In this document: piece by piece, positions 1-61,911 of the stretch
Layout: every line of letters starts with the position of its first letter
Numbering within the stretch: the stretch's first letter is position 1
Assembly: GCA_030595125.1 (NCBI GenBank)
Contig: JAUVDV010000026.1
Span: 1 to 61,911 of the forward strand
Origin: Deltaproteobacteria bacterium
Lineage (GTDB): Bacteria; Myxococcota_A; Polyangia; JAAYKL01
Length of the DNA: 61,911 nucleotides
Direction: 5' to 3'
Program-made: the position numbers and the translations under genes
The notes under the pieces: generated by a model
Databases searched by the model: none
Seen by the model: only the letters and a program-made list of their open reading frames with translations
What the model was told of the DNA's origin: nothing

Positions 1-123
1 TTTCGCCCCCACAGCAGTCTGGGCTACAAGACTCCAGCTGAAGTCGGGGCTTGCAACAGAGGAATTATGCCGCTACCAATGGGCGGCCAGACCACAGGAA
101 CCTCTCAACCTGAGTGGTACTGA
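1..123 (+). CDS. IS3-family transposase (OrfB), C-terminal fragment
   Basis: The first frame of the window is open from base 1 to a TGA at 121-123 and encodes about 40 residues. It begins FRPHSSLGYKTPAEV, which matches the conserved end of IS3-family DDE transposases (RPHSSLGYxTPAE). Only the last part of the integrase core is inside the window, so the catalytic residues cannot be seen. The final 25 residues do not look conserved. The frame ends about 16 bases before a plausible right end of the element. The insertion appears to have cut into the helicase-like gene that follows on the other strand. Confidence 0.75.
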   Translation, partial: FRPHSSLGYKTPAEVGACNRGIMPLPMGGQTTGTSQPEWY

Positions 124-139
124 TTTTGGGAGCAGCCCA
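1..139 (+). mobile_element. Right end of an IS3-family insertion sequence
   Basis: After the transposase stop the sequence TTTTGGGAGCAGCCCA ends in CA at 138-139, as IS3-family ends do (TG...CA). Similarity of the opposite strand to the helicase C-terminal repeat stops at this same point. The left end and the target duplication lie outside the window, so the boundary is inferred. Confidence 0.5.
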
Positions 140-1410
140 GCTCCGCGCGCCGATGTCGCTTTTTTACTACCCATCTTCCGAGACGATAGCTTTCCTCGAG
201 ATGTTTATTAGGAACTTTGGCATTACCTTCACGCTCTACGAATCTCAATAGATGTGAGTACCCTTCATCCCATTGAGCGTCAGGAACATGCCATGCCCAA
301 CCAGGTATGGCATCTAATGACCGGTAGCGCTCATCGGACAGTACTCCCCGTTGCGCTCTTTGTTCTATGACCCAACTGCCAAGCTTGAAACCGTTTTCGA
401 TATGGCTTCTGGGAACTATCGTGGTTCTTTCCCTCTTGGCATATTGCTCAAGAAGACCAAGCCAGAATTCCCACGAAGCCGTCGTCTGCTTGACCAGCTT
501 CACATCGAACGCACGGGAGAAGTCGGTGCCAACTCTAACTGGCATGTCGAAGTGTATTCTTTGAGGTAGAGAAAACGGCCCGGCCTCACCCCCGCGTCGA
601 CCTATTTCCCTTCGTAGAGCATCCAGTTCATCAGCCAAAGCACCGTCGTGGGCCCTCATGGCCTTGAGCACGTCCCACACTGGCCTGAACGCTGAGCCCT
701 CCAGCACCTTTTCAGGGTCTTCGGTGCTTTCGATGAAGACCGGAATAATAACCGTGCCAACCTTCTTATCCGGCGCCTTGCGAATTGCCCGCCCCACCGC
801 TTGGATGATATCTACCTGAGACTTCTTCGGGTCTATGAACGCAACACCATCCAATGTCGGCACGTCCACACCCTCGGAGAGACAACGGGCATTGGCGAGC
901 AGACCGCGCTCGCCCTCTTGCAGGTCTCGGAGTCTGCCTAGCATTATGCGCCGTTTGCCGGTCGGCATCTCACCCGAGACATACTCTGCCCAGATATCAC
1001 CATCCGGAGCTTCTTCCACGGACATCCAGTCAATGACGCGCGGCAGCTCAACAGAGAACTTCCTGGCCTTCTCGACGCGACCATGGAAACTGATGACCCG
1101 CGCCAAATTGTACTTCCACATCGCCTTGGCCAAGGCGACATGGCTGGCCAGAGTGCGCGCATCGATCACCCTCTCACCACCGGTCGTGACAAACACGCCC
1201 CGCTCCGCGTAACCCCGACAAGTCTCATCGTCTACACCAATCACAACAACCTGATAGTCAGAAAGCAGGTCCTGCGCGATAGCCTCGGAGAAATCAAGCC
1301 GGTGAAAGACCGGACCGAACTGCACCTCATCGTCCATCGACGCCACCTCATAATCGGCCTCCAGAGCTTTCTTCTTTACACGGTCGGTGAAGTAACGAGG
1401 AGTCGCCGTC

Positions 1411-3086
<1,676 letters not shown>

Positions 3087-3115
3087 ATTTTTCAATCAAC
3101 ATATTAAGATCATAA

Positions 3116-3188
3116 TGGGCGGAACAGGGCTTGAACCTGCGACTTCCGGCTTGTAAGGCCGGCGCTCTTCCAACTGAGCTACCCGCCC
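3116..3188 (-). tRNA. tRNA-Val (TAC anticodon)
   Basis: The minus strand forms a 73-nt cloverleaf: acceptor GGGCGGG/TCCGCCC with one G-T pair, D-arm GCTC/GAGC, anticodon stem CCGGC/GCCGG with loop CTTACAA (anticodon TAC), T-arm GCAGG/CCTGT, and discriminator A. It is first in the unit, 29 bases upstream of tRNA-Asp. Confidence 0.95.
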
Positions 3189-3221
3189 CGCCGCCTACAA
3201 ATAGGCCCCAAGAGCGACGGA

Positions 3222-3250
3222 GATTTAGCATCGGCAAAGCAGGGTGTCAA
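3222..3250 (-). promoter_or_regulatory. Sigma-70-type promoter for the tRNA unit
   Basis: On the minus strand TTGACA (3250-3245) is separated by 17 bases from TAAATC (3227-3222). This would start transcription about 25-30 bases before tRNA-Val. Confidence 0.65.
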
Positions 3251-3330
3251 CTTCATTTCTGTTCACTACGACAACACTCGTCGGTTGCGCGAACAAGAAA
3301 TTAAGAACAAAACATCTTTAAGGGATTGCC

Positions 3331-3358
3331 TTGTTTTATGATAACGTGTATTCATAAT
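3331..3358 (+). promoter_or_regulatory. Possible promoter of parAB
   Basis: TTGTTT at 3331-3336, 16 bases, then CATAAT at 3353-3358, in an AT-rich stretch 37 bases before the parA start. The match is moderate; no parS-like 16-mer and no DnaA box cluster was seen here. Confidence 0.4.
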
Positions 3359-3394
3359 GTCGTTGCGCGTATGCGCTGAATATCATTAGAGAAT

Positions 3395-4165
3395 ATGGCT
3401 AATTGCCGCATCATTTCAGTTGCAAATCAAAAGGGCGGCGTGGGCAAGACCACGACGGCGGTCAACCTCGGTGCGTCCCTCGCAGCAGCCGAGAAGACCG
3501 TATTGCTGGTCGATCTGGATCCCCAGGCGAACGCAACCTCCGGTTTCGGAATAGAAACGGACGATCTCAAAACCAGCACCTACGAGGTTCTCATCGGTCA
3601 CGTCACCGCCGCTCAGGCACTGGTGCCAAGCGGGATGGATTTCCTGGACGTGCTGCCCGCCAGCCGCGATCTCGCCGGCGCGGAAATAGAGATTGTGAAC
3701 GCGGAGCACCGGGAATCCCTGATGCGCGAAGCCCTCGAACCTCTTCGCAACAAGTACGACTTCATCATCATAGATTGCCCGCCGTCCCTCGGGCTGCTCA
3801 CCCTCAACGCCCTGTGCGCCGCCGACGCGGTCATCGTGCCGCTGCAGTGCGAGTACTACGCACTCGAGGGATTGTCGCGCCTGATGGAAACTATCGACAT
3901 ACTGCGCCGTGAGTTGAACCGGGACCTCGACGTGGACGGGATCCTTCTCACCATGTACGACGGCCGAAACAACCTCTCGACCCAGGTGGCCAGCGAGGTT
4001 CGGAAAAACTTCGACGGTCGGGTTTTCGAGACGGTGATTCCGCGCAACGTTCGACTGTCGGAGTCCCCGTCGTTCGGCAAGCCTATCCTCATTTATGACG
4101 CGCGATCAAAGGGCGCCAAACAATACCTGAAGCTGGCGCACGAATACCTGGAGATCAACCCGTGA
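3395..4165 (+). CDS. parA: Chromosome-partitioning ATPase ParA/Soj
   Basis: This 256-residue protein has the deviant Walker A motif KGGVGKTT at residues 13-20 with the signature Lys, followed by VDLDPQANATSG (about 40-51) and the Walker B segment IIIDCPPSLG. Members of this family dimerise on ATP, bind DNA non-specifically and are released by ParB, which drives segregation of the origin region. Length and layout are typical of chromosomal ParA rather than plasmid forms with an N-terminal HTH. The stop codon overlaps the GTG start of parB by 4 bases, so the pair is co-transcribed and translationally coupled. Confidence 0.95.
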   Translation: MANCRIISVANQKGGVGKTTTAVNLGASLAAAEKTVLLVDLDPQANATSGFGIETDDLKTSTYEVLIGHVTAAQALVPSGMDFLDVLPASRDLAGAEIEIVNAEHRESLMREALEPLRNKYDFIIIDCPPSLGLLTLNALCAADAVIVPLQCEYYALEGLSRLMETIDILRRELNRDLDVDGILLTMYDGRNNLSTQVASEVRKNFDGRVFETVIPRNVRLSESPSFGKPILIYDARSKGAKQYLKLAHEYLEINP

Positions 4166-5046
4166 CCGCCAGGACCAAGGGCACACAGCGGCGCGCTCTG
4201 GGCAAGGGGCTCGGCGCGCTCATCCCGGGCGCCGGCTCGGGGCCGGGAAAGGGCGCGGGATCGCGGGACTACTTTCTGTGCCCCGTCGACCTCATAGTTC
4301 CGCAGCCCGACCAGCCGCGAAAGCACTTCGACAAGGATCTGCTGGATCAACTCGCCGCCAATATCCGCGAGGAGGGGCTCATCCAGCCGTTGGTGGTGCG
4401 CAAGATCCAGGGAGGGTCGTACGAGTTGATCGCCGGGGAGCGGCGCTGGAGAGCGGCCATGATGGCGGGGCTCAAGGAGCTTCCGGTCGTCATCAAGGAC
4501 GTGAATCAGGACAAGGCTTTCGAGCTTGCCCTGGTGGAGAACTTGCAACGCGAGGATCTCAACCCAATAGAAGAAGCGGTTGCGTTTCGGCGACTGATAG
4601 ATGACCACGGTCACTCTCAGGCAGAGGTGGCCGCGCGCATCGGACGCGACCGCTCCAGCATAAGCAACAGCCTGCGCCTCCTCAAGTTGCCCAACGAGGT
4701 CAAGGCAATGGTGCTCGACGGCAACCTCTCGGAGGGCCACGCACGCGCGCTGCTCCAGGCGGGTTCTGTAAAGGCTATTATCACCCTCGCGAGGACGGTC
4801 GTCGCCCGGGGGTTATCGGTGCGCGAAACTGAGCGGCAGGCCAGAGCGCTGGCGCTGGGGTCCGACAAGACAAAAAAGGCATCTAGTCCCCGCCTGAGCC
4901 CGCAAGTCAGAAACCTCAGGGATCAACTGCAAAGAGAGCTGGGCGCCAGAGTGAAAATCGTTGACGTCAAGGGCAAGGGTCGCCTGGAGATTACGTACAC
5001 GAGCTACGAGGAACTCGACGGCATCCTGGATAAGATCCTGAAATAG
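4162..5046 (+). CDS. parB: Chromosome-partitioning protein ParB/Spo0J
   Basis: The 294-residue product starts at a GTG overlapping the parA stop. The N-terminus contains the ParA-stimulating RRALGKGLGALIPG segment, then the ParB/sulfiredoxin-like CTP-binding domain with ENLQREDLNPIEEA and GERRWRAA, then a helix-turn-helix (QAEVAARIGRDRSSISNSL) that would read parS, and a C-terminal dimerisation domain. In known systems ParB binds parS, spreads as a CTP-dependent clamp and stimulates ParA. No parS site was recognised inside the window. Confidence 0.95.
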   Translation: MTARTKGTQRRALGKGLGALIPGAGSGPGKGAGSRDYFLCPVDLIVPQPDQPRKHFDKDLLDQLAANIREEGLIQPLVVRKIQGGSYELIAGERRWRAAMMAGLKELPVVIKDVNQDKAFELALVENLQREDLNPIEEAVAFRRLIDDHGHSQAEVAARIGRDRSSISNSLRLLKLPNEVKAMVLDGNLSEGHARALLQAGSVKAIITLARTVVARGLSVRETERQARALALGSDKTKKASSPRLSPQVRNLRDQLQRELGARVKIVDVKGKGRLEITYTSYEELDGILDKILK

Positions 5047-5105
5047 ATTTGAAGCTGGCTTCGTACCGCGCCGTGAACGACGCGGCAACGATGCGGCTGC
5101 GCCGC

Positions 5106-5210
5106 AAGGCCCTGCGGCCTAGCGTCCGAAGTAGCCCGCAGGGCTTACCGATGGACATGGAAGCCCAATTCAGATCGGCAGGTATCGTTGCCGCGGTGTT
5201 TACACCGCGG
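5106..5210. repeat. Two inverted repeats downstream of parB
   Basis: GCCCTGCGG at 5109-5117 pairs with CCGCAGGGC at 5136-5144, and a perfect palindrome CCGCGGTG-TTTA-CACCGCGG occupies 5191-5210. Both resemble hairpins found at 7867-7903 and 56185-56290. They lie between the convergent parB and gmd genes. No T-run follows, so they are repeat-family members rather than clear terminators. Confidence 0.55.
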
Positions 5211-5218
5211 GTGGAGGC

Positions 5219-6307
5219 CTAGTCCTCTCTCAAACCATCGACATTGTATTCGGCGGGATTCACGCCTTCGACGAGGCGACGGGTGGCTTCCATGTCGGAC
5301 GCGACCATCATCTTCACCAGTTCGTCGAAGCTCGTCTTCGGCTTCCACCCCAGCTTCTCGCGTGCCTTTGTGGAATCGCCGAGCAACATGTCGACCTCCG
5401 CCGGCCGGAAGTACCTGGAATCCACAGCCACCAGAACGCGCCCGTCCTTTGTGGAGACACCCTCTTCGTTGACACCCGAGCCCCGCCACTCGATGGGCAT
5501 GCCGGCGGTGGCGAAGGCTATCTCGCAGAACGAACGGACCGAGCGGGTCTCACCGGTGGAGATCACGAAGTCTCCCGGCTCGTCGTGTTGAAGGACCATC
5601 CACATGGCCTCCACGTAGTCACCGGCGTACCCCCAGTCCCGTTGCGCGTCCATGTTTCCCAGGTAGAGCTTCTCCTGCAACCCAAACTTGATATGGGCGA
5701 TGGCCCGGGTGATCTTGCGGGTGACAAATGTCTCTCCGCGACGCGGGGACTCGTGGTTGAACAGGATGCCGTTGGAGGCAAACAGGTTGTAGGACTCGCG
5801 GTAGTTCACCGTGATGTAATAGGAGTAGGCCTTGGCGCAGGCATACGGAGATCTGGGTCGAAATGGGGTCTTCTCCGTCTGGGGAGACTCGACGACCTTT
5901 CCAAAAAGCTCCGACGAGGACGCCTGGTAGAAGCGGGTCTTGACGCCGGTCTCACGGATCGCCTCCAGCAACCGCACTGTCCCCAGCCCAACCACCTCGC
6001 CGGTATACTCGGGAATCTCGAAGCTGACGCCGACATGGGACTGCGCGCCGAGGTTGTAGATCTCGTCCGGCTCGACCTTCCTCAAGATACGGTTGAGACT
6101 CGACGCGTCGTTCAGGTCTCCGTAGTGCATGACGAATCGCCGGTCCTTGGAGTGGGGATCCTGGTAGATGTGATCCACGCGCTCGGTGTTGAACAGCGAC
6201 GAGCGCCGCTTCACGCCGTGCACGTCGTATCCCTTTGAAAGTAGAAACTCGGCCAGGTAGGAGCCGTCCTGTCCTGTGATGCCGGTGATGAGTGCCTTTC
6301 TTGCCAT
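5219..6307 (-). CDS. gmd: GDP-mannose 4,6-dehydratase
   Basis: The 362-residue protein is a short-chain dehydrogenase of the extended class. The N-terminal Rossmann motif [12 protein letters not shown] (residues 9-20) binds NADP, the conserved [15 protein letters not shown] stretch follows, and the catalytic set is Ser/Glu in SSSELFG (130-136) with Tyr155 and Lys159 in YACAK. The enzyme converts GDP-mannose to GDP-4-keto-6-deoxymannose, the branch point to GDP-fucose, GDP-rhamnose or GDP-perosamine for cell-surface glycans. No fcl, rmd or per gene lies next to it. A methyltransferase 67 bases upstream in the same direction may share its transcript. Confidence 0.95.
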
Positions 6308-6374
6308 CTGAATAATCCTTTTCTTTCAAGAATCTCGGTACGCTGTCAGGCATACCCCCTGAGCACGACTTCTA

Positions 6375-7226
6375 TCATCTCATGGTTTTCTTTTTCAACT
6401 CCACGGTCATCATTGACGCGAGCATTCTTCGTACCCCTCCCGGCATTTCCTCCGCGCGGGCGAGAAGCGGGAACAGCGCGGCCGGCGCAATCCCCCTGTA
6501 GGACAGGCCGCCGGAAAGAAGGTAGAGCAAAATAGTGTGAGGCTCCACTCCTGTGATCTCCAGTTCGGGAAAGCGTCGCTCGAACTTGTGCCGGTCGCGC
6601 ACGAACACTATCCACGGCAGGGCGTCGTTGGCCGTCGACATGGCCCCTGTGCCTTCGAGCTTCCAGCTCTCCATGTCCGGGTCGAACGGCTCGTGGTGCA
6701 GGCGCGTGTAGATGACCCTGGACAACGGCGATACGAACGGCTCGATCATGATGCATCGGCCCCCGGGGGTGAGCACCCTTTGCGCCTCTTCAAAAAAAGC
6801 TTCCACGTCCGTGAGGTGATGCAGGACGTTGAGCATGAAGACGGCGCCCACGGAACCGTCGCCAAGGGGCATCTCGAGCGCGGACGCCACCATGTCCACC
6901 TGCGCTCCGGGTCGGACATCCATTGTCACGAGCCCGTCAACCGACTCTCCGAGGAACCCTCCGCCGGAACCTATCTCCAGCCTGATACCCTCCGGCGCCG
7001 CCCTGTCAGCCAGCTCGAACCGACGATAGTAGGCGGCGTACAGTCGGCGCAAGAACGGCTTGCGCCTGATGAGCTCATGATGAAGTCGCGTGGCCTGCGG
7101 CGAATCGAGATCGATCCCTTCGGATCGCGGATCGGCCAGCAGGGATTTGAGCAACTTTGGGAGCATCTTTTTGATCTTTCTGTGTGCAACTTCAAATTCA
7201 TACGAATTTTGACCATTTGGCAACAC
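6375..7226 (-). CDS. SAM-dependent methyltransferase
   Basis: The 283-residue frame has a class I methyltransferase fold: motif I LEIGSGGG at residues 83-90, an acidic end of strand 2 (TMDVRPG), SALEMPLGDGSVGAVFMLNV as the motif II-III region, and the post-motif Pro-Gly-Gly loop (LTPGGRCIMIEP). It resembles methyltransferase 11-type enzymes acting on small molecules, lipids or sugars; the substrate cannot be told. The listed start is a GTG with no clear ribosome site; an ATG at 7166 is an alternative that would keep the whole catalytic domain. It is probably expressed with gmd, which suggests a glycan or lipid role. Confidence 0.8.
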   Translation of the reverse strand: MLPNGQNSYEFEVAHRKIKKMLPKLLKSLLADPRSEGIDLDSPQATRLHHELIRRKPFLRRLYAAYYRRFELADRAAPEGIRLEIGSGGGFLGESVDGLVTMDVRPGAQVDMVASALEMPLGDGSVGAVFMLNVLHHLTDVEAFFEEAQRVLTPGGRCIMIEPFVSPLSRVIYTRLHHEPFDPDMESWKLEGTGAMSTANDALPWIVFVRDRHKFERRFPELEITGVEPHTILLYLLSGGLSYRGIAPAALFPLLARAEEMPGGVRRMLASMMTVELKKKTMR

Positions 7227-7271
7227 GGGTCTATGTTGAATCAGTACCGGATGGACCGAATGGAGACCATA

Positions 7272-7829
7272 ATGTCACGCTTATATAACGTTTTACTCCT
7301 CCTGGCAGTTCTTGTGAGCCTCACCGGATGCGGCGGCGCTTTCAAGACCGGTGAATCCTGGGACCCCAGGGAGTCTCGCATGTTCGACGACGGGGTCGAC
7401 TTGCTACAGGACATCTCCAAACTCTCGGGGGAATGGGAATACCAGGCAGAACAGGAACTGGAGGCCCGGGCCCACCTGGCCGACATGGTGGCGATCGTCA
7501 ACGTCCTGGCTGTGCAGACAAATGAGGACCTCGAAGGGATCGAGTCCAAGAAGATCGAAGCCAGAATAGACGACATCATTTACGGCGACGCCCCGGGCAG
7601 CGATCTGGCCCTGAAATCAAGCGCCAACTCTCTGGGCTATTCCCTGATACTGCGGCATGAACAGCACCTGGTGGGAAAGCACATCGTCTTCATGAGATGG
7701 TTTACTCAGGATGACAAATCCCTGGGCCATCACTTTCACCTCTCGCCGGCCTCGGGCAAGCTGGAAAAAAAGATCCGCAAATTGCTCGAAGCGCGAAAAA
7801 AAGAAGAGGACATCCAGAACGTCAAGTAA
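7272..7829 (+). CDS. Lipoprotein of unknown function
   Basis: The start ATG at 7272 is preceded by GGAG at 6-base spacing. The product has 185 residues with a lipoprotein signal (LLLLAVLVSLTGC, modified Cys about residue 20). The mature part is highly charged and predicted helical (LLQDISKLSGEWEYQAEQEL near its start, KLEKKIRKLLEARKK near its end), without a family I recognise. It is divergent from the methyltransferase, with 45 bases between the starts. Function unknown; a periplasm-facing envelope protein is likely. Confidence 0.7.
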   Translation: MSRLYNVLLLLAVLVSLTGCGGAFKTGESWDPRESRMFDDGVDLLQDISKLSGEWEYQAEQELEARAHLADMVAIVNVLAVQTNEDLEGIESKKIEARIDDIIYGDAPGSDLALKSSANSLGYSLILRHEQHLVGKHIVFMRWFTQDDKSLGHHFHLSPASGKLEKKIRKLLEARKKEEDIQNVK

Positions 7830-7849
7830 CGTCATGCGTCTACTTGAGG

Positions 7850-7985
7850 CATCTTCCGGCCAAGTCCCGCGGGTGTAAAACCCGCGGCCACGATGCCCTG
7901 CGGGCTTCAAGAGAGCTTTCGATCTCCCCTCCCTGCAATGGGGAGGGGCCGGGGGTGGGGTCAGGGCGCGGAATGTAGATAGTGT
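7850..7985. repeat. Intergenic repeat cluster
   Basis: The stretch contains TTCCGGCCAAG (shared with the transposase-element ends near 42708 and 54754), the palindrome CCGCGGGT-GTAAA-ACCCGCGG (7867-7887), CCCTGCGGGCTT, and CTCCCCTCCCTGC...GGGGAGGGG followed by GGGGGTGGGGTCAGG, which recurs at 61490-61552. It separates two convergent genes. No coding potential is seen. Confidence 0.6.
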
Positions 7986-8003
7986 GGGGTCAGTGGAGTG
8001 AAG

Positions 8004-9728
8004 TTACTCGGCCTTCTTTTCAGGGGCGGGCTTGGGGGGCTCTACCTTCTTGACTTCGACCTTGGGCCTCTTGGCGGCGCCACCGGTGGGGCCGCAGGAG
8101 CCTGCGGGAGGAGCCTTGCCGGCAGCGGGCGGACCCGCGAGCTTGTTCTCACAACCGGCGAGACCCTCGTTCTTCTCGCAGAAGGCGTTCTTGATGCCCT
8201 CGGCGTCGCGGCCGCGCATCTCGAACTTGTTGTTGAGCAGCCAGTTGGGGGACCCGGTAATTCCGAGATCGCCCGCCAGCTTGTATGAGGCGGCCAGCAA
8301 CTCATTGCCCTCGTCACCCTCGAGGCACTTCTTGATGACGTCGACCCTGATGCCGTCCTTGGCACACGCTTCCCACGAGCCCGGCTCTTCCTTGCCACGG
8401 TTCTCCGTCCAGGCCTTGTTGCGGCAAAGCACGTAATCCATGAACTTGTAGTTCTTGCCGTAGTACTTCTGCGCGCAGATCTGGCGGATATTCTCGTCGA
8501 CCTCACCCTGACCGTGCATCGAGGTCAGCTTGCCGTCGATGTTGCGGCCGATGAACTCAACTGACATGTCGAACTTCCTGCGGTCCTTGCCGAAGTTGGC
8601 GATGACCTCTTCGAGGGCGTCAACGGTGCGCACGCCGTAGGGGCACTGGCTCATGACGAAGACGTTAAGCTTGTTCTTGACCTCTTCGCGACAAACCCTC
8701 TTGCCCTGGCAGCTCTCGTCCTCGCAGTCGACCTTGCCGTTGCCGGTGTTGTCCGCGCCGTCGTCACAGACCTCGGCGGTGGGATCCCAATTGCGGCCCA
8801 GCGGGTAGACGTAGTCCTCGCTGCCTTCCATTTTCTTGAGGCGCCTCTTGAGGCGCTTGTAGCCCGCTTCTTCCTTCTCGACCGTGGGTCCGAAGACCGC
8901 GATGGGGAGGAAGGTCTCTTTGGACTTCTCGAACAGGGCCTTGCCCTCCGCATCAGAGTAGTCGAGTTCCTTGATCTCGGCGCCCTCGAAAGTGTGCGTG
9001 ATGAAGGCGAGAAATCGCTTGGGGTCGCATCCACGGCCCTCACAGCGCTTGTCGGCGACCACGGTCACGGCGACCTTCACCGGCGCGGGGATATCGGCAC
9101 AGTACTTGGGCTTGTCTTCCTTGAATTTGGCGCAGATGGCGCGACCAAAAGACGACTCCGAACGGCCGCCGCGATAGGGCTCGCCCGCGAGGAAGATTGT
9201 GGGGCTTCCGGTAGCCTTCTTTTCCTGGGATTTCTTGTTGGACTCCCTAAGAAGGCCCTTGCCCTCGTCGCCCTCGTAACAGGCTTTCATCTTGCCCTTG
9301 TCGATCTTGGCGGCATCGGCACATTTTTCCCATCCCTCGGGGATCTTGCGCCAGTCTTCGTTCTGGCACTTGAGGAAGCTGACCCACTGGTCAAAGTCGC
9401 CGTGCTTGGAGGCGCAGATCTGAAGGATGTTGCCCTGGACCTCGGCCTCGCCGTGCATGGAGGTCAACTCTCCATCCTTCTCGCGACCGATGTATTCCAC
9501 GTGGAAATCGATATTCTCGCCCATTTTTTCCAGTACCGGAATGATGGCCTGCAGGACCTTCACGCCGAAGGGGCATTTGGACATAATGTGAAAATCGAGG
9601 CTGATTTTCTCGGAGACGACAGATTTCTCGTCGCCACTCTTGTCACCCTCGCCATCCTTCGCTTCGCCGCATCCGACGACCAGGAAAAGCCCCAGAGCGA
9701 TTGCCATGAGTTTGATCATTGGTTTCAT
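8004..9728 (-). CDS. Lipoprotein with two tandem thioredoxin-like CPxG domains
   Basis: The start at 9728 has GGGAGG 8 bases upstream and gives 574 residues beginning with a lipoprotein signal (LGLFLVVGCGEA). Two repeats of a thioredoxin-like fold follow. Each has a single-Cys active site (MSKCPFGV and MSQCPYGV), then EYIGREKDGELTSMHGEAEV or its equivalent, conserved Cys residues, CYEGDEG/CLEGDEG, and a TGSPTIF / TGSPNWL segment with the cis-Pro. The layout recalls GILT/DsbA-like thiol reductases rather than classical CxxC thioredoxins. Between them lies a DDGADNTGNGKVDCEDESC motif of the kind common in Myxococcota exported proteins. The C-terminus is Pro/Lys-rich. It likely acts at the outer face of a membrane in thiol handling. 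Confidence 0.75.
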   Translation of the reverse strand: MKPMIKLMAIALGLFLVVGCGEAKDGEGDKSGDEKSVVSEKISLDFHIMSKCPFGVKVLQAIIPVLEKMGENIDFHVEYIGREKDGELTSMHGEAEVQGNILQICASKHGDFDQWVSFLKCQNEDWRKIPEGWEKCADAAKIDKGKMKACYEGDEGKGLLRESNKKSQEKKATGSPTIFLAGEPYRGGRSESSFGRAICAKFKEDKPKYCADIPAPVKVAVTVVADKRCEGRGCDPKRFLAFITHTFEGAEIKELDYSDAEGKALFEKSKETFLPIAVFGPTVEKEEAGYKRLKRRLKKMEGSEDYVYPLGRNWDPTAEVCDDGADNTGNGKVDCEDESCQGKRVCREEVKNKLNVFVMSQCPYGVRTVDALEEVIANFGKDRRKFDMSVEFIGRNIDGKLTSMHGQGEVDENIRQICAQKYYGKNYKFMDYVLCRNKAWTENRGKEEPGSWEACAKDGIRVDVIKKCLEGDEGNELLAASYKLAGDLGITGSPNWLLNNKFEMRGRDAEGIKNAFCEKNEGLAGCENKLAGPPAAGKAPPAGSCGPTGGAAKRPKVEVKKVEPPKPAPEKKAE

Positions 9729-9874
9729 TGATAATTCCTCCCTTGACTTCGATGTATGCAACATCGTCAGTGCTGATACTTCAATCTATTGCTTTGAAAA
9801 TAAACAATGCAGTCCTTTAATAGCATCCCGATACCGTGTCAAGAACCACAACGGGATCAAAACTGTTCCAAAGA

Positions 9875-11962
9875 CTACTCCTTTACCTGACGCCAGGGGG
9901 GTAAGCGGCCGTCAAAAGCCCACAAACCCGTTTCCAGGGCAATGTACAGGGCGCGTGCCAGAACAATCTGCGACTTGCCGGCAGCAGTGGCTAATTCCCT
10001 GACCGTGAGCCAGTCGCTTACCGATTCTATCTTCTCGGCTATCTCCGTGGGGAAATTGAGGAGGCCGATCAACTCCGGCAGGATAGGTGTCGGCGCGACC
10101 AGGCAGGAGCCCATCTCGTCGAGCACCATCGCCGCATTAATATCTTGAACATCCCGCAGCACCTTCTCCTTCACGAAATTGAACGGGTTTATGGACAACT
10201 CGAGCACACCGGACCGACATTCGGCGCCGCGATAATACTCGTAGTTACCCTCCCTCCAACCCATCAACTCCTCCAATCTCGACAGAACCTGATCCTTGAT
10301 ATGCCCAAAAAGGCCGACTGCGGTGACCATGCCAAGGGCGATGAGGGTGTCTCCCATGTGCCCGTTGAACTTGGGTAGAAGAGCCAACGCCATTTCGAGC
10401 TCCATCCGGTCGATGACCCCCTTTCCGACCAGGAACTCGCCGAGCAGTTCCTTGGAGTCGTTGGATCCCACGTAAACCGGATTGCCGTTTACCATGTATA
10501 CTTCCTTGCGCCGCTGGCCGCTCTGACACACGAAGAGCCCGGACTCCCTCCCGGCCGCAAGGGTCAGCAACACCTCCGTGGGAACCTCCATCTCCAGGAA
10601 ACCACGCCTGTCGGGGGTGGCCACATCGTTGACATCGCAGGTGGGCGTGTAAACGGGGAGATGACGCGCAAGCTCCGGGAAGTCGTTCGACTGGTGGAAC
10701 TGATGCCCGTCCACCGATATCTCGGTCTGGGGCCCGATCCTGTCGGAGTAAATTAACTCGATGATGTGCGCGTAAGATGTGGGACCGATGGTCAACCCAT
10801 CGGCTATCCTCGCCAGATATCTGCCCTCCGACCGGAATGACACGCTCTCGGTAGTGACCGGTGTCCCGTCGAATTCCGCCGGTTCCGCCTCCAATCCAGC
10901 AAAACGGTTTGTCAGATCGAGGCCGTCGTTCTTGGCATCGAAGATGGCTTCGGTCACCAGTTCGTTTGCGGTGATCGGCGTCCTCTCGTGCACGGAATCC
11001 GGAGTGGAGCTCCTTTGATCTCGCAGGTCGACAGCGCGCCGGACCAGTCTGCCCAGATCCTCCGCGGACACCTCTCGACCGGTGGATACGAGAAACTCCG
11101 AAAGCTTGTCGGCGAACTGCGCCGCTGACTGGTATCGATCTGACGGCTTCTTGGCGAGCGCGCCACGGAGTATCTCCATCACACCGCCGGAGATCCGTTC
11201 AGCGTTGTTGTCGAGGACCTCCGTTCGACCGTCCCGAATATTCAGCATCACGCTGAGCCGGCTGTTTCCCGAAAATAGCTTTCGCCCTATGAGGAGCTCC
11301 GACAGCACTACTCCCGCCGAGTAGACATCAGACCGTCGATCGACATTGCTTCCCTCGACCTGCTCGGGCGCCATGTACCCGAACTTACCCTTGGCGATGA
11401 ACTTGATGGGCCTGTACCTGTCGGAGTCGATCTGCGCGATACCGAAGTCCCCGATCTTCACACTTCCATCTACGGACAGGTATACGTTCGAGGGCGAAAA
11501 ATCCCTGTGGACAACCGACATCGGGATCCCGTTCACGTCCTTCAACCGGTGTACGTATTCCAGGCCGGTCAGACACTCGATGATGATCCGGATGGCGATA
11601 GCCTCGTGGTCGTCTCCCCAGGGGAACATGCGCCTGGAAAATCTCCAGCAGTCGAGCCCCTCGACATATTCCATGACCATGTACGCCTGGCCGTCCATCT
11701 CACCGAACCCGTGGATCTTGACGACGTTGGGGTGGTTCATCTGTGCGGCGAGCTGGGCCTCGTTGATGAACATGGCCAGGAACCATCGATCCCTGCAGAG
11801 CTCCGGCAGAATGCGTTTGATGACAACCGGCTTCGCGTCGTGCGGCGAACCTATCTTTGTGCCGAGAAAGATCTCGGCCATTCCGCCGTGGGCAAGTTTG
11901 GAGATCAACTCGTACGAACCAAATGGAACTTGCGCCGTGTCGTTAGAAAATCCGGTATTCAA
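9875..11962 (-). CDS. Ser/Thr protein kinase with C-terminal DUF4388 domain
   Basis: The 695-residue protein starts with a Hanks-type kinase domain (about 17-290): glycine loop LAHGGMAEIFLG, VVIKR with the catalytic Lys, HRDFSPSNVYL and DFGIAQ, followed by an APEQ segment, so it should be active. The middle region is linker. Residues about 430-600 contain a DUF4388/PATAN-like domain (FLVGKGVIDRMELEMALAL), which in Myxococcota is often fused to kinases and regulators. No transmembrane segment is seen, so it is probably cytoplasmic. It is transcribed away from the nucleotidyltransferase gene, with a shared 170-base upstream region. Confidence 0.88.
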   Translation of the reverse strand: MNTGFSNDTAQVPFGSYELISKLAHGGMAEIFLGTKIGSPHDAKPVVIKRILPELCRDRWFLAMFINEAQLAAQMNHPNVVKIHGFGEMDGQAYMVMEYVEGLDCWRFSRRMFPWGDDHEAIAIRIIIECLTGLEYVHRLKDVNGIPMSVVHRDFSPSNVYLSVDGSVKIGDFGIAQIDSDRYRPIKFIAKGKFGYMAPEQVEGSNVDRRSDVYSAGVVLSELLIGRKLFSGNSRLSVMLNIRDGRTEVLDNNAERISGGVMEILRGALAKKPSDRYQSAAQFADKLSEFLVSTGREVSAEDLGRLVRRAVDLRDQRSSTPDSVHERTPITANELVTEAIFDAKNDGLDLTNRFAGLEAEPAEFDGTPVTTESVSFRSEGRYLARIADGLTIGPTSYAHIIELIYSDRIGPQTEISVDGHQFHQSNDFPELARHLPVYTPTCDVNDVATPDRRGFLEMEVPTEVLLTLAAGRESGLFVCQSGQRRKEVYMVNGNPVYVGSNDSKELLGEFLVGKGVIDRMELEMALALLPKFNGHMGDTLIALGMVTAVGLFGHIKDQVLSRLEELMGWREGNYEYYRGAECRSGVLELSINPFNFVKEKVLRDVQDINAAMVLDEMGSCLVAPTPILPELIGLLNFPTEIAEKIESVSDWLTVRELATAAGKSQIVLARALYIALETGLWAFDGRLPPWRQVKE

Positions 11963-12135
11963 CAGGAATCCTTCGCAACTATCTATTCAGACATGAGAGC
12001 AATTTTATGCCCACACTTCGATCCACCCTTTTTAACCTTAACTGGAAGTAAAATTGTTTGCCACGATAAATGGTTCTAGTTATTCGCTTGAACTACTATT
12101 CTTGGGAGAGCCGAACCATTGGGGAGTGAAATAAA

Positions 12136-13401
12136 TTGTCCAGCGCTCGACATAATTTTGACATGCCGGACAACGTGCGCTCGGTCTTCAATTCCTTGTC
12201 GAAGGCCGGCGAACAGGCGTATCTGGTCGGTGGCTCGGTGAGAGATCTTCTGTCGGAGCGAACTCCGGTGGACTGGGATCTGGCAACGACCGCCACGCCA
12301 AAGAGGATCACGGAGATCTTCTCCCGTGTCATCCCCACGGGCATCGCCCACGGAACTGTCACGGTTCTGGTGGGTAGCGACGCACTCGAGGTCACGACCC
12401 TGCGGGGAGATGGCGCGTACACGGACGGCCGACACCCGGACAGCGTGGTGTTCATCAAGGACATCGAGGGGGACCTGGCCCGACGCGATTTCACGATCAA
12501 CGCCATGGCCTGGGAACCCGAAGAGCGCATCCTCCACGATCCCTTCGGGGGCCGCGACGATCTGGCTGCGAAGCTCCTGCGCGCCGTGGGAGATCCGGTG
12601 GCTCGATTCACGGAAGACGGCCTGAGAGTGATGCGCGCCGCCCGATTCGCCGCCACCCTCGATTTCGACATCGAGAAGAAGACACTGGAAGCGATACCGG
12701 TGGGCGCGCCGAAGCTGGTCAAGATATCCATCGAGAGGAGACGGGACGAGCTGCTCAAGACCCTCAAGGCCCGCGCCCCGTCACGAGGTCTTCTCGTAAT
12801 GAAGAAATTCGGAATGTTCGATCGTCTGATCGACGAGGTCCACAACCTGCAGGACGATCAAGATGAGCCCGCGCGCGGCAAGTGGAAACAGACCGTGCGA
12901 CGCGTGGACCTTTGCCCTGCAGAAAACGCTCTTCGACTGGCTGCGCTGCTGTTCGACGCGACTTCCCGACAACAAAAACCGTTCAAGTCTCTTCGCCTGG
13001 ACAAAAAGACTCACAAGAAGGCATCGCGACTTCTCGGCGTCGGAAAGATCGATTACCGAAGCGACTGGAGCGACGCACAGATCCGCCGTTTTCTCTGCGA
13101 CACGGGCGTGGATATCGCCCTCGATATCATCACCTTGTGGAAGGCAGACCTTCGCGCAGGCAATGAAGATTGCCAGATTGCCGACGAACTGGTCGACAGA
13201 GTCAAGCGCGCAATGAACTCCGGCGATCCGATCGTCGCCAAAGATCTATGCGTGGACGGCGATGATCTGATGAGAGATCTGGAGTTGCTACCAGGTCCGC
13301 ACCTGGGAAACCTGCTGGAACGCCTCCTCTCCCACGTCATCGATCACCCGGAGGATAACGAAAAATCAAAGTTGATCGATATGGCCCGGAGGATGCTTTA
13401 A
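12136..13401 (+). CDS. CCA-adding enzyme / poly(A) polymerase family nucleotidyltransferase
   Basis: The TTG at 12136 is chosen as start because GGGGAG precedes it by 9 bases; the next ATG (12163) lacks a ribosome site. The 421-residue protein has the class II nucleotidyltransferase head YLVGGSVRDLL with DWDLATTA (catalytic Asp pair), the RRDFTINAMAW motif, and RFTEDGLRVMRAARFAA of the neck domain, then a helical body. The family adds CCA to tRNA 3' ends; related members add poly(A). The tRNAs at 3.0-3.2 kb do not encode CCA, so such an enzyme is needed. A second relative is at 26747, so the roles may be split. Confidence 0.85.
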   Translation: MSSARHNFDMPDNVRSVFNSLSKAGEQAYLVGGSVRDLLSERTPVDWDLATTATPKRITEIFSRVIPTGIAHGTVTVLVGSDALEVTTLRGDGAYTDGRHPDSVVFIKDIEGDLARRDFTINAMAWEPEERILHDPFGGRDDLAAKLLRAVGDPVARFTEDGLRVMRAARFAATLDFDIEKKTLEAIPVGAPKLVKISIERRRDELLKTLKARAPSRGLLVMKKFGMFDRLIDEVHNLQDDQDEPARGKWKQTVRRVDLCPAENALRLAALLFDATSRQQKPFKSLRLDKKTHKKASRLLGVGKIDYRSDWSDAQIRRFLCDTGVDIALDIITLWKADLRAGNEDCQIADELVDRVKRAMNSGDPIVAKDLCVDGDDLMRDLELLPGPHLGNLLERLLSHVIDHPEDNEKSKLIDMARRML

Positions 13402-13464
13402 CCGATCTTTTCCGATCCGGCGCCATAATCGGATAGAATAGGCAGTGTAAATAGGAAGTATCTG

Positions 13465-14967
13465 ATGACACGTTACACACTGACTCGGTTGTTAGTAACC
13501 GTATTGCCGTTTCTCATGGCTATTTCTTGCGGCAACCGAACCAACCCTCTGGTCGGATGCCGTAACGACACAGATTGCGACGACGGAATGATCTGCGTGG
13601 ACGGACAGTGCGTCCCGGCCGGGACGGATGCGGATACGGATGCGGACACAGATACCGATACAGACACGGATACCGATACCGATACAGACACGGATACCGA
13701 TACCGACACCGACACCGATACCGACACCGATACCGATACCGACACCGATACCGATACCGACACGGATACCGACACGGACACAGATACCGACACGGATACC
13801 GATACGGATACCGACACCGATACGGATACCGATACCGACACGGATACCGATACGGATACCGATACCGACACCGGAACAGACACCGGAACGGATACCGGCA
13901 CAGACACCGGCTCAGACACAGATACCGGCTCGGACACGGACACCGGCTCGGATACCGACACCGGCTCGGACACGGACACAGGCTCGGACACGGACACCGG
14001 AACGGACACGGGCACCATGTGCGGTACACTCGATGATGATTACGACGGTGACGGTTGGTCCGAAAATCAGGGTGACTGCGACGACTGCGACGACCAGGTT
14101 GGTCCCATGGCCCTGGAGGTTCCGGCCAACGGTATCGATGACAATTGCGACGGGACAACCGACGAGGCCATCATGCCCTGTGACTGCATCACCTCGGCCA
14201 CATGGTTGGACGCCCTCGAGATGTGCGATTCCAATTTCTACTTCTCCCCCAACGCGTGGCATTCAGGTCCGGGAGGAGATCCGCTGGTCAACGGTGCGCT
14301 CGATGTGATGACGCGGCTTGGTTCCTCTTCCAACGATCTCGGCGTGAAAGCCGGCTGCCGATACGCGGTCATTTCCAGCGGCATAGTGGGCTCTCCCAAC
14401 CCGCAGCCGGGAACCAGTTTCGGGGGCATGAGCACGCCGGATCCTGCCCCGGATTACAACGGATCCCAGGTCTTCGGCCCGGACGGAAACAGTTGCCACG
14501 ACAACGCCCAGATCATGGTAGCCATCTACGCGCCCGCAAACGCCCACGGATTTTCGTTCGACTTCATATACCTGAGCACCGAGTACCCGGAATGGGTCGG
14601 GATGAGCTACAATGACGCATTCTACGCGGTCCTCGAAGCCGCCTCTACTAACGGCGGATCATCGACGAACATCGCATTCGATCACACGCCGGTACACGAG
14701 GAGATCTGCGTCAACTCCGCATTCTTCGAGGACCCGCCGGAGACCAACCTGGAAGGCACAGGTTTCGGATGGGATTCGTCCTCCATGCAGCATATCGGTG
14801 GTTCGACCGGGTGGTACAGAACCGAGTGGCCCATCTCCCCCAACGAAGTGTTCTTCCTGACGTTCTCTATCCACGACGAGAGCGACGGCATATACGATTC
14901 GCTGGCGATCATCGATAACTTCCGCTGGATGTTCTACTCTCCAACCGGAATGACCCATCAGCTGTAA
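13465..14967 (+). CDS. Lipoprotein with long Asp-Thr linker, MopE motif and choice-of-anchor L domain
   Basis: The 500-residue protein has a lipoprotein signal (LPFLMAISCGN), a short Cys-rich segment (CRNDTDCDDGMICVDGQC), and then about 130 residues of almost pure Asp-Thr/Asp-Ser dipeptide repeat. Next comes a calcium- or copper-binding-like motif of the MopE type (DYDGDGWSENQGDCDDCDD ... NGIDDNCDGTTDE). The C-terminal 270 residues resemble the choice-of-anchor L domain, with the FSFDFIYLSTEYPEW core. It is likely displayed outside the cell, with the acidic repeat as a rigid, metal-binding stalk. Partner and ligand are unknown. Confidence 0.8.
   Translation: MTRYTLTRLLVTVLPFLMAISCGNRTNPLVGCRNDTDCDDGMICVDGQCVPAGTDADTDADTDTDTDTDTDTDTDTDTDTDTDTDTDTDTDTDTDTDTDTDTDTDTDTDTDTDTDTDTDTDTDTDTDTDTDTDTDTGTDTGTDTGTDTGSDTDTGSDTDTGSDTDTGSDTDTGSDTDTGTDTGTMCGTLDDDYDGDGWSENQGDCDDCDDQVGPMALEVPANGIDDNCDGTTDEAIMPCDCITSATWLDALEMCDSNFYFSPNAWHSGPGGDPLVNGALDVMTRLGSSSNDLGVKAGCRYAVISSGIVGSPNPQPGTSFGGMSTPDPAPDYNGSQVFGPDGNSCHDNAQIMVAIYAPANAHGFSFDFIYLSTEYPEWVGMSYNDAFYAVLEAASTNGGSSTNIAFDHTPVHEEICVNSAFFEDPPETNLEGTGFGWDSSSMQHIGGSTGWYRTEWPISPNEVFFLTFSIHDESDGIYDSLAIIDNFRWMFYSPTGMTHQL
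13627..14015 (+). repeat. Hexanucleotide-based microsatellite coding for (Asp-Thr)n
   Basis: About 390 bases consist of near-perfect GAYACN units, mostly GATACCGACACC or GACACGGATACC, in frame with the lipoprotein. The second half is interspersed with GGCTCG and GGAACG units, giving Gly-Ser and Gly-Thr. Such a tract can change length in six-base steps without loss of frame. Confidence 0.9.
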
Positions 14968-15011
14968 AGGCTGTAATTGACCATTATTCATCGTCGCGAT
15001 AAATCCCTTTC

Positions 15012-15803
15012 ATGATCTGGCCGTTCGCCAAAAAGAAGCGCTTCAATCCAAGAGACATCGCCCCCGACGGGTTGTTCGACGCGCATTCGCACCTCCTGTG
15101 GGGACTGGACGACGGCCCATCGGATCGGGCGGGCACCATCGAAATACTGGACGGCCTTCACGCGCTGGGCTACGCGCAGGTGGCCGCCACTCCACACCGA
15201 AATCCCCGAATGTTCCCCCTGCACGAGTTGCGCAAGATCGAAACGGCAATAGAGGATGTCGCCGGTGAGCGCGGAGATCTCGGGCCCGAGATCGTGGCGG
15301 GCGGTGAAATCATGTTTGACGACAGCTTCATCGACGACCTCGAAAATGGATCGTTGCCGCGACTTGGCGCCGGCTCAACCTACCTGGTGGAGTTCGGAGC
15401 TCATCCCGGCGCCATCCCCAATGCTTTCGAGGAAACCGTCTTTTTGCTGCAAGCCAGGGATATCGCTATCGTCATCGCCCACGGCGAGCGTCACTATGAT
15501 CTTCAACAAGACCAGCGGCGCGTGGACTTGCTGAGAAAAGGCGGGGCCATTATTCAGATCGACCTGATGTCCCTCATCGGCGGGTACGGGCGAGAGGCCA
15601 TGAAAACCGCGTGGCTGCTTCTGGAAAACGGCTCGGCGGATCTAGTGTCTACCGATCTGCACAGCGCTGCGCATATGGACAAGATCGCCGAATCGCTTGG
15701 CGAGCTGGCCGAATGGGACGAGGCAGAGCTGGTTCGCCTTGCGTCCACCAACCCGCGCCTGATCCTGGCCGGCGATCAGTGGGAAATTGAGCGACATGAA
15801 TAA
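15012..15803 (+). CDS. CpsB/YwqE-type PHP tyrosine-protein phosphatase
   Basis: The 263-residue protein has the PHP metal-binding signature DAHSHLLWGLDDGP near residue 23, a second site ATPHRNP, IAHGERHYD, and a terminal STDLHS, all in the order seen in CpsB/CapC/YwqE phosphatases. These manganese enzymes dephosphorylate the bacterial tyrosine kinases that control capsule or exopolysaccharide assembly. No BY-kinase is in the window. The gene overlaps the start of the next one, a flippase-like membrane protein, so the two form an operon, probably for surface glycan export. Confidence 0.85.
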   Translation: MIWPFAKKKRFNPRDIAPDGLFDAHSHLLWGLDDGPSDRAGTIEILDGLHALGYAQVAATPHRNPRMFPLHELRKIETAIEDVAGERGDLGPEIVAGGEIMFDDSFIDDLENGSLPRLGAGSTYLVEFGAHPGAIPNAFEETVFLLQARDIAIVIAHGERHYDLQQDQRRVDLLRKGGAIIQIDLMSLIGGYGREAMKTAWLLLENGSADLVSTDLHSAAHMDKIAESLGELAEWDEAELVRLASTNPRLILAGDQWEIERHE

Positions 15804-16812
15804 GATCCTGGTCAGACTGCTCATCTCCGCGATCATCGCCGCCCTCCTTGTATGGTGGCTTGTCTCCCAGGGATTCGACGTGGTCCCCCCGTGGGGATCC
15901 ATCAGGGAGACAATCGGGCCGTTGAATCTGGCGATCTACGTGGGCCTGTTCTCCCTCTTTCATATACTGCGCGCGTGGCGATGGACATACCTTCTTCGCC
16001 CGTTCGCCCGGGTTCCCACGGGCACAATGATGGAGACCGCGTTCGCCGGTTTCATGGCCATCCAGATGATGCCTCTTCGCACCGGAGAAGTGGCGCGGCC
16101 GTACCTTCTCGACAGGTACACGGGCGCCTCCAAGAGCGCCCTGTTCGGGACCATCGCCATCGAGCGGGTCATCGACGGCCTCATGGTCTCCGCGTGGCTC
16201 ACCGTCGCCCTCTTCACCATCCCGTCGGACGCGAGTTCCTACGTGTGGGTCCTGAGGCTCGTTCCGGTCACCATCTTCACCGTCGCCCTGGCCCTGCTCA
16301 TCGCGTTTCATCACTACCCATCCCTGGTGAGCAAACTCCTCAAGAAGATCCTCGGCCTTGTCTCAAAAAGGCTCGCGGACTTCGCGGTCGGAGTCATCGA
16401 GCGATTTCACGGCGGCCTCGCGGCCCTGCCGGACATGCGCAATTTCTGGGGGTTCGTGGTCATCACCGCAGCTTACTGGTGTATCAACGCCTTTGCTTTT
16501 CTGGTGCTGGCGCGAGGTTGCGGTCTGGATCTTCCGGCCGCCGGCGCGGTCGCGGGGATGGGGATCCTGGCGGTGGGCATTCTCCTGCCGGCCGGCCCCG
16601 GATACTTCGGCAACTTCCAGATCGCCGTACTCGCCGCGCTGCAGATGTACATCCCAAATGCCGCGCAGAGCGAACGAGCTGCGGTCTTCATTTTCGCGCT
16701 GTACGTTTTGCAGACCGGCCTGACCATCCTCTTCGGCGCAGGGGGCGCCCTGGCACTGAAACGCAGACCGGTCGTAAAGAGAACAGGCGACCGGCTCGCC
16801 CCATCCCCTTGA
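15796..16812 (+). CDS. Flippase-like integral membrane protein (LPG synthase TM family)
   Basis: The 338-residue product has about eight hydrophobic segments and the family hallmarks HILRAWRWTYLLRPF and MPLRTGEVARPYLL (the RxGE motif) with ERVIDG. It belongs to the lysylphosphatidylglycerol synthase transmembrane/UPF0104 group, often described as flippase-like and found with glycosyltransferases. The ATG at 15796 overlaps the preceding stop by 8 bases; a TTG 9 bases earlier is possible. A homologue with the same motif in weaker form lies at 57120-58106. Confidence 0.82.
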   Translation: MNKILVRLLISAIIAALLVWWLVSQGFDVVPPWGSIRETIGPLNLAIYVGLFSLFHILRAWRWTYLLRPFARVPTGTMMETAFAGFMAIQMMPLRTGEVARPYLLDRYTGASKSALFGTIAIERVIDGLMVSAWLTVALFTIPSDASSYVWVLRLVPVTIFTVALALLIAFHHYPSLVSKLLKKILGLVSKRLADFAVGVIERFHGGLAALPDMRNFWGFVVITAAYWCINAFAFLVLARGCGLDLPAAGAVAGMGILAVGILLPAGPGYFGNFQIAVLAALQMYIPNAAQSERAAVFIFALYVLQTGLTILFGAGGALALKRRPVVKRTGDRLAPSP

Positions 16813-16911
16813 CACATTGACTCCACCTGCCATGTCTGAATACCCTGACCGGGTACAGCGTCTGAGTACTTTGGCTCGATACAACTTAACCTCATGAAAA
16901 AGGAGCACTCA

Positions 16912-17271
16912 ATGAACTCTGGAAGATTTTATGTTCTGGCATTCTCACTCTGCCTGGCGGCGACATTCGGCTGCGACTCCGATGACGATTCGGAGAACGG
17001 AGACGGCGCCGGCGGATCGTGCATCGATTACAGCGACAACGCCGAGTGCATCGACTATACCGGCGAAGATTGGGACTCCGACTCGGCCGAATTCCACTGC
17101 TCGGGTATGGGCGGCACTAACGTAGCAGACACCTGCACCGCCGTTGACCGGGTGGGCCGTTGCACCATAAACGGTGGCGATGGCATGGAGTATGACCACA
17201 ACTACTACGAGGAGGCTGCCGAGGCCGAGAACGCCTGCGACCTGAACAGCGGCGAGTGGACCGCCGACTGA
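16912..17271 (+). CDS. Small Cys-rich lipoprotein
   Basis: AAGGAG lies 7 bases before the ATG at 16912, which is therefore preferred to the in-frame ATG at 16894. The 119-residue product has a lipoprotein signal (LCLAATFGCDSD) followed by an acidic spacer and a domain with several Cys residues (SCIDY, ECIDY, FHCSGMGG, DTCTAV, RCTINGG, NACDLN). The even Cys spacing suggests disulphide bonding outside the cytoplasm. No family is recognised. Confidence 0.7.
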   Translation: MNSGRFYVLAFSLCLAATFGCDSDDDSENGDGAGGSCIDYSDNAECIDYTGEDWDSDSAEFHCSGMGGTNVADTCTAVDRVGRCTINGGDGMEYDHNYYEEAAEAENACDLNSGEWTAD

Positions 17272-17297
17272 TCAACCCACCGGAAAAAAAGTGACCG

Positions 17298-17316
17298 AAA
17301 AAAAGTGACTGGCACC
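17298..17316 (+). repeat. Direct repeat A7-GTGACTGGCACC, left copy
   Basis: The 19-base sequence ending GTGACTGGCACC is preceded by a partial copy (AAAAAAAGTGACC, 17283-17295). The same repeat occurs twice beyond the other side of the next gene (18818-18837 and 18843-18859) in the same orientation. Confidence 0.7.
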
Positions 17317-17353
17317 ACCGAAAGCGGCCTGCGCAGGATAGCATAATGACAAT

Positions 17354-18658
17354 TTACGGACAGTTCTCCGGAACGGGCGAACATACGTGGCCTAAGTTGT
17401 CGCCGAAGTTGTCGTAGACATTTATATAATCAGGGCCGAGGGTGAGTTGGTCCAGCAGTTCGCACGCCTCGCAGTCCGGCAATGCGTCGTTGTCCAGAAA
17501 ATGCAAACGACTCCGCACCGCCCTGAGCCTCGGCAGGCTGATGGTCTCAACCGCAGGCGTCATCCTTATATCAAAATCGCCGTATATCGACTGCAGGCAG
17601 GCAGCCCCGTCCAATCCGGTCAGCGCAGCATTCCCGACAATACTGAGTCCTCCGACCCGAGCCAGTGACGAGAGTCCGGAAAGGTCAGCTAACAGATCGT
17701 TTCCCAAAACCACTAACGGTTCCTCATCGCCCCCTTGGGTGGCCCCGATAAACAGGCCACCGTCCACCAGGGCCAAACCGGCTAAGCCGCCCAGGGATTC
17801 GAGCGCCGGGTTGTCATATAGCACTACACTCCCCCCGACCCACGCCAGAGACACCAGATGGTCGATATTCTCAAGCACGGTGTTGCTCGATATATTCACG
17901 CTCTCATCTACACACTTGAGGCTATCCAACCCATCGAGATTCACCATACTCGAATTCATGATCTCCAGGTTCCCCGCTATCCTCTCCACTCCCATGAGCT
18001 GCTCGACGTCGAGGGTGTTCTGGATACATACGTCCCCATCCCACACCTCGGAGCCACAATCGATATCCTTGAGCGCATTGGCGAACGAGCATTGATCGCC
18101 TCCGGGAATAGACGGGGGATCTTCCGGGCCCCGCACGCATCTTATTTGACCACTGTTCATTGGCCCCCTACTGTTAATCGAACCGTTGGCGAAGCTAATG
18201 CTCCAGTAGGTACGGGATGTTCCATCCTTCCTGGACGACGTCCACACACCTTTATCGCACGTCCCATCCAACTCCGGTCGCAGGTAGTAACCGTCGTTCG
18301 GCCCCTCCAGATAACCACATCCGTCGCAGCCATAGAGGTAGTCCGGGTCAGAACTACCGTCATGCACACCGCAGCTGCCTCCCTCCTCTATCGGAGGGCA
18401 ACCGACAACGAGTGTTCGCTGCTCGTCGATGGTGGGTAGGCGCCAGTCGTGATAGCCATTGGTGGTCATGCTCCCGCAGAAGAGCTCGGCCTCCACAAAG
18501 AGAACATCGTAGTCAATCGCTACTTTTTCCCAACACAGGCCGCTCTCCTCGTCCAACCAAACCCCGTCACCCACACATTCGAACTCTATTGAGTGGCAAC
18601 CAACAGCTACAAAAATGCAGGTCAGTATTGAGATGGTTGTTAAAAACAGGCTTTTCAT
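17354..18658 (-). CDS. Lipoprotein with DUF1566-like and leucine-rich receptor-L-like repeats
   Basis: The ATG at 18658 follows GAGGGAAAGTG and begins a lipoprotein signal (ILTCIFVAVGCHS). Residues about 30-190 form a DUF1566/Lcl-type domain (WLDEESGLCWE, DWRLPTIDEQRTLV, GVWTSS, RCVRG), often a C-type-lectin-like fold. The remaining 240 residues are irregular leucine-rich repeats of the receptor L type (LEIMNSSMVNLDGLDSL, VVLYDNPALESLGGLAGL), with CVDE and CEACEL Cys groups. It is probably an exported binding protein; ligand unknown. The gene is bracketed by GTGACTGGCACC direct repeats. Confidence 0.72.
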   Translation of the reverse strand: MKSLFLTTISILTCIFVAVGCHSIEFECVGDGVWLDEESGLCWEKVAIDYDVLFVEAELFCGSMTTNGYHDWRLPTIDEQRTLVVGCPPIEEGGSCGVHDGSSDPDYLYGCDGCGYLEGPNDGYYLRPELDGTCDKGVWTSSRKDGTSRTYWSISFANGSINSRGPMNSGQIRCVRGPEDPPSIPGGDQCSFANALKDIDCGSEVWDGDVCIQNTLDVEQLMGVERIAGNLEIMNSSMVNLDGLDSLKCVDESVNISSNTVLENIDHLVSLAWVGGSVVLYDNPALESLGGLAGLALVDGGLFIGATQGGDEEPLVVLGNDLLADLSGLSSLARVGGLSIVGNAALTGLDGAACLQSIYGDFDIRMTPAVETISLPRLRAVRSRLHFLDNDALPDCEACELLDQLTLGPDYINVYDNFGDNLGHVCSPVPENCP

Positions 18659-18817
18659 CACTTTCCCTCTTTCATTGCCTGACAAAGCTATCCCTTTTAT
18701 GAGTTTACCGAATTACCGAAGCAAAAGGCGGGCCAAATGGGCTGATTTTGCAACAGCCCGAAAAGACAGAAGTATCAGCAATCGGGCCAGGCCGCTTTTG
18801 TGCCAACCTGTGCCGTC

Positions 18818-18859
18818 AAAAAAAAGTGACTGGCACCCCAAACAAAAGTGACTGGCACC
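18818..18859 (+). repeat. Direct repeat A-run GTGACTGGCACC, two right copies
   Basis: AAAAAAAAGTGACTGGCACC at 18818-18837 is followed after 5 bases by CAAAAGTGACTGGCACC at 18843-18859. Both are direct copies of 17298-17316, so the lipoprotein gene lies between copies. Confidence 0.7.
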
Positions 18860-18889
18860 TATGTAAACATCTGAAAAGAAAGAGAATTG

Positions 18890-20140
18890 CTACTTGGCCA
18901 TCTTCTCGATGAGAATCTCGGCGATTTCGGAACGGAGGATACGGGAGTCGGGTTTGTTGCCGGACTGGAGGTCCGCGCGCACCTGTTTGCCGGAGATGAA
19001 GACCGGCTTCTCGTCCGGGTGATTTTTCATCAGGTCCACGCGCCCGAGAGACTCGTAAAAGGCCGCAAAACCGACCTTGGAGGGTTTGATGTGCAGCTCA
19101 GCGGGCAGATCGTCGAAGATCTCCTGGGCGTCGAAGTCGCCCCAGATCGCCGTGCCGTCATCGTAAGGCGCGTCCGCGTGCTTTCGACCGATGACGATAT
19201 TGGAGAAGCCGAAGTTCTGCCGGTAGATGGAGTGCATGATCGCCTCTCTGGGCCCGCCGTAGAACATCTTGATATCCAGCGCCCAGATCTCGAACTGATC
19301 GTTGAGATCGTAACCCTTCTCGTTCCACAGAGCCTCGTCCTTGTCGCCCTGGCCCAGTAGCTTGAGGTCGCGCAGGCACTCGTAGGTTCGCATTCGTGTG
19401 GCCGCGTCCACGTCGTCGCCCTTGGTCTCCCCCACCAGCGGATTGAGGATCACGCCGGCGAACTTCCCCGAGCGGGTCAGCTCCTCCATAGCGTGCACCA
19501 GCGCATACTCGTGAGCCCTGTGCAGCGGGTTCCGGGTCTGAAACGCGACCGCAGCATCCCACTTGCGCTCCTCGATGCGTGCGCGGGTCTTTACTGGCGA
19601 CAGCACGTACTGGCCGAAGTGAGGGTTGACCGGCCGTACGAGAATACGAATATCGCCGCCCACGAGGGTTTCCCGGGGATCGTCGTTCGCGATGCGGGCG
19701 CCCGGATGATCGGATCGGTCCGTGCCGTAGACACCCTTGTTGTAACGCGCCTTGTCCCAGGTGAAGATCGAGGAGACGTCGATTGTCCCTAGCAGGCCGC
19801 CCGCCCCGTCGACGAGAGCTGCAGTCTTGCCCGTCTCGAGGGTTTGCTTCTCCGCCTCGGAGATCGGCAGGGACAGGGGAATTCCCCACACGTACTTCCC
19901 GCCTTTCGACTCGATAGTCATGGTGTCGAGCACGCCGTTGAAAACGCCCTCGTCCATGAATCCGGTCAGGGGGCAAAGGGTGCCGTCAGCTATCCTGTCC
20001 GCGGTGGAGAGATCGGCTTCAACGACGACTATCTTCGGAAGCAATGCGGCCGCCGCCTTGAAATCGGCCTCCTCAACTGCCGGAACGATACGGTTTACCG
20101 GAGCATCAAGGCCTCCGTGCCAGGGTACTAGATGTGTCAT
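18890..20140 (-). CDS. sat: Sulfate adenylyltransferase (ATP sulfurylase)
   Basis: The 416-residue protein is full length for a monofunctional Sat. It shows the active-site motif [11 protein letters not shown], followed by [11 protein letters not shown] and the later IGRKHADAP segment. The enzyme makes APS from ATP and sulfate, or runs in reverse in dissimilatory sulfate and sulfur metabolism. There is no APS reductase, APS kinase or sulfate transporter next to it, so its direction in this organism cannot be decided here. A sulfotransferase at 56430 would consume PAPS, which requires an APS kinase elsewhere. Confidence 0.93.
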
Positions 20141-20249
20141 GGGGCTTTTCCTTCCAGCGAAACCGCTTGTTTACTAGTTTGAAATCCGATCTGTTTTTCA
20201 GCATACGACCTACGTCATTTTGGGCCGAAATCATACCTCAAAAATACTT

Positions 20250-20281
20250 CACTTTGAGTGTTGCCGCCGTTTTTCAAAGTG
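20250..20281 (+). promoter_or_regulatory. Inverted repeat upstream of the YitT gene
   Basis: CACTTTGA (20250-20257) and TCAAAGTG (20274-20281) form a perfect 8-bp inverted repeat with a 16-base spacer, 34 bases before the start codon. It could be an operator or a leader hairpin; there is no direct evidence. Confidence 0.35.
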
Positions 20282-20315
20282 TTATAGGAGCCGCGAAAAC
20301 CGAGTGGAGGCGCCA

Positions 20316-21170
20316 ATGAAGAACTTTAAAATCATTAATTTCGGAGCAATACTCCTGGGTTCCGCGGTAATGGCGTTCGGCATCAATTACTTCAATATCG
20401 CCAACAACCTCGCCGAGGGCGGCGTGACAGGCGTCTCTATTCTCCTGAAGCTTATGCTGGACTGGGATCCGGGGCTGACCAGCTTCATCATCAATTTTCC
20501 CCTGCTGGTGCTTGGCTGGATGGTTTTAGGCAGGAAATCTGTCATCTACACCGTATGGGGAACCGCGTGCCTCTCGGCGTTCCTGTGGCTGTTCGGTTCC
20601 ATGAGGTTTCCAACCGACGACATCCTTCTGGCGGCGCTCTTCGCGGGTGTCACCGTGGGCGTGGGTCTTGGGATCGTCTTCCGGTTCGGCGGAACGACCG
20701 GCGGCCTGGACATCATCGCACGGGTCCTGCACAAATACTTCGGATGGAAGCTCGGACGGACCATGTTCATCGGCGACATACTGGTCATCCTGGTTTCCCT
20801 GATCCACCTGAGCCTTCAGCAGGCAATGTACACAGTGGTCGCCGTCTTCGTGGCCACCAGGATCGTGGACGTGGTCCAGGACGCCGCGTACTCGGCGCGC
20901 GCGGTGACCATCATATCGAGTAATTACGAGGCCATCGCAAAGAAAATCATGGGAGAGATGGGCCGAGGCGTCACCGTCCTCGACGGGACGGGCGCCTACA
21001 CGAACCACGTGAGGAAGGTGCTGTACATTGTCGTCGGGCGCTCAGAAGTAGTGAAGGTCAAGAACCTGGTCACGGGGATCGACCCGGCCGCTTTCATATC
21101 CATAGCAGTTGCGAGCGAAGTGCTCGGCGAAGGGTTCACGCTGGACAACAACGGAAAAACATTGACATAA
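20316..21170 (+). CDS. YitT family membrane protein (DUF161/DUF2179)
   Basis: GGAGG ends 5 bases before the ATG at 20316. The 284-residue protein has an N-terminal membrane domain with FGINYFNIANNLAEGGVTG and FRFGGTTGGLDIIAR, typical of YitT proteins, and a soluble C-terminal DUF2179 domain (ARAVTIISSNYEAIAKKI). The family is widespread in Firmicutes and other bacteria, and its transport or signalling role is not settled. It precedes the ribosomal L3 gene by 78 bases in the same direction. Confidence 0.85.
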   Translation: MKNFKIINFGAILLGSAVMAFGINYFNIANNLAEGGVTGVSILLKLMLDWDPGLTSFIINFPLLVLGWMVLGRKSVIYTVWGTACLSAFLWLFGSMRFPTDDILLAALFAGVTVGVGLGIVFRFGGTTGGLDIIARVLHKYFGWKLGRTMFIGDILVILVSLIHLSLQQAMYTVVAVFVATRIVDVVQDAAYSARAVTIISSNYEAIAKKIMGEMGRGVTVLDGTGAYTNHVRKVLYIVVGRSEVVKVKNLVTGIDPAAFISIAVASEVLGEGFTLDNNGKTLT

Positions 21171-21248
21171 AAAAAGGATTACGTAGTATCCAGCCTCGTT
21201 TTTCGGGCGTTTCCCTTAAAAATAGTGGGCGCCGATGGGAGCAGAACG

Positions 21249-21896
21249 ATGAGCTCGTCAATAGGACTTGTCGGAAAAAAGATCGGCATGACGCAGGTCT
21301 TCAATGCGGACGGAAGCCGTGACGGAGTAACCGCCATCGAGCTCGGCCCGTGCGTTGTCGTGCAGAAGAAAACCATGGAGAAGGACGGCTACACCGCGCT
21401 CCAGATTGGTTTCGACGACAAGCCGGAGCGCAAGGTCAAGCGCCCCGAAGCCGGTCACTTCGCCAAGGCCAAATCAACTCCCAAGCGCTTCTTGCGCGAG
21501 TTTCGCGTACCGGCGGAGCTGGCCGACAAATACGAAGTCGGTCAGGAGATCAAGACCGACCTCTTCAGCGTAGGCGACATGGTCGACGTGGTGGGAACCA
21601 GCAAGGGAATGGGATTTGCTGGGGTCATGAAGACCTACGGCTACAAGGGCGGCAAGGCCACTCACGGTGTGCACGAGGTGTATCGACACGGCGGTTCCCT
21701 CGGACAGTGCATGACGCCCGGACGCGTGATGAAGGGCAAAAATATGGCCGGACGGCACAGCAACAAGCGCATCACGGTCCAGAACATCGAAATCATGCGC
21801 ATCTTTGCGCAGGACAACATCGTCTTCGTCAAGGGGCCGATCCCGGGCTCGCGCAACAGCCTCGTCCAGCTTCTTCCTGCCACCAAGCTCTCCTAG
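21249..21896 (+). CDS. rplC: 50S ribosomal protein L3, outside the S10 operon
   Basis: The 215-residue protein begins with GLVGKKIGMTQVF and contains VVGTSKGMGFAGVMK and MTPGRVMKGKNMAGR, the loops of L3 that reach the peptidyl-transferase centre. Length is normal. The usual neighbours rpsJ and rplD/rplW/rplB are absent; instead a YitT gene is upstream and rlmE follows 8 bases later. Some positions differ from the common consensus (GMGF for GKGF, THGVHEVYRHGGS for a S/H-rich loop), so it may be a divergent second copy or a relocated single copy. The ribosome-binding site is weak (GGGAGC). Confidence 0.9.
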   Translation: MSSSIGLVGKKIGMTQVFNADGSRDGVTAIELGPCVVVQKKTMEKDGYTALQIGFDDKPERKVKRPEAGHFAKAKSTPKRFLREFRVPAELADKYEVGQEIKTDLFSVGDMVDVVGTSKGMGFAGVMKTYGYKGGKATHGVHEVYRHGGSLGQCMTPGRVMKGKNMAGRHSNKRITVQNIEIMRIFAQDNIVFVKGPIPGSRNSLVQLLPATKLS

Positions 21897-21904
21897 AAAT
21901 TGTC

Positions 21905-22504
21905 ATGGTTGGCGGACGCCGCCGTAATGCGGATCATTTCTCCATGCGCGCAAGGCGTGAGAGCTACCCCGCACGATCAATATACAAACTTCAGGAAATC
22001 GACAGACGCGTTCGCCTGCTAAAAAAAGGTGACAACGTTCTCGACCTGGGAGCCGCTCCGGGCTCGTGGACCATGTACGCATCGAAGCTGGTGGGACCCG
22101 CCGGCAGAGTTGTGGCGGTGGACCGGGCCGAGTTGACCATCGGCTCTCCGGCAAACGTCATTTACGTCGAGGCCGACGCGCTGGCCATCGAGCCCGCCGA
22201 GTTGATCGCCCTGATCGACGCCGACGGGTTTCAATCGGTGATCTCCGACATGGCGCCGCGCACGTCCGGCCAAAAATTTGTAGATCAGACCCGATCGTAC
22301 AACCTCTTTTGCAGAGCTCTCGAACTCTCGGTCGCGCTTTGCCGACACGGTGGAAACTTCGTCGGCAAGATCTTCCAGGGCGAGGACTTCGAAAAGGCCA
22401 GGGATCTCGTTCGAGAGGCATACGCAAAAACCCGCATCATACGACCCACCAGCGTGAGGTCCGAGAGTTACGAAACCTACATCGTCGGATTGTCGCGGCG
22501 ATAA
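21905..22504 (+). CDS. rlmE: 23S rRNA (uridine-2'-O-)-methyltransferase RlmE/FtsJ
   Basis: The 199-residue protein has the SAM motif DLGAAPGSWTMYAS and the catalytic K-D-K-E tetrad expected of RlmE: Lys in RSIYKLQEI, Asp in SDMAPRTSG, Lys in GKIFQGED and Glu in ESYETYIVG. The family methylates U2552 in the A-loop of 23S rRNA late in 50S assembly. It starts 8 bases after the L3 stop, so the two are very likely co-transcribed, which joins two large-subunit functions. Confidence 0.9.
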   Translation: MVGGRRRNADHFSMRARRESYPARSIYKLQEIDRRVRLLKKGDNVLDLGAAPGSWTMYASKLVGPAGRVVAVDRAELTIGSPANVIYVEADALAIEPAELIALIDADGFQSVISDMAPRTSGQKFVDQTRSYNLFCRALELSVALCRHGGNFVGKIFQGEDFEKARDLVREAYAKTRIIRPTSVRSESYETYIVGLSRR

Positions 22505-22540
22505 GCGTACAAGACGATAACGTGCTACTATTCTACGGTT

Positions 22541-24616
22541 ATGAGATTGATTTCAGCATTCACCATCACCCTGGCTCTGTTCCTTGCGTCCACGGCCCGG
22601 GCCGGTGACAACCCCGAAGGTTCCGCGCGCCTGTTTGTCCAGGCGCACACACGCTCGCTCGGCATGGACTTCCCGCAAGCGACACTCGGCGATGCTTCCC
22701 ACAGTGTTCACCTCGGCCAACACATTCTCTCCTTTCCCGTATTCCATCGCGATCTTCCGGTATTTTTCCATTCCGTGACCGTTCAGATCGATGACGAGAT
22801 GCGGGTGCGGCGAATTACGGCGGGAACGAACGGACAGATCGATGGGGACACGCTCCATCCATGCCCCGACGGGGAACCGGGACGGGACTGGGCCCGGATG
22901 TTTGACCTCAATCCCAGCATGGTCCTGTCGGGATGGCTCCGGGACCCCGAAGAGGGATTGATCCCGGCTATTCGCGTGGATGTCCATCCCTTCGCTCGCG
23001 AACCCTACTCTATTTACCTGGATGCACGATCCCTGAACCCCGTGGAGACGCAGCCGCTCATGTGGACCGCCGATCCTCTGGGCTCGGTGTTCAGGGAAAA
23101 TCCGATAACCACTCCTGACGTACAGACCGTTTCCCTGCAACATCTGAACGAACCGAAAGATATTCTGGAGGGCGCGTACGCCCACGTGGGACGCTGTATT
23201 GATCCCGAGGAGTGCCCCGAGACCGAACCGAAAGCATTCCCGGACGACGACGGAAACTTCATCTTCGATCCCCATCTGGCGCCGTACACGCTCAACGATG
23301 CCTTTGCGGAGGTCAACGCCTACTACAACATCAGCCAGATCAGCCACTGGACACGGGAAACCTTCGGATGGGAGGAGGGGTTGTTTCAGGGCAACAAATG
23401 GATACACGTGAAGGTCGGGCAGGCCTGGTACAACGCGGCGTTCTACGGAGGCAACGACGAGATCGGAGCCTTCATAGTGTTCGGCCAGGATGTTATCGAC
23501 TTCGCGTACGACGCGGACGTGGCGTTCCACGAGTTCGGTCACGCCATCAACCGTTCAATCCGCTCACACCCCTGGTACCTCCGGGACAGCTACGGCATGG
23601 ACGTGTCCCCTTTTGGAATCGAGGAGGGGCTTGCGGACATCTGGGCAACCACCTACTCCGACGATCCCGTCATGAACAGCTACGTGCTCCTCACGCGCAC
23701 CGCCGACAACGACCTCGTCTGCCCCGACGATCTCATGTCCGAGGGGCACATGGAGGCGCGCATCCTCGCCGGGTTCGGATGGGATGTGCGGCAACGGATC
23801 GGCGCGCATGCATGGAACCACATTGTCTACCGAACCCTCTTTTTTTTGGAGTCCGAAGCAGTGTTCGACGACTTCGTGGAGGCCCTGGCGAAATCGGCAC
23901 AGGACCTGGCGGAAGAGGCCCTGGCGGAAGAGGCCCTGGCCGAACCTGCGGACTCCAAGGAGTGGCCCGAAATGGAGGCCGGCTTCGCGGATATCATCAT
24001 GGAAGAGGGTGCGGCCCGCGGCCTGTTCGAAGATGAATGTCTCCGTCGCCTGGTCCCCCTACCCGACGGAACGCCAAAGCGCGTCTACGGGTACGGCAGG
24101 GAGAAAACCAACAAGAGAAACCGTCCAACGGGCCTCCAGTGGAAGATCACCGCCGACGACGAAACAAAGGCCTTCAGACTCTACCTGGCGTGGCGATATC
24201 CGGATCCGGAGGAGGTCGAGCCCGGATACCGGGTCCACATCTCCCGAGGCCAACCGGTGGGGGTCAGCTGGCTCAACGCCGACAACGTGGAAGAAGGCCA
24301 GGACGAATTTTCGGTCACGGCGGATCTGACTGTTGAGGCCTCGCCGAAATTTGTGGATTTCCCTGTCTGCGGGCTGCCTCCTCTCAATAAAGGGGAAGAC
24401 GTGTACATTCTGATCTCCGCAAACACCGAGGAGCGAATCTTCGTGGTGGACGTGGAGGCGTTCTACCTGACAACCCAACCACCTCCACTCACCGACGGTG
24501 GCTTGCCAATCGTGTCCACCACAGCCGCTGGAGGGGGACCGTCGTGCAACCTCCTGGCGTGTGGATCTGCCAACGAAACCCCGTCCCTGCTGGCTGTGAT
24601 ATCACAGATCCTGTAA
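22541..24616 (+). CDS. Secreted zinc metalloprotease (gluzincin, M36/M4-like)
   Basis: The 691-residue protein has a Sec signal ending in STARAG, a pro-region of about 200 residues (FTP-like), and a catalytic domain with the zinc motif HEFGH at about residues 330-334 and a third ligand in EEGLADIWA about 27-30 residues later, as in fungalysin- or thermolysin-related peptidases. A beta-rich domain follows from about 510. The C-terminus (SCNLLACGSANETPSLLAV) ends without a positively charged anchor. Secretion and degradation of external proteins is the likely role. A locally repeated EALAEEALAE segment is encoded by short tandem DNA repeats at 23911-23945. Confidence 0.8.
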   Translation: MRLISAFTITLALFLASTARAGDNPEGSARLFVQAHTRSLGMDFPQATLGDASHSVHLGQHILSFPVFHRDLPVFFHSVTVQIDDEMRVRRITAGTNGQIDGDTLHPCPDGEPGRDWARMFDLNPSMVLSGWLRDPEEGLIPAIRVDVHPFAREPYSIYLDARSLNPVETQPLMWTADPLGSVFRENPITTPDVQTVSLQHLNEPKDILEGAYAHVGRCIDPEECPETEPKAFPDDDGNFIFDPHLAPYTLNDAFAEVNAYYNISQISHWTRETFGWEEGLFQGNKWIHVKVGQAWYNAAFYGGNDEIGAFIVFGQDVIDFAYDADVAFHEFGHAINRSIRSHPWYLRDSYGMDVSPFGIEEGLADIWATTYSDDPVMNSYVLLTRTADNDLVCPDDLMSEGHMEARILAGFGWDVRQRIGAHAWNHIVYRTLFFLESEAVFDDFVEALAKSAQDLAEEALAEEALAEPADSKEWPEMEAGFADIIMEEGAARGLFEDECLRRLVPLPDGTPKRVYGYGREKTNKRNRPTGLQWKITADDETKAFRLYLAWRYPDPEEVEPGYRVHISRGQPVGVSWLNADNVEEGQDEFSVTADLTVEASPKFVDFPVCGLPPLNKGEDVYILISANTEERIFVVDVEAFYLTTQPPPLTDGGLPIVSTTAAGGGPSCNLLACGSANETPSLLAVISQIL

Positions 24617-24708
24617 TGATTCCTTTTCAGGACTGCTCCAAAAAGGCTATAGTGCGCGCAACCGGCACTTGGTAGAGGTCATCCAGCCTCAAAAAAAAGA
24701 GGTGCGAA

Positions 24709-25446
24709 ATGAAAAAGCAATTCAAAACGTCATTGTTCCTTGCAGCCGCAGTGGTTATCTGCTCCGGGTGCGGCCAGGATGTAAAAATGGTCGAAGTGGA
24801 ACCAATGAAGATGAAATTTACCAAAAAGACCCAGAACGACACGGTTACTGCCAAGGCGCTTGATATAATCAGCGCAGAGGTGCCTGGAGTTCACTTCACC
24901 TACTCGTCCGAAAACCCGGCTATCGCCTCGGTCACGTCCGACGGGCTGGTCAAACCGGAGGGAGACGGATCCACCGCCATCGTCGCGAAAACAAAAGAAG
25001 GCGTCACGGGCGAGTGCTTCGTTACCGTCTGCCTTCCCAAGGAAATGATCTGCGATCCGGGTGACGAGCTGAAACTGAAGGTCGGCACCGCCGCACCCAT
25101 CAGGTGTCACGTCGTGGACTGCAACGATGAACAATTGCAAAACGCCAAGATCGAGTTTGTGGAGGCGGACTCCAAGATGGTCCTGAAAGAGGAGCCCGTG
25201 ACATCGAAAGGCCGCACCTCCGTGGCCTTCATCGGTCTCGCGGTCGGTGACACAACGGTCACGGCCAAATCGTTCACATTCGAGCAACCGATCAAGGTGC
25301 GCGTTGACGAACAGACCTTCCTGCCGGGCATGGGCCCGGATTCCGGCGGAGGCGGCGGAGGTGGTGGCAAAAAGGGTGGCGACGATCCCTATGCCGGGGG
25401 CGGAAACCGTTTCGACCACATTTTGGGTAATATGAAATTCAATTGA
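24709..25446 (+). CDS. Lipoprotein with bacterial Ig-like (BIG2) domain
   Basis: The 245-residue product starts with a lipoprotein signal (AAVVICSGCGQD, modified Cys about residue 21). Residues 40-105 fit a BIG2-type Ig domain (FTYSSENPAIASVTSDGLV with DGSTAIVAKT), and a second, less clear Ig-like segment covers 115-200. It ends in a Gly-rich tail. These domains usually serve as structural or adhesive modules at the cell surface. The outer-membrane-like protein downstream is transcribed in the same direction after 77 bases. Confidence 0.75.
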   Translation: MKKQFKTSLFLAAAVVICSGCGQDVKMVEVEPMKMKFTKKTQNDTVTAKALDIISAEVPGVHFTYSSENPAIASVTSDGLVKPEGDGSTAIVAKTKEGVTGECFVTVCLPKEMICDPGDELKLKVGTAAPIRCHVVDCNDEQLQNAKIEFVEADSKMVLKEEPVTSKGRTSVAFIGLAVGDTTVTAKSFTFEQPIKVRVDEQTFLPGMGPDSGGGGGGGGKKGGDDPYAGGGNRFDHILGNMKFN

Positions 25447-25523
25447 TGTGTTCTTGACTTGAAATCAGTCTACTTGGTACGTTTAACTTGTCTCGTAAAG
25501 TCAGATTCTGACAGGAGTTCTCA

Positions 25524-26528
25524 ATGGATCGATCGGTGACGAGCTTCTTTCTCGCCATCTGTTTCGGCATGGCAATCATGGTCGCTGCTGCGACCTCGCA
25601 GGCGAACAAACTCGACCTGACCATAGGGCGTTTCATCGAGTGCGATCCCACTGGTCAACAGTGCAAAGCAGACAACGCAACATATGAGCGGTTCATGGCC
25701 GAGTATGCCTTCGGGCTCTCGCCAAAGCTCATGGCGCCGGCCAGCACCCTGGGATACTCGGGGTTCTACATGGGCCTCGAAGGATCCCTGACGCCCACCC
25801 CGGATGGCGGCGATACCGAAGCCGAAAGAAAAAGATGGCACGACGGGGTTGGGCCTGCAGATGAGTCCCCGGGCGTAATGTTCGTCCCATCGGTCCACGT
25901 CAGGAAGGGCTTGCCCTGGTCGATGGAGCTCGGCGGCACAATCAACTACCTCGCCGAATCCGAGCTTGTAGGGCTCGGCGCCGACGTCAAGTGGTCCATC
26001 TTCGAGGGTTACAGACACGGTTTCAGAGGAGTATTGCCGGATGTCGCCGCGCGCGGTTCCGTGGTGCGGGTTCTGGGACAATCCGACATCGACATGACCA
26101 TAATCGGGGTCGATGCGTCCATGTCCTATCCGTTCGGGATCGGCGGGATGCTCTCGCTCACGCCGTACGTCGGATGGCAATACCTGTGGACCCTCATTCG
26201 AACCGAGCCCCTCACCTACCGCGAGGATCTGGACGACGACTCGGTCGTTTTCCATCCTCCGGAGGGAACCAACTGGGATACCACCGGGCTGTCCGGTCCC
26301 AACCTGGAGCGCATGAAGCTGTTTCTCGGATTCGTGCTCCAGTACGAGCTGCTCGTCATCACCATCCAGGTAGATTGGGGTCTGGCCACCGACTGGGAAA
26401 CCGCAGTGGAAGATGATCCTAGAATCTATGACCCTGACGACGACAACCTCAGTATCGATCCTGAACAACTCCAAACCGAAGTCGGCCATCAAATCCAGAT
26501 CAACGGCGGCGTCGGCATGCAGTTTTAG
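25524..26528 (+). CDS. Exported, probable outer-membrane beta-barrel protein
   Basis: AGGAG precedes the ATG by 6 bases. The 334-residue protein has a cleavable signal (AIMVAAATSQANK). The mature part alternates hydrophobic and polar residues in strand-like stretches (SMELGGTINYLAESELVGLG, LVITIQVDWGLATDW) and ends in the aromatic residue Phe (GGVGMQF), as outer-membrane barrels do. No specific family is recognised. Substrate or role is unknown. Confidence 0.6.
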   Translation: MDRSVTSFFLAICFGMAIMVAAATSQANKLDLTIGRFIECDPTGQQCKADNATYERFMAEYAFGLSPKLMAPASTLGYSGFYMGLEGSLTPTPDGGDTEAERKRWHDGVGPADESPGVMFVPSVHVRKGLPWSMELGGTINYLAESELVGLGADVKWSIFEGYRHGFRGVLPDVAARGSVVRVLGQSDIDMTIIGVDASMSYPFGIGGMLSLTPYVGWQYLWTLIRTEPLTYREDLDDDSVVFHPPEGTNWDTTGLSGPNLERMKLFLGFVLQYELLVITIQVDWGLATDWETAVEDDPRIYDPDDDNLSIDPEQLQTEVGHQIQINGGVGMQF

Positions 26529-26540
26529 GCTGGCTTCGGC

Positions 26541-26750
26541 TTGCGCCTTTTCCTCATAACCTTCGTTCTGTTCGTTGCCCTGGCAGCAGGTGGTTGTTTG
26601 CGTCCTCTGGAACTGGGTCTGGGAGCGTCAGACCTCAACGACTCGGGGACAGATACCGGCACGGACACCAACGACACGGACAGCGACACTGACGACCCCA
26701 CGGATGCCGGAGACGACGACGCGGGAGTACCCGACGGCTCGCCCACATGA
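26541..26750 (+). CDS. Small lipoprotein with acidic linker
   Basis: A TTG start at 26541 gives 69 residues with a lipoprotein signal (VLFVALAAGGC) followed by an acidic Asp-Thr linker. There is no folded domain, so it may be the remnant of a longer protein or only an anchor. Its stop overlaps the ATG of pcnB by four bases, which suggests translational coupling. Confidence is limited by the weak start. Confidence 0.45.
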   Translation: MRLFLITFVLFVALAAGGCLRPLELGLGASDLNDSGTDTGTDTNDTDSDTDDPTDAGDDDAGVPDGSPT

Positions 26751-28033
26751 TCCAGGATCACAACGATTGCTTCTCCTCGCCACCGCCTCCTGACGTGAGC
26801 TGCTCCTTGAGAATCGTCAAACACGCCATTCCGTTCAGCATGCTCGATCCGGACGCCGTCAAGGCACTGAGAAGGATCAACCGGTTCGGCCACAAGGCCT
26901 ATCTGGTGGGCGGCTGTGTCAGGGATATCTTGCTGGGCAGGCAACCCAAGGATTTCGACGTGGTTACCTCGGCGATGCCAGCTGAAATGAGGCGCATGTT
27001 TCGCAATTGTCGGCTGATCGGAAGACGTTTCCGACTGGCGCATCTGCACTTCAAGGACAGAAAGATAATCGAGGTCGCCACTTTCAGAAGAAGCCCCACG
27101 GAAGAAGACGACATGACCATCCGTCACGCGGCGGAGAACCTCTTTGGAGGCCCGGCCGACGACGCCATCCGGAGGGATTTCACGATCAACGCCCTGATGT
27201 ATGATGTGAGCGCAAAGGAAATCCACGACTGGGTTCACGGGCTGCAGGACATCGAGCGCCGCCTGCTTCGTACCATCGGCGATCCGAACCGTCGCATCTC
27301 GGAAGATCCCGTGCGTATCCTGCGCGCGGTGAAATTCGGTATTCATCTGGATCTCACAATTGACCCGGGGCTTATGGAGGCAATGCGCACGCACGCACCG
27401 CTCATCACCGAGTGCGCACCCGCAAGGCTCGTGGAAGAAATCTTCAAGCTCCTGCGCAGCGGATCATCCACTCGCTGCCTCAACCTGATTCACGATATCG
27501 GCGTGCTCGATCAACTGATGCCCGCCTTCGGATCGTTCGTGACCGCGAGCGCCGACGATCGCCCGGTGTGGGCAACGCTCGAGCGGGCGGACTCGATGGT
27601 TCGCCATGGCCGCGCTGTGTCCGACTCGGTGCTCCTTGCGGCACTCCTCTACGAGGCATGCAGGGAAGTCCTCGAGGCCGGAGGGGACGTCGCAAAGAAT
27701 TTGGATAATGTACTCGAACCGCTCGTACAACCGATGCCGTTCACGCGCCGGCACATGACCCGAGTTCGCCAGATCTTTATGGCTCAGCGACGACTTGCAC
27801 AGGGACCGGGCACCCAGCGGGCCCGCAAGATCCTCGATCGCGAATACGCCGCCGAGGCGATCGATCTCATGGAACTCACATTCCGAGAAGATCGACACGG
27901 GCAATACGTGGATTCCTGGCGCAAGGCGCTGACCTCCAGGTACGGAACGGGCACCTTTGAGGCCCCGTCGAAACCTCGTCGTCGAAGGCGACGTCGGCCA
28001 CCCACCCGACCGACCGATAATGAGCAATCATGA
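26747..28033 (+). CDS. pcnB: Poly(A) polymerase PcnB-like nucleotidyltransferase
   Basis: The 428-residue protein has YLVGGCVRDILLG, DFDVVTSA with the catalytic Asp pair, RRDFTINALMYD, ISEDPVRILRAVKF, and a very basic C-terminal tail (PSKPRRRRRRRPPTRP), as in PcnB. PcnB adds 3' poly(A) tails that speed RNA decay. Length is close to the E. coli protein. The basic tail and the EDPVRILRA neck motif distinguish it from the first nucleotidyltransferase at 12136. The residues before about 30 may not be part of the native protein if a later Met is used. Confidence 0.85.
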   Translation: MIQDHNDCFSSPPPPDVSCSLRIVKHAIPFSMLDPDAVKALRRINRFGHKAYLVGGCVRDILLGRQPKDFDVVTSAMPAEMRRMFRNCRLIGRRFRLAHLHFKDRKIIEVATFRRSPTEEDDMTIRHAAENLFGGPADDAIRRDFTINALMYDVSAKEIHDWVHGLQDIERRLLRTIGDPNRRISEDPVRILRAVKFGIHLDLTIDPGLMEAMRTHAPLITECAPARLVEEIFKLLRSGSSTRCLNLIHDIGVLDQLMPAFGSFVTASADDRPVWATLERADSMVRHGRAVSDSVLLAALLYEACREVLEAGGDVAKNLDNVLEPLVQPMPFTRRHMTRVRQIFMAQRRLAQGPGTQRARKILDREYAAEAIDLMELTFREDRHGQYVDSWRKALTSRYGTGTFEAPSKPRRRRRRRPPTRPTDNEQS

Positions 28034-28073
28034 CCGGTTGTTTCCGCCTCCGATAGATTGTACGATGATCTAA

Positions 28074-30044
28074 ATGCGCAAGCGCCTAAACGACCTTCCG
28101 GCGGAGTCAGTCTCACAGGCAGTGGATGCGGATGCCTATTTTTCCATGGCGGAGCAAGCATCCGACGGGATCCTCCTGGCCCAGGACAATATCGTCGCAT
28201 ATATAAATCCTCGCATGTCGGACATGCTTGGCATTGCCCGGCATGAAGTGACCGGCGCCAACCTGCGCGACGACACCTTTCCGGCGAATCTCAACCGGCT
28301 CGGCAGACTGATCCCCGATCAGCCCAGCTCCGAAAAGATCAACACGGTCTTCACAACGCAGATAACAAAAAAAACCGGCGAGATCGTGGACCTGGAGTTC
28401 ACGTACGGAGTTGCATCCCTCAAGGGCCGGCCGGCGCATCTCTTGATCGCGCGGGACACGTCCAACAGGCAATACTCTACTCGCCGCCTCAAGGAGAGCG
28501 AGGAGCGGTACAGGATCATCTTCGAGTCGGCCAACGACGCGATCTTCACCATGAGGGAGGATCGCTTCATCGAATGCAACTCCAAGACCCTCGAGATGTT
28601 CGAGTGTACGCGAAAGCAGATCCTCGGCGAGCCTCCGTATCGGTTCTCACCGCGGCTTCAACCCTGCGGAAACACCTCCAAGGAATTGGCCCTGCAGTAC
28701 ATTCAACGAGCCTTCAACGGGGAGCCGCTGTTCTTTGAATGGACACACACGAGATTCGACGGAACCCCTTTCGAGGCGGAGGTGTCCCTTAACAGGGTCG
28801 AACTGAACGAGGAGATGTTGCTTCAGGCGATCGTCAGAGATATCTCGCTTCGAAAAAATGCCGAAAAGGAGCAGCGCAACGCGGAAGACAAGATGCGACA
28901 GACTCAGAAGCTGGAAAGTCTCGGCATCCTCGCGGGAGGGATTGCGCATGACTTCAACAACCTGCTGATGGGAATCCTGGGCAACGCGGATCTGGTACTC
29001 CGACGCCTGCCCGAATCCGACCCGTCCGTGAAGAACCTCACCACCATTTTGGTGGCATCGCAGCGGGCCGCAGATCTCAGCAAGCAGATGTTGGCATACT
29101 CCGGAAAGGGAGCCTTTGTCGTGAAGGCGCTTCACCTGAACGATATCGTGAAAGAGATGAAGGAACTATTGGAGGTGTCAATATCAAAGAGCATCAGGCT
29201 CGAGTTTCAACTGGCTGACGCCCTCCCGCCCATCGAGGCCGACGCCACACAGATGCGTCAAGTGATGATGAATCTGATCACCAACGCCTCGGAGGCCATC
29301 GTTGACGACACCGGTGTAATCACCGTTGTTACTGCAGCGGTGAAGTGCGATCGGACATCTCTGTCTTCGGGGCAACTCGACGACGAGCTTCCCGAGGGCA
29401 CCTATGTCTCCTGTCGCGTATCCGACGACGGCGTCGGGATGGACGACGCCACCAGGGAGAAGATCTTCGACCCGTTCTTTTCCACCAAGTTCACAGGCCG
29501 GGGGCTCGGATTAGCCGCAGTGCAGGGAATAGTCCGGGGACACAAGGGCACGATCCGCGTCGCGAGCACCCTGAACGAGGGCACTGAATTCGAGATCCTG
29601 CTGCCGACTTCAGCGGCAAGCCCTGAGGCACGGGCAAACGACAACATCACCGGACCCGTGGAGACAGGCAACAGAAGCGCGAAATCCGTCCTGATCATCG
29701 ATGATGAAAAGACCGTACTAACCACAACCAAACAGATGCTCACCGAATACGGCTACCATGTACTCACCGCCGAAGACGGCCACAGTGGTCTGGAGATCTT
29801 CGAAAAGAATGCCGACGATATTTCAGTCGTCCTGCTCGATCTGACAATGCCGAAGATGGGCGGAGAAGACACCCTCGCGCAGATAAGGAAGATCCGCAAA
29901 AACGCACGAATTATCCTCATGAGCGGATATAACGAGCAGGATATAGCAGACCGATTCCCCGGCGACGGTCCAAATGAGCTTCTGGAAAAACCTTTCGGAA
30001 TTGCTTCACTAATAAAGAAAATCGAACGACAATTCGGGGAATAG
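28074..30044 (+). CDS. Hybrid sensor histidine kinase / response regulator
   Basis: The 656-residue protein contains a PAS domain at about 20-125, a second PAS at 140-260, an H-box with phospho-accepting His near 292 (GIAHDFNNLLMGILG), an HATPase domain (NLITNASEAI, DDGVGMDDAT, GRGLGLAAVQGIV), and a C-terminal receiver (535-656) with the Asp in VVLLDLTMPKMGG. No transmembrane segment is seen, so it senses inside the cell. The H-box with DFNN is of the type common in Myxococcota hybrid kinases. No output regulator is adjacent; the target is unknown. There is no good ribosome site at the ATG. Confidence 0.88.
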   Translation: MRKRLNDLPAESVSQAVDADAYFSMAEQASDGILLAQDNIVAYINPRMSDMLGIARHEVTGANLRDDTFPANLNRLGRLIPDQPSSEKINTVFTTQITKKTGEIVDLEFTYGVASLKGRPAHLLIARDTSNRQYSTRRLKESEERYRIIFESANDAIFTMREDRFIECNSKTLEMFECTRKQILGEPPYRFSPRLQPCGNTSKELALQYIQRAFNGEPLFFEWTHTRFDGTPFEAEVSLNRVELNEEMLLQAIVRDISLRKNAEKEQRNAEDKMRQTQKLESLGILAGGIAHDFNNLLMGILGNADLVLRRLPESDPSVKNLTTILVASQRAADLSKQMLAYSGKGAFVVKALHLNDIVKEMKELLEVSISKSIRLEFQLADALPPIEADATQMRQVMMNLITNASEAIVDDTGVITVVTAAVKCDRTSLSSGQLDDELPEGTYVSCRVSDDGVGMDDATREKIFDPFFSTKFTGRGLGLAAVQGIVRGHKGTIRVASTLNEGTEFEILLPTSAASPEARANDNITGPVETGNRSAKSVLIIDDEKTVLTTTKQMLTEYGYHVLTAEDGHSGLEIFEKNADDISVVLLDLTMPKMGGEDTLAQIRKIRKNARIILMSGYNEQDIADRFPGDGPNELLEKPFGIASLIKKIERQFGE

Positions 30045-30078
30045 GCTTCCCTCTTCCAGTTCTACTAATGTCATTGAT

Positions 30079-30107
30079 TTGACTCATCTTTTACGGTCGA
30101 ATAAAAT
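30079..30107 (+). promoter_or_regulatory. Sigma-70-type promoter
   Basis: TTGACT (30079-30084), 17 bases, TAAAAT (30102-30107), 68 bases before the ATG at 30175. Likely drives the 30175-32493 gene group that ends in coaX. Confidence 0.6.
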
Positions 30108-30174
30108 CTATTGTCAGTATTTCCAACGTCGGTGAATTATTTGTATCGCCGCGTTCACGGAAAGGACCTTGAGA

Positions 30175-30729
30175 ATGACTCAATCCGCGTTCGACGCAAC
30201 CGGGTTTTTTCGATTCGACCTTGCTAACGGATCGATCAAATCCCGTGAGGGCGAACAGCTCGCGCTGATACCTGTAGATCTCCTCGATGGACTCGAACCG
30301 GGCGAGCAAACAAAGCGCAGCTCCATGGCCTTCGGCAAGACCCACGGAAAACGCTTCGCCGAAATCATCGCACAACTGGAGGAGCCTCCGGGAGTGGAGA
30401 TCCTCGCGGACCATCTGGGCGGACTGACTGCGGTCTTCGGGCTCGGCAGATCGGCAGTGGAGATTCGGGGGAACGCGATCCTTTTCCGGCTCAAGTCCGG
30501 CAGGGAAATGAGCGATGGAGTCGTAACCCTGCTGAGCGGGTTCCTTGCCGGGTTCATGAGCGAGATCGAGCCCGAGACAACTTTCGAAATTCTGCACATG
30601 CAAACGGACGATGACGGAGATCTATTCTGGGCCGGTAATCCAAAAGCGATCAACCAGGTCAAGGATTGGCTCGCCGATGGCGTGAAACCCATGGAAGCAC
30701 TCTGGCTCTTATCAGAGGAGGGCAGGTAG
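30175..30729 (+). CDS. Conserved-looking protein, possible divergent V4R-like fold
   Basis: AAAGGA precedes the ATG at 30175 by 8 bases. The 184-residue protein has no signal peptide. It alternates helices and strands, and its last third (TLLSGFLAGFMSEIEPETTF followed by FEILHMQTD) loosely recalls the end of V4R/4-vinyl-reductase small-molecule-binding domains, but the conserved Cys of that family is missing. This is only a pattern-level suggestion. It is the first gene of a cluster with a Pro-Glu-repeat protein, a lipoprotein and coaX. Confidence 0.6.
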   Translation: MTQSAFDATGFFRFDLANGSIKSREGEQLALIPVDLLDGLEPGEQTKRSSMAFGKTHGKRFAEIIAQLEEPPGVEILADHLGGLTAVFGLGRSAVEIRGNAILFRLKSGREMSDGVVTLLSGFLAGFMSEIEPETTFEILHMQTDDDGDLFWAGNPKAINQVKDWLADGVKPMEALWLLSEEGR

Positions 30730-30732
30730 AAA

Positions 30733-31176
30733 ATGAGCGCTGACGTACACATGGAAAAACTCGAAGAACTCCTTGATAGGGTAAAGAGAAACCGCCTCAA
30801 GCTCGCCAACGAGCGAATACTGCGCCCCGAGCCAACGGCTGCCAAAGAACTTCCAATACCATCAGAGCCGCCACCCGCGTTCGAGGAGGAACTTGCTCCC
30901 CCCCCTGTCGCGGTATCCCCAATGCCCGAGCCCCCGATGCTCGAGCCAGTATTACCCGAACCCGTGGAAACCGAGCCCGTGATGCCCGAGCCCGTGATGC
31001 CCGAGCCCGTAATGCCCGAGCCTGTGGAAACCGAGCCCGTGGAAGAGGAAATCCGTACCTTCGAATCAACCCCAGTCGCATCAGGCCCTGTAGCGCAAAT
31101 GGATGGTCGCCCTGCCAGGGAATGGACTCTGAAAGCAGTTCTCAACCGAGCGTGGAATTTGGGGGGCAGGAGCTGA
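30733..31176 (+). CDS. Pro/Glu-repeat protein of unknown function
   Basis: The gene follows the previous stop after 3 bases. The 147-residue product starts with a short coiled-coil-like helix (MEKLEELLDRVKRNRLKLAN), then 75 residues dominated by PEPVMPEPV and PEPVETEPV repeats (DNA units CCCGAGCCCGTGATG), and ends in a basic segment. Such PxP-rich regions bridge between domains or, in TonB-like proteins, span the periplasm, but no signal or membrane segment is seen. Unknown function. Confidence 0.6.
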   Translation: MSADVHMEKLEELLDRVKRNRLKLANERILRPEPTAAKELPIPSEPPPAFEEELAPPPVAVSPMPEPPMLEPVLPEPVETEPVMPEPVMPEPVMPEPVETEPVEEEIRTFESTPVASGPVAQMDGRPAREWTLKAVLNRAWNLGGRS

Positions 31177-31180
31177 ACGC

Positions 31181-31717
31181 ATGAAAACACAACTTACCTT
31201 TCTCAACCTGCTCGTTCTTGTCTGCTCCCTTGTCACCCTTGCCTGCGGTGGCCAGCAGAAGCAATCCGCAGATCTCGAAACAAGACCGCTCGAAGAATCC
31301 AAGGCCCTGGAGATCGTTTCGAACATGCTGACCGAGCGGGGATACATCACCTCCATGGACACGGAGATCGAGTTATCTACAAAGACACGTTTCAAGATCG
31401 ATTTCAGAATAAACGGCCACAAGATGGCCATTGAATACCTGACCGCGCAGGACCGCACGACTATCGGTGATATCCCGCCTGCGGCGTCGGAATCCCGTCT
31501 TCATGTACTGCCCGCAAAGGCGGTGTCCGAAGATCCGGGCGAGCAGGGTGAACCCATTTACATCTATATTATCGATGAAAAGAAATACATCTACCAGTAC
31601 AACCCCACATCGGAAAACCGATCCGACGTTACCTATCTGGAGGTCGAATCCCGCCTGCGCCGCGACCTGGCGGACTTCCTCTCATGGTACGAATCGTCGC
31701 GCTCTAATGAAAAGTGA
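31181..31717 (+). CDS. Lipoprotein of unknown function
   Basis: The 178-residue protein has a lipoprotein signal (LVCSLVTLACGGQ). The mature domain is mixed alpha/beta (KTRFKIDFRINGHKMAIEYL, GEPIYIYIIDEKKYIYQY), and residues from 75 to 150 suggest a nuclease- or NTF2-like fold, though no motif allows a call. The GTG start of coaX overlaps its stop by 4 bases (GTGA). Confidence 0.65.
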   Translation: MKTQLTFLNLLVLVCSLVTLACGGQQKQSADLETRPLEESKALEIVSNMLTERGYITSMDTEIELSTKTRFKIDFRINGHKMAIEYLTAQDRTTIGDIPPAASESRLHVLPAKAVSEDPGEQGEPIYIYIIDEKKYIYQYNPTSENRSDVTYLEVESRLRRDLADFLSWYESSRSNEK

Positions 31718-32493
31718 GTAAAACATTGCTGTGCGTTGCTGACGTGGGCAACACCCATACGGTCATGGGAATCTACTCCAAGGATGCCCTCGTGCACCGG
31801 TGGCGGATCCGCACGATCCGGGATCGTACCACCGACGAGTGGGGGCTTACCATCGCGTCGTTCTTCGATTTTGACAAGATCGACACTTCTATGGTGAAGG
31901 GGATGGTTATCTCCAGTGTAGTGCCACCGGCTCTCCATGCCTTGAGGCGCGCCGGTAAACGGTATTTCGATGTAGACGCACTCATTGTAGGACCGGGAAT
32001 CAAGACCGGCCTTTCTATCCTTTACGACAACCCTCGGGAGGTCGGTGCCGACCGCGTTGCCAACGCTGTCGCGGCCTTGAGTCGTGTAGACAGCGCCTGT
32101 ATCGTCGTCGACTTCGGAACCGCCACCACTTTCGACTGCCTTTCGTCCAGAGGAGAATACCTGGGCGGCGCGATAGCTCCCGGGCTGAGAATCTCTCTCG
32201 ATGCCCTTGTCACCCGCGCGGCAAAGCTGCCCCGTGTGGAGATCGGCAAGCCGGAACGCGCCATCGGTAGAAACACGGAAGAGGCGATGCAATCCGGCGT
32301 TCTATACGGATATGCGGCGCTTGTGGACGGACTGGTGGATCGACTCTCTACGGAAATAGACAGCGACGTCTCAGTGATCGCCACCGGCGGACTCTCCGGA
32401 GTCATTGCTGCAGAATCCCGCACCATTGATGATGTCGACCAGGATCTCACCCTCGACGGCCTGCGTATAATCTTTCAGAGAAACAACCCCTGA
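31714..32493 (+). CDS. coaX: Type III pantothenate kinase
   Basis: The 259-residue protein has the ASKHA-fold motifs of CoaX: DVGNTHTVMGIY at residues 10-21, GADRVANAVAAL and VVDFGTATTFD. It phosphorylates pantothenate, the first step of coenzyme A synthesis, in a potassium-dependent, CoA-insensitive way. The GTG start is coupled to the lipoprotein stop. No birA is nearby. It ends 7 bases from the convergent giant TPR gene. Confidence 0.92.
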   Translation: MSKTLLCVADVGNTHTVMGIYSKDALVHRWRIRTIRDRTTDEWGLTIASFFDFDKIDTSMVKGMVISSVVPPALHALRRAGKRYFDVDALIVGPGIKTGLSILYDNPREVGADRVANAVAALSRVDSACIVVDFGTATTFDCLSSRGEYLGGAIAPGLRISLDALVTRAAKLPRVEIGKPERAIGRNTEEAMQSGVLYGYAALVDGLVDRLSTEIDSDVSVIATGGLSGVIAAESRTIDDVDQDLTLDGLRIIFQRNNP

Positions 32494-32499
32494 TCGGGA

Positions 32500-35400
32500 T
32501 CAACCGTTCTTGAGAGCGGTGCCAAGGCGCTGGCGCAGCTTGTGATGCTCATCGGACACGGTGAACAGTGTGAGCGCCTTCAGGCGATCAGCCAGAATCG
32601 ACTTGTCCCTGATCTGCTCCTTCATGACCCTCACAGCCACCGCAACATCGCCGCACAGAAGCAATCCGGCACGATCGCATGTATAGTCGACCGAACGGGC
32701 CCAGCGCTTGAGGTTGACGTCGGCAGCCTTGGATACGAAGGACTGGACATACCCCTGTAGCTTTTCGAGATCGCTCGCGTCCAGACTTTGCCTGATGGGA
32801 GCAAGGCGCTCCTGCACCGAACCTGCGAGATCGGCTGGAACTGGAAGCCCCTGAACAAAGATTTTTATTGAAGCGAGCAGCCAGGAGGACAACTCGGTGC
32901 CGGATGTCACCAGCCTATGGACAAACAGGCCGGGTCGAAGCAGCGTAAATTGTTGGCCAAGGCTGAACGCAAGTCCCATTCGACCCTTGAGCGCCGAGGC
33001 GTCCTTTCCGGCCACGAGCACATGGGGGCTTGCATCGAGCAACTGAAACCCGTCGCCCTGTCCCTCGTGGAGGTACAGTGGTGGCGGTTCAACACCCAGG
33101 GAACCAGCGACGAAATTGACAAATTGGCTCTTGTCGGAAGAGTCCGTCGTCACGTCGATGGCATCCTCGATAGAGAGACCGAACTTGGCCGGCTCCTGGG
33201 CTTTGTTCTTGAAGATCGCCTTGCCTATAACCGAAAAAATCGCTGATATGTTCTGGTTCAGCTCCTCGTGATACAGGAGGTTCTTCCACTGCTCTTCCTT
33301 GAGCCTCGAGTCCATGGTGGGGAGATCGTCGAGCTGATAGTCACGATAGAATTTGCGTTCGTCCGGGGACGCCTGATTGAGGAGCGCCAGCATTGAGGCG
33401 GCGCACCAGGCCTGATCGGGCTCCTCCTCGCCGGAATTGATCCTGTACAGCATCCTGAAAGACTCCACACGAGCGGGATTGATCGACAGCAACTTCTGTT
33501 GGTTCCCAATAGCCTTTTTGGCGTACTCTGAACCCCATCCGTAGAGATCCGAGAGCTTCTCCAACCACTTGATGTTGCCAGGATCTAGCTTGGAAATTGC
33601 TTCGAAGAGCATGATCCCGTCCTTGGTTCGATCCATTTTACTCGTGAGCAATTCCGCCATGGGCTCGTATAAAGCCAGCTTATCCTGTGACGAAGAATCC
33701 TTTGGTAACGCGGCGATTCTCTTTTTGTAGTACTTTTCGAGAACTTCCCAATCTTTCTTCTCGTAAAGAATTTCCAATAACGCTTCGTCCGCACCCTCCA
33801 GATCTGGATCGGCATCGATGGCCTTGTTGAAAAACGAAACCGCATCGTCAAGCTGCTTGAGCTCGCGTCGATATATCTTGGCAACCGTCAGGTAGTACCT
33901 TGCCAGCTGCTTCGAATCCGAAACCAGGCTCGCGATCTTGAGCACCACATCGACCACATCGTTAAACCGCTTGGTCGCGTAGAAGATCTTGAGCATGTCA
34001 CCGAGGACGTCGCGGTTATCGGGGTGCTCCTCAAGGGCATCTCTCAACATATTGGCCGCGCCATCTGCGTCCCGTAGTTTGTCAAAGAGAATCAACGAGG
34101 TATCACGCACGAGATCGAGCCAGCGCTCGTCGTCTCTGGCGATGGTGGCAAGCACCTTCTGACGCGCCTCCACCGAACCCCGAAAGTCACCCCGTTTTTC
34201 GTGGACTTCGGCCAGCAGCAACCTGGCATCGATGTTGTCCGGCGCCATCACTGTCGCCTGCCTTGCCAGCTTTGCCGCGTCGTTGAAATCGTCGGTTCCG
34301 ACAAACGCCTTGCCCTGTTGGACGAAGAGTTCAACTTTTTCTTCGGCGGAGAGTTTGTCACCTATCGCTTTCGAATATCTTTCAAGTTGTTCCTTTGCGA
34401 GCCCGAATTCGCCCAGCTTGATGGCCACATCTCCCAACCTCTTCATGAGATGCGGTTCATCGGCGACCGTCGCCGCCTTTTTGAAGTACTTGAGCGATTC
34501 CTCGTGCCGATCCATGTTCACCAGCGCCTCACCCATCTGAGTGAACACCTGGAGCTTCTGCTCCGGAGTGAGGGCCTCCGCAGAAGCCGCCCATATCTCG
34601 TAAATTGGGTAGGCCTTGTCCCACATGCCCTTCTGTCGATAGAGGGTGGAAACATTGTCACCGGCCATGAGATTGTTCTTGTTCAACTCAAGGGCGTGCT
34701 CGAAGTACCCGATGGCCTTGGCCTCATCGTTGATCTGCTCAAGGGCTATGACGCCCATGCGCGCGTATATCTCGGCTCTTGCGTGAGAACCCTCAACCAA
34801 TTCCAGTTCTTCCTCGAAAACTCCGATTGCCGCCGAGTGGTTACCCTGGGCGATGAGTACTTCGGTGAGCTGGGACATGACAGCGCGATCTTCGGGTGCG
34901 AGATCTTTTGCCTTGCGCAACGTGGCGGCCGCCTCGGCCGGGTCGTACATTTTGGACAACTGCATCTTCGCAATGCGAACCAGCATCGCGACCTTGCCCT
35001 CGGTCGTTTCCACCCCGTCCAGTATCTTGTGCAGGGTCTCGAGCGCGGCTTCCAGGTCGCCTGCTTCCTCCTGAGACATGGCCAGCGCCTCCAGCGCGCT
35101 GTCCCCTCCGAGCGTGGCCACGGCCTGGAAAGCAACCGCTGCCCGCTGGGCATCTCCGATATCGTCGCGGATGATCTCCGCCCGCTCAGCAAGAAGCTCG
35201 TGTTTCTCTTCTTCGTCTGCGGACATGTCGGCCCTGACCTGCAGGATATCCACCAGATCCTCGTGACGCTCGGTTTTGCGATAATGTCGCGTCAGAGCAA
35301 TCATTGCAGCCCTGTTCTCCTTGTCGATGGCGAGAATTTCCTTGTAATGCTCTATCGCCTTATCAAGATCCTTGAACTCCTCCTCGCTGATCTCCGCGAG

Positions 35401-37827
35401 CCTCTCCAGGAGAAGCATCCGCTGCTTGGGAGTGACCGCTATCTCGAGCTGGATCTGCAGGTTGTCCCTCAGCAGGGAAAAATCACCGTCCCTTGCATAG
35501 ATCCGCTCCAACCCCTTGATGGAATCCAGGTGACTGGAATCGATCTGGGTCGCCTTCTCGTATTGCTCACGTGCTGCCTTGAGATCATTCAGTCGATCCT
35601 CGAAAAGCTCTCCGAGCCTGTACCTTGCCGCAACCTGCTCCTCCCCCTCGCTCATGGCGCCGACGCTTGCGAACAACAAGTCCGTGAGCTTCTTCCAATC
35701 CTTGATATCCTCGTAGATCGTGGCGAGGGCCTCGGATGCGGCTGCGTGGGCCGGATCCTCCTCCAGCACGCTCGCAAGCAGATCCCGCGCCGAGTCCGTT
35801 TCACTTAGCTTGTCGTAATAGACCTTCGCGGCCTCCGTCAGATTGTCCCTGCTTCTGCCCGGCACCGACTCAGCCTCGCCCAGACGAACCAGGGTCTCAG
35901 CCAGCTCTTTCCATTGTTGTGCTCCCTTGTACATTTCCGAAACGGCGACGAGTGAATCAACGTCGCCGGGCCTGTACTCGAGCACCTTCTGGAAGCAGGT
36001 CAGCGCGTATGTGGGCTGATCGAGTTTTTCCAGATACCAGTTGCCGATCTTCCCATAGAGAAACAAGGTGAGATCTTGGTCGCCTGCGGACTCGGCCGCC
36101 TGAACGGCGCCGCCACACGCGGTGGCGAGATCTTCGAATCGATCTGTGCGTTCAGCGATCTTCTCCAGTTTTTCCACCACCCACTCATCCTCGCCGCCGG
36201 AAAGACACGCCACGAAGTAATCGAACGCCTTGTCGTACTCACGCAAATCTTCCTCGTAGGTCCAGGCGATTCGCTTGATCACGGCAAACCTGTCGGCGGG
36301 GTCCTCGATGGTCTCGGCCTTCTGGGCCAGTTTTTCTATCAGCTCCTCAAACTTGCCCTGCGCGTTGAGCAAATCGAGCATGGCGGCATTGATCTCCTCG
36401 TCGTCCGGGTCGGACTCCAGCAACTGGGCATAGATCTGATCGGCCTTGTCATAGTCCTTGGCGTACTTGGTCGCAGACTGTGCGGCGGCGATGAGGATCC
36501 GCTTGATGACCGCAGAATCCTCGGAGAGAAGGGCTGCCTCTTCCATTACCTCTATTGCGGCTCCCCACGCGTTGCAACGCCGCGCCTCGTTCTTGAGTTC
36601 GTCGAGCATCTCTTCGTCGCCGGGGTCCTCGAGGAGGGCGTCAGCCCATGTCTCGATGTCTTCCCTGGTGCCCGTCTGAGCGGCGCGCGCCTCGAACTCC
36701 TGAGCCAACCTGTTCACCTCGGTCAAATCCTTGCGGACTTCGTCGAGTCCTCTCGGACGTCCGGAGGTCTCCTTGGCCATCAACTTCCTGACCAGGTTGT
36801 CCAGCGCACCGGGGATCGCCTCTTCGCTGATAGAACTCGGAGCGGGCGCAGTCTTGGTGAGATGCGCCGCCACCACATCGACGGCGGCTCTTCCCGTAAA
36901 GACGGGCTGACCCGTGATCATCTCGTAAAACAAAGCGCCCAGAGAGTACACATCGGCCGCCACGTCGCAACCCATATGACGACTCACCTCGGGAGCCATC
37001 CCCTTGACGATCCCCAGGGCGGCTACGCAGTCACTCTTGTTGCCCGAAGAGGACCCCAGGGAGAACAGCTTGTCGGTACCGAGGCCGTGGAGCAGTACCT
37101 CCACTTCTCCGTCGCCCTCCATCGAAATCGTTTTCACCAAAATGTTCTCGCTGCGAATGTCACCGTGGATCATCGAGCGCGCATGAACGTGCTCCAGCGC
37201 ATCAATGATCGTTTCGAGTACAGCGATCGCCTTCATCATCGGTAACGGCAACATCGAGGCCAGTGATTCACCATCGCTCCAGCCGATCACGACAAACGGC
37301 CTGCCGTCCTGAAGCTTCCCCGTCGTCACGGTATTTTGCATGGACGGCGAATCCACCTGCTTGAGCATGCGCATCAGAGTAAGGAACCGCTGAACTGACG
37401 ATACATCCGACGCATGATCCCCATTGATGACCCAGAGGGCGTATCGATCTCCGTCGCCGCCACCTCCGGAGGGCTTGCACTCATACATGACCCCGACATC
37501 GTCGCCGGCAATCTCCGAGCCGACCACAAACCCGCCGATCTCTTCACCTTCGGAAACGCCGCGGTCATACCTGGTCGAGAAGATTTGCTTGACTCGGGGG
37601 TCGACCATTCCCTTCTTCAGGAGCATGGTCGCATCCGCCAGTGCCTCAACGGCGTTCTCTGATGAACACCAGTCAATCAACCGACGAACAAAGACCGCCT
37701 TGGATTCATCGGAAAGCCCCGCTTCGTCCGGGGAGACACCGAGGTAATCCACACACAGTTCTTTGAGTCCAGTCGCCGAAAACAGACGTTCCAGCTCTCC
37801 ACGTAGAATTCCGAGGGACGCTTTCAT
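32500..37827 (-). CDS. Giant pseudokinase-TPR protein
   Basis: The 1775-residue protein starts with about 70 helical residues (LRGELERLFSATGLKELCVD ... LIDWC) that resemble effector-associated, death-like domains. Residues about 95-385 are a protein-kinase fold: the catalytic loop is HGDIRSENIL instead of HRDxKxxN, DFG is replaced by HGLG, and the Gly loop is poor, so it is probably a pseudokinase, although APE (KGMAPEVS) and YSLGALFYEMITG are kept. The rest is about 30 tetratricopeptide-like repeats (AKEYDKAFDYF, DLDKAIEHYKEIL type) and a C-terminal globular region. No signal or membrane anchor is seen. A scaffold role is likely. The gene has a good ribosome site (GGAG). Confidence 0.85.
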   Translation of the reverse strand: MKASLGILRGELERLFSATGLKELCVDYLGVSPDEAGLSDESKAVFVRRLIDWCSSENAVEALADATMLLKKGMVDPRVKQIFSTRYDRGVSEGEEIGGFVVGSEIAGDDVGVMYECKPSGGGGDGDRYALWVINGDHASDVSSVQRFLTLMRMLKQVDSPSMQNTVTTGKLQDGRPFVVIGWSDGESLASMLPLPMMKAIAVLETIIDALEHVHARSMIHGDIRSENILVKTISMEGDGEVEVLLHGLGTDKLFSLGSSSGNKSDCVAALGIVKGMAPEVSRHMGCDVAADVYSLGALFYEMITGQPVFTGRAAVDVVAAHLTKTAPAPSSISEEAIPGALDNLVRKLMAKETSGRPRGLDEVRKDLTEVNRLAQEFEARAAQTGTREDIETWADALLEDPGDEEMLDELKNEARRCNAWGAAIEVMEEAALLSEDSAVIKRILIAAAQSATKYAKDYDKADQIYAQLLESDPDDEEINAAMLDLLNAQGKFEELIEKLAQKAETIEDPADRFAVIKRIAWTYEEDLREYDKAFDYFVACLSGGEDEWVVEKLEKIAERTDRFEDLATACGGAVQAAESAGDQDLTLFLYGKIGNWYLEKLDQPTYALTCFQKVLEYRPGDVDSLVAVSEMYKGAQQWKELAETLVRLGEAESVPGRSRDNLTEAAKVYYDKLSETDSARDLLASVLEEDPAHAAASEALATIYEDIKDWKKLTDLLFASVGAMSEGEEQVAARYRLGELFEDRLNDLKAAREQYEKATQIDSSHLDSIKGLERIYARDGDFSLLRDNLQIQLEIAVTPKQRMLLLERLAEISEEEFKDLDKAIEHYKEILAIDKENRAAMIALTRHYRKTERHEDLVDILQVRADMSADEEEKHELLAERAEIIRDDIGDAQRAAVAFQAVATLGGDSALEALAMSQEEAGDLEAALETLHKILDGVETTEGKVAMLVRIAKMQLSKMYDPAEAAATLRKAKDLAPEDRAVMSQLTEVLIAQGNHSAAIGVFEEELELVEGSHARAEIYARMGVIALEQINDEAKAIGYFEHALELNKNNLMAGDNVSTLYRQKGMWDKAYPIYEIWAASAEALTPEQKLQVFTQMGEALVNMDRHEESLKYFKKAATVADEPHLMKRLGDVAIKLGEFGLAKEQLERYSKAIGDKLSAEEKVELFVQQGKAFVGTDDFNDAAKLARQATVMAPDNIDARLLLAEVHEKRGDFRGSVEARQKVLATIARDDERWLDLVRDTSLILFDKLRDADGAANMLRDALEEHPDNRDVLGDMLKIFYATKRFNDVVDVVLKIASLVSDSKQLARYYLTVAKIYRRELKQLDDAVSFFNKAIDADPDLEGADEALLEILYEKKDWEVLEKYYKKRIAALPKDSSSQDKLALYEPMAELLTSKMDRTKDGIMLFEAISKLDPGNIKWLEKLSDLYGWGSEYAKKAIGNQQKLLSINPARVESFRMLYRINSGEEEPDQAWCAASMLALLNQASPDERKFYRDYQLDDLPTMDSRLKEEQWKNLLYHEELNQNISAIFSVIGKAIFKNKAQEPAKFGLSIEDAIDVTTDSSDKSQFVNFVAGSLGVEPPPLYLHEGQGDGFQLLDASPHVLVAGKDASALKGRMGLAFSLGQQFTLLRPGLFVHRLVTSGTELSSWLLASIKIFVQGLPVPADLAGSVQERLAPIRQSLDASDLEKLQGYVQSFVSKAADVNLKRWARSVDYTCDRAGLLLCGDVAVAVRVMKEQIRDKSILADRLKALTLFTVSDEHHKLRQRLGTALKNG

Positions 37828-37962
37828 GTTGGCTTTCTCCCTTACGTTTTTGAACAGCGGTCGAATTGTCGATGATGTAAACCGTGGCAGTATAATAAAA
37901 AGTAGGCTTCACGCATACCGTCGTTTTTCAAATAGGAAAATCAGGCCTGGATCATTGCCAAA

Positions 37963-38583
37963 CTACCGTTTCCTGTCGTTTTGGGCGGCGTTTATCCTCT
38001 TCCTCAGCCGGCTGAGCGGCTCTCCTCCCAGACGCCCGGAGACAGAGAACCATTTCTGGGCGGCCTTTATCTCGACTCTGGTTCTCGCCATGAGCGCATC
38101 GAGCACATCAACCACGAAGTCACCCAACTTCATCAGATGCTGAATGTGCTCCAGTCGATGTGCCACGTCGCCTCCATCGGAGACCTCCCCCAGGCTCAAT
38201 AACACTGTCTCAGCGTCTCGGATTTTCCCCAGGGTGTCCAGCACCCTTTCACGCTCGCGTTCTCTAAAAATCCGGGTGAGGAGCAACCACATCTCTTTTT
38301 GCGCGCGATAATAGAACTTCTTCTCGCCGGAAACCGTTTCCCGCTGCACTAACCCCAACTCGACGAGCTCGCGAAGACCCGTGTTGAGCGCTCCCGCAGA
38401 GATCTCGAGCTGCTCCCGAAGCGCGTCGGCGTCTATCGGATGCTTCGACAGGTACAGTATCGCCCATATTCTCCCGAGCGCCGGCCGCATACCAAAGCGC
38501 CTGAAAACCTCACTCGCACCTTGCGCTACAAGGTCGGTGGCTCTGTCGATGGCCGGCCCCAGATCGTTATCGATTTTCTTCAC
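37963..38583 (-). CDS. GbsR/MarR-type transcriptional regulator
   Basis: The 206-residue protein (GTG start) has a winged helix-turn-helix: GRIWAILYLSKHPIDADALR and SAGALNTGLRELVELGLVQR, followed by a wing with KKFYYRAQKEMW. It matches the GbsR branch of the MarR family, which often controls osmoprotectant or efflux genes. The C-terminal helices probably dimerise. It precedes the giant TPR gene, transcribed in the same direction with a 135-base gap; its targets are unknown. Confidence 0.75.
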   Translation of the reverse strand: MKKIDNDLGPAIDRATDLVAQGASEVFRRFGMRPALGRIWAILYLSKHPIDADALREQLEISAGALNTGLRELVELGLVQRETVSGEKKFYYRAQKEMWLLLTRIFRERERERVLDTLGKIRDAETVLLSLGEVSDGGDVAHRLEHIQHLMKLGDFVVDVLDALMARTRVEIKAAQKWFSVSGRLGGEPLSRLRKRINAAQNDRKR

Positions 38584-38674
38584 GTAAGCATTTTCAGTGA
38601 TATTGGGAAGTTGTCAATGAGCGCCTTGATGACGCCGAAAATTAATAAAACAACTATCACTTGTCGGATCGCCC

Positions 38675-38703
38675 TTGTCCTCGAAGAAAAAAAAGTCCAT
38701 AAT
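38675..38703 (+). promoter_or_regulatory. Sigma-70-type promoter of the putative 6S RNA
   Basis: TTGTCC (38675-38680), 17 bases, CATAAT (38698-38703). The expected start is 38710-38711, exactly where the closing stem of the RNA begins. Confidence 0.6.
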
Positions 38704-38710
38704 AAATGTT

Positions 38711-38893
38711 GCCCTCTGGGGTACTCGTTGCGCGGCGATTTTTTGTAATCCCGCTGTACCAAAACCCCGGGGACCGTCCCTTGCCGTGGTGTGCAAGCCG
38801 GTCATAACGAATCGGAAGCCTGAAGCGGTAATATGGACCCCACCTGCTGAGGACGCGGGGTTTTGACGCCAACGCTACGACACTGCGGAGGGC
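38711..38893 (+). ncRNA. ssrS: Probable 6S RNA (SsrS)
   Basis: The 183-nt segment has the size of 6S RNA. Its ends pair (GCCCTC 38711-38716 with GAGGGC 38888-38893), followed by eight T residues, so the closing stem doubles as terminator. Inside it, AAAACCCCG (38760-38768) pairs with CGGGGTTTT (38857-38865), framing a large internal loop with CAACGCTACGACACTGCGG on the 3' side. The apical part GAAGCCTGAAGCGGTAATA...GACCCCACC resembles 6S RNAs from deltaproteobacteria as I remember them. 6S RNA mimics open promoter DNA and binds sigma-70 RNA polymerase. The identification rests on length, architecture, own promoter and terminator; a covariance model was not run. Confidence 0.65.
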
Positions 38894-38958
38894 TTTTTTT
38901 TATCCGCTCACAACCTTAATTGACACTTGATACTCCGTAACACAAACTCATTTCCCTG

Positions 38959-39456
38959 ATGACCGACAAGAATATCAGAGTGTCAGGCTCGGAAGTCCCT
39001 CCACCTCCTGACTTGCGTCAGTCGATTTGCCACACACTGATGGCCTCGGGCTTCGTGCTGCTCGTCATTCAGAATCCCTTCTCCGTGGGCAACCTGGAGG
39101 GCACGTTCCACACGTGGATCATGCTGGCCCTGCTGTTCGTCGTGATGGCGAGCTGGTACTTTTTCTCGCGCCGACTTCGAACATGGAAAAAGGTTCCGTC
39201 GTCAGTCCGCGCCCGGGCGACGCGGCGCCCCCGTGATCTCAAACAACGAGCGGTCAGCCATCTCCTCATGTCACTTCTGGCGCTTACGCTGACCGCGCTG
39301 GGTTATCTTGCAAGTCTTGCTGTTCCGCCATCGCAGAATGAAACGATAGTAAACTATATTGTTTTGGGAACGAGCGGTGTGGTGGGTGTTTTGTCCGTGG
39401 CGACATTTACCCGGACCATTCGCGATCTCCTGTCCACGCGACACATGACCGGTTAA
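38959..39456 (+). CDS. Small integral membrane protein
   Basis: The 165-residue product has four hydrophobic segments in two pairs (LMASGFVLLVIQNPF, WIMLALLFVVMASWYFF, LLMSLLALTLTALGYLASLA, YIVLGTSGVVGVLSVATF) separated by a basic cytoplasmic loop (RRLRTWKKVPSSVRARATRR). No family is recognised. It begins 65 bases after the 6S-like RNA terminator. Confidence 0.6.
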   Translation: MTDKNIRVSGSEVPPPPDLRQSICHTLMASGFVLLVIQNPFSVGNLEGTFHTWIMLALLFVVMASWYFFSRRLRTWKKVPSSVRARATRRPRDLKQRAVSHLLMSLLALTLTALGYLASLAVPPSQNETIVNYIVLGTSGVVGVLSVATFTRTIRDLLSTRHMTG

Positions 39457-39511
39457 AGCCGGCCGCCATCATCTTCCCCTTCCCCTATCTCAGGGGAAGG
39501 CCGGGATGGGG

Positions 39512-41317
39512 TTAGAAGAACAAACTCCCGAGCAGTCCGATGTTGCCCCGGTTCTCGCCGACCGTGTCGCAACCGCAGGAGCCGTCGCCCGGGCTGAACT
39601 GCTGGCTCGTGTCCCCATCCGAATCGCTGTCTGAATCAGAATCGGCGTCGGTGTCGGCATCCGTGTCAGTATCCGAATCTGTATCGCTGTCGGTGTCCGC
39701 GTCAGCATCACAGTCGGCGCTTGAGATCAGGCAGTCTCCCGTGCAGGTCAGATCACCGCTGGTAAACCCGAAATCGACACAAGTGAGATCCGCGAAATCG
39801 GTTCCGTCGCACTGCTCGCCGAATTCGTAATCGATGGCGCCGTTCCCGCAGGGTGACGAGGAACATCCGCTTACGTCAAACCTGCAGGACGGGCTGGAAC
39901 AGGCCAGCGTTCCGGACCCCAAGCCCAGGGAGGAACAGCTCTGGCCGTTGAGGTTGGAGCCGTCGCATTCCTCGAACAGGAAATCATCCACGACGCCGTT
40001 CCCGCAGGCGGAAGCGATTTGCATGGTAGTGCAGTGAATCGCACCTCCCTGGCTCACGATGTCCGATGAATCAACACCGATAACCGCGTAGTCGGGGCCC
40101 AGAATCGATTGATACACATCGATGGCGTCCTGATCCTCCGTCGAATACCCGTACGTCGGCACGAGCACCACGTTGTTGAGCATCACCGAGTTGGTGTAGG
40201 TCCGATACGTCCAGTCGCTTCCCAGGGAGGGAATCACTATCCGGTGAATTGTAAACGGGTTGCCGCTCATGTTGGTGGACGCCAGGAGAATGGCCACATT
40301 ACTCTCCACCACCGCGTCAGCGGTACTGTCGTTTGAACTGGAATTTGGAAAATCGATGACAAGAATATCCGTGGGTGAAAGGAGTTTTGCGCACATGTCC
40401 ACATGGCCGGTCCCGTTGTTGGGCATTGTCGACAGCCAGATGACCTGCTCGCAGCCCAGATAGTCAGCCAGGATATCCTCTACCTCCGAAAACGTGTCCG
40501 CGTCCGAGTTTCCGGAATTATCGCTGGGGATATCGTCCGAAAGGATGCAGGTACCGTCTCCGTCGGTCTGGTAGTTGCCACCCTCCATGTACAAACGTAC
40601 TGCGTCTGCGGGTGTATGATCGAAACCCTCGGTCCCGTACCTGTTGATACCGAGCAATCCCGCCAGCCAGCCGGGAATCGCGTCGTCATTGGGCCGGCTG
40701 TCATAGTAATGCAGATCCGTGAACGCCAGATGTCCGGGCTGTCCGCCCTCGTACACGCTGATGGGACCGAAGTCGCGGGCCCACTTGGCGTCCAGATTGA
40801 TGTTGTTCTGTGACCCTGGTGGTGGAATGTGCATTCTTTCCGGCAATACTCCCCATGATTGAAAGAAGCTCTCGACCTTGTCGCCGTTCAGGGGGTCGAA
40901 TGTGTTGTCGTTGTTTCTCGTGAGCACGATAACAGGCGCTCCTATCGGACTGCTTCCCCAGAGCGCCATGTCCAGCAACATGTCCACCGAGGTCGAGTTC
41001 CAGTCACCCCATTCGGCCCCGGAGAGATCGTGCCACTCGTACGAGACAAGGAACGCGGATACCGGCTCGAACTCCGCAACCGCCCTGTACCCGGCCGGGG
41101 GAGGTGGCGGCAGGGGTCCACCCGGCGACAGGGGAACCGACGGCGACCTGGGGAACAACCGCTTCTCATTTGCTGTCTGCCACGCGGGCAGGGCTCCGGA
41201 AGGAATAGCGGCCTCCTTTTGTGCCATCACTCGCTCATCCACGTGCTGCGCCGAGGCATTTTGACAGATGGCCATGACCCCCATGGCAAACATCAACGCT
41301 ATGACCATTTTTCTCAT
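39512..41317 (-). CDS. Secreted agmatine/peptidylarginine deiminase-like protein with acidic tail
   Basis: The ATG at 41317 follows GGGAGAGAC and starts a Sec signal (MGVMAICQNASAQ). The central domain (about 75-420) has the features of the Porphyromonas-type deiminase family: the MEGGNYQTDGDG motif, GTGHVDMCAKLLSP with the catalytic His and Asp, and a late Cys in GGAIHCTTMQI. Two Myxococcus-type Cys-rich repeats follow (CGNGVVDDFLFEECDG and CGNGAIDYEFGEQCDG), then an Asp-Thr/Asp-Ser tract encoded by a microsatellite. It ends GSCGCDTVGENRGNIGLLGS, perhaps a degenerate C-terminal anchor. Likely an exported guanidino-group hydrolase acting on peptidyl-arginine or agmatine. Confidence 0.8.
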   Translation of the reverse strand: MRKMVIALMFAMGVMAICQNASAQHVDERVMAQKEAAIPSGALPAWQTANEKRLFPRSPSVPLSPGGPLPPPPPAGYRAVAEFEPVSAFLVSYEWHDLSGAEWGDWNSTSVDMLLDMALWGSSPIGAPVIVLTRNNDNTFDPLNGDKVESFFQSWGVLPERMHIPPPGSQNNINLDAKWARDFGPISVYEGGQPGHLAFTDLHYYDSRPNDDAIPGWLAGLLGINRYGTEGFDHTPADAVRLYMEGGNYQTDGDGTCILSDDIPSDNSGNSDADTFSEVEDILADYLGCEQVIWLSTMPNNGTGHVDMCAKLLSPTDILVIDFPNSSSNDSTADAVVESNVAILLASTNMSGNPFTIHRIVIPSLGSDWTYRTYTNSVMLNNVVLVPTYGYSTEDQDAIDVYQSILGPDYAVIGVDSSDIVSQGGAIHCTTMQIASACGNGVVDDFLFEECDGSNLNGQSCSSLGLGSGTLACSSPSCRFDVSGCSSSPCGNGAIDYEFGEQCDGTDFADLTCVDFGFTSGDLTCTGDCLISSADCDADADTDSDTDSDTDTDADTDADSDSDSDSDGDTSQQFSPGDGSCGCDTVGENRGNIGLLGSLFF

Positions 41318-41446
41318 GTCTCTCCCAATAAAGCTGCACGCCGTCCCACGTCGCGGAATACTCAGAAGCATAACACAATCGACAATCCGAACGAGTACGG
41401 GCATACTTTTTGAAACAAGCACGGAGTCTAACAACGGAGACAGGAC

Positions 41447-42607
41447 ATGAGCGATAAACTGACCGGACAGGAATTGGTCGATCTGGTAAGACGCGTTTTT
41501 GACATACGCTCGAACGACAGGAATTTGGTTGTAATTGTGGATATGCCGGACGATATCGTGCCGGACAACCCGCCCTGGAAGGCCCGCAGGGAAATGGCCG
41601 CGCAGTGGGTCTCGCTCCTAGCGCCAAGGGCTTCCGAATTGGGCCTCAACGATGTTCGGCTCTTTCTCTACCAAAATCCTCACGCAAACAACGCCAACCT
41701 CCCCGCCACCGGTTCTTTCCATGCTCCAACACCGGATGCACTCCCCGCAACGGCAAAGGAGATCCCCGGCGCGGCGGTCCCCTTCGACCAGATTTTTGAA
41801 TCTTTTCGACTCATCATGGCGCCCACGGAGTTCTCCGCCACCGCGCCGTTGAAAATGGCGGCGAAAGATTATCTGTTTCGGGCGGCCACCATGCCGGGCT
41901 TCTGTGCCGAGATGATCCCGGCATTGAGGCTCGACTACGGCGTGATCGGCAAGAGAGTCAATCGCTTAACTGAAATGCTCGACAACGCGCAGCGCTGTGA
42001 CATCACCTTCGACGCGGCGGGAAAAAATCATGAACTCGTGCTCGACCTGCGACACCGCAAGGGGCATTCCTCCGGGGGCCTCTTGCGAGATGAGGGCACC
42101 GCAGGCAACCTGCCGTCGGGCGAATCGTACATTGTTCCCTACGAAGGCGAGATCGATGGAGATCCAACCGGGAGCGCTGGAGAGATCCCGGTCCAGTTCG
42201 GCGACGAGATCGTCGTCTATCGTGTGGAAAACAATGTGGCGGTGCAGGTGCTGTCCGACAACGTCGCATCCAGGGAGGAGGCGAAAAGACTCGAGGCAGA
42301 ACCCGCATACGGAAACATGGCCGAGCTGGGGCTTGGTGTTCTGGGAGACTTCGGATTGACCCCCACCGGAGAACTCCTTCTGGACGAAAAGCTGGGCCTC
42401 CATATCGCGTTCGGCAGATCCGAGCATTTTGGAGGGCAGGTTGGACCGGACAACTTCTCCGGCCCGGACAAGGTGGTTCACATCGATCGCGTCTACACAG
42501 CGGAGCTTGCGCCGGACGTGAAGATCGCCCTGGCGAAGCTCACAATGAAGGATGGAAGTGTGGTCACGTTGATGGAGAACGGGGCATACGTTGTTGCGAT
42601 GGACTGA
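41447..42607 (+). CDS. M29-like aminopeptidase family protein
   Basis: The 386-residue protein has the C-terminal architecture of thermophilic metalloproteases (AmpS/aminopeptidase T): NLPSGESYIVPYEGE, MAELGLGVLGDFGL, LLLDEKLGLHIAFGRSEHFGG and HIDRVYTAEL. These carry the Glu/His metal ligands of the family, though the match is distant. No signal peptide is present, so it is cytoplasmic and would trim peptides. It is divergent from the deiminase gene with a 129-base gap. Confidence 0.68.
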   Translation: MSDKLTGQELVDLVRRVFDIRSNDRNLVVIVDMPDDIVPDNPPWKARREMAAQWVSLLAPRASELGLNDVRLFLYQNPHANNANLPATGSFHAPTPDALPATAKEIPGAAVPFDQIFESFRLIMAPTEFSATAPLKMAAKDYLFRAATMPGFCAEMIPALRLDYGVIGKRVNRLTEMLDNAQRCDITFDAAGKNHELVLDLRHRKGHSSGGLLRDEGTAGNLPSGESYIVPYEGEIDGDPTGSAGEIPVQFGDEIVVYRVENNVAVQVLSDNVASREEAKRLEAEPAYGNMAELGLGVLGDFGLTPTGELLLDEKLGLHIAFGRSEHFGGQVGPDNFSGPDKVVHIDRVYTAELAPDVKIALAKLTMKDGSVVTLMENGAYVVAMD

Positions 42608-42648
42608 TTGTGGTTCATCCAAATCGAGACGTGCTGACAGACCTGTTC

Positions 42649-43270
42649 ACCGCGCCCTTATGAGGGCGCGGTCAGGATGGCCTGGTTTTCAAAACTGATC
42701 TTTGATTCTTCCGGCCAAGCCCAGAGGGCTTCAATCATCGGGCTCCCAATCAGATACGGTGGTTCGAGCTTCGTGGTGTTTTCGTTGGTTGCGAATATAG
42801 GCCTTCAGCCCATCGTGGTTCTCCGGATCCACGGTCACGGTGTATACGCCGTCCGCCCAGCCGAATGGCATGTCGGGGAACTTCTTGTGCCAGGATCTCG
42901 AGCTGAATCCCTTGAGTTGCCCGTACACGTCCGACAGTGCCATCGTAGGCCTTGCGCGAACGAGCAAGTGAATGTGCTCTCTCCAACCGCCGGCCTCCAG
43001 AATGTACGCATCGAGGTGGTGAGCTTTGACTTCGAGGAAGCCGAAAAGCGCACGTTCTACTTCGAGCGTGGTGATGAAGTGCTCCCTGTTCTTGGTTCGA
43101 AAGACCATATGATACAGGAGGTTCGTGAACGAATGTCGCTGCTTCATGCGGATCGACTATCCGCGAAATGTTTCATGGTCAACTGAAAAGCCCTCCGGGC
43201 TTGGCCGGTAGCACCCCCTGATTTTCTAGAAAAGTAGGTCATCCTGACCGCGCCCTCATAAGGGCGCGGT
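42649..43270. mobile_element. IS200/RAYT-type element with REP termini
   Basis: A REP-like palindrome (CCGCGCCCTTATGAGGGCGCGG) followed by TCAGGATG lies at 42650-42679, and its inverted counterpart at 43240-43270. Inside each is a second hairpin: CGGCCAAGCCCAGAGGGCTT (42709-42728) and AAGCCCTCCGGGCTTGGCCG (43188-43207). Together they bracket one transposase gene. The layout is that of REP-associated tyrosine transposases with BIME-like ends. Related copies lie at 54686-55024 and 56281-56371. Confidence 0.75.
42731..43147 (-). CDS. REP-associated tyrosine transposase (Y1, IS200-like)
   Basis: The 138-residue protein is a Y1 HUH nuclease: the metal-binding HUH motif is HIH in GGWREHIHLLVRARP, and the nucleophilic Tyr is in GLKAYIRNQRKHH near residue 115. 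N-terminal KQRHSFTNLLYHMVFRTKNR is typical. Such enzymes cut single-stranded DNA at hairpins with short flanking tetranucleotides. Length is normal and all catalytic residues are present, so it should be functional. It is the only gene of the element. Confidence 0.85.
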   Translation of the reverse strand: MKQRHSFTNLLYHMVFRTKNREHFITTLEVERALFGFLEVKAHHLDAYILEAGGWREHIHLLVRARPTMALSDVYGQLKGFSSRSWHKKFPDMPFGWADGVYTVTVDPENHDGLKAYIRNQRKHHEARTTVSDWEPDD

Positions 43271-43415
43271 ACGAAGGACGGATCGTCAGTTTCCGGAGTT
43301 ACGGTTCATGTGAACACGGCTGAATCCGGATGAGCCTTGATTGTTTACCCAACGCTCTCTTTTTTTTGATAGAATTGACGTCACATTCGAATGAACTTTT
43401 TACAAGGAGACCACA

Positions 43416-44089
43416 ATGACAAGGATTGCAATCCTGACCGCGTTGCTGAGCTTCGGAATGATCGGTTGCAGCAATTCCAGCAGCAACAATTCGGACGACG
43501 CAGGAACTGACACGGATACCGATTCCGACACGGATACCGATTCCGACACCGATACCGATACCGACACCGACACCGATACGGACACCGATTCCGATGCCGG
43601 ACCGGATAGCGGACCGGACGCCGGGCCGTCGCCCTGTGAGGAAGCGTGCGAGATGCTACAGATAGACTGCGGTTTTCCAATCGCCGACTGCGCGGACTTG
43701 CCGTATGGGATCCTCGACTGCATCAACAACCCCGACGCGGACTGCAACGGAGAGTGCATTCTGGCCTCGACTGTGCGACCATCACCGCTCACTTCTCCGT
43801 CACACCCGATCCGACACTCTCTGCGTGCTTCCAGGCTTGCAATAGCGCCGGCGACGGGGGCACCGCGAGCTGCACGGACTGTGCGTTCACCAACTGCATG
43901 CCAGCCCTCACCGCCTGTTATGCCGATGCCAACTGCCCCGGCTACATACTGTGTTACAACGCGTGCGACACCGGATCCTGCATGGATGCCACGTGCGTAT
44001 CCGCTTGCGGTGCAGTTCCGAACTCCCTCACCCAGGATGTGCTCAATTGCGCCACCGCGAGCTGCCCGGTCACCTGCGCCGATTGCTGA
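43416..44089 (+). pseudogene. Cys-rich lipoprotein with Asp-Thr linker, frameshifted
   Basis: The first frame gives a lipoprotein signal (LLSFGMIGCSNSSS), an Asp-Thr linker and a Cys-rich start (CEEACEMLQIDCGFPIADC, INNPDADCNGECI). Near 43768 the Cys-rich reading moves to the frame one base back, which continues DCATITAHFSVTPDPTLSAC, CYADANCPGYILCYN and ends CPVTCADC at 44089. The span is 674 bases, one short of a full frame, so a single-base deletion between about 43760 and 43772 is implied (GECIL joined to DCATIT). This may be a sequencing error or a real mutation. The intact protein would be an exported disulphide-rich lipoprotein of about 224 residues. Confidence 0.7.
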
Positions 44090-44204
44090 AATCTTTTTAT
44101 CCATTTCCTGATGCTGTACACACTGTAAAATTAATGTACACTATTATACAGGACCATGATCCACGAACACGGTTTCTGGGCGCCTATTAAAGAAGGAAAA
44201 CATC

Positions 44205-44921
44205 ATGAAAAACAAAGTAGTACTGGGAATCCTCGCGTGCATCTGTACGATCGCCGTCTTGTCCGCCCAGACGGCGTGTAATAACGACTCGAAAAATTCT
44301 TCCAGTTCCGATAGCGATTCGGACTCCGATTCCGATTCCGATTCCGATTCCGATTCGGACTCCGATTCCGACACAGACTCCGACACAGACTCCGACGGAG
44401 ATGCCTGCGCCGATTACCGGACGGTGTATCCGCCTGCTCCGTACGGCCTGACCGTGGGCTCGGTTCTGGCGGACGTCCCGGGGATGGTGGACGGTCAGGG
44501 CAACTCTCACGACTTTTTCGAGATCTTCCAGGACACCTCCAAAGTGGTCCTGATGATCGCCAACGCGTTTGACACGTGACCATCCTGCGCATCAGAAGCG
44601 GGGCTTCTGGAAGGTTTGATGGCATCCAATCCCGGCCTGGCCATAGCCAACATCTTGTGCAAGGTGGACGGACCTGGAGACGCGGCAGAGGCCGCAGCCT
44701 GGGAAACGTCTTACAACTTGACCAACGTGATGGTCTGGGGCGATACCGCAGACTACATGTACAGTAACTTCGGACAGGCCCTCGGCGGAACCTATCCGTT
44801 CACCATGGTCGTCGATATAGACACCATGGAGCTGGTCTATCTCCAGACCGGCGGCTCCGCCGGAGCGATGTCGTCAATACAGGCGATCCTCAACGCGGAC
44901 CACCCCTGCGCCACCTATTGA
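44205..44921 (+). CDS. Redoxin lipoprotein, selenoprotein candidate (in-frame TGA, UxxC)
   Basis: The frame has a lipoprotein-like signal (TIAVLSAQTACNND), an Asp-Ser linker and the start of a thioredoxin/AhpC-type domain (APYGLTVGSVLADVPG, SKVVLMIANAFDT). It then meets a TGA at 44577-44579 (codon 125) and continues without shift: PSCASEAGLLEGLMASNPG, ending with the cis-Pro-strand segment GTYPFTMVVDIDTMELVY. The TGA stands where redoxins have the first Cys of CxxC, giving UPSC. A hairpin begins 13 bases after the TGA. With read-through the protein has 238 residues. No other interruption exists and the downstream part has no start of its own with a good ribosome site. Selenocysteine insertion is the best explanation; a nonsense mutation in a Cys codon (TGT/TGC to TGA) is the alternative. 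Confidence 0.8.
44593..44609 (+). promoter_or_regulatory. Putative bacterial SECIS hairpin after the redoxin TGA
   Basis: CAGAAGC (44593-44599) pairs with GCTTCTG (44603-44609), loop GGG. The stem begins 13 nt and the loop 20 nt after the TGA, within the range reported for bSECIS elements, whose loop typically contains G residues. Confidence 0.65.
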
Positions 44922-44942
44922 TTCCGATCATGGAGTGAGCTG

Positions 44943-45674
44943 CTACCGACTCCCGGGAGCTTTTTTGTAGATGTCAGCGGGGAGGCCGAACTTCTCCTTG
45001 AAATAGTGGAGCTGGAACTTGGGCGCGATGGGGCGACCGTTCTCGTCCTTCTCCATTGGCAGTTCCCGGTCCCACTTGAGGACCTTGCGCATGCCGTCCT
45101 CTTCTACGAATCCAATGCAATCGGTTGGACACACCCAGGCGCATGCACCGCAGGCGATACAGCTCTGAGGCGCTTCCAGGTAGGGACCGCCCACGCCCCG
45201 GTTGTATCCGCGGCCGTTGAAGGCGAGTGCGTTGACCTCCACGATCTCCGTGCAAACCCTGACACAGAGCCCGCACATGATGCAGTCGTGACGCTCTTGC
45301 GCCATCTCGGTATCGGACCGCTCGAAACGAGAAACATTTACACCGTACTGCGCCGCGAGTTTCTTGACCGGCTCCGCGTCGGGGGCCTCCGCGAGGATGA
45401 GTTCGAGCACCATGGCCCGGTGTTTGTGGATGGCCTCCGAGTCGGTGACCACCTCTATCCCGTCGAGCACCTCATAGTTGCAGCTGGTGGTCAGCTTCTT
45501 GCGACCGCCCTTGACTATCTCCACCAGGCACACTCGGCACGCACCGTAAGGGGTCACCGCCTGATGGTGACAAAGAGACGGTATCTCGAAGCCGTAACGG
45601 CGCGCTACTTCGATGACGCTCTCGCCCTTCTGCGCCTCGACCTTCACACCGTTGATGGTGAATTGTACTGTCAT
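44943..45674 (-). CDS. 2Fe-2S/4Fe-4S electron-transfer subunit (HoxU / NuoG-N-terminal type)
   Basis: The start at 45674 is preceded by GGAGGG. The 243-residue protein has a plant-type 2Fe-2S domain (SLCHHQAVTPYGACRVCLVEI), the NuoG-like His-Cys3 region reduced to HDCIMCGLCVRVC, and a second 4Fe-4S cluster (CIACGACAWVCPTDC). It lacks the molybdopterin half of NuoG and is the size of HoxU/HndD-like small subunits. It probably wires the NuoEF-type flavoprotein to a ferredoxin or to the PFOR. Last gene of the por/nuo operon, 13 bases after the NuoF stop. Confidence 0.85.
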   Translation of the reverse strand: MTVQFTINGVKVEAQKGESVIEVARRYGFEIPSLCHHQAVTPYGACRVCLVEIVKGGRKKLTTSCNYEVLDGIEVVTDSEAIHKHRAMVLELILAEAPDAEPVKKLAAQYGVNVSRFERSDTEMAQERHDCIMCGLCVRVCTEIVEVNALAFNGRGYNRGVGGPYLEAPQSCIACGACAWVCPTDCIGFVEEDGMRKVLKWDRELPMEKDENGRPIAPKFQLHYFKEKFGLPADIYKKAPGSR

Positions 45675-45686
45675 GCCACCCTCCAC

Positions 45687-47537
45687 CTAGTATATCCGCA
45701 CGGCGTCGAATTTACAGACGTCCTTGCAGATTCCGCACTTGATGCACTTCTCGTTGTCTATGACGTGAAGCTGTTTCTTTTCGCCGGCGATGCAGTTCTC
45801 GGGACATCGCTTGGCACACACCATGCATCCGTTGCAGTTGTCAGTAATCTCGTAAGTGATCAGTTCCTTGCACACCCCCGCCGGACAACGGTGATCATTC
45901 ACGTGCGCCATGTACTCGTCGCGGAAGTACTTCAGCGTTGAGAGCACCGGGTTCATCGCCGTGGTCCCCAGCGCACACAGCGAACCAGCCTCCACCGTGT
46001 CGCAGAGCTCCTCGATGAGCGAAATTGTTTCTTCCGTGCCCTTGCCCTCGCTGATATCGGTTACCAGCTCGTGGAGACGACGCAGACCCTCACGGCACGT
46101 GGTGCACTTGCCGCACGACTCGAACTTCAGGAACCCCAGGAAGTACTTGGCCACGTCGACCATGCACGTCTTGTCGTCCATGACGATCATGCCGCCGGAG
46201 CCCATCATGGACCCCTCTTCCCACAAGCTGTCGAAGTCCACCTTGAGATCCAGCTTGGACGCCGGCAGACAGCCGCCCGAAGGTCCGCCGGTCTGAACAG
46301 CCTTGAACTCGTTGCCGTCGGGAATGCCTCCGCCTATGTCGAAGATGATCTGTCGAAGGGTCATGCCCATCTCGGCTTCCACCAGCCCCGTGTTGTTCAC
46401 CTTGCCCACCAGCGAGAAGATTTTGGTGCCCGGAGAACCCTTGGTACCCTTGCTGATGTACCAGTCCGCGCCCTTATCGAGAATCAACGGGATGTTCGCG
46501 TACGTCTCCACGTTGTTCAGGTTGGTCGGCTTGTTGTGGAGACCTGCCACCACCGTGTGGATATGCTTCGCGCGAGGCTCGCCCACCTTGCCCTCGATGG
46601 ACGCCATCAACGCCGTGGACTCCCCGCACACGAACGCGCCGCCACCACGGTTGATTTTGATATTAAAGTCCAGGTCCGTGCCCAGAATCCCCTTGCCAAG
46701 GAATCCCCACTCCCGCGCCTGCGCGAGCGCTATGGTCAATCGCTCGATGGCCAGGGGATACTCGTGGCGCACATACACGTAGCCTTCGTCCGCCCCGATA
46801 GTGAACGCCGCTATTATCATCCCCTCGATCACCGCATGAGGATTGCCCTCCAGGATCGAGCGGTCCATGAACGCGCCCGGGTCGCCCTCGTCCGCGTTGC
46901 AGATGACGTAGCGCTTGTCCGACGGGGCATTCTTGCACGTCTCCCACTTTCGTCCTGCCGGGAATCCGCCGCCTCCGCGCCCGCGAACGTTGGCTTTCTT
47001 GACCTCCTCCAGCACCGCGTCCGGACCCAGCTCCAGCGCTTTTGTCAGGCCGTCGTATCCGCCCATGGCGATGTAGTCGTCGATACTCGTCGGGTCGATC
47101 TCCCCGTTTTTGCCCAGAATCAACCGCTCCTGATGCTTGTAGAACGGGATCTCGTGCTCGGTCTTGTAACGCTCTCCCGTGTTCGGCTCGTCGTAGAGAT
47201 GCTCCTCCAGAACCTCTCCGCCCTTCAGCGTCTTCTCCACGATCTCGGCCACAGCTTCCGGCTTCACTCGCTGGTACAACTGCTTTTCCGGATGCATCAG
47301 CACCAGCGTCCCGCGTTCGCAAAAACCGTGACAACCCGTCGGCTTGATCTCTATCTTGTCGCTCAAGCCCTGCTTCTCGATCTCCTCGCGAAACGCCGCA
47401 ACCACTTTGGGAGAACCGTACGCGTTGCAACCGGTGCCCGCGCAGATCGCCACAACCTTCTTGCCTTCTTTATTCTTCTTGTCGACAAGCTCTTCCCGGT
47501 AGGAGCGGAGCTTCGCACTATTCGAGATCAATGCCAT
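45687..47537 (-). CDS. NADH-binding flavoprotein subunit, NuoF/HndC type
   Basis: The start at 47537 overlaps the NuoE stop by one base and follows AAAGGAGG. The 616-residue protein has an N-terminal thioredoxin-like 2Fe-2S domain (CAGTGCNAYG, CHGFCERG), the FMN/NADH core (RGRGGGGFPAGRKWE, CNADEGDPGAFMDR), the SLBB domain, the 4Fe-4S site ESCGKCTTCREG, and two C-terminal 4Fe-4S clusters (CNGCMVCAKRCPENC, CIKCGICKDVC). This is the layout of bifurcating or diaphorase subunits (HydB, HndC), longer than complex I NuoF. It would transfer electrons between NAD(H) and iron-sulfur partners. Confidence 0.9.
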   Translation of the reverse strand: MALISNSAKLRSYREELVDKKNKEGKKVVAICAGTGCNAYGSPKVVAAFREEIEKQGLSDKIEIKPTGCHGFCERGTLVLMHPEKQLYQRVKPEAVAEIVEKTLKGGEVLEEHLYDEPNTGERYKTEHEIPFYKHQERLILGKNGEIDPTSIDDYIAMGGYDGLTKALELGPDAVLEEVKKANVRGRGGGGFPAGRKWETCKNAPSDKRYVICNADEGDPGAFMDRSILEGNPHAVIEGMIIAAFTIGADEGYVYVRHEYPLAIERLTIALAQAREWGFLGKGILGTDLDFNIKINRGGGAFVCGESTALMASIEGKVGEPRAKHIHTVVAGLHNKPTNLNNVETYANIPLILDKGADWYISKGTKGSPGTKIFSLVGKVNNTGLVEAEMGMTLRQIIFDIGGGIPDGNEFKAVQTGGPSGGCLPASKLDLKVDFDSLWEEGSMMGSGGMIVMDDKTCMVDVAKYFLGFLKFESCGKCTTCREGLRRLHELVTDISEGKGTEETISLIEELCDTVEAGSLCALGTTAMNPVLSTLKYFRDEYMAHVNDHRCPAGVCKELITYEITDNCNGCMVCAKRCPENCIAGEKKQLHVIDNEKCIKCGICKDVCKFDAVRIY

Positions 47538-48007
47538 CACTCGCCTCCTTTCCGGGTCTTGAGTTTCTTCACCGCCTTGGTCAGTCGCGTGGACGTCACG
47601 TTGCCGTGATATTCCCCATCGATGATCACCAGCGGACCGAGCGCGCACGCTCCGACACAGTTGACCTCCTCCAGCGTGAACTGCAGATCCTCCGTGGTCC
47701 CGCCGGACTTGACACTCAGATCCCTCTCCAGATGCTCCACCAACCGCTGGGCACCGCGCACGTGGCACGCTGTCCCCATACACACCGTGCAGATGTGCTT
47801 TCCGCGCGGCTCCAGGTGAAACGACTCGAAGAACGTCGCCATGGAGTAAATGCGCGACACCGGCACGTCCAGCTTCGCGGAGATGTGATTCACCGCTTCC
47901 CGGGGCAGGTAGTTCTCCTGGTCCTGAACATCCTGCATGATCGCCAGAAGCGAGGTTGCGTCACCATCGTAGTTCTCGATGATGGCGTCGACTTTCGTAA
48001 GATCCAT
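47537..48007 (-). CDS. NuoE-type 24-kDa 2Fe-2S subunit
   Basis: The 156-residue protein has the thioredoxin-like ferredoxin motif CMGTACHVRGAQ and CVGACALGP that ligate one 2Fe-2S cluster, with the NYLPREAVNHISAKL N-terminal helices of NuoE. It partners the NuoF-type subunit downstream. The gene overlaps both neighbours by 1 base (stop and start share a base on each side), a sign of tight coupling in the por/nuo operon. Confidence 0.9.
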   Translation of the reverse strand: MDLTKVDAIIENYDGDATSLLAIMQDVQDQENYLPREAVNHISAKLDVPVSRIYSMATFFESFHLEPRGKHICTVCMGTACHVRGAQRLVEHLERDLSVKSGGTTEDLQFTLEEVNCVGACALGPLVIIDGEYHGNVTSTRLTKAVKKLKTRKGGE

Positions 48008-48948
48008 CAGACTTCCTCCTCATGGGTCATCCGCACCTTGGCTTCGAGCCGCCGGTACTCCGCCCTGAGCCTGACCTCGATGTCGTCGATCACGTCGTCG
48101 GTCAGGTGCCTGAAACGCCCCTGGGGCTTGAGATAATCGCGCAACGCCCTGAACTCGGGCACGGACTGCGTGATCGTGTATTTCCCGTTTTCCACTTCGT
48201 AGAGAGGGAACACTCCCGTCTCCACTGCCAGGCGTCCAATCTGCACGGCCAGCTCCGGACGCATTCTCCAACCCGTGGGACAGGCCGAGTACACGTGCAG
48301 GTAGGCCGGACCTTCGACATCGGCTGCCTTGCGAACCTTCCGATGAAGATCGAATGGATAGCTGGGGCTGACTGTTGCGACGTAAGGAATGTTGTGAGCC
48401 GCCATGATCTCCGGCACGTTCTTCTTCCACGTCTGTTGCCCGATGCTGACCTTGCCGGCAGGGCTGGTCGTGGTGGAAGCGCCGAAGGGAGTAGCGCTCG
48501 AACGCTGAATTCCCGTGTTCATGTACGCCTCGTTGTCGTAACAGACGTAAATCATGTCGTGACCGCGTTCCATCGCCCCGGACACGAACTGGAGGCCGAT
48601 GTCAGCCGTTGCGCCGTCGCCGCCGTAACCCACGAAGTTGATCTTGCGTTTGGGATAACGACCCTTGCGCATGAGCGCCTTGTAACCGGCCTCTACCCCC
48701 GAAATCACAGAAGCCGGGTTCTCGAACGCCACGTGAATCCACGGGATTCGCCAGGCCGATTCCGGGTAGGGAGAGGTAATGATTTCCATGCACCCCGTGG
48801 CCGACGCAGCGATAGTGTTGCGACCAAGCTCCTTGTGGACCATTCGCATGGCGAGCACTTCCGCACATCCCTGGCACGCACGGTGGCCGGAACAGACGAA
48901 GTCCTCCGTCGGAAGGAGGCGGGAGGCAAAGACGTTAAGCTTTTCCAT
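48007..48948 (-). CDS. porB: Pyruvate/2-oxoacid:ferredoxin oxidoreductase, beta subunit
   Basis: The 313-residue protein has GHRACQGCAEVLAMR and the TPP-binding stretch YGGDGATADIGLQ with the later YDNEAYMNTGIQRS, as in PorB. Cys residues for one 4Fe-4S cluster are in CQGC, GCMEI and the late SACPTGWR. It binds thiamine diphosphate and, with alpha, gamma and delta subunits, decarboxylates pyruvate to acetyl-CoA with ferredoxin reduction. It overlaps porA by 14 bases. Confidence 0.93.
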   Translation of the reverse strand: MEKLNVFASRLLPTEDFVCSGHRACQGCAEVLAMRMVHKELGRNTIAASATGCMEIITSPYPESAWRIPWIHVAFENPASVISGVEAGYKALMRKGRYPKRKINFVGYGGDGATADIGLQFVSGAMERGHDMIYVCYDNEAYMNTGIQRSSATPFGASTTTSPAGKVSIGQQTWKKNVPEIMAAHNIPYVATVSPSYPFDLHRKVRKAADVEGPAYLHVYSACPTGWRMRPELAVQIGRLAVETGVFPLYEVENGKYTITQSVPEFRALRDYLKPQGRFRHLTDDVIDDIEVRLRAEYRRLEAKVRMTHEEEV

Positions 48949-50128
48949 AATGCCCTCCTCTCACCTGGATCAACTCGAACGGTGGTATGGGCGCCCCGCC
49001 CAGCACCTCCTTGCATCTGTCGAAGATCTGATCGAAATCGGAAAAATTGACGTCGCGCCCGCCGAGGCCGACCACAGTTTCCACAATCTTGGGGGCATGA
49101 TCCTGCCCGTAAAGCATGTACTTGATCTCCTGGGCCATCGGGCCACCGGGACCACCGGGAGAGAAGTGTCGATCCAGAACTCCGAGCACTTTCGCGCCGG
49201 CTATCGCCTTTTTGAAGTCGTCCACAGGGAGGGGCCGCCACATCCGGAAGCGCACGAGACCGACCTTCACGCCCTCGTCCCGGACCTTGTCCACCCAGGT
49301 CATGGCAGTCTCGGCGATGCCGCCCATCATGATGAGCAGGATCTCTGCGTCGTCCGTGCGATAGGTCTCCACCGGTTTGTATTTCCGACCAAACTCCTTT
49401 TCGAATTCGCCCATGATCTCCACCATGGGCTCGTAGGAGTTGCGAACCGCCCACTCGGCGGCCATCTTGGCCTCCGTGTACACCACCGGCATCCCCACGG
49501 GCCCCATGGTAATGGGATCGTCGATGTCGAGGCGTTGTTGCGGCTCGAAGTCCGGCAGGAACTTCTTGACCTCTTCGCGGGTGGGCATCTCTATGGGCTC
49601 GACCATATGGCTCAGAATGAACCCGTCGAAGTTGACCATCAGGGGAAGCAGGATCCGCTTGTCTTCCGATATTCGGTGACCCATGATCACCATGTCCACC
49701 GCCTCCTGACCATTCTCGGCGAAGACCTGGACCCAGCCCACATCGCGCTCGGTCATTACATCCGAGTGATCGTTCCAGATGCTGATGGGACCGGAGAGAG
49801 ACCTGTTGGCCACCACCATGACCATCGGCAACCTCAGGTTGGCCGCGATGAACAGGATCTCGTGCATCAACGCCAGGCCCTGGCTCGCAGTGGCTGTGAA
49901 TGTCCTCGCTCCCGCAGAGGCGCATCCGCAGCAACAGCTCATGGCTGCGTGCTCCGACTCCACCGGAATGAACTCCGCGTCGAGATCGCCGTCGGCGACG
50001 ATTTCGGAGAGATGCTCCACCACGTGTGTCTGTGGTGTGATGGGGTAAGCAGCGATGCAGTCTACATCACACGCCGAAGCGGCCTCGGCGATGGCGATGG
50101 AGACTTCCATTCCCTTTCGCTCGGCCAT
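48935..50128 (-). CDS. porA: Pyruvate/2-oxoacid:ferredoxin oxidoreductase, alpha subunit
   Basis: The 397-residue protein has the pyrimidine-binding domain with AYPITPQTHVVEHLSEIVA and the active-site Glu in VESEHAAMSCCCGCASAGA, followed by TATASQGLALMHEILFIAA. The C-terminal domain has GVLDRHFSPGGPGG. It is the standard four-subunit PorA type. The start at 50128 shares a base with the porD stop. Confidence 0.93.
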   Translation of the reverse strand: MAERKGMEVSIAIAEAASACDVDCIAAYPITPQTHVVEHLSEIVADGDLDAEFIPVESEHAAMSCCCGCASAGARTFTATASQGLALMHEILFIAANLRLPMVMVVANRSLSGPISIWNDHSDVMTERDVGWVQVFAENGQEAVDMVIMGHRISEDKRILLPLMVNFDGFILSHMVEPIEMPTREEVKKFLPDFEPQQRLDIDDPITMGPVGMPVVYTEAKMAAEWAVRNSYEPMVEIMGEFEKEFGRKYKPVETYRTDDAEILLIMMGGIAETAMTWVDKVRDEGVKVGLVRFRMWRPLPVDDFKKAIAGAKVLGVLDRHFSPGGPGGPMAQEIKYMLYGQDHAPKIVETVVGLGGRDVNFSDFDQIFDRCKEVLGGAPIPPFELIQVRGGHYGKA

Positions 50129-50421
50129 TATTCCTTCTCCTCTACCATCGAGATGCACACGGCCCAGCATTCGCAAACACAGATAGCGCAGCCCTTGCAG
50201 TATTCCATGTCGGCCTCAGGGTATCCGTCGGCGCGCATGGTGATACAGCCCTCCGGGCAAAATACGGCGCAAACACCGCACTTGATGCACTTATCCAGGT
50301 CCCAGACCGGTCCGCTGGAGCGCCAGTCGCCGGTACGCTGATACTTGGCAGAGCCCGGTTCCGTTATCGCGGTACCGAGGGCCATGTCTTGCCAATCCGG
50401 GGATGGGGATTGCTTGGGCAT
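50128..50421 (-). CDS. porD: Pyruvate:ferredoxin oxidoreductase, delta (ferredoxin) subunit
   Basis: GGAGG precedes the start at 50421. The 97-residue protein is a two-cluster ferredoxin subunit: CIKCGVCAVFCPEGC and CKGCAICVCECWAVC, each a 4Fe-4S site of the CxxCxxCxxxC type. It accepts electrons from the catalytic subunits and hands them to soluble ferredoxin or, here, possibly to the NuoE/F-type module encoded downstream. Confidence 0.9.
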   Translation of the reverse strand: MPKQSPSPDWQDMALGTAITEPGSAKYQRTGDWRSSGPVWDLDKCIKCGVCAVFCPEGCITMRADGYPEADMEYCKGCAICVCECWAVCISMVEEKE

Positions 50422-50431
50422 CCTGGACCTC

Positions 50432-50983
50432 CTATCCCTTTTCCACACAGCACTCTTCGTAAGCGCGGTTGAAAGCATTGATGTTACCCTCGGCAAGGCG
50501 CCCGAAACGCACTTTCAGCTCGTCGACGAGCAGCTCCCTCTCGATGACACCGGTTGCCCGTATCAGCGCGCCGAGCATGGTGGTGTTGGTGATCACCCGG
50601 CCGATCTCCTGTTCCGCGATGTGGTTGGCGTCCACGGTGATCAGTCTGCCCTTGAGATTGTACTCTTCTCGGATCTCGTCCGCGCTCCGCATGGTGTTGA
50701 CGACCTGGAGTCCGTCCTTTGAGAGTCCGTCCGAAGAATTGGCGATATGGAGGATATGGGGGTCGAGCACGACCACAGCGTCCGGGTTGGAGACTGCGGT
50801 CCTGTTTCGGATCTGCTTGTCGTCGATACGCGCAAAGGCCATGACCGGCGCGCCTCTTCGCTCCGGTCCGAAGCTCGGAAACGCCTGCGCGAATTTACCC
50901 TGCGCAATGGCTGCAAGAGCAATCAGCTCAGCCGAAGTAACAGCACCTTGACCACCGCGTCCGTGAAAACGGAGTTCGAGCAT
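50432..50983 (-). CDS. porG: Pyruvate:ferredoxin oxidoreductase, gamma subunit
   Basis: The 183-residue protein shows the gamma-subunit hallmark RFHGRGGQGAVTSAELIALA and FPSFGPERRGAPVMAF. It binds the CoA side of the reaction in the four-subunit enzymes. It is the first gene of the seven-gene operon, with GAGGAG just upstream and two inverted repeats 30-90 bases before the start. Confidence 0.92.
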   Translation of the reverse strand: MLELRFHGRGGQGAVTSAELIALAAIAQGKFAQAFPSFGPERRGAPVMAFARIDDKQIRNRTAVSNPDAVVVLDPHILHIANSSDGLSKDGLQVVNTMRSADEIREEYNLKGRLITVDANHIAEQEIGRVITNTTMLGALIRATGVIERELLVDELKVRFGRLAEGNINAFNRAYEECCVEKG

Positions 50984-51012
50984 GAGCCCTCCTCGTTACA
51001 ACCGCATGAACA

Positions 51013-51072
51013 GCATGCTTCTGAAAACAATTTTTCAGAACATGCAAACTTGAAAAACCACCTGCTTTTCAA
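51013..51072. promoter_or_regulatory. Two inverted repeats upstream of the por operon
   Basis: A long near-perfect palindrome joins GCATGCTTCTGAAAA (51013-51027) and TTTTCAGAACATGC (51032-51045), interrupted by one extra C and a 4-base centre. Next to it TTGAAAA (51050-51056) faces TTTTCAA (51066-51072). They lie 30-90 bases before porG in the 305-base gap between divergent genes. They could be operators for a redox regulator or a leader hairpin; the rest of the gap shows no gene. Confidence 0.55.
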
Positions 51073-51288
51073 CAACAAGATACCGGTGAGCTCATCGGTT
51101 CCTGCATCTTCTATTTTCGATACCGTAGTAACACAAGAAACAATTGCGGCAAGCAATAACGTCAGAAGTTCGAACTGGAAATGACCAACATCATCCCTGA
51201 CGAGCATTATCCCGATGTATATTGATGTAATGCTTTTCACCCGATGTGTTATAAGCGACCCGTTCAACAAGACATGCAGGAGGTAGCC

Positions 51289-51867
51289 ATGTACCGTCCG
51301 GATAAACGTTTTTCGGTTTTATCCATGGCATTCGCGATGGTTCTGGTCGCAGGATGCGGATCTAAACAGCCGGGCGAGGGTACCACCTCGGACGAAACGA
51401 CAACCTCGGGAGGCGGCGGGGAACCAACCGCCGATGACTATTACGAGCACTACATGAGCGAGGCGGGTATGGCCCTCGCCGAGGATCGTCTCGAGGACGC
51501 CCTCGACGCCTACCTCGAAGCCGCAGCCACTCTGGACGGAGTCGGCGAGGTCACGGTCAAGCGCGCGGAGGCACACTTTCTCGCGGCGGACATGGCATAC
51601 CAGCGGGTGGACAAGGATCTTGCCATAGAGCAGTACCAGCTCTCAGTGGACATCTACCTTCGGTTCACGGGCAATTCCCGCGTCAAGGCGGCGGTGGCCC
51701 TGACCAACATGGGCGTGATCTATAAGGAAAAGGCCGAGAAGAACAAGGCGAGAAATTGCTGGGAACAAGCCCTCCAGATTTACAAGGAAGCTCCCTCCAC
51801 CTCAAAGGTCAATATCCATATCCGGAAGGTCCAGCAGAACATCAGAGATCTGGATCACGGATTTTAG
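51289..51867 (+). CDS. TPR-containing lipoprotein
   Basis: AGGAGG lies 6 bases before the ATG at 51289. The 192-residue product has a lipoprotein signal (FAMVLVAGCGSK), a Thr/Gly-rich linker, and three to four tetratricopeptide repeats (GMALAEDRLEDALDAYLEAA, DLAIEQYQLSVDIYL, NKARNCWEQALQIYKEAP). Such proteins usually scaffold envelope complexes. It is divergent from the por operon and is followed after 16 bases by another lipoprotein gene. Confidence 0.78.
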   Translation: MYRPDKRFSVLSMAFAMVLVAGCGSKQPGEGTTSDETTTSGGGGEPTADDYYEHYMSEAGMALAEDRLEDALDAYLEAAATLDGVGEVTVKRAEAHFLAADMAYQRVDKDLAIEQYQLSVDIYLRFTGNSRVKAAVALTNMGVIYKEKAEKNKARNCWEQALQIYKEAPSTSKVNIHIRKVQQNIRDLDHGF

Positions 51868-51883
51868 GCAAGAGGCTCCCGAC

Positions 51884-52996
51884 TTGTTTCCATCCCCAAA
51901 GTGGCTGTTGGCGTTGACTCTGTTCGCGGCTTCGGCAAGCAGTTGCTGGTTGAGCCAGACGATACTGACGGAGCAATTGGTCGACGGCGGCGACGACTCC
52001 ACGGACACGGTGACGGACGGGTTGACGGATCCGGCGCCCGAGGGGCACTGGGAATGGCAGGTAGTGGACACGCCCACAGAACATCAGCTCACCGGGGTAT
52101 GGGGCAGCAGCAACACCGACGTCTACGCGGTCGGTAAATCCGCGACGATACTCCACTTCGACGGCGACGTCTGGTCCCTCATGGAGTACCCAGTCGGTGC
52201 GCCCGCCGGTAGTCTGGGCGATGTTACCGGCTCCCCCGAGGGAGACGAGGTTTACGCGGTGGGCACAGACGGCCTGTTCATCGCCTTCGACGGCGACACC
52301 TGGTTCGCGCCCCCCGAGGATACCGGCACGACCGAAAACCTGCACGACATCTGCCGGATCTCCGAAAACGAGATGTACGCGGTGGGCGACGAGGGAACCT
52401 TCATCGCGTTCGACGGATACTTCTGGGATCAAATCAACTCCGGAACCGACCGAAACCTCCTGTCGGCGTGGTGCCGGCCGGGCTCGGATGTATGGGCGGT
52501 GGGCCACCTCAACTATTCCGGCATGTCTACCACGGTGCTCAGATTCGACGGTGCCGTACAACTCGTCGATCATCCCGTGGGGCACTTCATGTACGCTGTC
52601 GGCGGCGCGGGATCAGTGGTTCGCATCGCCGGCATGTACGAGGAGTCGCAGGAGGTTGGACCGTATTTTTCCCTGCATACTTGGGGCGGTGGGGGATGGG
52701 AAGAAAACACGAACAACGAGGCGTTTATTCTGGGCATGTTCATCGTTGACAACGCGGACCTGACCACCTGGCTCGTGGGTTTCACAGAAGAGAACGAGGG
52801 CGGTATCAAACACCCGATCATTTACCGCTATCCAAGTACGGTGCTCGACGAGGATCCGCTCATTGTCGAGTACACCGATGAAACCGAAGTAACCCTCAGG
52901 GCCGTGTGGGCCGATGACAGCCAGGACAATGGGCGGGTTTTCGCCGTGGGAGATGCTGGCGCCATAGTCGTCGGAAGCTATATAATGGATTACTGA
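51884..52996 (+). CDS. Beta-propeller-like lipoprotein
   Basis: A TTG start with AGAGG upstream gives 370 residues with a lipoprotein signal (LTLFAASASSCW). The body repeats a motif of the form GVWGSSNTDVYAVG / EVYAVGTDGLFIAFDGDTW / EMYAVGDEGTFIAFDGYFW / DVWAVGHL about every 45 residues, as in photosystem-assembly-like and Kelch-like propellers of Myxococcota exported proteins. It is likely a surface protein. It starts 16 bases after the TPR lipoprotein, so the two may be co-expressed. Confidence 0.72.
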   Translation: MFPSPKWLLALTLFAASASSCWLSQTILTEQLVDGGDDSTDTVTDGLTDPAPEGHWEWQVVDTPTEHQLTGVWGSSNTDVYAVGKSATILHFDGDVWSLMEYPVGAPAGSLGDVTGSPEGDEVYAVGTDGLFIAFDGDTWFAPPEDTGTTENLHDICRISENEMYAVGDEGTFIAFDGYFWDQINSGTDRNLLSAWCRPGSDVWAVGHLNYSGMSTTVLRFDGAVQLVDHPVGHFMYAVGGAGSVVRIAGMYEESQEVGPYFSLHTWGGGGWEENTNNEAFILGMFIVDNADLTTWLVGFTEENEGGIKHPIIYRYPSTVLDEDPLIVEYTDETEVTLRAVWADDSQDNGRVFAVGDAGAIVVGSYIMDY

Positions 52997-53013
52997 TTCA
53001 AGGGAGGCGTACC

Positions 53014-53832
53014 ATGACTGTCAGAACAAGTACCGTGTTGCTGGTAACCCTGCTGACGACGATGCTCCTGGCCTGCAACGATGACAACGATTCCAACACG
53101 GACGCGGGCAGTGACACCGACACGGACGCCGACGCCGGCAACGATGCCGGACCGGAGATCGATCCTGCGGCCCCGTTCGCTCTGTGGGAACTGTTCACCT
53201 CCGAGGGATGACTGTACTGTAACGCTGCGGACGCAGCGCTGGCAGACGCTCTGGAAAACTATCCGGACCAGCGGTTCTTCCCCATCGCCTGGCATGTCGA
53301 TTACTGGAACCAATACGGCTGGGTCGATCCCTTCTCCAGCGCGGAGTTCACAGCGCGCCAGGAGCGCTTTGCCATCGCCCTTGGGCAATCCAGCCTCTAC
53401 ACGCCCCAGACGTTGGTCAACCTCGTGGAGCTATCCAGCTACACCGCAAGCCACATCTACACCGTGATGGAAGGGGCTCTGGAAACCGAGGTCGACACAT
53501 CGGTGACCCTCTTTTTGGATTCCGAACCGGACGCATCGAAGGTCATCGTAAATTACCTTGTCGATGGCGCGCCCACCGGGACAGAGCTGACGATCGTTCT
53601 GGTCGAGCGAGGCCTCACCTCACACCCCACCGGAGGCGAAAACGCCGGCGAGGATCTCACTCACGAAAACGTCGCCCGTGTTTTCACTACAATCGAAGGA
53701 GATCTCTCGAGCGGCCAGATCCAGCTTGATGTCGCCGGGGAAGTGCTCCTCGAAAACTGCTCCATCATAGGCTTCGTCCAGAACTCAACGACACTCCAAT
53801 ACTTCGGCGCCACCGCCGTCAACGCGATCTGA
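53014..53832 (+). CDS. DUF1223 thioredoxin-like lipoprotein, selenoprotein candidate (UxxC)
   Basis: The frame has a lipoprotein signal (TLLTTMLLACNDD), a short Asp-Thr linker and the DUF1223 start FALWELFTSEG. A TGA follows at 53209-53211 (codon 66) and the same frame goes on LYCNAADAALADAL, then WHVDYWNQYGWVDPFSSAEF, LYTPQTLVN, all diagnostic of DUF1223. In that family the motif is ELFTSxGCSxCPPAD, so TGA replaces the first Cys of the redox pair, giving ULYC. A hairpin starts 11 bases after the TGA. With read-through the protein has 272 residues. The remainder is undisturbed to its own stop, and the K+ channel gene follows after 11 bases. Sec insertion is the best explanation. Confidence 0.82.
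53223..53238 (+). promoter_or_regulatory. Putative bacterial SECIS hairpin after the DUF1223 TGA
   Basis: CGCTGC (53223-53228) pairs with GCAGCG (53233-53238) around the loop GGAC (53229-53232), 17-20 nt after the TGA. A short stem with a G-G start to the loop resembles the E. coli fdhF element (loop GGUC). Confidence 0.6.
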
Positions 53833-53843
53833 AGGAGCACCCC

Positions 53844-54671
53844 ATGTCGAGCGCGGAGAACAACAGGCCTCTTTCAGCATGGCAGATCAAGATGCACGAG
53901 GTCATTTTCGAGGCGGATACCGCTCCGGGTAAGTTATTCGACGTCTTGCTTATCCTCAGCATCCTCGCCAGCGTGGTAGTGGTCATGCTCGACAGCGTCA
54001 CCTGGTTCAACGAGCGCTACGGAACGCTGCTGTACACGCTGGAGTGGGCCTTCACCATCTTGTTCACTGTAGAGTACGGCCTCCGCCTGAGCTGCGTCGG
54101 GCGACCATTGCGCTACGCAACAAGCTTCTTCGGGGTGGTGGACCTGCTCGCGGTGATCCCGACCTATCTCAGCCTGGTGCTCGCGGGTAGCCAGTACATG
54201 CTGGTCATCCGCATCCTGCGCATTCTGCGCATCTTCCGGGTGCTCAAGCTGGTCAACTATTTAAGAGAAGCGGCGACGCTCGCCCGTGCTCTGCGCGACA
54301 GTCGTCGCAAGATCACCGTCTTTATCTTTGGCGTTTTCACGCTGGTCGTCATCTTCGGTTCGTTGATGTACGTCATCGAAGGGAAAGCGAGCGGCTTCAC
54401 CTCCATTCCACGCAGCATCTACTGGGCGGTTGTCACCATGACCACCGTGGGCTACGGAGATATCTCGCCTCAGACGAACCTGGGCCAGCTATTCTCGGCG
54501 ATGGTGATGATTCTCGGATACTCGATTATCGCCGTGCCCACCGGGATCATCACAGCGCAACTGGTTCGCGATCGCAATGTCAAGGTTTCCACCCAGGCCT
54601 GCTCCAGTTGCAGCGGCGAGGGTCACGACCCCGACGCAAAACACTGCAAGCACTGTGGCGCCGCCCTCTGA
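53844..54671 (+). CDS. Voltage-gated potassium channel (Kv type)
   Basis: The 275-residue protein has six hydrophobic segments, an S4-like helix with regularly spaced Arg (RILRILRIFRVLKL), a pore helix and the K+ selectivity filter TMTTVGYGD. The C-terminus carries a four-Cys zinc ribbon (CSSCSGEG ... CKHCG). The layout is that of bacterial Kv channels such as KvAP-like proteins. It probably controls membrane potential. It is 11 bases after the DUF1223 gene and may share its transcript. Confidence 0.88.
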   Translation: MSSAENNRPLSAWQIKMHEVIFEADTAPGKLFDVLLILSILASVVVVMLDSVTWFNERYGTLLYTLEWAFTILFTVEYGLRLSCVGRPLRYATSFFGVVDLLAVIPTYLSLVLAGSQYMLVIRILRILRIFRVLKLVNYLREAATLARALRDSRRKITVFIFGVFTLVVIFGSLMYVIEGKASGFTSIPRSIYWAVVTMTTVGYGDISPQTNLGQLFSAMVMILGYSIIAVPTGIITAQLVRDRNVKVSTQACSSCSGEGHDPDAKHCKHCGAAL

Positions 54672-54685
54672 CTTTGGCCTACGTG

Positions 54686-55024
54686 CCGCGCCCTGATTAG
54701 GGCGCGGTCAGGATGACCTACATTTCCGTAAAACCATGCGACGCTACCGGCCAAGCCCGGAGGGCTTTGTGGTTGACCACGAAACACTTCGCAGATAGTC
54801 GATGCGCATGAAGCAGCGACATTCGTTCACGAACCTCGGCCGTGGATCCGGAAAACCACGATGGGCTGAAAGCATCTATTCGCAACCAACGAAAACACCA
54901 CGAGGAACAAACCACTATCGCCGATTGGGAGCCCGAGGATTGAAGCCCTCCGGGCTTGGCCGTTCGGTACACAGAGATCATTCGGCGCCAGGCCATCCTG
55001 ACCGCGCCCTAATCAGGGCGCGGT
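54686..55024. mobile_element. Internally deleted REP-transposase element (MITE-like)
   Basis: The same outer palindrome (54686-54707) with TCAGGATG and inner hairpin (CGGCCAAGCCCGGAGGGCTT, near 54754) are found at the left, and AAGCCCTCCGGGCTTGGCCG and the inverted palindrome (54994-55024) at the right. The spacing is 339 bases against 622 in the intact copy. Only the two ends of the transposase gene remain. Confidence 0.75.
54808..54943 (+). pseudogene. Transposase remnant, internal deletion
   Basis: The first ten codons give MKQRHSFTNL, identical to the intact transposase at 43147-42731. After a deletion of about 280 bases the end is present in another frame: DPENHDGLKASIRNQRKHH and ending DWEPED. 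The nucleophilic Tyr of the intact copy (LKAYIRN) is Ser here. It cannot code for an active enzyme, so movement would need help from the intact copy. Confidence 0.8.
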
Positions 55025-55214
55025 ACGCGATGGTCGCCATCGCCCACGGAACAAATCTGGAAAACGACACATAGCACCCCGGCTGGATTATCAGGGCGCG
55101 GTGAACAGGCCCGTCAGCACGGCGCCGCCCTCTGAATCGGCAAACACAGTTATCCTCACCGGAAACCAACCAGGGGTCTTGCTGCGAGCGCAGGAATCGT
55201 GCTCTATACAGCTC

Positions 55215-56129
55215 ATGAAGGCGTCGGTTATCATCACAACCTATAACAATCCCACCTACCTGGCGATGGTCCTGGAATCGCTGATCTCTCAGACACACCG
55301 GGATTTCGAGGTGGTTGTCTGCGACGACGGATCCCGCGATGACACCCATGAAGTAGTCGCGCGTTTCAGGGAGCGGGACAAACCCTTCGAGCTTCTTCAT
55401 TACTGGCACGAAGACTCGAGCTTTCGCCCGGGACAGGCCAGGAACGGCGGAATGAATGCCGCCTCGGGCGACTGGTTCGTGTTCATCGACGGCGATATTC
55501 TCGCACACCCGAGATTCATAGAATCCCACCTGAAGGCAGCCCGGCACAACCGAGTGCTCTTCGGCGCGCGAGTAAAACTGAACGAAGTCTTTTCCGGGGA
55601 ACTCACGGAAGACCTCATAGCAAAGCGGGGGATCGAGAAAATCTACAGGGAGGAATTCTCACGTTGCCGCGAAGCAGTGTATTCACCGGTCAACGACAAG
55701 TGGACCGATGCTGTGAACGGGAAGTTCATGCAGCGGTACGGCGCCACACGGTCGCCTCTGGCCGCCATGGTCTGGACCGGCCTCTGCGCAGCCCTGCCCC
55801 GCCCGCTCAAATGGAAGACCGCGTTCAAGTCCGGCTCCAATTTCTCCGCCGGGGCCCAGGTCGTAAAGCGCGTCAACGGCTTCGATGAAACGTTCGGAGT
55901 CGGCGGCGGCGAAGACGGCGAGTTCTTCATGCGCCTTTTCAATGCGGGCACGGTCGCGTGGCCTGTGCTCTTCAACGCCGTTGCGTATCACCTGTACCAC
56001 CCGGACAACTGGGAGCGCGAGGGTGAACGTAGAGATGCGGCCCTCGCAATAGAACGGAAGACGGTCAGGAGCGGCAAGGTGCGTTGCGAAAACGGCCTGG
56101 CAGAGCACGACTACGGGGTACTCAGGTAG
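55215..56129 (+). CDS. Family 2 glycosyltransferase
   Basis: The 304-residue protein starts MKASVIITTYNNPTYLAM and has the GT-A motifs VVCDDGSRDDTHEV, ARNGGMNAASGDWFVFIDGD (DxD type), and the later GGGEDGEFFMRLFNAG. These bind a nucleotide sugar and a metal. The acceptor is unknown. It is close to a sulfotransferase and a flippase-like gene on the other strand, so a surface glycan role is plausible. The nearest Met with good similarity is at 55215. Confidence 0.85.
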   Translation: MKASVIITTYNNPTYLAMVLESLISQTHRDFEVVVCDDGSRDDTHEVVARFRERDKPFELLHYWHEDSSFRPGQARNGGMNAASGDWFVFIDGDILAHPRFIESHLKAARHNRVLFGARVKLNEVFSGELTEDLIAKRGIEKIYREEFSRCREAVYSPVNDKWTDAVNGKFMQRYGATRSPLAAMVWTGLCAALPRPLKWKTAFKSGSNFSAGAQVVKRVNGFDETFGVGGGEDGEFFMRLFNAGTVAWPVLFNAVAYHLYHPDNWEREGERRDAALAIERKTVRSGKVRCENGLAEHDYGVLR

Positions 56130-56173
56130 CTACCAAGTTTACAGCCATGATCGTCCAATGTTGTCGGCCCTCC

Positions 56174-56371
56174 CTGCACCAGCACCGCGGAAGTAAATCC
56201 CGCGGCCAGAATGCGCTTCGCGTGATGGGCGCTTGTCGTTCCTCTCTTCTCCCGCGGGTATAAAACCCGCGGCCACGATGCGCTTCGCGCAAGCCCTTTG
56301 GGCTTGGCCGGTAGCTCCCCCTGGTTCACTGAAACGCAGGCCATCCTGACCGCGCCCTATTCAGGGCGCGG
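56174..56371. repeat. Hairpin repeats and a solo REP end
   Basis: The 300-base gap between 56130 and 56429 holds two CCGCGG palindromes (CCGCGG-AAGTAAATC-CCGCGG near 56185 and CCGCGGGT-ATAAA-ACCCGCGG near 56252-56272), each followed by GCGCTTCGCG. Then comes AAGCCCTTTGGGCTTGGCCG and an outer palindrome with CATCCTGACC (56343-56371), which equals one end of the transposase element without a gene. No coding frame is credible. Confidence 0.65.
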
Positions 56372-56429
56372 CATGTAGGGCGGAACGGCAAATCCTGGAG
56401 TCACGGTTCATGTGATCACTGTCGGCGAA

Positions 56430-57098
56430 TTACGAAGACTTGCTGCTGGCGTTGCGCTGCTTCCAGTGAACTGAATCGAGTTTCAGCATGGAAAAGAAAT
56501 CGATGATCTTTTCGACGCCATCGGTCTCTATGTCGAAAATGAGCAGGTCATCGGGGCGATCCGCGAAGTATTCCTTGACGTTCGCAATGTGAGAACGCCA
56601 ATCCGACCGCCAACACTCCGCCAGCTCCTCGTCGCTGCCGTGATAGTGATCGCCGTGAAGACAAGATCGATAGCGCTGCTTGCTGAACCGGAACCGGCTC
56701 GCGACCCAGCGCTCCATGTCTCTGACGTTGAGAATGAATTTGCTTCCCGAATACTGCTCGTCCAGAACCTTGAAGTGCTTGTACGCGTAGATGGGAGCCA
56801 GTCCATTCTCCGGGTCGAGCACCCGCAAGAGCTTTCGGATGGCTGACCTGTTCCAGAATTTCCTGGAGATGGTCGACAGGTCCATCAGTTCCATGTCGGT
56901 GTACACCTGGTACTTGCCCGTGTAAGTCAGGAGGGGCTTGCCTTCGATCCTTGCCGTCTCGATCGCCGCAGCGACGGTTCCGTTTTGCCAGTGCGAAGCC
57001 CGCAACCCGTTCTTGTTGAAAAAATAGGCAAACGACGACGTTCCACACCGGTTGAAACCAATCTGGAAGATTTTCATTTTATCGTTGGCTGTAGTCAC
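56430..57098 (-). CDS. Sulfotransferase family protein
   Basis: A GTG start with GGAGGAG upstream gives 222 residues. FQIGFNRCGTSSFAYFFNKNG near residue 11 is the 5'-phosphosulfate loop of PAPS-dependent sulfotransferases, and FILNVRDMERWVASRFRFS matches the 3'-phosphate-binding segment. It would sulfate a glycan, lipid or other acceptor. It lies 21 bases after the flippase-like gene, as a two-gene unit next to a GT2 gene. Confidence 0.8.
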   Translation of the reverse strand: MTTANDKMKIFQIGFNRCGTSSFAYFFNKNGLRASHWQNGTVAAAIETARIEGKPLLTYTGKYQVYTDMELMDLSTISRKFWNRSAIRKLLRVLDPENGLAPIYAYKHFKVLDEQYSGSKFILNVRDMERWVASRFRFSKQRYRSCLHGDHYHGSDEELAECWRSDWRSHIANVKEYFADRPDDLLIFDIETDGVEKIIDFFSMLKLDSVHWKQRNASSKSS

Positions 57099-57119
57099 TC
57101 CTGTACTCCTCCTGGACAG

Positions 57120-58106
57120 TCACTTCTCGACGTTGTCGTCCTTCTTTCGCACGAAGTACATCATCAGGCCGACTCCGAAAACCTGAAAAACGATCTTTCT
57201 AAGTCTCCGGGTGATCTCCAGGGAGAGCCCGTCGGCGCCGTTCATCCCGATCAATCGAAAGACCACGTACGTGCTGCCCTCGAGGAATCCCTCCCGGGCC
57301 GGCAACACCATCAGCAGGTACTTGACCATGGCAGTGGTGGAAAAGATCATCAGCGAAACGGTCACTGAATCGCTGACACCCATGTACGACAGGATGACGT
57401 AAACCTCGATCACTCCCATCACCCGCCCGAGGAGCAGGCCTATCGAACCCTTGATGATATCGCCCGGACGCTCCCTGATAATCAGGCGCAGTCTGTTATC
57501 GACATCGCGCACTCCGCCGAGCAACTTCTCGGAGGGTTTCCAGATGAGCCTCCTGCGCCCCACCCACTCCAGCAACTTGTGCAAGACGCCGGAGTAAAGC
57601 ATTGCGCCGAGCACCAGGACGACCACCAGGACCAGCACACCCGCACCGAGGGTTACCCAGATCACATCCGCGTCGAAGCCCCCTGTGAAAAGTGCGACGA
57701 AGGGTCCGATGAACACCAGGAGCATCACCGTCAAAATGTGGAGGTAGTTGTAGATAAGGAGCGAGGAGACTATCTCTGTGGTGGTTGAAACACCGCGCAG
57801 CAGGTTTCCCTTGGCCACCTCCCCCGCCTGGCCGGTCGGGAGCGCCCCGGCTATTGACAGGCTGGCATAGCTGATACCCAGCAGCTTGCGGTAACTCGGG
57901 CGCGAGGCCGGATCGAAGGAGTAATACCACCCCGTGCAGGAGAGCGCGTTGGAGATGGCCTCGATGACGAGCAGCACGGGAAAGACCGGACCGATTGTGA
58001 GCAGATTGTCGAGCAGCTCGCGAAATCCCACCCTGTAGATGAGATAGGAAAGCGCGCCGACGCCGATGATCAGGGCAATGATATTGATGGCACGCTTGTT
58101 CTTCAT
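57120..58106 (-). CDS. Flippase-like integral membrane protein (LPG synthase TM family)
   Basis: The 328-residue protein has about eight hydrophobic segments, and the conserved ALPTGQAGEVAKGNLL and VLPAREGFLEGS segments of the UPF0104/LPG synthase TM group. It is a homologue of the protein at 15796-16812 but lacks the RTGE form of the motif. It probably moves a lipid-linked molecule across the membrane. The sulfotransferase gene follows directly. Confidence 0.78.
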   Translation of the reverse strand: MKNKRAINIIALIIGVGALSYLIYRVGFRELLDNLLTIGPVFPVLLVIEAISNALSCTGWYYSFDPASRPSYRKLLGISYASLSIAGALPTGQAGEVAKGNLLRGVSTTTEIVSSLLIYNYLHILTVMLLVFIGPFVALFTGGFDADVIWVTLGAGVLVLVVVLVLGAMLYSGVLHKLLEWVGRRRLIWKPSEKLLGGVRDVDNRLRLIIRERPGDIIKGSIGLLLGRVMGVIEVYVILSYMGVSDSVTVSLMIFSTTAMVKYLLMVLPAREGFLEGSTYVVFRLIGMNGADGLSLEITRRLRKIVFQVFGVGLMMYFVRKKDDNVEK

Positions 58107-58215
58107 GTTGGTGTTGGACGTTAGATGATTCTGGCTTCCGAGAAAAGCCCTGACCTCATATCAAACTCGTAGTAGTAAGAGCCTGTCTCAGTGAGAAACC
58201 AACAGAGGTACTTGA

Positions 58216-59898
58216 ATGAGTAATCAGTTCATCTTCACCATGCACGAGGTGCGCAAGGTCTATCCGCCGGACAGGGCGGTCATCAAGGGCATGACCCTGG
58301 CTTTTTTACCCGGCGCCAAGATAGGTGTCATCGGACACAACGGCTCCGGCAAGAGCACGCTGCTCAAGATCATGGCCGGAGTGGAGACCGAATATTTCGG
58401 CGAGACCTGGAAGCCCGACGGCCTTCGCATCGGCTATCTCTCACAGGAGCCACAGCTCGACGAGACCACGGACGTCAGAGGAAACGTGGAAAAGGCCGTG
58501 GCGTCTACCCGAGAATTGCTGACCAGATACGAAGCGCTCAACCTGCAGCTCTGCGAGGACATCACCCCCGAGGAGATGGACACGGTGCTGGCCGAGGTTG
58601 CCGACGTGCAAGACGCCATCGAAGCCTGTGACGGATGGGAGATCGATCGTATCGTGGACGTGGCCATGGAGGCCCTGCGCCTGCCGCCGGGTGATGCAGA
58701 TGTCACGGTGCTGTCGGGTGGAGAGAAGCGTCGCGTCGCCCTGTGCCGTTTGTTGCTGGAGCGTCCCGACATGTTGCTGCTCGACGAACCCACCAACCAT
58801 CTGGACGCCGAGTGTGTGGCATGGCTGGAGCGACACCTGCAGGAGTTCCCCGGCACGGTCATATCCATCACCCACGATCGCTACTTCCTGGACAACGTGG
58901 CCGGATGGATCCTGGAGATGGACCGGGGCGAGGGCATCCCGTGGAAGGGAAATTACTCTTCGTGGCTCGATCAGAAGGCGCGCCGTCTGGCCGGCGAGGA
59001 AAAACAGAAATCGTCCAGGCGCAGAACCCTGGAGCGAGAGCTGGAGTGGGTGAACATGAACCCGAAGGCCCGCCGGGCAAAGAGCAAGGCCAGGATCAGC
59101 GCGTATGAATCTCTGCTTGCGCAAGACGCATCCGCACAGGAGCGCGACAGGGCGGCGGAGATCACAATTCCCGCAGGCCCCCGACTCGGCACCGAGGTGG
59201 TTGTCGCGTCGAATCTGAAGAAGGGCTTCGGCGACAAGTTGCTCATCGACGGGCTGGACTTCCGGCTTCCCCCCGGAGGAATTGTGGGGATTATCGGGGG
59301 CAACGGAGCGGGCAAGACCACACTGTTTCGCATGATAACCGGTGAAGAGACCGCCGACAGTGGCGAGCTGATAATGGGCGAAACGGTTCAGGCTGCCTAT
59401 GTCGACCAGAGCCGGGACTCGCTCGATCCGGACAACAGCGTCTGGCAGGAGATCTCCGGCGGTCAGGACACAATATTGGTGGGCAAACAGGAGGTGAATT
59501 CGCGGGCGTATGTCTCCAGGTTCAACTTCGGCGGATCCGACCAGCAGAAGATCGTCGGCACCCTGTCGGGCGGAGAGCGCAACCGGGTGCACCTGGCCAA
59601 GTTGCTGAAGAGCGGCGGTAATCTGCTGTTGCTCGACGAGCCCACCAACGATCTCGATGTGGACACCCTGAGAGCCCTGGAAGATGCCCTCCTGAACTTT
59701 GCCGGGTGCGCAGTGGTCATAAGTCACGACAGGTGGTTTCTCGACCGCATCGCCACGCATATGCTGGCCTTCGAAGGAGACAGCGCCGTGACCTGGTTTG
59801 AGGGCAACTACGCCGATTACGAGGCCGATCGCCGGCACCGCCTGGGCAACGACGCCGACCAGCCCAGCAGAATCAAGTACCGCAAACTCGTGAAGTAG
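58216..59898 (+). CDS. ettA: Energy-dependent translational throttle protein EttA (ABC-F)
   Basis: The 560-residue protein has two ABC domains. The first has Walker A GHNGSGKSTLLK and signature LSGGEKRRVALC with Walker B LLLDEPTNHLD; the second has GGNGAGKTTLFR, LSGGERNRVHLAK and LLLDEPTNDLD. Between them lies the P-site tRNA-interaction motif linker (RRLAGEEKQKSSRRRTLE) with the arm typical of EttA. There is no membrane domain. It binds the ribosomal E site and gates elongation by ATP/ADP ratio. Length matches E. coli EttA (555). Confidence 0.93.
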   Translation: MSNQFIFTMHEVRKVYPPDRAVIKGMTLAFLPGAKIGVIGHNGSGKSTLLKIMAGVETEYFGETWKPDGLRIGYLSQEPQLDETTDVRGNVEKAVASTRELLTRYEALNLQLCEDITPEEMDTVLAEVADVQDAIEACDGWEIDRIVDVAMEALRLPPGDADVTVLSGGEKRRVALCRLLLERPDMLLLDEPTNHLDAECVAWLERHLQEFPGTVISITHDRYFLDNVAGWILEMDRGEGIPWKGNYSSWLDQKARRLAGEEKQKSSRRRTLERELEWVNMNPKARRAKSKARISAYESLLAQDASAQERDRAAEITIPAGPRLGTEVVVASNLKKGFGDKLLIDGLDFRLPPGGIVGIIGGNGAGKTTLFRMITGEETADSGELIMGETVQAAYVDQSRDSLDPDNSVWQEISGGQDTILVGKQEVNSRAYVSRFNFGGSDQQKIVGTLSGGERNRVHLAKLLKSGGNLLLLDEPTNDLDVDTLRALEDALLNFAGCAVVISHDRWFLDRIATHMLAFEGDSAVTWFEGNYADYEADRRHRLGNDADQPSRIKYRKLVK

Positions 59899-59982
59899 CG
59901 GGACAAACCAAAGACCAAATTCCAACTCCAAAGATCCTGCGTAGGGCCTCCGAAGCAGGACAAACCAAAACGAAGCAGGACC

Positions 59983-61368
59983 TCACCCTTTCCTCACTCG
60001 CGGCAGGTCGAGCTGATCCATGATGCCGCTGATGCGTCTGCGGGAGTATTTGATTCCCCTGTCGCGAAGGTGACGCTCGATGGCGGAGACGTTGCCGGCA
60101 ACTTGCTTGTAGGCATCGTGGACGTTTTGTTGTTCGTCGTTCAGGGTGCTGGAGGGCCTGGGGATCTCGCCGGTTACCTGGCCGGCCACGCCGGTTTCCG
60201 GGCGGATGTCCGGTATAAACTCGGCGTGATAGCGGTGCGAGAAGATCTCGCCCGTGGCTTGTGCGAGGATGGCGCCTGTTTTCACTTTTGAGACGATGCG
60301 ATCGGCCAGGTCGTCAAGGCCTCGCACGTTGTCTTCCTTGAAACCGTCCAGCATCAACGACTCGTAATGATCTTCGCGCAGCGCCTCATCGAAAGGCATG
60401 GCAGGAAGACCTGCCTTCTTTATCGCCTGTTCAAGCAGGTGGTCGAAGATACCTGGGATGTCGGCAATACGCCCGGCGAGGCCGGGGATCTCCTGCACGC
60501 GCAGGCGCGCCAGCAAATCCCTGGTGAGCCCATACCTTTTGGGCGGCTCGTTTGACGCGAGCACAAAACGTACGTCTACCTTTATATCAGTAGTCTCGCC
60601 GAACCGGGCCAGCCAGCCGTCCTCCAGTACCCGCAGCAGGCTCTTTTGCACCCGCACGGGCAGGTTGTGCGCCTCATCCAGAAACAGCACCCCCCCCTCG
60701 GCCTTTTCAATGTAGCCGGCCCTCTCCTTCACGCTGGTAAACACTCCATCGGCCACCCCGAACAGGCTGGTGGTGGCTTCTTCCTCCGACGTGAAGCGCG
60801 CCGCGTTATGGGTCGACAGCTCTCTTCTCGCCATGCGAGCCACGGCCAGTGCGGCCAGCTCCTTGCCGCTGCCCGAGGGCCCGGTCAAAAGCAGATTGCG
60901 CCCCGAGCGCACGGCGTCATCAAGCTCCGATACAAGCGCAGCCGCGTGAAACTTGCCCACGATGCCGTAATAATGAAGCGCCTGGGCGCCAAGGACGGGC
61001 CGCGCATCGGCCAGATACACCAGCAGCACGCGACCGACGCGAATGACCGCCTGGTCGCGCAGCACGGTTGCGCGTTTGATCTCGCGGCCGTTTACGTATG
61101 TGCCGTTCTTGCTGCCCAGATCCTCGATGATGGTTTTCTTGCGCCTGGCGTTGGTGGTGATGCGAAAATGACTGCGCGAGATGCTGTAGTCCAGCAGTTT
61201 CAGGTCCGACTCTCCGGCTCACCCGGCGGTCAGCGTGCCGTTTATGGTCTGGTGGTCGCTCGAAGCAACTCCCGACGGAGAGTACGCCACCAGCAACGTG
61301 GGGGCAGGTTCGCCCTGGTCGAACTCGAATAACTTCCTCGGCAGTGTCCCGGTCTCATCAACCTTCAT
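59983..61368 (-). pseudogene. FHA/AAA+ sigma-54-type regulator with nonsense codon
   Basis: From ATG 61368 the frame encodes 461 codons with a single TGA at 61221-61219 (codon 50). Around it the sequence reads LTAG-stop-AGESDLKLLDYSISRSHFRI, where FHA domains have the phosphothreonine-binding Arg (GR); CGA to TGA is one transition. A complete FHA domain (GSKNGTYVN) is followed by an AAA+ domain with Walker A LTGPSGSGKELAA and GGVLFLDEAHNLP. The sigma-54-contacting GAFTGA loop is replaced by GVFTSVKERAG. A Fis-like HTH ends the protein. Reinitiation at 61065 would give an AAA+ protein without FHA. Confidence 0.75.
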
Positions 61369-61405
61369 GGCGCGGGACTATATATGATCTGGTGTCAAAT
61401 GAGAT

Positions 61406-61570
61406 AGAAAGATCTCCCCTCCCTGCGACCCCCCTCCCGGCCTCCCCCCACTGCGGGGGGAGGTGATCTGACTTCCCTTTTTCTTCCCCCTCCCTGCGGT
61501 GGGGAGGGGGACTGAGGGGGTGGGGTCAGGAGGGGCCGGGGGTGGGGTCAGCATAAGGGCGCGGCACGTG
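61406..61570. repeat. GC-rich intergenic repeats
   Basis: CTCCCTGCGACCCCCCTCCC, CCCCACTGCGGGGGGAGG and CTCCCTGCGGTGGGGAGGGGG are hairpin-forming copies of the unit near 7927-7946, followed by GGGGGTGGGGTCAG twice and a partial REP end (ATAAGGGCGCGGC). The rest of the 394-base gap (to 61762) has an AT-richer leader without a recognised signal. Confidence 0.55.
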
Positions 61571-61762
61571 ATGAGGCGCAATACTGATACAGGTTACAAT
61601 AGTGTGATCTCAATAGACGGTTTTCGACAGAACCGGCCTTTTGCGGGTTGCCACCGAAAACCAAGTGTATACCCGACGTTATCGCCCAAAACGACCTCCT
61701 GCGAGTCATTGGCACAGTTCTTTCAATAGGGCTCCTCGTTTTTCAAACCAAAGGAGGATCCG

Positions 61763-61911
61763 ATGACCGAAGAAATGACAACAACATGCACGATGGACGA
61801 CTCGCAAGACCCGGAGATCGAGGAGGACATGGAACTGGATGACGAAGTGCTTCCCGAGACCCAGCTGGATGCGCAGGAGGCCGAGAACGCACTTGCTTCG
61901 CTGAAGCACAC
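61763..61911 (+). CDS. Acidic protein, N-terminal part
   Basis: AAAGGAGG lies 5 bases before the ATG at 61763, an excellent ribosome site. Forty-nine codons are visible before the window ends: a very acidic start (DPEIEEDMELDDEV) and a helical segment (QLDAQEAENALASLK). Too short for a family call. Confidence 0.6.
   Translation, partial: MTEEMTTTCTMDDSQDPEIEEDMELDDEVLPETQLDAQEAENALASLKH

Follow-up and report, generated by a model that had tools for sequence, protein, structure and literature searches.

The DUF1223 gene at positions 53014–53832 of a deltaproteobacterial contig is predicted to encode an exported lipoprotein with a thioredoxin fold and a Sec66-x-x-Cys69 motif, in which selenocysteine (Sec) would be inserted at an internal UGA codon by means of a downstream hairpin, and which would act as an envelope-anchored selenol/thiol oxidoreductase; we assign this reading a probability of about 0.92. 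It is supported by several computational lines: the Sec machinery of the genome, the conservation of the TGA codon, a bSECIS-type hairpin, purifying selection, the fold and the redox motif. Since a UGA is found at the same codon in several lineages and the Sec machinery in all of them, the gene almost certainly encodes a membrane-anchored selenoprotein, in a family that had not been listed among selenoproteins. The window, which is the whole stretch of DNA that was analysed (61,911 nt), is one contig of a metagenome-derived assembly (5.39 Mb, 95% complete, 203 contigs).

The DUF1223 gene and its internal UGA codon

The features of the locus are as follows.

51884–52996 (+), lipoprotein-like gene, 17 nt upstream of the Sec-DUF1223 gene; present in both congeners, there with a two-gene insert between
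53001–53007 (+), probable ribosome-binding site AGGGAGG, 6 nt 5' of the ATG, read directly from the sequence
53014–53832 (+), Sec-DUF1223 gene, 272 residues including the predicted Sec66, with its terminal TGA at 53830–53832
53065–53076 (+), lipobox Leu-Leu-Ala-Cys21 behind a hydrophobic leader, with Asn at +2, identified by eye; LLAC and LLSC occupy the same place in the congeners
53209–53211 (+), TGA codon of the predicted selenocysteine 66, position 1 of the U-x-x-C motif; invariably Cys or TGA in 39 aligned homologues and TGA in seven genomes
53217–53245 (+), possible lower stem (53217–53220 with 53242–53245) that lengthens the hairpin in the minimum-free-energy fold
53218–53220 (+), codon of Cys69, the second (resolving) Cys of UxxC; invariant column
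53223–53238 (+), candidate bSECIS hairpin with a 6 bp stem (CGCTGC/GCAGCG), loop GGAC and a UGA-to-loop distance of 17 nt
53293–53307 (+), family hallmark HVDYW, 3' of the TGA; His94 and Tyr97 invariant, Val95, Asp96 and Trp98 nearly so
53401–53406 (+), Thr130-Pro131, where the cis-Pro loop of a thioredoxin fold faces the redox motif; both invariant, with strand 132–135 just after in the model
53844–54671 (+), gene for an ion channel of the voltage-gated type (PF00520/PF07885), 11 nt downstream of the Sec-DUF1223 gene; order kept in both congeners

The frame reads MTVRTS...LLAC/NDDN...APFALWELFTSEG-TGA-LYC...NAI-TGA and contains a single internal TGA. With Sec written in, the region of the redox motif is ELFTSEG-U-LYCNAADAALADALENYPDQR. 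When the TGA is read as a residue, the translation matches PF06764 (DUF1223) with 131.5 bits (cut-off 30.7, E 5e-38) over profile positions 3–202 of 202. The first-pass annotation had described a DUF1223 lipoprotein in which an in-frame TGA replaces the first Cys of ELFTSxGCxxC, and whose frame continues beyond that codon with the family hallmarks and no other lesion. This description stands, in view of the match to 200 of the 202 profile positions, the lipobox LLAC at residues 18–21, the Cys/TGA alignment column, and the HVDYW and Thr-Pro motifs on the far side of the TGA. Of the CxxC pair that characterizes the family, the second Cys is invariant and the first is the TGA/Sec position. The leader and lipobox point to lipidation and an envelope location, and Thr130-Pro131 probably supplies the residues of the cis-Pro loop. 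Among the many open frames returned by a scan of the window for further TGA interruptions, no second UxxC candidate was recognizable.

Conservation of the TGA codon and the selenocysteine machinery

A homologue search that covered the class (318 genomes) and the phylum (379 genomes) of the source organism found DUF1223 in many genera. The codon of the first Cys is TGA in seven genomes, listed here with the motif and, for each lineage, the hairpin stem/loop, the UGA-to-loop distance and the hairpin p value against synonymous-codon shuffles.

G000 (source genome), ULYC; CGCTGC/GGAC, 17 nt, p 0.083
G002 and G001 (congeners; L047, L048), ULYC; CGCCGC/GGAC, 17 nt
G029 (L049), USSC; GACCGC/GGAC, 17 nt, p 0.038
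G247 (L051), USSC; CACCTGC/GGA, 17 nt, p 0.0012
G248 (L079), USSC; CCGACAC/GGTC, 23 nt, p 0.042
G569 (L110, another class), UHSC; CAGCTGA/GGA, 20 nt, p 0.00075

The congeners (87–90% identical), which are the two closest sequenced relatives, both keep the TGA; the first-pass annotation had held that TGC in closely related strains would refute its reading. Their further loci L076 and L077 belong to the same genomes (G002 and G001, respectively), which were counted once. Outside the genus of the source genome, TGA occurs in three more distant genera (G247 and G248 carry the same genus label). Every other motif-bearing homologue that was read has Cys at this position, and the column is invariant in the 39-sequence alignment when TGA is written as C. 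An in-frame TGA is therefore aligned with a conserved Cys in a family with both TGA and Cys members, which is the pattern that the proposed alignment of DUF1223 homologues was meant to bring out.

The TGA is one base from TGC or TGT and comes from a metagenome assembly in 203 contigs, so that a sequencing error, a nonsense mutation or a fresh pseudogene has to be considered. This explanation is extremely improbable. Six other assemblies carry TGA at the same codon, two of them in the source genus and four spread over three further genera, and none of the seven TGA-bearing genes contains a second in-frame stop. The codon is not an isolated lesion, because seven genomes share it and the other motif-bearing homologues that were read have Cys in its place. 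In addition, the codons 3' of the TGA in the three congeners give dS 0.25–0.37, dN 0.06–0.07 and dN/dS 0.17–0.28, whereas the dN/dS of a pseudogene would be near 1; the sequence downstream of the TGA is under purifying selection.

The source genome contains a tRNA-Sec (61.9 bits, above the gathering score; anticodon tca, UCA, by ARAGORN), SelB (351 bits, cut-off 242), SelA (456 bits) and SelD (389 bits), the latter two above their curated cut-offs. These four components together are the set expected of a bacterium that makes selenoproteins. Two other selenoprotein genes of this genome carry an in-frame TGA: selD itself (L044, contig C43 of G000) at its known Sec site (VVGSG-U-ASKLGP), and a peroxiredoxin gene (L115, contig C8) at the catalytic position (GDFTFV-U-PTEL). 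On the strength of the four components and these two genes, the source organism almost certainly decodes Sec actively. The first-pass annotation had called for a search for selA, selB, selC and selD and held that a lack of selB or selC would speak against a Sec codon; as all four are present, this objection falls. Among the relatives, tRNA-Sec scores above the gathering threshold in 7/7 TGA genomes, and SelB exceeds its cut-off in all six of the TGA genomes scored, compared with 25 of 51 genomes with the Cys form (Fisher p 0.02).

Two genomes contain a Sec copy of DUF1223 together with a Cys copy (L079 and L050 in G248; L110 and L102 in G569) and offer a natural test of what selenium adds. In the maximum-likelihood tree the Sec sequences fall in one region, with the Cys copies of these two genomes interspersed, and the topology requires at least three Sec/Cys changes, such as a single gain with two losses. 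We tentatively consider, at somewhat below even odds, that this is an old selenoprotein lineage in which Sec-DUF1223 emerged in one or a few events among the ancestors of at least two classes of the phylum and repeatedly reverted to, or was kept beside, the Cys form, the protein serving as an outer-envelope selenoperoxidase or disulfide reductase that guards the cell surface.

The bSECIS-type hairpin

The stem-loop CGCTGC-GGAC-GCAGCG, which the first-pass annotation had placed 11 nt past the TGA and regarded as a bSECIS, is confirmed at 53223–53238. The minimum-free-energy fold of 53209–53245 has an energy of −13.7 kcal/mol. In the published bSECIS model, the stem has 4–16 bp, the loop has 3–9 nt with a G in its first two positions, the UGA-to-loop distance is 16–37 nt and the energy is at most −7.5 kcal/mol (PMC13188914). 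The window hairpin (6 bp, GGAC, 17 nt, −9.3 kcal/mol) conforms to this model, as do those of all five lineages; no known Rfam element was found at the hairpin. The strength of the hairpin in the window taken alone is ordinary compared with shuffled sequences (z of about −1.2 to −1.4 for dinucleotide shuffles; p 0.16 or 0.08 for synonymous shuffles, not significant in either case) and was rejected as evidence. The assignment as a bSECIS thus holds for its fit to the published model and its recurrence in five lineages, and not for the significance of the single hairpin.

In all lineages the loop opens with GG and lies 17–23 nt past the UGA. A hairpin at or below −7.5 kcal/mol is present in 5/5 Sec lineages and in 3/43 Cys homologues (p 3e-5). 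A first test, in which the only demand on the loop was a G in its first two positions, gave p values of 0.164, 0.040, 0.004 and 0.032 for four lineages. A second test applied the published model's G[G/U] loop pattern and added the fifth lineage; it agrees with the first in direction and is less independent, because the loop pattern was picked after the loops had been seen. The combined p of the five lineages against synonymous-codon shuffles is 1.7e-6, an approximate value because the lineages were taken as independent although G247 and G248 carry the same genus label and ancestry is partly common. In the register common to G000, G002, G001 and G029, three of the six pairs are doubly compensated and none is broken. 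Where G000 has a U-A pair and its congeners have C-G, neither of the two codon changes (GCT/GCC and GCA/GCG) alters the amino acid; the covariation signal is limited, because the conserved residues AADA fix part of the hairpin.

Insertion of Sec in the DUF1223 gene is a prediction, which leaves room for a read-through of the UGA that does not involve the Sec pathway, through a suppressor tRNA or near-cognate insertion of Trp or Cys. We regard this as very improbable. UGA is a working stop in this organism, because the DUF1223 gene itself terminates with TGA, and the internal TGA occurs only where other homologues have Cys, only in genomes with tRNA-Sec, and together with a bSECIS-type hairpin. 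The initial reading of the codon as a Sec codon with a bSECIS is supported by the machinery, the TGA-bearing relatives and the hairpins of several lineages. In the mechanism that we propose, SelB and Sec-tRNA(Sec) would bind the hairpin at 53223–53238 and Sec would be put in at the UGA; in the absence of selenium, translation would stop after 65 residues. The full-length product would be exported and lipidated at Cys21, which would anchor it in the envelope. Sec66 would then attack an oxidized substrate, either a peroxide or a disulfide of a protein, after which the selenenyl-sulfide would be resolved by Cys69.

Fold, genomic context and relation to known systems

The AlphaFold2 model built on the 39-sequence alignment (pLDDT 88.9, pTM 0.81) contains a strand (residues 56–62), the UxxC motif and a helix (residues 69–82) in a thioredoxin-like order. 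Its best match in the PDB is a DUF1223 structure, 2axo (E 5.6e-15, TM 0.72 by target); Omp28 and thioredoxin-like domains come next. DUF1223 has been assigned to the thioredoxin-like clan (PMC3091736). The fold bears on the further possibility that the UGA is a true stop, which would yield a 65-residue lipoprotein or, after a downstream restart, a separate domain. Mechanical ORF finding does return a TTG-started ORF at 53413–53832. Such a stop, however, would cut one compact domain between strand 1 and helix 1, inside the redox motif, and family-invariant residues are located on both sides of the UGA; the restart ORF would be without the redox helix. We consider a true stop exceedingly improbable.

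The redox role of the DUF1223 family is poorly known. The one homologue found to have been studied genetically is SrlA of Sinorhizobium meliloti. The bacterium needs it to tolerate H2O2 and cumene hydroperoxide and to grow on salt plates; its C61S variant in the CXXC motif still complements the salt phenotype and is affected only in autorepression, which is diminished (PMC9561847). The Sec-DUF1223 protein probably protects against peroxide, by analogy with this Cys homologue, which is needed for H2O2 tolerance. The model and this analogy suggest an envelope-anchored UxxC selenol/thiol oxidoreductase that serves in protection or sensing, with the fold and the motif pointing to the oxidoreductase activity. 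A selenoprotein that is not a disulfide or peroxide enzyme, such as a redox sensor of the envelope state or a chaperone for metals or metalloids, appears unlikely but deserves consideration: the change of the CXXC Cys in SrlA cut autorepression and left salt tolerance intact, which suggests sensing (PMC9561847), whereas UxxC in a thioredoxin fold is a usual arrangement of redox selenoproteins (PMC13188914, Table 1).

The Sec-DUF1223 gene is probably cotranscribed with the upstream lipoprotein-like gene, and probably also with the downstream ion-channel gene. The latter neighbour hints at envelope stress and is not evidence of function. Scans of the locus for promoters and terminators gave no signal above chance. 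In the congeners, a two-gene module (2106–2971, minus strand, in L076; 2106–2875, minus strand, in L077) that looks like a HEPN/nucleotidyltransferase (MNT) toxin–antitoxin pair lies between the lipoprotein-like and Sec-DUF1223 genes; in the window this site is empty (a 17 nt gap, 52997–53013). The congener records are the MAGs CSMAG_2956 and CSMAG_220, and a cold-seep origin is likely for them because genomes in a catalogue from cold seeps are named in this way (PMC10491686). Elsewhere, the window contains a 6S RNA (38710–38895, + strand; Rfam RF00013, 72.6 bits) and, at 47537–50983 on the minus strand, a cluster whose translations resemble a multi-subunit 2-oxoacid:ferredoxin oxidoreductase and, next to it, a NuoE-like subunit; the cluster suggests that metabolism is anaerobic.

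The 2026 inventory of prokaryotic selenoproteins, with 119 families or subfamilies (PMC13188914), does not include DUF1223 (PF06764), no selenoprotein model of NCBIfam (June 2026) matches, and the openly searchable literature, which excludes subscription papers, yielded no text joining DUF1223 with a selenoprotein. The impression of the first-pass annotation that a Sec form of DUF1223 was undescribed holds within these three sources, and Sec-DUF1223 is therefore a new family among the many known thioredoxin-fold UxxC selenoproteins. It adds one family to the ∼119 catalogued, in a phylum with almost no selenoprotein data in the searchable literature. Cells pay for Sec only where the chemistry benefits, and its use here singles out the first Cys of the poorly understood DUF1223 redox motif as important for catalysis. 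Standard annotation would cut the DUF1223 gene to 65 residues in such genomes.

With the DUF1223 proteins known to date (2axo/Atu2684 and SrlA, the latter 58% identical to the protein of 2axo), the window protein shares the fold, the ELFTSxGCxxC, HVDYW, TP and GEN hallmarks, and export (sequence E 3.8e-15 to 2axo). It differs from other DUF1223 members in having a UGA/Sec codon, with a bSECIS behind it, in place of the first Cys, and in being a predicted lipoprotein with an acidic D/T-rich linker. The Omp28 outer-membrane lipoproteins (PF11551/NF033782) are related, exported and of similar fold (2r2c), but the window protein scores below both curated cut-offs (23.7 against a gathering cut-off of 34.9 bits for PF11551; 22.9 against 150 for NF033782). 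The thioredoxin-fold UxxC selenoproteins (Sec-Trx, Sec-DsbA/DsbG-like and TlpA/thiol-disulfide isomerase-like; PMC13188914, Table 1) likewise carry the attacking Sec as the N-terminal residue of a UxxC motif that starts helix 1; DUF1223 differs from them as a separate family, outside the 119 listed.
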